A stretch of 29,176 nt of DNA, from positions 1 to 29,176 of the IMG/VR virus record IMGVR_UViG_3300000525_000002; one strand, written 5' to 3'. The DNA is from a virus. This document shows positions 1-29,176 of the stretch, piece by piece. Each line of letters opens with the position of its first letter. Within the stretch, counting starts at the first letter, position 1. The notes beneath the pieces were generated by a model. That model searched no databases. It was given only the letters and a program-made list of their open reading frames with translations, and had not been told where the DNA came from. A program made the position numbers and the translations under genes.

Positions 1-74
1 GGGGACAGGCTTGGGTGCGGTCGGTGCGACAGCAGTGGGTATATCAGCAATCCGAGGCGTAAGAAACGCGCATT
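1..74. repeat. Terminal direct repeat, left copy (circular contig overlap)
   Basis: These 74 bases are identical to 29103-29176. The frame open at the right end continues through this repeat into the gene at the left end, so the repeat is best read as the overlap of a circularly closed contig with about 29,102 unique bases. A real short terminal redundancy of the virion DNA would look the same in an assembly. Confidence 0.95.
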
Positions 75-2998
75 CTCACGCTGTAAACACCTCTGCAGGC
101 ATTCCAGACGTGCCAACTATAGTTGGTCAGAGTAAGATGAAACCAGGAACCGCCATCCGTCCGGACGGGCCCATGGGCCCAAATTGGGCCATTAGTCCTG
201 ATGGCCCCATGCGGCCGATTAATCCTCAGGGTCCTAATGGCCCAATCAAGCCCGTTCCAGCATCAGAAATTGATGCGGTTGAGCGAGAAATCGGGGGGCA
301 GAATGATAGCGTTGGCGCAGCAAAGACAACATTAACGGTTGAAGACATAGCTATTGAGCGTGTAGTTCCTGAGCGTGTCATTAATACTACCCCCATAACT
401 AGGGCAGTCATGGAAAGCAATAACCGAGTTGCTAATATCCCAGTTTGGATTCAAAATGCGACAAAGTTTTCTGTTTCTAATCAGCTTCAAGTGTCTCCTT
501 TTGCTACGTCACCGTTTGTTAGTCGACTTTTATTCTCTAATCCGCTGGTTAGCATTGCCAACGTTGATGAAAATATTGCTTCTCCACGAGCGCTAGATGA
601 CAGAATATTTAGTGCTCAGCAAGCACTCTGGAATCCGGCTCGTGTGAAGATACAAGAAATCTTCGCTAAGCAGCTCGGCGTGGACGGAAAATTTCTAAGC
701 GGAGCAAGGGCAAGATTAGCAAACGCGTTGGCAGACGGAAGCGCTTTGAATAGAGACGAATTTGCGCTTTCAGTTTTTGATGTTCTAAATACAAACGTCA
801 AAAGTCGACATTCGGCTGTAAATGAGACAGCAAGAATTCTCAGAAATGAAGTAATGCTTCCGTTGAAGAAACAATTAGTCGCATTAAAGTTGCTTCACCC
901 TAAATTTCTTGAATCTCAATATGATGCTTATTTTCATAGAATGTTTAACAAAGGTTCGGTCGGAACAAATCCAAATGAATTCGAAGCTTTATTATTTGAA
1001 TTCTATAAAGATGCGCGTAATTTCTACAGAGATAATGCGGTTATTATTGATTCATTGAGAATGCAGCCAGATAAAACGAGAGCAGAATTAGACGCTGTAA
1101 GGTTGAGAACAGATTTAGAACCAGCCAAAAAGAATGAACTAATTGAAAAACTAACTAATCGTATGATGCTTGAATACAAAGAGCTTTATGAATATATTCC
1201 GCCAGAATATGCTCCGGCTGATGGTCACATACCCAGCGTCAAGACAGACGATGAATTAAGAGTTTCTGCGAATCAAACTTTAATGAGAGTTCTTGGAACT
1301 GACATTGAGTCGGCCATGAGCATTTTTGGCCCTGGTTCCGGCGGCTCAAATCCCTTGCAAGCCCGTGCTTTGGGCATGCCCAACGACTATTCAGCTGAGA
1401 TTGTTGATTCGGACGGCATGCTAAGAACAGTTATTGCGTCGGATTTCATAGAAAAAGACTTTGATAGAGTCTTCTCAAAAGTAGTTCGTCAATTAACACC
1501 TGTTATTGAGAACACAAAATTGGCCAATGAACTGGGTTTTGAAAATGTTCCGGAACTTAAAAGATTTCTGCTTGAAAGTTTAGAAGCTGATTATAACTTT
1601 CTAAAAAAAGAACTCCAGGGCCCGGAAGCGGCGAAACTGACCAAGCAATATAAGTCTGACCAAAAAAGAATTAATTTGAGCTTTGATGTAATGTCAAACG
1701 TGGCCGGGACAGATATGAATGTTTACGGTCCAGGCTATGCAAAGTTTCTGCGTCATCTTGCAGAATATAATCGTGTACGCATGCTCGGAAGCGCCGCCTT
1801 ATCTTCTATTCCAGATTTGATGGTCGGACCTTTTCGGCAAGGATTTAATAGTTTAGTTGCCGACTGGATTTCTCCCTTCGCTCAAAGCATTGTCACTTTG
1901 CAGAAAAATAAAGCCGTCGCTATTAACAACCAAGACGCCAAGAACCTAGGGTTTGCTTTGAATGTCGAGATGGGAAAGATTGCGAAAGCGCTTCAAAATA
2001 ATGACGAGCTTCTAATTAAGAAATCATGGTGGGGAAGCATCTCTGAGCCAATCGTGAATATGCTTGGAAATGTTACGGGTGTAAATCAGATTCAAGATTT
2101 AATTCAGAACAAGAATTTCACGGGCTCTGTTTCTAGAACGATGAGGACGATTGCTCGCCAGATTGAAAAGAAAACTTTAAGCGAAAGAAACAGAAGACGA
2201 CTGCGATCAATTGGAATACCAGATGAAGATGTTCCGATTATTTATAAAATGTGGAGAGAAATTGTTGGTCAAAAAGGCGGAAAAGACGGAACGGTTTATT
2301 ATTCAGACATGGGAAAATGGAAAATTAATACACCCGAGAGAATGCGTGCGTATGAAAACTTTAGAGAAGCAACAGTTCGAGACGTAAGACAGTCACAAAC
2401 CGTTGCGACGGCAGGAGATAAATGGCGTCACAGTCAAGATACAACAGTTAGATCAGTTCTTCAGTTTAAAGATTTTCTTTTTGCAGCTAATAATAAAATT
2501 CTTTTGTCTGGAATTCAAAAATTAGGCATGAAAGAATATGACGTTTTATTTTCTACTATGCTTATGTTAGCTATGGGTTCATTTGCATACATACTGACGT
2601 CTCTCTTTAGAGATCCGACTTTAGAAAAAACAGATTTAAGTATTAACAGATTATTTCACGAAGGGCTTGATAGGTCGGCCCTGCTTGCGCTCTACGGCGA
2701 ATTTAAAAATATCGGAACAAAGTCGGGAATATTACCCGAGTGGCTAGGTCCAGAAGTTTCAAGATTTATGAGTCGCGGAGTTGTTTCATCTTTCGTCGGC
2801 CCAACACTCGGAACCATAGAAGACACGGCTAATTTTATGAAGAATATCAAACAGCATATGTCAGGCGAGAAAGAAATTACGCAAAAAGATTTAAATCAGA
2901 TTTTAAGATTTTTACCGTACCAAAATTTATTTTATCTTAGGTACATTTTCCAACAAGGGGCAGAGAGCCTGGGCGAAAGTATTGGAGCAGAACAGTAA
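2..2998 (+). CDS. Internal virion protein, T7 gp16-like (C-terminal part; gene wraps around the contig ends)
   Basis: This is the continuation of the gene starting at 28456; together they encode about 1,214 residues (219 at the right end plus 995 here), close to the 1,318 of T7 gp16. The protein is probably ejected into the host envelope as part of the DNA conduit. The assignment rests on length and gene order (tail tube A, tail tube B, gp14-like, gp15-like, this gene, tail fibre), because the sequence shows no diagnostic catalytic motif. Near the junction the chain is Gly/Ala-rich and hydrophobic. A Pro-Gly-rich segment with repeated GP steps follows (about nt 140-270). Most of the rest is charged and helical, with one hydrophobic stretch near nt 2545-2610 (LMLAMGSFAYILTSLF). 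The N-terminal lytic transglycosylase of T7 gp16 is not recognisable. The stop overlaps the next start as TAATG. Confidence 0.75.
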   Translation, partial: GTGLGAVGATAVGISAIRGVRNAHSHAVNTSAGIPDVPTIVGQSKMKPGTAIRPDGPMGPNWAISPDGPMRPINPQGPNGPIKPVPASEIDAVEREIGGQNDSVGAAKTTLTVEDIAIERVVPERVINTTPITRAVMESNNRVANIPVWIQNATKFSVSNQLQVSPFATSPFVSRLLFSNPLVSIANVDENIASPRALDDRIFSAQQALWNPARVKIQEIFAKQLGVDGKFLSGARARLANALADGSALNRDEFALSVFDVLNTNVKSRHSAVNETARILRNEVMLPLKKQLVALKLLHPKFLESQYDAYFHRMFNKGSVGTNPNEFEALLFEFYKDARNFYRDNAVIIDSLRMQPDKTRAELDAVRLRTDLEPAKKNELIEKLTNRMMLEYKELYEYIPPEYAPADGHIPSVKTDDELRVSANQTLMRVLGTDIESAMSIFGPGSGGSNPLQARALGMPNDYSAEIVDSDGMLRTVIASDFIEKDFDRVFSKVVRQLTPVIENTKLANELGFENVPELKRFLLESLEADYNFLKKELQGPEAAKLTKQYKSDQKRINLSFDVMSNVAGTDMNVYGPGYAKFLRHLAEYNRVRMLGSAALSSIPDLMVGPFRQGFNSLVADWISPFAQSIVTLQKNKAVAINNQDAKNLGFALNVEMGKIAKALQNNDELLIKKSWWGSISEPIVNMLGNVTGVNQIQDLIQNKNFTGSVSRTMRTIARQIEKKTLSERNRRRLRSIGIPDEDVPIIYKMWREIVGQKGGKDGTVYYSDMGKWKINTPERMRAYENFREATVRDVRQSQTVATAGDKWRHSQDTTVRSVLQFKDFLFAANNKILLSGIQKLGMKEYDVLFSTMLMLAMGSFAYILTSLFRDPTLEKTDLSINRLFHEGLDRSALLALYGEFKNIGTKSGILPEWLGPEVSRFMSRGVVSSFVGPTLGTIEDTANFMKNIKQHMSGEKEITQKDLNQILRFLPYQNLFYLRYIFQQGAESLGESIGAEQ

Positions 2999-4068
2999 TG
3001 TCAAATATACAGATTAATGATATCTCAACACGGGCGCAATATACTGCTTCCGGCGGTCAGACGGTATTCAGTTATACATTTCCCATAAAATCACAAACGG
3101 ACCTGGCAGTTTATCAAAGAGACCCTGACGCAATGCCCGTGGATGCTAATGATATTTTAATTTTGACATTAGATTATTCGGTATCTGGAGCTAATACAGC
3201 ATCGGGCGGAACTGTTACTTTAATTGTCCCTGCAGCGGCTGGAGATATTATAACAATCCTTGGAGCTAGACCTATTGATAGATTGTCGATTTATGATCAG
3301 TCAGTTACATTGTCCAAGTCTGATTTAAACAATGATTTTAATAATAACGTCATGTTCGAGAAGCAAACCGAGACTTTTCTTGATGAAATAACACCGAAAT
3401 ACAACAGAAACGAGTTGGTTGGACCAGATTCTAGACCTGATAAGCTTGTGCTTCCCATGCTAAAAGACGGTGAAGTCTGGGCGGGCAGAGGAAGCTCGGG
3501 CAGCAGCCAGGACGATATTGTCGCTATTAACGTAGGCTCACTTATCGATTTAGACGCTGAATTTGTGTTGGGGACAGCAAACTTAGACTTTCCGAATGCT
3601 CAGTCCTTGGGCGGCCTGGGCACCGGAATTCTTTTTAACTTAGATGATGGAACAACTGGGACTTTATCTATAACAAATATTGGGCCCGGTCTTACCTTAA
3701 ATTCTGCGACCAAAACTCTAGACACGGTCGGAACGGGATTTAATGTAACTTGGTATACTGTTACAACAAGCACTGCGATGCAAACCTCAAGCGGTTATAT
3801 AGCAAATAGCGGCGCTTTGGTTGATCTAACGCTTCCGCCAACTGCTGCAGTTGGCGATGCGTTGATGATTTTAGGGCGAGGAGCAGGATTGTGGTCTTTA
3901 TCGCAAGCAGCCGGTCAAGTTGTCCATTTCGGAAATGTTTCAACTACAGCCGGTGTTGGCGGCAGCATCACAGCAACTAATAGACGAGACACAATGATTT
4001 TAGTTTGTTCTGTATCTGGTTTGGAATGGACTGTCATGAGTTCACAGGGCAGCTTAACAATACAATAA
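2998..4068 (+). CDS. Tail fibre protein with T7 gp17-like N-terminal tail-attachment domain
   Basis: The protein has 356 residues. The first ~130 resemble the N-terminal adaptor of T7 gp17: a Tyr/Phe-rich strand start, then a phrase of the type 'FSYTFP...LAVYQRDP', a 'LTLDYSVSG' segment, 'ITILGARPIDRLSIYDQSVTLSKSDLNNDFN', and a helix that leads into the shaft. This domain docks fibres onto the tail tube A/B ring. The remainder is Gly/Thr/Ser-rich beta-type sequence. At 356 residues it is much shorter than T7 gp17 (553), and a second fibre gene follows 15 bases downstream, so this protein is probably the attachment piece and the next gene the distal or receptor-binding piece. The start overlaps the previous stop (TAATG), indicating coupling. 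Fibre identity is good; the division of labour is inferred. Confidence 0.8.
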   Translation: MSNIQINDISTRAQYTASGGQTVFSYTFPIKSQTDLAVYQRDPDAMPVDANDILILTLDYSVSGANTASGGTVTLIVPAAAGDIITILGARPIDRLSIYDQSVTLSKSDLNNDFNNNVMFEKQTETFLDEITPKYNRNELVGPDSRPDKLVLPMLKDGEVWAGRGSSGSSQDDIVAINVGSLIDLDAEFVLGTANLDFPNAQSLGGLGTGILFNLDDGTTGTLSITNIGPGLTLNSATKTLDTVGTGFNVTWYTVTTSTAMQTSSGYIANSGALVDLTLPPTAAVGDALMILGRGAGLWSLSQAAGQVVHFGNVSTTAGVGGSITATNRRDTMILVCSVSGLEWTVMSSQGSLTIQ

Positions 4069-4083
4069 CCCGGGAGAAATAAA

Positions 4084-5655
4084 ATGGCAGAACAAAATGC
4101 AATTAATGCGCCCGTAAGCGCCTTCGGAAAGACTTTGATTGACGACGTTGACCAAGCAACGGCTTTGGGCACTTTATTAGATAATGCGACGCTCACATCA
4201 ACGACGGTTGCAACAGGTGATTTAGTTATTATACAAGATATTTCTAATGGCAAATCTGCTCGCACGGTGACTGCTCAGTCGATCGCAGATCTGGCTGGAG
4301 CAGCGGCTGCTCCATCAGATGCAACATATATCACACAAATACCTAACGGAACATTGAGTGCAGAACAAGCTCTATCTTTATTAAGCACTGGCATTATGAA
4401 GTCTACCACGGCAACCGGAGTTATTTCTATAGCAGGTCAAGGTGTAGATTACTACGCTCCTGGCGGAACAGACGTAGCCATAGCAGACGGCGGAACCGGG
4501 GCTTCAACAAATACCACTGCAATAAATAATCTTGTAAATAACGCTGCTTTGACTTCTGCAACTGTCGTTTCCGGTGACTTAGTCCTTCTGCAAGATATTT
4601 CTGATTCAAATAATTTAAAATCGGTGACCGCTCAAAGCATAGCAGACTTGGGGCCGGGCGGCTCTGCCGCACCGCAAGATGCAACATATATCACGCAAAT
4701 ACCGAACGTAAACTTAACTAATGAGCAAGCTCTATCTTTATTAAACACGGGCATTATGAAATCAACCACGGCAACAGGTGTTGTCTCAATTGCGACTTCA
4801 AACGTAGATTATCAAGCAGCGGATGCTACTTTAATAAGCATCTCCGCGCTGGGAACTGCGTCTGACAGAACAATTTATACAACCGGCGTGGACACGTGGG
4901 CTGAAACTTCATTAACTGGGGCGGGAAGGGCGCTAATAGATGATGTTACAGCATCTGATCAAAGAACAACCCTGGGCCTTGGAACAATTGCAACTCAAAA
5001 TTCAAACTCGGTGACAATAACGGGGGGATCGATAACAAGTATAACAGACTTGCTAGTTTCTGATGGCGGAACTGGAGCAAGCACTTTTACTTCATATGCA
5101 GTTCTGTGCGGCGGTACAACTGCAACAAGTCAAATACAGTCTATAGCAAACGTCGGAACTTCTGGTCATGTTTTAACGTCGAACGGAGCTGCAGCTTTGC
5201 CAACTTTTCAAACCCCAGGCGCGGGCGGATTTGTTACTGTAAGAGTAGCAGTTACAAGAACGCAGTGGCTTGCACTTCATACAACTTCTGTTGAAATAAT
5301 CGCGGCCCAGGGCGCAAACACTCTGATTCTATGTCACAGTATTGTATTTGAAGAAGTCCTGACGGGAACGGCATTTATAGGCGGCGGCAACACTGGGCTG
5401 CAGTTCGGATCTGCAGCTGGCGCAGGCGGGCTAAGGATTACGTCTGTGACGGCTAGCAATTTTACAACTAACACAGCTACATCGTTTATCCGCGGGCTTC
5501 CGACGCAAACCGGTGCGAACTCCTTCGCGAGTCTTACTTCGTCGGCTGGTTCAGTGAATACTGCAGTTTTTTTAACCACAAGCTCATTGTACTCCGCCGG
5601 AACGGGCGGAAGCTTTTTTGTTAATGTCATATACTCAGTAATGACAGCTTCATAA
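4084..5655 (+). CDS. Tail fibre / receptor-binding protein with internal duplication
   Basis: The 523-residue protein starts after a GGGAGA site at normal spacing. It is low in charge and rich in Thr, Ser, Ala and Gly. Residues about 34-117 are repeated at about 153-237, each copy carrying 'DATYITQIPN', an 'EQALSLL' helix and 'GIMKSTTATGV'. 'ADGGTGAST'-type turns occur, which are common in trimeric fibre shafts. The last ~135 residues form a separate beta-rich domain that is recognisably related to the C-termini of the three proteins encoded at 19822-22273 (shared order: hydrophobic pair plus AAxGANxL, alternating strands, then a final strand ending VxVxYxxxT). It probably binds the host surface after attaching through the product of the gene before it. 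Confidence 0.8.
   Translation: MAEQNAINAPVSAFGKTLIDDVDQATALGTLLDNATLTSTTVATGDLVIIQDISNGKSARTVTAQSIADLAGAAAAPSDATYITQIPNGTLSAEQALSLLSTGIMKSTTATGVISIAGQGVDYYAPGGTDVAIADGGTGASTNTTAINNLVNNAALTSATVVSGDLVLLQDISDSNNLKSVTAQSIADLGPGGSAAPQDATYITQIPNVNLTNEQALSLLNTGIMKSTTATGVVSIATSNVDYQAADATLISISALGTASDRTIYTTGVDTWAETSLTGAGRALIDDVTASDQRTTLGLGTIATQNSNSVTITGGSITSITDLLVSDGGTGASTFTSYAVLCGGTTATSQIQSIANVGTSGHVLTSNGAAALPTFQTPGAGGFVTVRVAVTRTQWLALHTTSVEIIAAQGANTLILCHSIVFEEVLTGTAFIGGGNTGLQFGSAAGAGGLRITSVTASNFTTNTATSFIRGLPTQTGANSFASLTSSAGSVNTAVFLTTSSLYSAGTGGSFFVNVIYSVMTAS
4183..4434 (+). repeat. Intragenic duplication in tail fibre, copy 1
   Basis: About 252 bases that recur at 4540-4794 with many synonymous differences but nearly identical protein. 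Identical islands include the bases coding for TYITQIP and GIMKSTTATG. It reads as an old tandem duplication of a fibre-shaft module. Confidence 0.8.
4540..4794 (+). repeat. Intragenic duplication in tail fibre, copy 2
   Basis: Second copy of the shaft module at 4183-4434, one codon longer. The link between the two copies holds a GGTGAST turn typical of fibre shafts. Confidence 0.8.
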
Positions 5656-5684
5656 TAAAATTCTTAAAATAAAAAAGGAGAATA

Positions 5685-5793
5685 ATGCAAAAAAGGATTT
5701 GAGATTAAAATAGAATATTTTTTAATGCTAGACAAAAATTCATTAAGTGATACTATTAACCCAAGTCCAAGTTCTAAGAAAAAAAACAGGTAA
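5685..5793 (+). pseudogene. Tiny reading frame interrupted at an A6 run (frameshifted or recoded)
   Basis: A strong AAGGAG site precedes ATG at 5685, but this frame codes for only five residues (MQKRI) before TGA at 5700. If one base of the A6 run at 5689-5694 is skipped, the frame stays open to TAA at 5791 and gives a 35-residue charged peptide ending SSKKKNR, three bases before the large-terminase start. The +1 frame also holds its own ATG at 5725 (22 residues). It may be a decayed gene, a homopolymer error, a short leader peptide, or +1 frameshifting at AAA-AGG. I do not recognise the product. Confidence 0.4.
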
Positions 5794-5795
5794 GT

Positions 5796-7121
5796 GTGAA
5801 AGTAGAAGAAATAATACCGAAATTTGTAGCTAGAGAATATCAAAAACCGCTGATGCGTGCTTTTTTCAAAGATAACAAAAAGCGTTTGCTTCAAATTTGT
5901 CACAGAAGAGCTGGAAAAGACACTCTGGCTTGGCAGATTATGTGGATTGCAGCTATACAGAAGCCCGGGCTGTATCTTTATCTTGCTCCGATTATCAGCC
6001 AGGCCGCATCAATCATCTGGAACGGGAGAGGAAAAGACGGGACATCTTTTCTTGATTATATACCCAGTCAAATTATTAAAAAAATAAATAATTCTACAAT
6101 GTCGATTTATTTAACGAACGGTAGTATAATTCGAGTCACCGGATCGAACAATTTCGAGGCGATAGTCGGCTCAAATCCCCTTGGTTTAGTATTTAGTGAA
6201 TTTCAGAACTCAGACTTGAGAGCGTGGGAAATTCTACGTCCGATTCTTGCCGAGAACGGCGGTTTTGCAATATTCACAGCGACGCCGCGCGGCTACAATC
6301 ACCTTTGGGACATGTATCAAACGAACAAAGACAATGAAAATTGGTACGTTAGCTTGTTAACAGTTGATGACACAAAGTTAGAGAATGGAAACGCTGTTAT
6401 TTCAAAAGAAGTTATCGAAGAAGAGCGTCGAGCAGGGATGTCAGAAAGTGTGCTTCAACAAGAATTTTATTGCAGTTTTTCAGCAGCAATAAAAGGGGCT
6501 TACTATGCTGACGAAATGACACTTGTAAAAGAGCGCGGGAGAATTTGCAATTTTAATATTGATGCTTGCATACCGGTACATGTCTCATTTGATCTCGGTA
6601 TCTCAGATGCTACCTCTGTCTGTCTGTTTCAAGTATATCCAAATTCTGATATTAAAGTTATATATCATTGGGAAGAAACCGGAAAAGAGCTTGCACATTA
6701 TGCATTTCGACTCGAAAAGCTTAAAACCGAGCTCGGTTTTAAAAAATACGGACACATGTTCTTCCCTCACGATGTACGTGCCCGCGAATTGGGGTCCGGC
6801 CTCACAAGAATCGAGCAACTTAGAAAGTGCGGAATCAATCCAAAAATCGTCGGAAATCATTTAGTTGTTGAGAGAATACAATGTGTGCGCGCAATGATGC
6901 ATAGAGTTTTTTTTCATGAGAAAAACTGTAAATTTCTTATTCGAGCATTGTCAGAATACAAGGGTAGATGGGATGAGAAATATAAAACTTCTACAGGACC
7001 AGTTCACGACTCTTTTAGTCACGCTGCTGATTCGTTCGGATATTTTGCGGTAGGCTACTTAGAAGCATACGACAATGTTCAGTTGAATATCCAAAAAAAA
7101 TACGCAAGTTTTATACCTTAA
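5796..7121 (+). CDS. Terminase large subunit (packaging ATPase-nuclease)
   Basis: The 441-residue protein translocates DNA into the prohead and cuts it. Seen in the sequence: a Walker A-like motif CHRRAGKD at residues 35-42, with Lys41; a Walker B strand GLVFSEF at 130-136, with the acidic residue at 135; a coupling motif FTATPRG near 160; and a C-terminal RNase-H-like nuclease with an acidic strand SFDLGISD near 264, a PHD segment near 330, and a final acidic/His motif around 403-415 (VHDSFSHAADSFGY). The length is typical of the family. The start is GTG at 5796, with AGG five bases upstream; no ATG lies nearby. It is the last gene of the late block and is followed by a terminator. The small subunit is encoded far away, at 14781. 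Confidence 0.93.
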   Translation: MKVEEIIPKFVAREYQKPLMRAFFKDNKKRLLQICHRRAGKDTLAWQIMWIAAIQKPGLYLYLAPIISQAASIIWNGRGKDGTSFLDYIPSQIIKKINNSTMSIYLTNGSIIRVTGSNNFEAIVGSNPLGLVFSEFQNSDLRAWEILRPILAENGGFAIFTATPRGYNHLWDMYQTNKDNENWYVSLLTVDDTKLENGNAVISKEVIEEERRAGMSESVLQQEFYCSFSAAIKGAYYADEMTLVKERGRICNFNIDACIPVHVSFDLGISDATSVCLFQVYPNSDIKVIYHWEETGKELAHYAFRLEKLKTELGFKKYGHMFFPHDVRARELGSGLTRIEQLRKCGINPKIVGNHLVVERIQCVRAMMHRVFFHEKNCKFLIRALSEYKGRWDEKYKTSTGPVHDSFSHAADSFGYFAVGYLEAYDNVQLNIQKKYASFIP

Positions 7122-7192
7122 TAAAAAAATTTTTAGACGCTTCATAGAATTTAATCAAACTCTCAACTCGTTAATTCTGAGCTTTTTTTTGT

Positions 7193-7220
7193 GGTGATTA
7201 TAAAGATAATCACCCTTTTT
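7193..7220 (+). terminator. Rho-independent terminator after large terminase
   Basis: Perfect 8-bp arms GGTGATTA (7193-7200) and TAATCACC (7207-7214), a 6-base loop, then CTTTTT. A T8 run lies just upstream (7183-7190). It sits 70 bases past the terminase stop and probably ends the rightward late transcript. Confidence 0.75.
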
Positions 7221-7347
7221 AAAAGTCGTGACCTCCTTTTGGAAGGTTAGCTGATATTTTTTGATTTAATTAGTTGGGAAACTTGTGTAAGCGTGTGTAC
7301 GTTGTGAACTTGAATTTGAAGTTTTGAGATAATTACAAAATTTCCGT

Positions 7348-7499
7348 TCAACCGGTAACAATTTGTCACCAGTTGAGTATGTCGGAAATTCCGACATACT
7401 GATTTAAAATGATTTAGCCTTTTACCAAACGTAGAAGGCTAAATAACTGTCATCAACTGGATTTTGGATGGTTAACTAAGTGCAAACACGAACTAACCA
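7348..7499. other. Hairpin chain in the convergent intergenic region (candidate structured RNA/DNA element)
   Basis: This is part of the 437-base gene-free interval 7122-7558. Consecutive dyads are: TCAAC-GGT-ACA pairing with TGT-ACC-GTTGA (7348-7376, two mismatches); a perfect 25-base palindrome with 12-bp arms AGTATGTCGGAA/TTCCGACATACT (7376-7400); perfect 10-bp arms ATTTAGCCTT/AAGGCTAAAT (7412-7421, 7435-7444); and TGGTTA/TAACCA (7469-7474, 7494-7499) enclosing GTG-caaa-CAC. CCAGTTGA (7369-7376) can also pair with TCAACTGG (7453-7460), closing a junction around the two central hairpins. Neither strand has a clear U-run after these stems, so plain termination does not explain them. A packaging or replication signal, a structured RNA, or a processing/stability element are possible. 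No function is shown. Confidence 0.65.
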
Positions 7500-7558
7500 A
7501 TGCAATTTTCAATTGAGAAAGAGACAGAAGATTATAATACCATTGTTTCTTTCATACA

Positions 7559-7849
7559 TTACTTATTTTTAGCTGACATGTACATGTTATAAGCATCTGT
7601 AACCATTGTTGCGATAGCTACTCCGGTCGAAGCAAAGATAGCTCCGGTCAACGCGCCCACGGGACCGCCCGCCAATGCCCCCGCTGCTGCGCCCCAAGTT
7701 GCCGCGGTAATTGCGTCAATACCAAGCTTAACCGGATCTGTTACTTGCGTATTAATAGTTATATATTTAGCTGTCGAATCATCATATGCATAAATATCGT
7801 AACCCGCGCCGGAAGCACAGCTTGTTTCAAGCTTCGTTAATTTTCTCAT
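7559..7849 (-). CDS. Microcin V-like precursor: double-glycine-type leader plus glycine-zipper peptide
   Basis: The 96-residue protein starts at ATG 7849, preceded by AAGGA at good spacing. Its first 15 residues, MRKLTKLETSCASGA, match the class II microcin/bacteriocin leader pattern. The colicin V leader is MRTLTLNELDSVSGG: same length, Met-Arg, Leu4-Thr5, Glu8, Ser13-Gly14. Cleavage after Ala15 would leave about 81 residues. The mature part has a polar N-terminus and a Gly/Ala-rich membrane helix (residues ~50-83, GAAAGALAGG followed by more small-xxx-small steps), as in colicin V, then a short polar tail. It is the last gene of the leftward early operon. No C39-peptidase ABC exporter is encoded here, so secretion would need host machinery. 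A holin-like role for the glycine-zipper helix is the main alternative. The leader resemblance is seen; bacteriocin function is inferred. Confidence 0.65.
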   Translation of the reverse strand: MRKLTKLETSCASGAGYDIYAYDDSTAKYITINTQVTDPVKLGIDAITAATWGAAAGALAGGPVGALTGAIFASTGVAIATMVTDAYNMYMSAKNK

Positions 7850-7914
7850 TTTTATTCCTTCAAAATCATTGTGAGTAATATTTTTTTGTCTGCGTTTTCT
7901 TCATTTTGCATAGC

Positions 7915-8175
7915 TTAAACAGCAAATAGATCGGGATAAGCAGAACGAGTATTTGCAAGAACAATTTGATAAATAAGCAAGTATGGTTGCATATCATAAA
8001 AACTAGCCCCGCTGTCGATCATAGCTTGAAATTCTGGTGGGATAGAACCGTCAAATTGCAGCGTAAATGTTACGCCGGGGACATCATAATGATAATTGCG
8101 AGTTTCAGAAGTGTAACTCATGACAATCTGTGCGCCTGATACTTTTTTAATTTGCTCTTTTGAAAGATTATGCAT
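7915..8175 (-). CDS. Small secreted-type precursor with double-glycine-type leader
   Basis: The 86-residue protein starts at ATG 8175, which overlaps the upstream stop as ATGCATAA (coupling). The leader MHNLSKEQIKKVSGA has the classic LSxEQIKxVSG form, is 15 residues long and ends SGA exactly like the neighbouring precursor at 7559. The predicted core (71 residues) is not glycine-rich. It is aromatic and acidic, with several Tyr and Phe, a PGVTFTLQFDGS strand pair and no Cys. An in-frame upstream ATG at 8226 would add 17 residues inside the previous gene, but this would bury the leader and looks wrong. I recognise no family for the core. The pair could be a two-peptide bacteriocin or two unrelated effectors sharing an export signal. 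Confidence 0.65.
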   Translation of the reverse strand: MHNLSKEQIKKVSGAQIVMSYTSETRNYHYDVPGVTFTLQFDGSIPPEFQAMIDSGASFYDMQPYLLIYQIVLANTRSAYPDLFAV

Positions 8176-8521
8176 TATCTTTTTCTTCACTAACTTCAGA
8201 TTCTGTAGATATATGTAATTTTTCAATTTCAGATATTTTTATTAAATAATCTTTCATATTTTTTTGCACTTCTTTTGCTTTAATAAGATTTATTTTCACA
8301 GAATCAACAGATTCAAATAGATTAAAGCAATGCTCAGCAAGATCTGTTTTTTTAATTTTTTCAAAATCTCCCGACCAATGTTTTTTTAATTTTTCATGTG
8401 TTTTTTTCAGGCTAAGAACGCTTTCTTCTTGTTCTTTTGAAAGAGTAAATTCAAGCAAATCAACGACACTCTCATAAAACTTTGATCTAGCATCATCAAA
8501 TTCTTTTTCTATATTTTTCAT
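8168..8521 (-). CDS. Hypothetical charged helical protein
   Basis: The 117-residue protein is rich in Lys and Glu and is predicted to be almost entirely helical, with heptad-like spacing (for example SVLSLKKTHEKLKKHW and EVQKNMKDYLIKISEIEKL). There is no signal peptide or membrane segment. The start at 8521 follows an AGGG site. It overlaps the start of the next precursor gene by eight bases, so the two are probably translationally coupled. It could be a chaperone, cytoplasmic immunity partner or accessory factor for that precursor, but nothing in the sequence settles this. Confidence 0.65.
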   Translation of the reverse strand: MKNIEKEFDDARSKFYESVVDLLEFTLSKEQEESVLSLKKTHEKLKKHWSGDFEKIKKTDLAEHCFNLFESVDSVKINLIKAKEVQKNMKDYLIKISEIEKLHISTESEVSEEKDNA

Positions 8522-8544
8522 TTTTACCCTTTTTTTTGAAATTT

Positions 8545-8829
8545 TTATTTTATGATGTTGTATTTAAATTTTGAGTGATTGTATTGAACAACTTCTAGTA
8601 TTTCTTCAACTTTGTCGTCGAAAAAATAAGAAATACAGCTTACAGCTCCTTTCGACAATATTAGAGACATAATAAATACTGAGTAATGCTCGTACATGTT
8701 GAAAAATACAGCAACAAGCGTTGAAACGATAGCTAACAAGTAAAAAGTATAATTGAAAGCAATTTTGAGCTTGTTAAATCGTCTAATTCGATCTATTTTT
8801 GAGATTATCTCTTCATTTAATATAATCAT
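8545..8829 (-). CDS. Small membrane protein with two TM segments (holin-like or immunity-like)
   Basis: The 94-residue protein has a charged N-terminus, TM1 about residues 25-44, a short Asn/Glu/His turn, TM2 about residues 49-70 containing Gly and Ala, and an acidic then basic soluble tail. Two-TM proteins of this size are typical of class II holins and also of microcin immunity proteins such as that for colicin V. The context allows both: a lipoprotein gene lies nine bases upstream and two leader-bearing precursors lie downstream. The SD is weak. No homologue is recognised by eye. Confidence 0.65.
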   Translation of the reverse strand: MIILNEEIISKIDRIRRFNKLKIAFNYTFYLLAIVSTLVAVFFNMYEHYSVFIMSLILSKGAVSCISYFFDDKVEEILEVVQYNHSKFKYNIIK

Positions 8830-8837
8830 AATTTTTA

Positions 8838-8972
8838 TTAGCGTATCTCAATATTGAAATGTTTGTAATTTCTGTCAGAGCTAAATTCTTGTCTAGCTTT
8901 AAAATCATAAGTCTTCATAGAAGAGCACGAGCTGAGAAACAAAAATAATATACATAATATGCTATTTTTCAT
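8838..8972 (-). CDS. Short outer-membrane lipoprotein (Rz1/o-spanin-like candidate)
   Basis: The 44-residue frame reads MKNSILCILFLFLSSC followed by SSMKTYDFKARQ. It has a basic N-terminus, a hydrophobic h-region and a lipobox LSSC with the lipidated Cys at residue 16. The mature peptide would have 29 residues, with Ser at +2, favouring outer-membrane sorting. The length and design fit a phage o-spanin, but the mature part lacks the proline richness of lambda Rz1. It overlaps the upstream stop by 11 bases (ATGAAAAATAG), indicating coupling. It could also be a surface-exclusion lipoprotein. The coding assignment is firm because of the lipobox. Confidence 0.7.
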   Translation of the reverse strand: MKNSILCILFLFLSSCSSMKTYDFKARQEFSSDRNYKHFNIEIR

Positions 8973-9177
8973 TAACATCTTCTTTTTCTAACTCGTCTTT
9001 GTAGTGTTTACACATGATTTCTCGCTCTGTTTTGTCAAAGTGCGTCATACAGTTCTGACAAACGAACAACTCACACACTTCTTTATCTGCTGTTTTTTTC
9101 CAAACGGCAGCTATATAAGTATGAATTCCTTTCGCGCAGCTTGAAGATTTTAATGCTTTTTTTAAGCAATGACTCAT
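8962..9177 (-). CDS. Small cysteine-rich protein (possible zinc-binding)
   Basis: The protein has 71 residues. ATG at 9177 is chosen because GGAGT lies seven bases upstream; a farther ATG at 9198 has no site and would overlap the previous gene. Cys residues occur as CVx-type pairs: C-A-K near the N-terminus, then 'EVCELFVCQNCMTHFDKTEREIMCKHYKDEL', a CxxC followed by His and by C-K-H. This could bind one zinc. The C-terminus is acidic. It lies between an unknown gene and the lipoprotein gene in the early operon. I do not recognise a family. Confidence 0.6.
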   Translation of the reverse strand: MSHCLKKALKSSSCAKGIHTYIAAVWKKTADKEVCELFVCQNCMTHFDKTEREIMCKHYKDELEKEDVNEK

Positions 9178-9182
9178 TAATG

Positions 9183-9473
9183 TTACTCCGATTTGCAAAC
9201 CATTTGTGCTTCTATTTGTTCATACATTACTTTTGAGTATATTGCTTTATGCATTGCTTCAAAAATAATAGCTCTCTCGACCGGATCTAGTGAATCAAGA
9301 CAAACAGCTTGAATATACGCAACTTTAAAACTGTCTCTTCTTTTTGCTATTATATATGATCGTCCGGCGTGTTTCGACGCGAGCACGTCAAAACCTGCCA
9401 AATTATCGTCTTTTTTGCACTTTTTAACAAAATCTTTTATATCTTCAATAGTTGCTAAAATAGAGTAGTTCAA
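9183..9473 (-). CDS. Hypothetical protein downstream of RecT, TTG start directly after the RecT stop
   Basis: The 96-residue frame has only TTG available at 9473; the first internal Met is at residue 74. The TTG is in the same frame as recT and immediately follows its TAA. The upstream bases AGGCGG can act as an SD, though very close. The protein looks like a compact alpha/beta fold (TIEDIKDFVKKC, GFDVLASKHAGRSYIIAKRR, ERAIIFEAMHKAIYSKVMYEQ). It may be a separately initiated protein or a readthrough extension of RecT. I do not recognise the family. Confidence 0.55.
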   Translation of the reverse strand: MNYSILATIEDIKDFVKKCKKDDNLAGFDVLASKHAGRSYIIAKRRDSFKVAYIQAVCLDSLDPVERAIIFEAMHKAIYSKVMYEQIEAQMVCKSE

Positions 9474-10241
9474 TTATCCGCCTAGTTTGTCGATTAACTT
9501 ATCTGACTGTGATTGAATATCTATTACATTAGCATTTTTTTCGTTTTCAGATAAGATATCTTCGACAATATCTTTCATTCTTTGCTCTCCACGATCGTTT
9601 TCTTCGTCTAGACAGATTGCTGCATTCAGAGAGACCGAGCTCGGAATAAGTTTTAAAAGTCTTCTTATGACAGTTTTCTGTGCCATTTGCTCAAAATCCG
9701 TGACCCACGGACCGTAACCCCCTGATTTTGAACGCGATTTTATTTTTAATATATCATCAATATTCATAAAGTCGAACTGTTTTGTACAGTTTTTCATCGT
9801 TACGACTGCGTATACTGCAATCATTGCTCCGCGCTCCATCACTGCTGGAGAGTGATCAATGCTGGGATTCGTCCCGCGCTTCATTGAAAATTCGTCTTTT
9901 TCGTAGACACAAGCTGCTTCTACCGAAACAATTCTTTCTGATCTATAAGCTAATTCAATCATGCCTTTGTACCCCAAGGAAATTGTGGCTTCCTCACCGC
10001 GAGGAATTAAATACACCATCCCTGAAAGTCCAGGCTCTAGTCCGAGTTGAGCGCAGGTCATAATAGTACCACAAATTGATTTTGGAGAGCATTTATTTAA
10101 GTTCGGATTCTTTCTCAGTTCGGCCAAAGCAAGCATAATCAATCGGTCGCTACACATAAAACCCGGAAGCGCTTTATCCAGGTAGGGCTGCATCTGGTTA
10201 AGCATTTTGTGAGCTTCATTTGTTGATGTTTGTGTTGTCAT
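9474..10241 (-). CDS. recT: RecT-family single-strand annealing protein
   Basis: The 255-residue protein is close to the 269 of E. coli Rac RecT. Diagnostic features: the N-terminal CSDRLIMLALAELRKNPNLNKCSPKSICGTIMTCAQLGLEPG block, then MVYLIPRGEEATISLGYKGMIELAYRS, then a MIAVYAVVTMKN strand and the GPWVTDFEQMAQKTVIRRLLK helix near the C-terminus. It coats and anneals 3' overhangs made by the partner exonuclease encoded one base upstream. It is translated from ATG 10241, with the SD GGAAGGA inside the end of the exonuclease gene. It probably drives recombination-dependent replication, concatemer formation or genome circularisation. The downstream frame continues in phase after its single TAA. 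Confidence 0.95.
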   Translation of the reverse strand: MTTQTSTNEAHKMLNQMQPYLDKALPGFMCSDRLIMLALAELRKNPNLNKCSPKSICGTIMTCAQLGLEPGLSGMVYLIPRGEEATISLGYKGMIELAYRSERIVSVEAACVYEKDEFSMKRGTNPSIDHSPAVMERGAMIAVYAVVTMKNCTKQFDFMNIDDILKIKSRSKSGGYGPWVTDFEQMAQKTVIRRLLKLIPSSVSLNAAICLDEENDRGEQRMKDIVEDILSENEKNANVIDIQSQSDKLIDKLGG

Positions 10242-10242
10242 T

Positions 10243-11157
10243 TTAAAGTCCTTCCGTTGTTTTAATTATGAATCGCCTTGAAGGCGAGCACGTTTTTAAA
10301 TACTTTAAGTATTCTTTTTCGTTAGCTTCTTTAAAAGAAGCTGAATCAAATCTTTGACTTTGCGCGCATGACTTCCAGGTTCCGGCTATTTTTCCCGATT
10401 GGTCTAGCAATGTATCATTTTTGCACATGAACAGTTTTAACAGTTCTTGACATGCAAACTTTTTTTGCTCTAGCTCTTTTATTGATTTATTGATGTCTAC
10501 AAGTTTATCTAAATATTCTTGAGTTTTAGCATCAGCAACTATAGATGATGCGTCAGAATGATATCCGTGAAAACTAATAATCTCAGCTGAGCTAGCCGGC
10601 TCAGGACATTCATTTTTCTGAACCATTTCAAAAAAAGCTTGCTCTTTTGCAATAACAATATCTTCAAGCTCTATATTTCGCTCAAAACGATATGTTCTAA
10701 AGTCTATTCCGCGGATCAGCACGGCAACATGACATACTTTTGCGCAGGTTACAGCCATATAATGAGTTATCTGGCATAAATAATTGTCAGGTATTTTGTT
10801 TTCTCCTTGCTTTCCCCATCCTTTTTCGCAACTTGTTGTTTTTATTTCTAATATTTCATCTTTGTTTATACGCCCATCAATGTTACCAGCCATCCACTTG
10901 TGAATCGGGTGCACGATTAGGTTCGGCTCTAGAGTTACTTTCAGTCCGGTTTCAGCTTCAAACCAAGCACGAACAGCAGATTCTAAAAAGTTTCCGGACT
11001 TTACGTATTTGTTTGAAATTTCTTCTTGCGCTCTATGACCCGTTTTTTCTTGCCAGAGCTTCACTACGTTTGAGTACGGATTTAAGCCCAAAATTGTTGC
11101 GCAATCGCTTCCGCACACATATTTTAATCGCTCTTTAAGTTGATTTTGAGTTAACAT
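10243..11157 (-). CDS. YqaJ/lambda-type 5'-3' exonuclease, RecT partner
   Basis: The protein has 304 residues from ATG 11157. A GTG at 11229 would add 24 residues but overlaps the small gene at 11166-11291, so it is less likely. The YqaJ fold signature is clear: CGSDCATILGLNPY and LWQEKTG near the start; GNFLE with Glu59; GNIDG with Asp94; EIK with Glu104 and Lys106; and a QITHYMAV helix near 128. These are the metal-binding and catalytic residues of PD-(D/E)XK exonucleases. A coiled segment follows (INKSIKELEQKKFACQELLKL). It resects double-stranded ends to give 3' tails for RecT, encoded directly downstream. Confidence 0.92.
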   Translation of the reverse strand: MLTQNQLKERLKYVCGSDCATILGLNPYSNVVKLWQEKTGHRAQEEISNKYVKSGNFLESAVRAWFEAETGLKVTLEPNLIVHPIHKWMAGNIDGRINKDEILEIKTTSCEKGWGKQGENKIPDNYLCQITHYMAVTCAKVCHVAVLIRGIDFRTYRFERNIELEDIVIAKEQAFFEMVQKNECPEPASSAEIISFHGYHSDASSIVADAKTQEYLDKLVDINKSIKELEQKKFACQELLKLFMCKNDTLLDQSGKIAGTWKSCAQSQRFDSASFKEANEKEYLKYLKTCSPSRRFIIKTTEGL

Positions 11158-11165
11158 ATTAATTT

Positions 11166-11291
11166 CTATTCTATTCTCTGTTTTGCTGTTGCGAAATCTA
11201 CTGCAATAAAAAATTGCTTCTGTGTACACTCTGTCTTTTTCTTGTGTTTTTCAAACATATATCTAAAACAAGAACGCATTATTTTTATCAT
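11166..11291 (-). CDS. Tiny basic early protein
   Basis: The 41-residue frame begins at ATG 11291 after a near-perfect AGGAGA (11297-11302), the best ribosome site in the early operon. The product is basic (MIKIMRSCFRYMFEKHKKK at the N-terminus) and ends in AKQRIE. It ends eight bases before the exonuclease start and follows the 34-residue gene by 16 bases. It has no recognised family. Its position as the second early gene and its small size fit a host-directed protein, which is inference. Confidence 0.65.
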   Translation of the reverse strand: MIKIMRSCFRYMFEKHKKKTECTQKQFFIAVDFATAKQRIE

Positions 11292-11307
11292 AAATTTCTC
11301 CTATTTT

Positions 11308-11412
11308 TTAGAGCTGATCGCTGTCGTCATCGCAACTTGAGTTCCATTTTTCTTCAATAATTTCTCTTCTTATCGCTTCTTCTTCATATTCATCGACGTC
11401 AAAATATTCCAT
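11308..11412 (-). CDS. Tiny acidic protein, first gene of the early operon
   Basis: The 34-residue frame begins at ATG 11412, preceded by GAGGA at six bases. The product is very acidic (MEYFDVDEYEEEAIRR, later CDDDSDQL). It is the first reading frame after the leftward promoter at 11463-11491, with a leader of about 45 bases. Such short acidic early proteins often mimic DNA or bind host enzymes, but there is no direct evidence for a target here. Confidence 0.65.
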   Translation of the reverse strand: MEYFDVDEYEEEAIRREIIEEKWNSSCDDDSDQL

Positions 11413-11439
11413 GTAAAGTCCTCGTTTTCGTTTTCGTTT

Positions 11440-11455
11440 TCAACAACATTGTTGA
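11440..11455. promoter_or_regulatory. Operator-like dyad at the early promoter start site
   Basis: Perfect 7-bp inverted repeat TCAACAA-CA-TTGTTGA. It lies just past the -10 box of the leftward promoter, over the expected start of transcription. A bound repressor would block that promoter. The divergently encoded RHH protein is the natural candidate. Confidence 0.55.
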
Positions 11456-11462
11456 TTTATCA

Positions 11463-11491
11463 ATTGTAAACAAATGTAAACATTTCGTCAA
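11463..11491 (-). promoter_or_regulatory. Near-consensus sigma70 promoter for the early operon
   Basis: Read leftward: -35 TTGACG (complement of 11486-11491), exactly 17 bases, -10 TACAAT (complement of 11463-11468). Five of six positions match consensus in each box. It precedes the 34-residue first early gene by about 50 bases. Confidence 0.8.
11472..11485. promoter_or_regulatory. Operator-like dyad inside the promoter spacer
   Basis: Inverted repeat AAATGT-AA-ACATTT, lying wholly between the -35 and -10 boxes of the early promoter. The related word TGTAAACA occurs twice nearby. It is distinct in sequence from the dyad at 11440-11455, so either two proteins or two half-site types may act here. 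Confidence 0.5.
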
Positions 11492-11524
11492 TGTTTTTAT
11501 TAAAAAATAAATAATAAGAAAAAT

Positions 11525-11553
11525 ACGACATAATCAAAACTTTGTGTTATATT
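11525..11553 (+). promoter_or_regulatory. Possible rightward promoter for the RHH regulator
   Basis: ACGACA (11525-11530), 17 bases, TATATT (11548-11553). The -35 matches at four positions and the -10 at five. Transcription would start near 11560, leaving a leader of about 37 bases before ATG 11597. The region is very AT-rich, so chance matches are likely. Confidence 0.4.
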
Positions 11554-11596
11554 GCTTGTCAATATTACATGTTTTAAAAAGTTGGAGAGCTTTCAA

Positions 11597-11812
11597 ATGA
11601 GAAAAATAAAAGAAGAAGAAATAAAAAAAGAAGAAAAAAGCAAAACTATAGCTTTTCGAATGAGAACAGAAGACATTAGACGATTTACAACGGCATGCAG
11701 TAGAGATTTGATTAGACCGTCCGCGTTCGCGCATAAAGCGATTCTCGACGCAGTTGAGAAGCTTATATCTAAGCAAAAAAAGCACGGTTATCAATGTATG
11801 AGAGATTTGTGA
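11597..11812 (+). CDS. Ribbon-helix-helix transcriptional regulator
   Basis: The 71-residue protein starts at ATG 11597, with GGAGAG eight bases upstream; an in-frame start at 11552 has no site. A Lys/Glu-rich N-terminus leads into KSKTIAFRMRTEDIRRFTTACSR, a strand then helix, followed by a second helix (PSAFAHKAILDAVEKLISKQ). This is the Arc/MetJ/CopG layout, in which the strand of a dimer enters the major groove. It is transcribed divergently from the early operon, whose promoter carries two dyads, so it is the likely repressor of that operon. Its last 22 bases overlap the convergent gene at 11791. Confidence 0.65.
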   Translation: MRKIKEEEIKKEEKSKTIAFRMRTEDIRRFTTACSRDLIRPSAFAHKAILDAVEKLISKQKKHGYQCMRDL

Positions 11813-12051
11813 AGAGCTGACAGCTTGCGACATTGCTCTATGATGAAAATCAGCGGCACTGTGAACTGCTCCCCGGTGTCGAGTATGAGCTCTATACAGT
11901 CCTCTATCTCGCTGTAAGCAAGATCAAAAGACTGTACGTCGTCTAGAGATGAAGATGAAGATGAAGATGAAGATGAAAATGAAGATGAACCTTCGCTTTC
12001 ATTAACCGGAAAGTCTGCCGGGTCGTCGCTGAGTATCTTAAAGTAAGACAT
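11791..12051 (-). CDS. Small acidic protein with poly-Ser tract
   Basis: The 86-residue protein starts at ATG 12051, preceded by a strong AGGAG at seven bases and a plausible promoter at 12085-12113. Residues about 21-35 are almost all serine, encoded by the complement of a GATGAA tandem repeat. The C-terminal half looks folded (DLAYSEIEDCIELILDTGEQFTVPLIFIIEQCRKLSALH), a strand-hairpin-helix unit with aliphatic residues. The gene runs toward the RHH regulator and overlaps its end by 22 bases, so transcription of one could reduce the other. It has no recognised family; an antagonist of the regulator is conceivable but only inferred. Confidence 0.65.
   Translation of the reverse strand: MSYFKILSDDPADFPVNESEGSSSFSSSSSSSSSSLDDVQSFDLAYSEIEDCIELILDTGEQFTVPLIFIIEQCRKLSALHKSLIH
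11948..11989. repeat. Hexanucleotide tandem repeat (GATGAA)n
   Basis: Seven 6-base units in a row: five GATGAA, one AATGAA, one GATGAA. On the coding (minus) strand it gives the poly-Ser tract. Gain or loss of units keeps the frame, so tract length can vary without inactivating the gene. Confidence 0.9.
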
Positions 12052-12084
12052 TGTTCACTCCTGTGTGTTATGACTAATTTTATT

Positions 12085-12113
12085 ATTACACAGAAATGAC
12101 AAAAAATAGACAA
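12085..12113 (-). promoter_or_regulatory. Possible promoter for the acidic poly-Ser gene
   Basis: Read leftward: TTGTCT (complement of 12108-12113), 17 bases, TGTAAT (complement of 12085-12090), about 30 bases before the SD of the gene at 12051. Four and five matches to consensus. Confidence 0.5.
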
Positions 12114-12195
12114 AAAAAAGTCAGCGAAAAAAAACTTTTTAACTGTACAGAAGGACTTTACTCGTCTGAATTTAAAAAAGTTTAATTTCGCTGAC
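12112..12195 (-). terminator. Long imperfect hairpin followed by T8 on the minus strand
   Basis: GTCAGCGAAA (from 12120) and TTTCGCTGAC (to 12195) are perfectly complementary. Pairing continues inward, apart from a 2-base mismatch and one bulge, through AAACTTTTT/AAAAAAGTTT, giving about 22 bp around a ~28-base loop. Read leftward, the stem is followed directly by eight T. It could terminate leftward RNA begun between the initiator gene and here, or insulate the promoter at 12085-12113, whose -35 box overlaps the T run. The rest of the gene-free interval 12196-12413 is AT-rich and holds weaker dyads: AGCAGT/ACTGCT at about 12267-12281 inside AAGTCT/AGACTT, and ACATAT/ATATGT at 12331-12348. 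I see no convincing promoter for the initiator gene. Confidence 0.5.
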
Positions 12196-12413
12196 TATCT
12201 ATTACAATATATGAAGTTTTGAAAGAAAACAAATCAGATATTTAGAAAGTCTAGTTTTCAATATAAGCAGTGCAACTGCTATTTGAGAGAATCAGACTTA
12301 TAAATATCAAATATTATTTTCTTTTGCACGACATATATCGTAATATGTACGAACCCAACCGCTTTAACTTTGACGGTAAATCAAATTAAAGCATTTTTTC
12401 CCCAAACAAAGGA

Positions 12414-13478
12414 ATGCATATAATAATGTACTATACCACACAAAACAATACTAATTCGAATTCTTTTAGTTCTTTACCCCCAAAAAATCGAAACTTTGAT
12501 GATTTCAAAGTAATCTATCGAACACAATACAAGCTAGACAATCTCTCAGACATTGCAAAAAAACACTTAAAGCTCAAATCATCGAGTCAGCTAAATTCGG
12601 CCGGAAATCTTTTTAAGATAATAATTGGAAGAATTCAAAATTGCGGACGATGTATTACTAAGCAAGTTACATTTGCAGAATCAATGAGACAGTACAACAA
12701 TAAAAGAGATTTAAGCTCAAGACAAATTAGACGTCTCATCGTCATACTTAAAGATTTGGGTCTTATAACTTACAAACGAAGCGGCCAAAAGTGGGGGTCA
12801 GTTTATCAGTATGAAGCTACACAACTCGGTAACGACATGTACTACTACGTCATCTATCGAAACATCCACGATATCAAATTTATCCCCTTAGAATTATCCA
12901 CAGCGTCTGTGGATAACTTGGGTACAGAAAGTGAGCCGGACTTCCAAAGTGAAAAAATGTCCGCTATTGGAGATTTTGAAGGCCTAATGAATCCGTGGAA
13001 TTTAGAGGCCCCGAAAAAAAATGTCCGCTATAATATAGATATTAATATAAGAAATATAAATATTAATATTAATAACCATACGCGTGGACGCGGGGAGACA
13101 ATAACCCATAATTTTCTTTTTTCACCAGACCCATACCCAGATCCACAACCGAAAACGGAGATAAAACTTTTGAGCGAGACAAAAACTTTTAGCGAAATGC
13201 AAACTTTTAGCGACATTCAGTTTGATCCGAGAATTACGAAAGAGCGGGTTCAAATCCTGATCAGCATTCTCGCAGAGCATAATGCTACGCCGAGCCAAGC
13301 TCTCATTTATCACGAAGAAGTCGTGAACGCATTGCTTCACATGAGAGAAAAGAAAATTCAGATCGTTGACTTTGGGTTTTTTGCAAAGTCAATACAAATT
13401 GAAACTTGGAGCAGATATTACTTTGACGTGAAACCGAACCCAGATTGGAGAGACGAAAAGAAAAGAACCAGGCATTAG
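12414..13478 (+). CDS. Replication initiator-like winged-helix protein
   Basis: The frame has 354 residues from ATG 12414, but AAAGGA lies directly against that ATG, so ATG 12426 (350 residues, 12-base spacing) may be the true start. Residues about 60-135 form a winged-helix unit: VTFAESMRQYNN, SSRQIRRLIVILKDLGLIT, then a YKRSGQKWGSVYQYEAT wing, as in lambda O/DnaD-type and plasmid replication initiators. The middle is low-complexity (Asn/Ile-rich, then PYPDPQP, then a repeated TFSE unit) and coincides with origin-like DNA. A C-terminal segment (DPRITKERVQILISILAEHNATPSQALIYHEEVVNALLHM) looks folded and could contact host helicase-loading proteins. No DNA polymerase or helicase gene is present, so recruitment of the host replisome is expected. 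Confidence 0.7.
   Translation: MHIIMYYTTQNNTNSNSFSSLPPKNRNFDDFKVIYRTQYKLDNLSDIAKKHLKLKSSSQLNSAGNLFKIIIGRIQNCGRCITKQVTFAESMRQYNNKRDLSSRQIRRLIVILKDLGLITYKRSGQKWGSVYQYEATQLGNDMYYYVIYRNIHDIKFIPLELSTASVDNLGTESEPDFQSEKMSAIGDFEGLMNPWNLEAPKKNVRYNIDINIRNINININNHTRGRGETITHNFLFSPDPYPDPQPKTEIKLLSETKTFSEMQTFSDIQFDPRITKERVQILISILAEHNATPSQALIYHEEVVNALLHMREKKIQIVDFGFFAKSIQIETWSRYYFDVKPNPDWRDEKKRTRH
12894..13217. other. Candidate replication origin inside the initiator gene
   Basis: Two perfect DnaA boxes face each other: TTATCCACA (12894-12902) and TGTGGATAA (12908-12916), forming a 10-bp-arm dyad. They are followed by a 16-base direct repeat AAAAAATGTCCGCTAT (12952-12967 and 13016-13031), a 47-base tract with no C and only two G (13029-13075), and three tandem ~18-bp units each built on AAACTTTT(G)AGCGA (from 13164, 13183 and 13201). 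DnaA boxes, an easily melted region and iterons within the initiator coding sequence match the design of the lambda origin in gene O. All elements are seen directly; origin activity is inferred. Confidence 0.7.
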
Positions 13479-13482
13479 AAAT

Positions 13483-13691
13483 ATGATTTACGAAGCTCAA
13501 GTCGAATGAAAAGAAGACTGGGCGCATAGAGACGCGCACTACAGGCTTAGTGAGCCAAGCATCTCAGAAGAAGAGAGCTATACTCGGTATGGTGAGTTTT
13601 TTTCAACGAGGTAAGGAAAGCCGTTAACCTTAAATACGAAAAGGATTTGTTGAAAAGAAGGAATGAAAACAACCCACCTACAGAGCTCTAA
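13483..13691 (+). pseudogene. Broken small gene after the initiator (in-frame TGA plus frameshift)
   Basis: From ATG 13483, four bases past the initiator stop, the frame codes MIYEAQVE, meets TGA at 13507, then stays open as KEDWAHRDAHYRLSEPSI and a further SEEESYTRYGEFF before TAA at 13612. At the T7 run (13597-13603) a -1 shift opens a second stretch (FNEVRKAVNLKYEKDLLKRR, then NENNPPTEL) ending with TAA at 13689. The pieces together read like one protein of roughly 69 codons. Two lesions suggest decay or sequence error; programmed recoding is less likely. No family is recognised. Confidence 0.4.
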
Positions 13692-13715
13692 ATTAAATTT
13701 CAATGGGAGGATGCT

Positions 13716-13865
13716 ATGTTTGTACTAGAAGATGATAAAGTGTTGGTAGACGGCGTTAAGGTAGACTCTGGTGATGTTCCAGAGCCCATGCCAGAGCCCA
13801 TTCCAGAAGAAGGTTCACCGCCGAACAGGCGGCTTAGAAGAGAAGAAGAGTCAGTAATGGCGTAG
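13716..13865 (+). CDS. Small proline/acid-rich protein
   Basis: The 49-residue frame begins at ATG 13716, with GGGAGG five bases upstream. It has an acidic N-terminus (MFVLEDDKVLVDGVKVDSGD), a PEPMPEPIPEEG proline-acid repeat, then a basic-acidic tail (NRRLRREEESVMA). It is unlikely to be a stable globular domain. Strong ribosome site and clean ends support expression. It sits between the initiator and the nuclease gene; function is unknown. Confidence 0.6.
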   Translation: MFVLEDDKVLVDGVKVDSGDVPEPMPEPIPEEGSPPNRRLRREEESVMA

Positions 13866-13872
13866 TAAAGTT

Positions 13873-13905
13873 GCACAGCTTGGTTTCAACCATTCCCAGC
13901 TGTGC
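13873..13905. terminator. Stem-loop after the small proline-rich gene
   Basis: Arms GCACAGCT (13873-13880) and AGCTGTGC (13898-13905) are perfectly complementary, and the stem extends by GG/CC after one mismatch. The loop is about 11 bases. It begins eight bases past the stop. No T-run follows on the plus strand, so termination would be weak or factor-dependent; RNA processing is possible. Confidence 0.45.
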
Positions 13906-13911
13906 TCTCAT

Positions 13912-13938
13912 ACATAGAAAAATGGCATTATCTATATA
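13912..13938. promoter_or_regulatory. Operator-like repeat upstream of the late block, copy 1
   Basis: The ACATAGAAAAATGGCATT core matches copy 2 (13953-13980) with a few changes, and both end in CTATA. The TAGAAAA words of the two copies are 42 bases apart, about four helical turns. This is the less symmetrical copy. Confidence 0.5.
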
Positions 13939-13952
13939 CGACTCACTCCTCA

Positions 13953-13980
13953 TGTATAGAAAAGTGCCATTTCCTATACA
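13953..13980. promoter_or_regulatory. Operator-like repeat upstream of the late block, copy 2
   Basis: A dyad with outer arms TGTATAG and CTATACA around AAAGTGCCATTT. It ends directly at the GAGGG ribosome site of the nuclease gene. The location before the long rightward block suggests a binding site for a late regulator; no such regulator is identified with confidence. Confidence 0.5.
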
Positions 13981-13992
13981 GAGGGAATTGAT

Positions 13993-14439
13993 TTGATATA
14001 TGAAGAGTCACTTAGTCAGATAGCACTACTCAAGTGGTTTAAGATGCAGTACCCTGAGATTAAGAATTTGCTTGTGGGCTACGCCGCGGGTCTTAATCTC
14101 AGCATGACTGCGAGAGTCAGAATGAAAGCTATGGGGCTTACCCCGGGCATGCCGGATTTGCAACTGCTCGTGCCCAGGATTTACCCTTTAAAGCTTCTTA
14201 AGGCCGACGAAACATATGAGATAAATCAAAAAAGATTCTCCCCTGGGCTTTTTATCGAAATGAAGAGAAAGAACGGGAAAGTGTCAGATATTCAAAAAGA
14301 TTTTCATTCTCAGTTAGAAAGACAGTATTATACCATTGTCGTTTGCTACAGCTTTGAAGAAGCTCAAATTGCAATTAAAAAGTATCTTTACGCATACAAA
14401 AAAGATTTCATAAGACAAGAAACAGAGTCAGGTGTGTGA
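13993..14439 (+). CDS. VRR-NUC domain nuclease
   Basis: The 148-residue protein consists almost entirely of a VRR-NUC (PD-(D/E)XK superfamily) domain: N-terminal ESLSQIALLKWF helix, a KAMGLTPGMPDLQLLVP motif with Asp55, GLFIEMKRKNGKVSDIQ with Glu88, Lys90 and Gln100, then a YYTIVVCYSFEEAQIAIKKYL strand-helix. Asp55, Glu88 and Lys90 are the expected metal/catalytic set. Standalone VRR-NUC proteins of this size are common in phages and act as structure-specific nucleases, perhaps resolving branched replication intermediates before packaging. The start is TTG 13993, with GAGGGA at good spacing; there is no nearby ATG in frame. It is the first gene of the late-direction block. Confidence 0.88.
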   Translation: MIYEESLSQIALLKWFKMQYPEIKNLLVGYAAGLNLSMTARVRMKAMGLTPGMPDLQLLVPRIYPLKLLKADETYEINQKRFSPGLFIEMKRKNGKVSDIQKDFHSQLERQYYTIVVCYSFEEAQIAIKKYLYAYKKDFIRQETESGV

Positions 14440-14451
14440 TACAATAAAAGA

Positions 14452-14646
14452 ATGGATAAAGAGTTAGAAATTTATGAATTACGCATAAAAAGGCTTCTTT
14501 CGAAAATCGGTCATTACGAGCCGAAAGTTGAAGACTATAATCAAGAACAGATGAGAAAGTTTTATTTAGATAAATCATTTTATAAAAAGAAGTTTGATAT
14601 ACTTCAAAATGAAGTTTTTAACAAAAAAATAGACATCGGAGATTGA
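14452..14646 (+). CDS. Small helical protein
   Basis: The 64-residue protein starts at ATG 14452, 12 bases after the nuclease stop. It is rich in Lys, Glu and Tyr and predicted helical (ELEIYELRIKRLLSKIGHYE, then EQMRKFYLDKSFYKKKFDILQNEVF). It has no cysteine, signal or membrane segment. The SD is weak. A short coiled-coil protein of unknown role; not recognised. Confidence 0.55.
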   Translation: MDKELEIYELRIKRLLSKIGHYEPKVEDYNQEQMRKFYLDKSFYKKKFDILQNEVFNKKIDIGD

Positions 14647-14648
14647 TA

Positions 14649-14777
14649 ATGAAGTCAGAAATTAAAAAAAACGTAAAAACGAAAGTTTCTGAAAAAAAAG
14701 AAACGAAGACAATTAATAATAAAAAGAGAACTATGCCGTTGAATGTAGTAACAAAAAAAAACAAATTGGAAAACTGA
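14649..14777 (+). CDS. Tiny lysine-rich protein
   Basis: The 42-residue frame begins at ATG 14649, two bases after the previous stop and near a GGAG inside that gene. Nearly a third of the residues are Lys (for example IKKNVKTKVSEKKETK and VTKKNKLEN), with no hydrophobic core. It ends three bases before the small-terminase start. It could bind nucleic acid non-specifically, or be a leader whose translation helps the TTG-started terminase gene. Confidence 0.5.
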   Translation: MKSEIKKNVKTKVSEKKETKTINNKKRTMPLNVVTKKNKLEN

Positions 14778-14780
14778 CTC

Positions 14781-15299
14781 TTGCCATTCCCCGTTCGCTA
14801 TCAAGATGACTTTCCGGAGAGATTAATAGCACTCTTAAGCACCGGAAAAACAATGATATCTTTTTGCGCTGAAATAAAAGTCAGCAAACAAAGCGTATAC
14901 GCTTGGTTAGATAAATATCCGGAGTTTAAATCTGCTCATGAAATCGGCATGGTACTTTGTGAAAATTTCTGGATGCAAGTCGGTGAAGATAATATAGATA
15001 ACCCGAACTTCAACACGAATTTCTACATGTTTCAGATGGGGTCGCGATTCGGAATAAGCAGAACAAGAAAAACTAATTGCAAAAAAATAGCGTTAAAAGG
15101 TTCTGTTTTTAAAAATCCAAAAAATTTGCTCGAACGATTTAACAACGCTATTCTTAGTTTCCCGGACGGCGAAATTTCATTAGAAGAGCTAGACAAAATA
15201 GCGTCTGCATTTATGAAGATTTCTGACATTAAAGAGAAAGAAGAACTATCAGCTCGCGTTGCCGAAATTGAATTAGAATTAAAAGTGAGAAGCAGATAG
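14781..15299 (+). CDS. Terminase small subunit
   Basis: The protein has 172 residues from TTG 14781; GGAAAA lies nine bases upstream and no in-frame ATG is near. Residues 6-55 form a helix-turn-helix of the type seen in many small terminases: YQDDFPERLIALLSTGKTMI, then CAEIKVSKQSVYAWLDKYPEFKSAHEIG ('start, Ser-x-x-Tyr/Leu-x-x-Trp, peF..A'). A central segment contacts or oligomerises, and the C-terminal third is acidic and helical (KIASAFMKISDIKEKEELSARVAEIELELK), likely a coiled coil that engages the large subunit. The large subunit lies at the other end of the late block (5796-7121). Confidence 0.78.
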   Translation: MPFPVRYQDDFPERLIALLSTGKTMISFCAEIKVSKQSVYAWLDKYPEFKSAHEIGMVLCENFWMQVGEDNIDNPNFNTNFYMFQMGSRFGISRTRKTNCKKIALKGSVFKNPKNLLERFNNAILSFPDGEISLEELDKIASAFMKISDIKEKEELSARVAEIELELKVRSR

Positions 15300-15391
15300 T
15301 GCACGACGAAGAAATTAAAAAAGCAATAAATAACGAGATAGAAGAAAAAAAGGTTATTGATTTTTTAAACAAACAGAATGCCGAGGGTTAA
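15299..15391 (+). CDS. Tiny coupled reading frame after small terminase
   Basis: GTG at 15299 shares its first base with the terminase stop (TAGTG). The 30-residue product is helical and charged (MHDEEIKKAINNEIEEKKV, then IDFLNKQNAEG). It overlaps the next frame by 14 bases. Perfect coupling at both ends supports translation; it has no recognisable function. Confidence 0.4.
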   Translation: MHDEEIKKAINNEIEEKKVIDFLNKQNAEG

Positions 15392-15536
15392 CCTCAGAAG
15401 AATAGAAAAGTTAGAAGAGCTCATAAATGGAGAGAAGCACATTGAGCTTGTTGTCATCGATGATGAGAGTGACGAAGTCATACTTCGAAAAAAAACAGGA
15501 AAAAGAATTTCATCTAGATTGGTTGTTAGAATATAG
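15378..15536 (+). CDS. Small hypothetical protein
   Basis: The 52-residue frame is MPRVNLRRIEKLEELINGEK then HIELVVIDDESDEVILRKK and TGKRISSRLVVRI. Its regular helix-strand-strand pattern, with alternating aliphatic residues and Gly/Asp turns, looks like real protein. The SD is weak, so it probably depends on coupling with the 30-residue frame it overlaps. It overlaps the start of the long frame at 15427 for 110 bases, which argues for a later start in that gene. Confidence 0.5.
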   Translation: MPRVNLRRIEKLEELINGEKHIELVVIDDESDEVILRKKTGKRISSRLVVRI

Positions 15537-15945
15537 AGAAAGAACGTTTTTTATCTTTTTCACTCCTTCAGAGAAGTACGTGTGGTCGCCGTTTTTAATG
15601 CCTGGCTTCAAACATTGTTACGTAGTTGAAAAACTCGAATTCATTTGGATTTGTTCCGACCCAACGCGCATGGGATTGAATATAACACTTCCGAACTGTA
15701 CGAGTCAGCATCCTTTGATCGAGAATATGATGACTTTAGATCAAAGTGTTCGAGTTCTAGAAGTTATTACGAAAGGTCAGGTGGGCAGCTTCTTATTGAG
15801 ACCTAAAATTTTGTCATGTGTTTCAGTCGTTCAGTACGTAACCGGCATAAGTTTTAGACTTTGTATTACACCTTACTCTCTTTTTAAAAAGCTGCTAAGA
15901 TGTAAACATCAGAATTTAGTTTCGATCAGGGAGATTGCAAGATGA
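15427..15945 (+). CDS. Phage protein with permuted papain-like (His...Cys) peptidase features
   Basis: The frame has 172 residues from ATG 15427, but TTG 15523 (140 residues) is likely because the first part reads poorly and overlaps a better frame. Visible: FFTPSEKYVWSPFLMPGFKHCYVVEKL, a strand pair ending in an invariant-looking His; later LRPKILSCVSVVQYVTGI with a Cys at a helix start; then a TPYSLFKKLL helix. The order GFxH ... CV-x-x-VK/Q-x-x-x-G ... TPYxL matches a group of small phage proteins near portal genes, and the His-before-Cys order resembles circularly permuted NlpC/P60-like peptidases. It may be a maturation or cell-wall peptidase. The Cys/His pair is seen; activity is inferred. 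Confidence 0.55.
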   Translation: MERSTLSLLSSMMRVTKSYFEKKQEKEFHLDWLLEYRERTFFIFFTPSEKYVWSPFLMPGFKHCYVVEKLEFIWICSDPTRMGLNITLPNCTSQHPLIENMMTLDQSVRVLEVITKGQVGSFLLRPKILSCVSVVQYVTGISFRLCITPYSLFKKLLRCKHQNLVSIREIAR

Positions 15946-16133
15946 GTTCAAGTTCAAGTAAAGCATCAAAAGATGCAGCAAATGCAGCACAGTCTGATAA
16001 GTCTCTCAGATTAGCAGCAGAAGATAAGCTTAAAAGAGAAAAGATGAGAGCTCAAAATCTTTTCATCAGATCACTGCGCGGGCAATCCGGCGGGGGATTC
16101 TTCTCAGCTGGCCCGAGCGACACGCTGGGTTAG
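15942..16133 (+). CDS. Small pre-portal protein
   Basis: The 63-residue protein has ATG 15942 overlapping the previous stop (ATGA) and ends one base before the portal start. It is Ser/Ala/Lys-rich (SSSSSKASKDAANAAQSDKS), then helical and basic (EDKLKREKMRAQNLFIRSLR), then a glycine-rich tail GQSGGGFF. The tight coupling on both sides and the conserved-looking RSLRG-SGG tail suggest a virion or assembly component; a similar SLRGGSGGS phrase occurs in the gp14-like protein at 25462. No function can be assigned. Confidence 0.55.
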   Translation: MSSSSSKASKDAANAAQSDKSLRLAAEDKLKREKMRAQNLFIRSLRGQSGGGFFSAGPSDTLG

Positions 16134-16134
16134 T

Positions 16135-17715
16135 ATGTACAATAACAAAAATCAGTCTAGAATAGAAGAAACATCAAAGTATCTTTTAAGAAGAAGAGAA
16201 AGAGCTTTTTCTTGCAAAGAGAACTGGCGCTCACTTATGTCTCAAGCGTACGCGTATGCGCTGCCGAACAGCAATATTTATGCGCTACAAAGCCCCGGCT
16301 CGAACCTAGCGTGGCAAGTATATGACTCTACACTAGAGCTGGGCCTTTCAAAATTTGTCAACAGAATGATCAATGCGCTAGTGCCGTCCGACGTCAACTG
16401 GGTCAAATTTATATCGGGATCTTTAATTCCTGACGAGCAAAAAGAAGAAGCCGATCTCGAACTACAAAAAATTACTGACACTTTCTTTTTCTATCTAAGA
16501 CAGTCTAACTTTGATGTCGTGATACATGAAGCTTTCACAGACATGGCAATTTCGACCGGAGTAATTCAAATTAATGAGGGCGATGACGACGAGCCTTTGG
16601 TTTTTAGTTGCATACCCAGCGCTTATGTTGCGATTGAAACTGGCCCCCGCGGAGACATCATTGCTTTTTTCAGAGACTGGTACAACATCTACGACTATCA
16701 TTGCTATGAGCTCTGGGGAGATGACTTTTCTATACCAAAATCGCTTATGAAGCAAAACGACGAAGATCTTAAATTAGACTTATACGAATTTACGTACTAT
16801 GACTATAAAGATAAAGTTTATAAGTATTTCATTATAGAAAAAAGCACTTCAGATATTGTCTATAAAAAAGAAAGCAGTTCATGGGAATGGATAGGGTTCA
16901 GATGGTCAAAATTAGCGGGAGAAGATTACGGACGCGGTCCGGTCTTATCTGCGCTAGCTTCAGCGACAACAATTAATAAAGCAATGCAAGATGAGTTAAG
17001 CTTAGCAGCTCTTAAGTGTGCTCCCCCGATTATGGCTGTCACTGAGAACATCATCAATCCGTATACATTCAAAATTGCCCCGAACGAAATCATTCGCGTC
17101 ATGCCAGGAACGGGCGGAGACTTTCCGATTCAACCTTTTCCAGTCGCGGGTGATATTAGTTTTGCAAGTCTTATCGTTAACGACTTAAGAGCTCAAATAA
17201 ACGAAATTATGATGTCTCAACCGTTGAATCCGGTGCAACGCGGGCCGGTGCGAACTGCGACTGAAATTGCGATGATTCAAAATGAGCTCAGAGAAAATGC
17301 AGGCGCGCAATTTGCTCGAGTTCAAAAAGAATTGTTCGACCCGCTCGTAAAAAGAGTGCTTTGGATTTTGCAAAAGAAAGGGTTTATTCAGCCGGTGCAA
17401 ATAAACGGCAAAGAAGTTGCTTTAAATTACATAACGCCGCTTTCTTTTTCTAAGAATCAATCAGATCTTGATAATATGCTGAGATTTTTCGAGATAACCT
17501 CAGGCATGTTCACGCCGGGCGCTGCTATTAACTTAATTGATGCGCCGAAACTGCCGCGATGGATTGGTGAAAAATTAAATGTTGATCTGACTTTGATAAA
17601 AGATGAAGCAGAAATACTTGAAATAATAAAACAAGCACAAAACTTAGCGGAGCAAGCAATTGAACAACAACAGCCAGGACAGCCTAAAGCTCAAGAGTCA
17701 ATCAGTCCATTCTGA
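16135..17715 (+). CDS. Portal protein (T7-type head-tail connector)
   Basis: The 526-residue protein is close to T7 gp8 (536) and forms the dodecameric DNA gate at one vertex. Characteristic parts: the N-terminal RERAFSCKENWRSLMSQAYAYALP followed by YDSTLELGLSKFVNRMINALVPSDVNWVKF; FTDMAISTGVIQINEGDDDEPLVFSCIP; WSKLAGEDYGRGPVLSALASATTINK; IIRVMPGTGG-type clip residues; INEIMMSQPLNPVQRGPVRTATEIA before the long helix; and FARVQKELFDPLVKRVLWILQKKG. The C-terminus is Gln-rich and overlaps the next gene. ATG 16135 follows the previous stop by one base. Confidence 0.93.
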   Translation: MYNNKNQSRIEETSKYLLRRRERAFSCKENWRSLMSQAYAYALPNSNIYALQSPGSNLAWQVYDSTLELGLSKFVNRMINALVPSDVNWVKFISGSLIPDEQKEEADLELQKITDTFFFYLRQSNFDVVIHEAFTDMAISTGVIQINEGDDDEPLVFSCIPSAYVAIETGPRGDIIAFFRDWYNIYDYHCYELWGDDFSIPKSLMKQNDEDLKLDLYEFTYYDYKDKVYKYFIIEKSTSDIVYKKESSSWEWIGFRWSKLAGEDYGRGPVLSALASATTINKAMQDELSLAALKCAPPIMAVTENIINPYTFKIAPNEIIRVMPGTGGDFPIQPFPVAGDISFASLIVNDLRAQINEIMMSQPLNPVQRGPVRTATEIAMIQNELRENAGAQFARVQKELFDPLVKRVLWILQKKGFIQPVQINGKEVALNYITPLSFSKNQSDLDNMLRFFEITSGMFTPGAAINLIDAPKLPRWIGEKLNVDLTLIKDEAEILEIIKQAQNLAEQAIEQQQPGQPKAQESISPF

Positions 17716-17953
17716 TGAACAAGAGCATTTTTTGCATCTTTGTTACGCTGCTTTTAAACAGAGTCAGTCCGGAGCGGATTGGCTACAGTTTATGAAAGAG
17801 TGTTTACTTGAGAAATTAACGACAGCAGACCCGGGCAAGTCAGAGTCACACGCTTACTATCGCGAAGGACAAAATTCAATGATTAGAGCCATCTTTAACA
17901 ATATCAAGCTTTATGAAGATGTAATCAATAAAAACAACAACTCGGGTGAATAA
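17660..17953 (+). CDS. Small post-portal protein (Bbp19-like)
   Basis: The protein has 97 residues from TTG 17660, which has GGAG seven bases upstream inside the portal gene; TTG 17732 is an alternative without a good site. The core reads FLHLCYAAFKQSQSGADWLQFMKECLLEK, then YYREGQNSMIRAIFNNIKLYED. The F-x(n)-G-x-x-x-L ... REGQN pattern resembles the small Bbp19-like proteins that follow portal genes in many podoviruses. It is translated from within the portal and overlaps the scaffold start (TAATG). Assignment is from memory of the motif. Confidence 0.6.
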   Translation: MNNNSQDSLKLKSQSVHSDEQEHFLHLCYAAFKQSQSGADWLQFMKECLLEKLTTADPGKSESHAYYREGQNSMIRAIFNNIKLYEDVINKNNNSGE

Positions 17954-18774
17954 TGCAAGAAAGCGTAACAACAGAATCTAAAAATTTGTCTCCGTCTGAA
18001 GCTCATGAAGCTAAATCGTCGGGCAATTTGTTTGACATTACGTCTGACGATTCAAATGTTCAAGTCGAAACTCAAGTTGAAGAGAAAAACTCTTTACTGA
18101 ACATTGAAAGCGAGCCCTGGAGCTTTGCTGAAGGAGTGTTAGGCGACGGTCCTCGGCCGCCATGGCTAAAAGAAAAGTATAAAACTGTATCTCAGCAAGC
18201 AGCTGCTTACTCTGAGCTAGAGAAAAAATTAGGCGAATCGCGCGGCGCGCCAAAAGACGGATATAAGTTTGACGATTCACTTAAAGATTTAGATGCGCAA
18301 GATCCGATGCTTCAAAAGTTTTTGCCGAAATTTCAAGAGCTAAACATGAGTCAAGATGCAGTAAACAAGCTGGTTAGCGAGTGGGTTGACTATAAATCAA
18401 CATTTGCAACTGTCGACTTTAAAGCTGAAATGAAAAAACTCGGCACAGATTTAGAAGCAAAAGAAATGATTGATGTGAACACCCAGTGGATGAAGAACAA
18501 CTTCTCATCAGACATACTAGAGACTGTTTCGTCATGGATTCAGACAGCATCTGACTTGAAAGCGCTTAACTCAATGAGGACTGGACAGTCTATGAGTCGC
18601 TCTCCGAGCGCGAGCGATATGAAACAAAACATTACATATGATTCTTTAAAAAATATTAAGTCAGAAAAAATGAATAATTGGCAAAAATATCAAGATGATC
18701 AAGCTTACAGAGACAGTCTAAACGAAAGAATGTCTGAAGCTGTTTTAAGACAAGAATCTCAAAACAAAAGATAG
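17953..18774 (+). CDS. Scaffolding / capsid assembly protein
   Basis: The 273-residue acidic, helical protein lies exactly between portal and major capsid, as T7 gp9 does (307 residues). Features: a disordered acidic N-terminus; PWSFAEGVLGDGPRPPWLKEKYKTVSQQAAAYSELEKKLGE, the 'KyksVs-QAkAYxELEkklG' phrase common to podovirus scaffolds; DGYKFDD and a helical centre; a C-terminal basic helical end (NERMSEAVLRQESQNKR) that would bind coat subunits. It is lost or expelled after prohead assembly in related phages. The start overlaps the previous stop as TAATG. The capsid promoter begins at the base after its stop. Confidence 0.82.
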   Translation: MQESVTTESKNLSPSEAHEAKSSGNLFDITSDDSNVQVETQVEEKNSLLNIESEPWSFAEGVLGDGPRPPWLKEKYKTVSQQAAAYSELEKKLGESRGAPKDGYKFDDSLKDLDAQDPMLQKFLPKFQELNMSQDAVNKLVSEWVDYKSTFATVDFKAEMKKLGTDLEAKEMIDVNTQWMKNNFSSDILETVSSWIQTASDLKALNSMRTGQSMSRSPSASDMKQNITYDSLKNIKSEKMNNWQKYQDDQAYRDSLNERMSEAVLRQESQNKR

Positions 18775-18803
18775 TTGACTTTGTTTGAAGTCAGCTCTAT
18801 ATT
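18775..18803 (+). promoter_or_regulatory. Strong sigma70-like promoter for major capsid
   Basis: TTGACT (18775-18780), exactly 17 bases, TATATT (18798-18803). Five of six match in each box. It lies directly after the scaffold stop and gives a leader of about 150 bases before the capsid ATG at 18964. That leader holds CCTGT/ACAGG flanking GTC-GAAA-GAC at about 18910-18927, and A9 and T9 runs. The promoter explains how coat can be made in excess over portal and scaffold without a phage polymerase. Confidence 0.75.
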
Positions 18804-18963
18804 AGATGTATCAAGACCCAAAAAAAAAGTGGATACTCTTGCTCAATTTTACGATTTAGCATGCCCAGTTTTTTTTTCGGGACACTCCAAAAAATGGACC
18901 CTGTCGAAAGACACAGGACAACATAGAAAATATCATTTTTTATAATTTTTTGGAGAATTAATC

Positions 18964-19803
18964 ATGTCAATTTACGTAACAAACGTAGCTGTAACACAGT
19001 TCGAATCCGATGTTCATTCCGAATTTCAAGCAAAAGGCTTTAGAACTCGTCAATCAGTTCGATTGAGAACGAACGTTGTTGGATCAACTCTAAGTTTCCC
19101 CGTGGCGTCAGAAGGAATTGCACAACAAAAAGCGCTGCAGGCTGACGTTGTTCCAATGAACGTTGAATACACGCCGAAGCCCGTCACGCTGACGAATTGG
19201 CACGCATCTGACTACTCAGACATTTTCGCACAAGCAGAAATAAATTTTGATGAGCGTATGGAGCTTGTAAAGACTTCTGCAATGTCAATTGGGAGAAGGA
19301 TGGATCAAATGATCATTGATGCGTTAGATGCGTCAACTCCTGCTGTTGTTATTCCCGACGGCGGCACAAACTTTAGCTACGCTAAACTGCGCGAAGCAAT
19401 TTCTTCACTACATGCAAATAACGCGGGCGATGGCGGAATATACGCTTTAATTTCAGCTCAAGCTGAATCTCAACTTTTAGACGAAGAAAAACTAACTTCG
19501 TCTTTCTTTGTCAATCAAAAAGTGATTGACAACGGCGGACTGCAGGGCCTTAAATTAGCCGGAATAAACTGGATCGTCGTCGGAAACATGACGGAAGGCG
19601 GATTAGAAAAAAGCGGAAATATTCGTGAGACTTACGTTTACGACAAACAAGCGGTCGGAATGGCGATCGGAATCGACTTTAGAACTGAAATCAATTATGT
19701 TCCAGAAAAACTTTCTTGGTTAGTTTCTTCAATTTTCAAGGCCGGCGCTGTCGTTATTGACGAAAAAGGCGTTGTTCAAATCAACATTGATGAATCTGTC
19801 TAA
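18964..19803 (+). CDS. Major capsid protein (HK97-fold)
   Basis: The 279-residue protein follows GGAG eight bases upstream of ATG. The opening 'MSIYVTNVAVTQFESDVHSEFQAKGFRTRQSVRLRTNVVGSTLSFPV', then QKALQADVVPMNVEYTPKPVTLTNWHASDYSDIFAQAEINFDERMELVKTSAMSIGRRMDQMIIDAL (P-domain spine helix), then SLHANNAGDGGIYALISAQAESQLL and the A-domain end (RTEINYVPEKLSWLVSSIFKAGAVVIDEKGVVQI), is the pattern of the podovirus 'phage capsid' group. No cleavable N-terminal delta domain is visible. The adjacent scaffold, own promoter and decoration genes after it fit. Confidence 0.88.
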   Translation: MSIYVTNVAVTQFESDVHSEFQAKGFRTRQSVRLRTNVVGSTLSFPVASEGIAQQKALQADVVPMNVEYTPKPVTLTNWHASDYSDIFAQAEINFDERMELVKTSAMSIGRRMDQMIIDALDASTPAVVIPDGGTNFSYAKLREAISSLHANNAGDGGIYALISAQAESQLLDEEKLTSSFFVNQKVIDNGGLQGLKLAGINWIVVGNMTEGGLEKSGNIRETYVYDKQAVGMAIGIDFRTEINYVPEKLSWLVSSIFKAGAVVIDEKGVVQINIDESV

Positions 19804-19821
19804 CACGAAAGGAGAATAGAA

Positions 19822-20685
19822 ATGGCTTTTGATTTAAATCATCTAAACAACACATCTTCTGGACAAGCTGACGCGCCAAAGCAGTGGTCATATCAAAGCG
19901 CTGTCGATTTGATCAGCGTCATAGACAATTCTGCATACTTTGACACGGTCACAAGATTTTTCAACTTGGGCGATCTTCTTTATATTAAAGACTCTGCAGA
20001 CGTAGTAAGTGAATGGACTGTAACATCAGCTCACGGCGTAATTCCAGTGACGATCGCTGCTTATGTATATTCTGGAACGATTGGCACTTCTGATATTGCT
20101 GACGGAGCAGTAACAGCTGCAAAACTTGCAGCAGCAGTTGCAGGAGCTGGACTCGTCGGAGCCGCCGGCTCAGCTTTGTCTGTTCAAGTTGACAACAGTA
20201 CAATCAATATTCCGGTCGACACCCTACAGATTAAAGACTTGGGCGTAACCCAGGCTAAGCTTGTTGTTTCGATTCCAAGGACTGTGACGGTTGCCGTGAG
20301 TGCAGCGGAATTTAACGGAATGTATGCCGGCCCGAAGTTGCTTGTTGCAGCAGGGGGAGCAAATACGCTGCATATAGTGCATGACGTTGTGTATGAAGTG
20401 AATTACGTTGCAGCTCAGTTTGCATCTGGCGGCGTTGTAGCTGTTCAGTACGACTTAACAGCTAACGGTGCTGGTACTGCAGCTTCTGCCACTGTTTCAG
20501 CGGCCACATTCAACGGATATGCTGCTGATAGCGCAGTAGGAGCGCTCGGAGCATTAGCAAGCGCGGCAAGTACAACTGTTGTAAACAAAGGCTTGTATCT
20601 CTCCAATCAAACTGGCGCATTCACAACGGGAGATTCAACTTTGAACGTCCATGTGACTTATTCAACTGTAACAACAACTGTATAG
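19822..20685 (+). CDS. Head fibre / decoration protein, paralogue 1
   Basis: The 287-residue protein follows AGGAGA. Three parts: an N-terminal ~80 residues (MAFDLNHLNNTSSGQADAPK, QWSYQSAVDLISVIDNSAYFD, FNLGDLLYIKDSADVV), shared with the two following proteins and likely the capsid anchor; a short Ala/Gly-rich shaft (DIADGAVTAAKLAAAVAGAG..., then DTLQIKDLGVTQAKL); and a ~135-residue C-terminal beta domain (VTVAVSAAEFNGM..., KLLVAAGGANTLHIVHDV..., ending VHVTYSTVT) also found at the end of the fibre gene at 4084. Position after the coat gene and composition suggest a capsid-bound fibre or decoration trimer; binding is inferred. Confidence 0.65.
   Translation: MAFDLNHLNNTSSGQADAPKQWSYQSAVDLISVIDNSAYFDTVTRFFNLGDLLYIKDSADVVSEWTVTSAHGVIPVTIAAYVYSGTIGTSDIADGAVTAAKLAAAVAGAGLVGAAGSALSVQVDNSTINIPVDTLQIKDLGVTQAKLVVSIPRTVTVAVSAAEFNGMYAGPKLLVAAGGANTLHIVHDVVYEVNYVAAQFASGGVVAVQYDLTANGAGTAASATVSAATFNGYAADSAVGALGALASAASTTVVNKGLYLSNQTGAFTTGDSTLNVHVTYSTVTTTV
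20524..20562 (+). repeat. 39-bp direct repeat in head-fibre paralogues, copy 1
   Basis: Matches 21395-21433 at 38 of 39 bases, starting GCTGATAGCGCAGT. The surrounding sequence has diverged more, so this block may have been exchanged between the paralogues or be strongly constrained. Confidence 0.85.
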
Positions 20686-20695
20686 GAGAATAAAT

Positions 20696-21553
20696 ATGGC
20701 TTTTTTAATTGAAAACATGAATAACACCAGTTCCGGGGCCGCCGAGGCCCCTAGACTGTGGACCTATAGGTCTGCAACAGATAACCTAGCAACTATTGGC
20801 GCGTCTGGTTATTTCAACGAAATATTCGAAACAATGAGCCTGGGCGATATGATTTATATCTCCGGAACAAACGGTTCTCAAAAGAGAACATTGATTTCAG
20901 AACGTTTTGAGGTTCCGGTCGTGACGGGCGGCTATGTGTTTAGCGGTCTTATTAAAACTGCAGACATAAATAATGACGCTGTGACTGCGGACAAGTTGAA
21001 TGCCTCAGTGGCTGGAGCGGGTTTAGCAGGCGGCGCTGGAACGGCATTGTCGATTCAGGTAGACAGCGTCGGAATTGAAGTCAACGTTGATACGCTTCGT
21101 CTTAAAGATTCCGGGGTAACGCAAGCTAAGCTGGCTTTGAATATCCCGCGGACTGTAAGCATTCCGGTGAGTTCGGCTCAATGGCTCGCAATGCAAACGA
21201 CGCCGGTTCTTCTAGTTGCTGCTCCCGGAGCTAACAAGATGCATCGTGTGATGAACGTTCGATATGAGTTTGATTATAACTCGATACAGTATACCGGCGG
21301 TGGCGTGGTCGCAGTACAGTACGACTTGACAGCGAACGGCGCGGGAACTTTAGCGTCAGCAACGATAGCAAATACTATCTTCAACGGATATTCAGCTGAT
21401 AGCGCAGTCGGAGCGCTCGGAGCATTAGCAAGCAGCGCGAGCTCAACTGTAGTAAATAAAGGTCTCTATTTGAGTACAACAACTACGTTTGCAGCGGGAA
21501 ATAGTGCTGTTAGAGTTATCGTAACTTACGAAACGGTAACGACTTTTGTGTAA
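20696..21553 (+). CDS. Head fibre / decoration protein, paralogue 2
   Basis: The 285-residue protein starts 11 bases after paralogue 1, with AGGAGA. It has the same three-part plan: anchor (NNTSSGAAEAPRLWTYRSAT, GYFNEIFETMSLGDMIYISG), shaft (DINNDAVTADKLNASVAGAG..., DTLRLKDSGVTQAKL) and C-terminal domain (TVSIPVSSAQWLAMQTTPVL, LVAAPGANKMHRVMNVRYEF, ending VIVTYETVTTF). The C-terminal domain of this copy is close to that of paralogue 1 (identical runs such as GGVVAVQYDLTANGAGT), while the anchors have drifted more. A terminator-like stem follows at 21560. Confidence 0.65.
   Translation: MAFLIENMNNTSSGAAEAPRLWTYRSATDNLATIGASGYFNEIFETMSLGDMIYISGTNGSQKRTLISERFEVPVVTGGYVFSGLIKTADINNDAVTADKLNASVAGAGLAGGAGTALSIQVDSVGIEVNVDTLRLKDSGVTQAKLALNIPRTVSIPVSSAQWLAMQTTPVLLVAAPGANKMHRVMNVRYEFDYNSIQYTGGGVVAVQYDLTANGAGTLASATIANTIFNGYSADSAVGALGALASSASSTVVNKGLYLSTTTTFAAGNSAVRVIVTYETVTTFV
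21395..21433 (+). repeat. 39-bp direct repeat in head-fibre paralogues, copy 2
   Basis: Second copy of the block at 20524-20562, one base different. It codes for the same ADSAVGALGALAS stretch in the C-terminal domain. Confidence 0.85.
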
Positions 21554-21559
21554 CAGTTT

Positions 21560-21592
21560 GCGCCCTAGCTTCATGACTAGGGTGCATTTTTA
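21560..21592 (+). terminator. Rho-independent terminator between head-fibre paralogues 2 and 3
   Basis: Arms GCGCCCTAG (21560-21568) and CTAGGGTGC (21577-21585), one G-U pair, 8-base loop, then ATTTTT. The next ATG is 13 bases past the T-run, so this probably lowers, rather than ends, expression of paralogue 3 and the tail genes. Confidence 0.75.
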
Positions 21593-21604
21593 TGGAGAAA
21601 CTTA

Positions 21605-22273
21605 ATGGCATTTAATTTAGAAGCTTTTAGCAACGTTACGTCGGGGGCCACCCTTGGTCCAAAAGTATGGTCATATGGAAGTTCAGATACGCTTGCAACA
21701 ATTGAAGCGTCCGGTTTTTTCGATGAAGTTTCAGAAAGAATAAATGTAAATGATTTGCTTTATGCAAAAGGCACGGATGGCGCAGAATTTGTTAAGTTCA
21801 CTTCAGCAAAAGGTGTAGTTCCAGTCACTATTGACGTTTATATCCCTTCATCAGGCGGCGGCGGGTCGAGCGCTATTACTCAGGCTAAAGTTGTAGTCAC
21901 TTCTCCAGAGATTCTGGATATGTTAAATACGCCCGTTTTATTAGTTGCCGCTCCTGGAGCTGGAAAGTTTTTACTTATAAATTCAGTAACGCTTGTCGGC
22001 GTGTCCGGAAATGTAGCGTATACGAACGGCGACGTAATGTTTGTGTCTTACGACGGTTTCAGCGGAATTTCAGCATATGAAGACATACCCGCGTCAGCTG
22101 TCACAACGTCAAACAAACTAACTTATGCTGTTCCGATCAATTATCACAACGTTGTAAATCAAAACATATCAGTGAACAAAGGAATTTACATTTGGAGCGG
22201 CGGGGCGACCCCTTTTGCGAACGGAAACGGCACATTGAATGTGTATATTTCATATCAAACAATAACGATTTAA
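21605..22273 (+). CDS. Head fibre / decoration protein, short paralogue 3
   Basis: The 222-residue protein follows TGGAGA. It keeps the anchor (FNLEAFSNVTSGATLGPKVW, SDTLATIEASGFFDEVSERI, NVNDLLYAKGTDGAEF) and a diverged C-terminal domain (VVVTSPEILDMLNTPVLLVA, APGAGKFLLINSV, ending NVYISYQTITI). The shaft is replaced by a short Gly/Ser linker (SSGGGGSSAITQAK). The loss of the shaft and its separate position after a terminator suggest a lower-copy or shorter surface structure. Fibre role inferred as for its paralogues. Confidence 0.65.
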   Translation: MAFNLEAFSNVTSGATLGPKVWSYGSSDTLATIEASGFFDEVSERINVNDLLYAKGTDGAEFVKFTSAKGVVPVTIDVYIPSSGGGGSSAITQAKVVVTSPEILDMLNTPVLLVAAPGAGKFLLINSVTLVGVSGNVAYTNGDVMFVSYDGFSGISAYEDIPASAVTTSNKLTYAVPINYHNVVNQNISVNKGIYIWSGGATPFANGNGTLNVYISYQTITI

Positions 22274-22355
22274 GCGGCTTATTCTGAGGGAAATAGTTCA
22301 TTAACTATAACTATGTTTTACTCAATAATAAACACAATTGAATAAGAGGATATAA

Positions 22356-22958
22356 ATGTCAGGACCAACTACTTCAATTGAGATAATGTCTAATGCCGTC
22401 GTCCTCCTCGGCAGAAAGTCATTTACGACTATTGATGACGCAAGTGAATTTGCCGTGTCTGTTCAGATGTTCTATAATCTTTTAGTTCCGTCCGAACTTG
22501 CCAAAAACATTTGGAAGTTCTCAATGAAGATTGTTCAGCTGTCTCAAGTAGCAGCATTTGACCCCGATTTTGCATATTATAACGTTGCTTATGATTTGCC
22601 GGCCGATTTCTTGGCCATGGTTCGCGTCTATCCTGATGTGCCGTTTCAAATATTCGGTCGCAGACTTTATTGCAGCTCGCACGGAAAGCTTCAGATTCAA
22701 TATACATATGATGTGCCCGTAACGTATTGGTCAGCACCGTTCAAAGAATACATGGTTTATTGCTTAGCATCAAAACTAGCACCGTCCGTTTCTGAAAATG
22801 CACAATTGACTCAAATTATGATGATTGAGCGTGACAGAGCAAGATCAATTGCTATGTTTGTAGATTCTCAAAACTCTCCGAGCTTTCCAATTCAAAGCAA
22901 CCCTTGGCGAGACGTCAGATTCAACGGATCAGTGTATGGAGGCCACGGATGGGGTTAA
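22356..22958 (+). CDS. Tail tubular protein A (T7 gp11-like adaptor)
   Basis: The 200-residue protein is nearly the length of T7 gp11 (196), the ring that joins portal to nozzle. Seen: TSIEIMSNAVVLLGRKSFTTIDD, SVQMFYNLLVPSELAKNIWKFSMK, VAYDLPADFLAMVRVYPDV, YCSSHGKLQIQYTYDVPVTYWSAPFKEYMVYCLASKLAPSVSEN, and MIERDRARSIAM near the C-terminus. This is the standard pattern of helices and a beta hairpin in the family. It follows GAGG before ATG and overlaps tail tube B by ten bases. The 82-base gap before it holds only a small ATAGTT/AACTAT hairpin. Confidence 0.85.
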   Translation: MSGPTTSIEIMSNAVVLLGRKSFTTIDDASEFAVSVQMFYNLLVPSELAKNIWKFSMKIVQLSQVAAFDPDFAYYNVAYDLPADFLAMVRVYPDVPFQIFGRRLYCSSHGKLQIQYTYDVPVTYWSAPFKEYMVYCLASKLAPSVSENAQLTQIMMIERDRARSIAMFVDSQNSPSFPIQSNPWRDVRFNGSVYGGHGWG

Positions 22959-25462
22959 AACTTATACAAGCAAATTTCAGCTTTGGAGAGCTAGATGAAA
23001 AGCTGCTTTGCAGACCTGATTTTTCGGGATACTACAAAGGCGCGAGAAAGCTTAGGAATGTCATTTGCATACCCCAAGGCGGCGTTAAGCGAAGGTTCGG
23101 CACTAAGTATTCTTTTGTCGTTATAGACACTGGCAATGCTAATACTCCGGTCACTAATCGAGATGAGATAAAGACATTAATCTTTGATTTTAACAAAGAA
23201 AAGCCGTTTCTTATTGTAGTTAGACCGCACAATAGGATTATTTCGCCCAGAATAGCGTTTGATATCTATTTATTTGACGTTCTTCAAGCCACTGTTACGA
23301 CAACTGTCTATACGATTGCACAAATAAAAGACCTGAATTTCGTCAAAGCCCAGGATAGAATTATTGTTCTTCACAAAGATGTTCCTCCGCAACAACTAGT
23401 GCGCGGAATAAACGATGCGACCTGGACAATTTCTGCTATCCAGTTCGCGTGGAAGCCGACTTATGACTTTTCAACAGTGGACGGCCCTCCGAACTATCGA
23501 TCTCCGCTACCCGGGTTTTGGTCAGCAAGTGCGACGTCCGGCGTCGGAGTTGTTATTACTGCTAATCCGATCGCGATGTTTGACGCGGGGCACGTCGGCG
23601 GATTAATTTACGGCAACGGCGGATTTGCAAGAATCACGAGCGTCGGAGCGAACGGATTTACAGCGATTGTAACTGTTATAGAAGATTTTGACAGCATAGC
23701 TAACGTATATGCTAATGACACTGTGCTTCAAAGTGTCGCCTGGGGCGACTTTACAGCAAGCGTGCCGGCTGGAAAATACCGAGGATATCCGTCGTTGGGT
23801 GCTTTTTTTCAGAATCGTTTAATTTTAGCAAATTCTACGTCACTTCCCAACGTCGTCTGGGCGTCAAACGTATATGATTTCTACAACTTTAATACAGAGC
23901 GCGGCGATGCTTTAGACGCATTCACGATTGGGATTGGATCAAACGGTAACGAAGAAATACAAGACATTGTAGCTACTAAAGCACTTGTTGTTCTAGGGTT
24001 CTCCGGATTCTACTCTAGCTCTTTATTCGTTGATATTCCGATGACGCCGTCGAATGCTTTTCTTAATGAGCAGTCGAGGGACGGGGCATCCGCATTAGAC
24101 GCACAAATCATTGATAACCAGATTTTCTATGTTGACGAAAACGAACAGCAAGTGCGTTCGGCGCGTTACGACATCGCAACTTCTAGTTTTAACATTTTTG
24201 ATGCTAGTCTTTTGTCTCCGCAGGTTATATCAAACCCGGTGGCTACGGCTTCATTAAGACCGAAGAATGACGACGGCAGCTTTTATATGGTAGTAAACGA
24301 AGACGGGACGCTAGCCATATTTCAATCTCTACAAGATCAATCCGTGAACGCTTGGACATTAAGTGAAACGAGGGGAAGTATTTATCAAGTGCCCACCGCT
24401 CGTGATACAGCTTATGCAGCAGTAAGACGATGTGTAACGAGCGGTTCGACAGTCGCTGGCATGTCTGATGACATATACACTGCAAACATAAACTTTCAAG
24501 CTATAACAGACATCACAGAAGCTGCTCAAGATCCCGCAATTAATGTTGAAATATTCTCAAACGCGTCGGATTATTTAATAATCGGACATGAATCTCCCTT
24601 CTATAAAATTAATTTTATATTTTTAACGGACGCAAGCGATTCAATATTGCCAACATTTGAATATCTAGACAAGTTCGGACAATGGTCTGCATTTAGCGCA
24701 TTAGATTCAACCTTTGGATGCACATCCAACGGAACTGTCAGCTTTGATTTGCAAACAAACATGACAAACTGGGCTGCTGTAGATATTTCAGACAACGTTT
24801 CTGTCCACATACCGCCAGAAAGCGTTTCAGGGATAAAAACAAAATTCTGGATAAGAATCAGAAGAAATGCTCAAACTTTGTTAACAGCTCCCGTCGAAAG
24901 TAGAATCTTTATAAATATTGAAAACCGAATTTATTTAGAGAGTATCGATTTTGACGAAGCATTAGATTCAGCAATCAGAACTCAGTCAGATTCGGATGGA
25001 ATAGTAAGCGGACTGAATCATCTGATCGGACAGCAAGTTTATGCGCTAGTTAATACAGTGCCGGAGGGCCCGTTTTTTGTTAACGAATCTGGCTCTATAA
25101 CAATAAGAAATGCGTCTGTAACAGAGTTATCTGTTGAAATCGGAATTAATTTTATTCCGATAATTATTCCAATGCCGCTTTCGATTACAGAGCAGAACGG
25201 AATTAATTTATTTCAACCGAAACTTATCAAATCAATTTACATTTATTACTACAATTCTCTCGGAATAACAGTCAACGGAGAAGAGATACCGACATTAAAA
25301 ATCGGATCTTTAGTTCTAGATCAAATGCCAATTCCCGTGACGGGATTTCAACAGTTAACCCCGCGCCAGGGTTGGGACCCGATTTTGAATAACATAATTA
25401 GTCAGTCTTTGCCTTTGCCGTTTACGGTGATCGGCATTGGTTACGTATTGGAGGTAATTTAA
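22949..25462 (+). CDS. Tail tubular protein B (T7 gp12-like nozzle)
   Basis: The protein has 837 residues from ATG 22949, chosen because GGAGG lies six bases upstream and the family begins with a 'NFSFGELDEKLLCRPDFSGYYKGARKLRNVICIPQGGVKRRFGTKYSF' phrase; an in-frame start at 22904 is within gene A and lacks a site. T7 gp12 has 794. The large beta-rich protein forms the distal nozzle hexamer. Further marks: GYPSLGAFFQNRLILANSTSLPNVVWAS and FDIYLFD-type strands; YAAVRR; and a C-terminal PRQGWDPILNNIISQSLPLPFTVIGIGYVLEV tail typical of the family. Confidence 0.88.
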   Translation: MGLKLIQANFSFGELDEKLLCRPDFSGYYKGARKLRNVICIPQGGVKRRFGTKYSFVVIDTGNANTPVTNRDEIKTLIFDFNKEKPFLIVVRPHNRIISPRIAFDIYLFDVLQATVTTTVYTIAQIKDLNFVKAQDRIIVLHKDVPPQQLVRGINDATWTISAIQFAWKPTYDFSTVDGPPNYRSPLPGFWSASATSGVGVVITANPIAMFDAGHVGGLIYGNGGFARITSVGANGFTAIVTVIEDFDSIANVYANDTVLQSVAWGDFTASVPAGKYRGYPSLGAFFQNRLILANSTSLPNVVWASNVYDFYNFNTERGDALDAFTIGIGSNGNEEIQDIVATKALVVLGFSGFYSSSLFVDIPMTPSNAFLNEQSRDGASALDAQIIDNQIFYVDENEQQVRSARYDIATSSFNIFDASLLSPQVISNPVATASLRPKNDDGSFYMVVNEDGTLAIFQSLQDQSVNAWTLSETRGSIYQVPTARDTAYAAVRRCVTSGSTVAGMSDDIYTANINFQAITDITEAAQDPAINVEIFSNASDYLIIGHESPFYKINFIFLTDASDSILPTFEYLDKFGQWSAFSALDSTFGCTSNGTVSFDLQTNMTNWAAVDISDNVSVHIPPESVSGIKTKFWIRIRRNAQTLLTAPVESRIFINIENRIYLESIDFDEALDSAIRTQSDSDGIVSGLNHLIGQQVYALVNTVPEGPFFVNESGSITIRNASVTELSVEIGINFIPIIIPMPLSITEQNGINLFQPKLIKSIYIYYYNSLGITVNGEEIPTLKIGSLVLDQMPIPVTGFQQLTPRQGWDPILNNIISQSLPLPFTVIGIGYVLEVI

Positions 25463-25899
25463 TGGCCGCAGATCCACTTTCAGCTGGCTTTTTGCTGCTT
25501 GCTGCTTCTACTGTTTCGACCGCTGGCGGGCTCTATGCTTCTAAACAGCAAGAAAAATTAGATAGAGCTATAAATTCAGCAGAAACTGAGCGTGCTCGCT
25601 TAGTCGGCGCTGAAACAGCTCTTACTTCTGCAAGAGATTTTAGATCAGCGCTATCAAGTCAGTTAGCAATTTCGTCTCTCAGGGGGGGGTCGGGCGGCTC
25701 TCTAGTTGCTCAGTTCGGATCACAATCAGTTGCAAATTTCATGTCTGATCAAAGAACACTTGAAGCTAATCAGAAATTTATTGGCATTAAAAGCGATTTA
25801 CGAGGAGCTGAGATTAAGAGTCAGAGATTTGCTAGAGATGTTTCTTCTGTTTCAAGTCTTCTTAAGGCTGGTTCTCAGGCGGTGAATATAAATGGCTAA
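25462..25899 (+). CDS. Internal virion protein, T7 gp14-like
   Basis: The 145-residue protein starts as TAATG over the tail tube B stop. An N-terminal hydrophobic stretch (AGFLLLAASTVSTAGGLYASKQQ), then a long helix with Glu/Arg heptads, SSLRGGSGGSLVAQFGSQSVANFM, and a C-terminal helix. It is shorter than T7 gp14 (196) but has the same place and plan: a small, membrane-compatible core protein that is ejected first and forms an outer-membrane pore in T7. Function inferred from position and shape. A G8 run lies at 25682-25689, in frame. Confidence 0.68.
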   Translation: MAADPLSAGFLLLAASTVSTAGGLYASKQQEKLDRAINSAETERARLVGAETALTSARDFRSALSSQLAISSLRGGSGGSLVAQFGSQSVANFMSDQRTLEANQKFIGIKSDLRGAEIKSQRFARDVSSVSSLLKAGSQAVNING

Positions 25900-28456
25900 T
25901 GACTTAAGTGCAATTCCAAGACAATTTGCCCATCAAAATATAGATTTAGGTGGTACTAATGCTTTTTCAAGGATTCAGGCTGCCTTAACTGATCTATCAG
26001 ACTATGCTGCTGGCCAAGCGACGGACATTTTTGTGGCTGAAGCTGCGTCAAAGGGTAAACAATTAGCGCTTTCTCAACGCGGAAATCCTCAAAAGTTGGC
26101 CCCTGGCGTGAATAGAGCAACATCTGCTTTCAATAATGCATATAACGAAATGACGGCTGGTCTATTAAGCACGAGACTTAATGAGCTGATTCTTAACAAT
26201 CTCAACACAAAGTCTGACCCCAACACGCTCGGCCCCAGGTCAATTGCCGACTTGAATGCTTTAAATAACTCCACTTGGCTCGGGTTTCAGTCCGAAATAC
26301 CGAAGAATATGCAAGCTGACATGGAATACGCATTTACTCAGGCTAATGCTAAGTCACTCGAGATGATGAGCAGTACGGTTTCATCTTTCAATGCTGCGAA
26401 TATTAAGAAAGATATCGACATTGTTGGTAAAAGCTCAAAAGCAAAATATGCAGCTACCATTTTAAGCGGAGACAAGAAGCAAGAGAAACAAGCTTTAGAT
26501 AGCGTTTTAAATTGGCTAAATAATGCTTCACGACTCAGCGGCATGACAGAAATACAACGAGAAGATGAGCTTCGTCAGATTCAAGACATTGCGGTGGATG
26601 CTCATGTCCATCGCGGAATGGCAGATGCCTTGGGCTCGAAAGGAGAGCAAGGGTTAACTTCTTACATTGTAAATGTTTTAAATTCTTCTCCTGAGCAACT
26701 TGGAGTTACACCAGAGCAAAAACAAATAATGGTTGAGTCTGCGTTAAAATATAATACGCAATTAACTAATCAAATGAGTGTAGCCTCAAGTCAGGGTTAC
26801 AATAATATTGTTTTAGAATCAATAAATAATCCTGGCTCTATCACATCAATTCAACATCTAAATTCAAAGATTTCAGAGCAAGAACAGAAAGGAAATCCTT
26901 TAAGTCAAACACAACAAATACAGCTTGCTTCTAAAGTTTTAGGGAAGAATAAGGCTGAATCTAAACGAGCGGCATCAAACGCTGAGATAAATGAAAGCGT
27001 TAGTAGCGGTGACATTAGTATCGTTAATTTTACCTCCGGACAAATGAACGATTATTGGGAAGATTCGGTTAAAGTTGCAACTGAAAGAGTTAAAGCGCTG
27101 GAGGAGTCTGGCGAGATAAATTCTGGGTCTATTCCCGGATGGCAGATAGAAGTGCAAGCTGCTGTTAATGTTCAGCGAGACGTGCCTGCGTTAACCGAAA
27201 GAATTAATGCTCGATTAACGGGTCCAAACTCAGACAATATTCAACAAGGAATTCGACAATATAGCTTTCTTAAGACAAACAATCCGCTGGCTTTGAAAGG
27301 ATTAGATGCTAAAACGGCCGCTTTTGCTGAAACGATTTTAGACAAAGCAAAGAATGTAACTGACACTGAAACTATTCAAAAAATAATTGCAGAAGCCAAA
27401 GAGGGCGTACTAGATGCTAGGCAAGACGTGGTTGATGCGCGAATCGCTTCATACAAAGCATATGCAAAGAAAGCACCAAATGCCGTTAGCAATGAAATTA
27501 GGGCCGCGATTGGGATTAGCCGGGGGCTTTTAAGTGATTATGCGTTTCAGCAACCGATTCCCGACCTGCAAAGAGCGCGGTATAATTCTATTTTAGAAAC
27601 AAATATACCTCTTTTTGAAGAGAAAGATCGTCAGTTAGCATTTAAAAAGACAGCTGAAGAGTTTAAAAATATATATAAACTGGACCCTGGCTTCGCTCCG
27701 GCCGGCATGAGCGTTAGTAATGCGATTAGCAATCTGCCTTGGTCTAAGACAACGGGGCCCATGAATTCAAATCAAGTTGCGCAATCTATTAGCCAGATTA
27801 TCGAATTAAATAATAAGTTCACAGGAAAGACGGGCTTTACTATAGAAGCATCAAGTAAAATGCCACTTTTCCCGGGAAAAGTTACGCAGACACAAAAGCT
27901 TGAACAGAACTTTGCTCCAAAAGGTCATTGGGCCAAGATAGACGGCATAGATAGAAAGATTTATTTAATCTCGCCCAACTATGCGAGTACAAATCCTTTT
28001 GCCCCAAATGCGTATCAAATTTATTGGGGAGACACTGGAAAAGACGGAAAGTCACAAGAAGCTATAAGACCGTTGACAAGTTTAAATACTAAAAAACTTC
28101 CGAACGGAAAAGATCAAACATCGATGGGTCCAGCGTTGGTCACTATTTATCCTCCCAATATTTATATTCCAGATTTGTATAAGAAACAGCAAAATACAAT
28201 GGCTGAGTCTGGAATAAATAATGCAGCTTTAAAAGCGCTTGATTCCGCAAACCCGATAAAACTAAAGGATTTTTTTAAGGGGTTTTACAGTGAAGATGCT
28301 GCGCTTAAAAATGCAGCTAACCTAACAAATCAAAAGAATCAAAAAATTAAAAAAGAATTACCGTCTAAATCTCAAGCTATTCAAGAGCAATTTGAGTCAG
28401 AAAAAATGATCAGAGAAGAGCTTGTCAAAATAAAGACACTGCAGGAGAATGAATAA
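25892..28456 (+). CDS. Internal virion protein, T7 gp15-like
   Basis: The 854-residue mostly helical protein overlaps the gp14-like gene by eight bases and the gp16-like gene by one (TAATG). T7 gp15 has 747. It lacks transmembrane segments and enzymatic motifs. The N-terminal part (LSAIPRQFAHQNIDLGGTNA, ALTDLSDYAAGQATD) matches the 'tubular helical repeat' style of ejected core proteins. A Lys/Gln/Glu-rich tail ends the chain. In T7 the homologue forms a periplasmic tube with gp16. Assignment is by order and composition; there is no diagnostic motif. Confidence 0.72.
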   Translation: MANDLSAIPRQFAHQNIDLGGTNAFSRIQAALTDLSDYAAGQATDIFVAEAASKGKQLALSQRGNPQKLAPGVNRATSAFNNAYNEMTAGLLSTRLNELILNNLNTKSDPNTLGPRSIADLNALNNSTWLGFQSEIPKNMQADMEYAFTQANAKSLEMMSSTVSSFNAANIKKDIDIVGKSSKAKYAATILSGDKKQEKQALDSVLNWLNNASRLSGMTEIQREDELRQIQDIAVDAHVHRGMADALGSKGEQGLTSYIVNVLNSSPEQLGVTPEQKQIMVESALKYNTQLTNQMSVASSQGYNNIVLESINNPGSITSIQHLNSKISEQEQKGNPLSQTQQIQLASKVLGKNKAESKRAASNAEINESVSSGDISIVNFTSGQMNDYWEDSVKVATERVKALEESGEINSGSIPGWQIEVQAAVNVQRDVPALTERINARLTGPNSDNIQQGIRQYSFLKTNNPLALKGLDAKTAAFAETILDKAKNVTDTETIQKIIAEAKEGVLDARQDVVDARIASYKAYAKKAPNAVSNEIRAAIGISRGLLSDYAFQQPIPDLQRARYNSILETNIPLFEEKDRQLAFKKTAEEFKNIYKLDPGFAPAGMSVSNAISNLPWSKTTGPMNSNQVAQSISQIIELNNKFTGKTGFTIEASSKMPLFPGKVTQTQKLEQNFAPKGHWAKIDGIDRKIYLISPNYASTNPFAPNAYQIYWGDTGKDGKSQEAIRPLTSLNTKKLPNGKDQTSMGPALVTIYPPNIYIPDLYKKQQNTMAESGINNAALKALDSANPIKLKDFFKGFYSEDAALKNAANLTNQKNQKIKKELPSKSQAIQEQFESEKMIREELVKIKTLQENE

Positions 28457-29176
28457 TGCCAGAACTTTGGGATACGCTACAAGATTCTAACGCAATTAGT
28501 AATCTTTTAGATCCGTATGCTGGATTTGATATTATTCCTGGAACACCTATAGCGGAAAAGCCACAGATTTCTGAAGTGCCTGGAGCTTCTTGGCGCGACG
28601 GCGCAACGGGAAATCTTCTTGAATATATAACTCAAGGACAACAAAAAGCACCGTCTGATGTGAAATATAACGTTTATGAAGACATTCCGCTTCGACATTT
28701 CGATGAAAGCTATTTGCCGTATTACATAGACTCCATGAGTAAAGCTCAAACTGAGGCGATATCTATGAAAGTAGATAGAGAAGCAAGAGATAATGAGATT
28801 CGCAAAGAATATCCGGTTTCGAGCTTTTTTGGCGGCGCTATATTTGACCCCTTGTTCTTTGCTGTTCCCGGCGGTTCTGCCGGTTTAACTTTAAAGCAAG
28901 CATATCGAACCGGGCTTAAAGCTGGGCTGTCGGGAGCAAAAGGCTCAGCAATCGGTTTTGCAAAAGAGGTTAGCAAAAGAGCGTTAGTTATCGGAGCTTC
29001 AGCTTCGGCTCAAGAAGCAGCAACGCAAGCCTTGGTTCAGCAAACTCACATTACAAAATCAATAGCTGATTCATTCTTTGATATAAGCATGTCAGCTCTT
29101 CTGGGGACAGGCTTGGGTGCGGTCGGTGCGACAGCAGTGGGTATATCAGCAATCCGAGGCGTAAGAAACGCGCATT
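28456..29176 (+). CDS. Internal virion protein, T7 gp16-like (N-terminal part; continues at position 2)
   Basis: ATG 28456 shares a base with the previous stop (TAATG). The frame is open to the end of the contig and continues, through the 74-base overlap, into 2-2998. The first 219 residues (MPELWDTLQDSNAISNLLDP...) contain an acidic start, a helix (MKVDREARDNEIRKEYPVSS), FFGGAIFDPLFFAVPGGSAG, and several Ala/Gly-rich hydrophobic helices with small-residue spacing, which could insert into membrane. No lysozyme/transglycosylase motif is visible, unlike T7 gp16. Confidence in the coding call is very high, in the family moderate. Confidence 0.75.
   Translation, partial: MPELWDTLQDSNAISNLLDPYAGFDIIPGTPIAEKPQISEVPGASWRDGATGNLLEYITQGQQKAPSDVKYNVYEDIPLRHFDESYLPYYIDSMSKAQTEAISMKVDREARDNEIRKEYPVSSFFGGAIFDPLFFAVPGGSAGLTLKQAYRTGLKAGLSGAKGSAIGFAKEVSKRALVIGASASAQEAATQALVQQTHITKSIADSFFDISMSALLGTGLGAVGATAVGISAIRGVRNAH
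29103..29176. repeat. Terminal direct repeat, right copy
   Basis: Identical to 1-74 over all 74 bases. See the left copy for interpretation; only one copy is present in the circular map. Confidence 0.95.

Follow-up and report, generated by a model that had tools for sequence, protein, structure and literature searches.

A very likely lambda-type replication origin within the initiator gene of a polymerase-less podovirus

Background

Iteron plasmids such as P1, RK2 and pSC101 have their origin outside the rep gene and use initiators of the Rep type, which have two winged helices. The origins of these plasmids join direct-repeat iterons, an A/T-rich opening region and DnaA boxes (PMC5043065). 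In lambda and the Stx phages, the origin occupies the central part of the initiator gene, downstream of the segment for the DNA-binding domain, and consists of a series of iterons with an A/T-rich tract after them (PMC7466680, PMC5043065), and for lambda it has been described that two iterons together with the A/T region are enough for unwinding (PMC7466680). Among the podoviruses, the Methylophilales phage MEP301 was reported to have neither a DNA polymerase nor an RNA polymerase (PMC8024684).

Here we describe a locus that is very likely a lambda-type origin embedded in its own initiator gene. It shares with the lambda and Stx origins both the mid-gene place behind the DNA-binding domain and the order of iterons and A/T-rich tract. 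However, while lambda and the Stx phages have four to six near-palindromic iterons, this locus has two half-site direct repeats 64 bp apart. It also differs from lambda in having two perfect DnaA boxes beside the iterons, in having no recognisable P (helicase loader) gene, and in encoding an initiator whose sequence is only distantly related. With the P1, RK2 and pSC101 origins it has in common the iterons, the A/T region and the DnaA boxes, but here the origin lies within the initiator gene. The locus is set apart from the known members in that DnaA boxes and two half-site iterons at a wide spacing come together in a polymerase-less podovirus.

The genome and its gene content

The window, i.e. 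the whole stretch of DNA that was analysed, is an IMG/VR record of 29,176 bases. Its first 74 bases are identical to its last 74 bases, indicating that the record is circular or terminally redundant. The head-tail connector matched PF12236, and the structural genes, which include tail proteins and a large internal virion protein, are of the podovirus type. The phage also encodes a RecE-like/YqaJ nuclease and a RecT annealing protein. When the 30 window proteins were compared with PHROGs, there was no match to the DNA polymerase, RNA polymerase or primase families, in agreement with the preliminary description of this DNA, where the phage was said to have neither polymerase nor primase. The same description had called it a T7-like phage, which is fair for the particle and its structural genes but does not extend to the replication genes, as the phage RNA polymerase, DNA polymerase and primase-helicase of T7-type replication were not found. 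A scan of the window proteins for helicase-loader (P) families gave no match besides the weak DnaD-like one of the initiator itself, although a loader of divergent sequence could escape such a scan. It is reasonable to think that replication depends on the host replisome.

The best named match of the connector was that of MEP301, with 32% identity. MEP301 and related podoviruses resemble the window in the YqaJ nuclease, the reported absence of polymerases and the presence of a small wHTH protein (gp55 in MEP301), but the MEP301 genome has no perfect DnaA box and gp55 has no short-range repeats.

Two other regions of the genome may be mentioned here. Behind the major capsid gene, at 19822-22273, there are three tandem paralogues of 222-287 aa, two of them matching phrog_18004. 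On the minus strand, 7559-7849 and 7915-8226 encode two small proteins with glycine-rich hydrophobic stretches or leader-like N-termini, which resemble bacteriocin-like or holin-like peptides and have no family match.

The initiator gene and the elements within it

The elements of the candidate origin are listed below together with the gene that contains them. For comparison we used a relative, IMGVR_UViG_3300020062_000016 (L002), which covers most of the initiator gene.

12414-13478, plus strand: initiator gene, 354 aa (open reading frame; homologue in L002; profile match to O-like HTH_36 initiators)
12720-12734, plus strand: RQIRR codons, the predicted recognition helix of the winged helix (from the sequence; R..RR is invariant among TGTCC-iteron initiators)
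12894-12902, plus strand: perfect DnaA box TTATCCACA
12908-12916, minus strand: perfect DnaA box, inverted, TGTGGATAA as written, 5 bp from the first box
12952-12967, plus strand: iteron 1, AAAAAATGTCCGCTAT, with the core AAAATGTCCGC, read in the frame KMSA
13016-13031, plus strand: iteron 2, identical to iteron 1 (AAAAAATGTCCGCTAT), read in the other frame, KNVR
13029-13075: A/T tract of 47 bases with no C and two G, the likely duplex-unwinding element
13060-13085: block of 26 bp identical in L002, ATATTAATATTAATAACCATACGCGT
13158-13211: three tandem units of ~18 bp, weak, absent as a repeat in L002

The two inverted, perfect DnaA boxes, the 16-base direct repeat and the C-free tract had all been pointed out before and are all present. 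Combined, the two boxes form a perfect 10-3-10 palindrome, and no other perfect DnaA box exists in the whole 29,176-base record; Markov simulation of 400 genomes gave on average 0.12 perfect boxes per genome and never placed two of them within 50 bp of each other. In these simulations, 2 of 400 genomes had an exact 16-mer repeat within 100 bp. The iterons are two half-site direct repeats and not an array of palindromes, so that the series of at least four near-palindromic iterons was not found. When duplex stability was calculated from nearest-neighbour energies, no 50-bp stretch of the genome came out weaker than the A/T tract (start 13028, -43.7; next -48.6), and in L002 the 60 bp matching the tract are likewise the least stable of the contig. 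The ~18-bp tandem units of the preliminary description do exist, but they are weak, the first two being 78% identical and the third recognised by eye, and with neither conservation in L002 nor support for a role they probably lie outside the origin core.

The protein itself matched no Pfam family and had no convincing match among solved structures, and the search against PHROGs returned only the weak DnaD-like match. A protein search in phages and viral contigs found no relatives. L002 was reached via the portal gene, which is 76% identical, and the two initiator proteins are ~36% identical; none of the other portal-relative records had an initiator homologue, and a profile scan for relatives found L002 again and nothing else. 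While direct HMM scans were weak or negative, the profile of the two homologues gave 95.7% over the winged helix when compared with O-like HTH_36 initiators by hhalign. Because that set was mostly picked for carrying the iteron, the similarity of the linker is not evidence, while the similarity of the winged helix is. By this comparison, the initiator has an N-terminal O-like winged-helix DNA-binding domain related to that of phage O-like initiators. The coding stretch is of low complexity, as had been noted, and a low-confidence structure model places a winged helix first, then an unstructured linker that holds the origin, and then a helical C-terminus. At that low confidence, the layout would be that expected of an initiator whose linker contains the origin.

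Downstream, at 13484-13612, there is a counterpart of a 75-aa L002 gene that follows the initiator gene. It is partly readable (EDWAHRDAHYRL...), seemingly has no in-frame start codon, and may be decayed, frameshifted or misassembled.

The DnaA boxes and their use by the phage

The window has its DnaA boxes beside the iterons and the A/T region, as in origins of the P1 and pSC101 type, and L002 has boxes too. Within 940 bp, the L002 gene has a perfect box and three more with one mismatch, a count that 0 of 1000 simulations reached. Its perfect box stands after the A/T block, a near box stands before the repeats, and at the end of the gene two inverted near-consensus boxes are separated by 5 bp, like the pair in the window. 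The boxes are conserved in L002 as to their enrichment but not as to their positions, which have moved. There was no excess of DnaA boxes near O-like initiators generally, and the boxes are special to the lineage of the window and L002.

It can be hypothesized that host DnaA takes a direct part in the start of replication, and the balance tilts slightly in favor of this, although direct use is only plausible because the L002 boxes are at moved positions and boxes are not general near O-like initiators. The main alternative is a lambda-type origin for which the phage initiator is sufficient, the boxes being incidental or serving transcription control or DnaA titration, with no help in helicase loading. 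Both the lack of a general box excess in O-like initiator regions and the different box positions in L002 agree with it, as does the finding that in lambda DnaA works mainly via the pR promoter (PMC7466680). However, it leaves unaccounted two perfect boxes that, at a distance of 36 bp from iteron 1, form a perfect inverted pair, and also the enrichment of near-consensus boxes in the L002 gene, with an inverted pair of the same spacing among them. We regard this alternative as a serious contender, though on the whole a doubtful one.

The iteron in other initiator genes and its link to the recognition helix

Pairs of AAAATGTCCGC spaced 28-58 bp apart were found in ten IMG/VR stretches. Besides L002, five of these (L013, L015, L016, L020 and L021) have the pair within a replication-type winged-helix gene, usually before an A/T-rich stretch, and four of the five matched HTH_36 and O-like or initiator families, L015 being the one without a match. 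The remaining four stretches are repetitive coding sequence, and the pattern matches L014, L017-L019 and L084 were set aside as repetitive or other genes. A control with the reversed motif in viral contigs, with closer spacing, gave two matches, both in repetitive coding sequence and neither in a replication gene. Among HTH_36 genes sampled from bacterial genomes, the prophage initiators commonly have iterons immediately after the winged helix, and the sequences of these iterons vary. The likeness of the window to the HTH_36/O-like initiators of phages and prophages (PHROG 270, 391, 678, 1032) consists of a winged helix followed by iterons in the same gene, and several of these genes have, as in the window, the AAAATGTCCGC or GGACA-A(n)-TGTCC iteron together with an R-x-[IV]-R-R helix. 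The differences are that the window protein escapes Pfam and PHROGs by sequence, and that DnaA boxes are unusual in the others.

The O-like initiator at 8430-9662 of L020, which has TGTCC iterons, includes close to its C-terminus a DnaA N-terminal domain (PF11638, E=2.8e-9). Such a protein might connect phage initiators with helicase recruitment in the manner of DnaA.

GGACAAAAATGTCC alone was not enriched in clostridial genomes over the reversed control (13 of 391 genomes), and 2 of the 13 matches were wHTH initiator-like genes. Most pairs of AAAATGTCCGC in bacterial genomes do not mark phage origins; those of L034, L047, L048, L052, L056, L060 and L075 lie behind TGTCAA-type sequences. These resemble the terminal repeats of IS21-type elements, and a transposase may read the same half-site.

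The initiators with TGTCC iterons have R-x-[IV]-R-R in the recognition helix. We compared 142 non-redundant wHTH genes chosen by protein only, i.e. PF13730 matches and viral winged-helix relatives, the latter from a scan with a three-sequence wHTH alignment. At least three TGTCC/GGACA sites were present in the next 300 bp for 5 of 6 R.[IV]RR genes and for 3 of the 136 others (p=7e-7), a p-value that is optimistic because the viral query came from genes with this helix and because the motif and threshold were fixed after a first look. The exception among the six was L141, where the motif is out of register. With its RQIRR and its AAAATGTCCGC repeats, the window fits the same rule from a separate lineage, and on such circumstantial grounds the initiator would seem to read the repeats within its own gene. 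No account of this iteron or of the helix-iteron rule was found in the open-access papers searched. Elsewhere (L209-L288), other recognition helices pair with other iterons, for example TERTIIRL with TGACA-like repeats and KVSISKWI with another, and the class tested here may be one part of a wider helix-iteron code.

These results also bear on whether the conserved core could be a cis element of another kind, namely the operator or promoter of the gene, since the wHTH protein could act as an autorepressor on the repeats, or a packaging site for the likely small terminase encoded at 14781-15299. We consider this improbable, given that the repeats lie ~540 bp inside the gene and adjoin the weakest duplex of the genome, that iterons at this place recur in O-like replication genes, and that the helix of the protein itself predicts the repeat.

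Conservation of the core and the GC skew

L002 has the repeat twice, letter for letter, and each copy is read in the same frame as in the window (KMSA and KNVR). Behind the repeats comes an A/T tract whose last 26 bases, ATATTAATATTAATAACCATACGCGT, are identical as well. Among the synonymous-capable codons with the same amino acid, those of the core are identical to L002 in 17 of 17 cases, compared with 13 of 58 in the rest of the gene (p=4e-9) and 154 of 373 in the portal gene (p=5e-7; Fisher), where both p-values are somewhat optimistic because the limits of the core were drawn around conserved elements, and where the test is a single pairwise comparison of the window with L002, the one relative covering the gene. 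Even so, the difference between the core and the other codons is a large one. Selection acts on the DNA sequence of the core. That the core is conserved for the encoded protein instead, as the conserved linker peptide ININNHTR could suggest, is highly improbable, considering that in the wHTH, which is under protein constraint, only 6 of 26 codons are identical to L002, and that the one DNA repeat encodes different peptides in its two frames.

In a more distant relative with the same genome layout (L289, the record of L009), this place is taken by another O-like gene, which lacks both boxes and repeats. This implies that the replication module is exchanged among these podoviruses.

The detrended cumulative GC skew has its minimum at 13,313 and its maximum at 7,328. 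The minimum agrees with an origin near 13 kb, but it coincides with a change in gene direction: most genes have positive skew on the coding strand, and the direction switches between 12.05 and 12.41 kb. The skew adds little because it tracks the gene strand, and it was rejected as independent evidence for the origin.

A model for the origin and its implications

The best explanation of the whole, which we hold with considerable confidence, is that 12894-13085 is a lambda-like origin inside the gene of its own initiator and works by the steps outlined below. The elements themselves, the selection on the DNA across two reading frames, the weak duplex, the relation of the wHTH to O-like initiators and the pairing of helix and iteron seen in other genes were all obtained by computation, and they uphold the proposal of the preliminary description that the origin lies, in lambda fashion, within the initiator gene. 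In the steps of binding, opening and helicase loading that we infer, the winged helix of the initiator, through RQIRR, would bind the two AAAATGTCCGC iterons, and this binding would strain and open the A/T tract next to them, where the host helicase and polymerase would then be loaded, with the C-terminal helices of the initiator assisting. Host DnaA on the inverted box pair would probably assist the loading as well, comparable to P1- or pSC101-type iteron plasmids.

A bolder reading, which we offer tentatively, is that of a chimeric origin, where an O-type module in a polymerase-less podovirus recruits host DnaA directly via the box pair, together with a general code by which R-x-[IV]-R-R specifies the TGTCC iteron that follows it closely within one gene in otherwise unrelated phages. 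If true, such a code lets origins be predicted from initiator proteins. Since a single gene holds both the initiator and its binding sites, the two move as a unit.

A compact candidate origin of exactly known position bears on how polymerase-less podoviruses begin replication, where for MEP301 only the absence of polymerases has been reported. Moreover, the link between helix and iteron suggests that the origins of many uncultured phages may be found, and their specificity predicted, by sequence alone.
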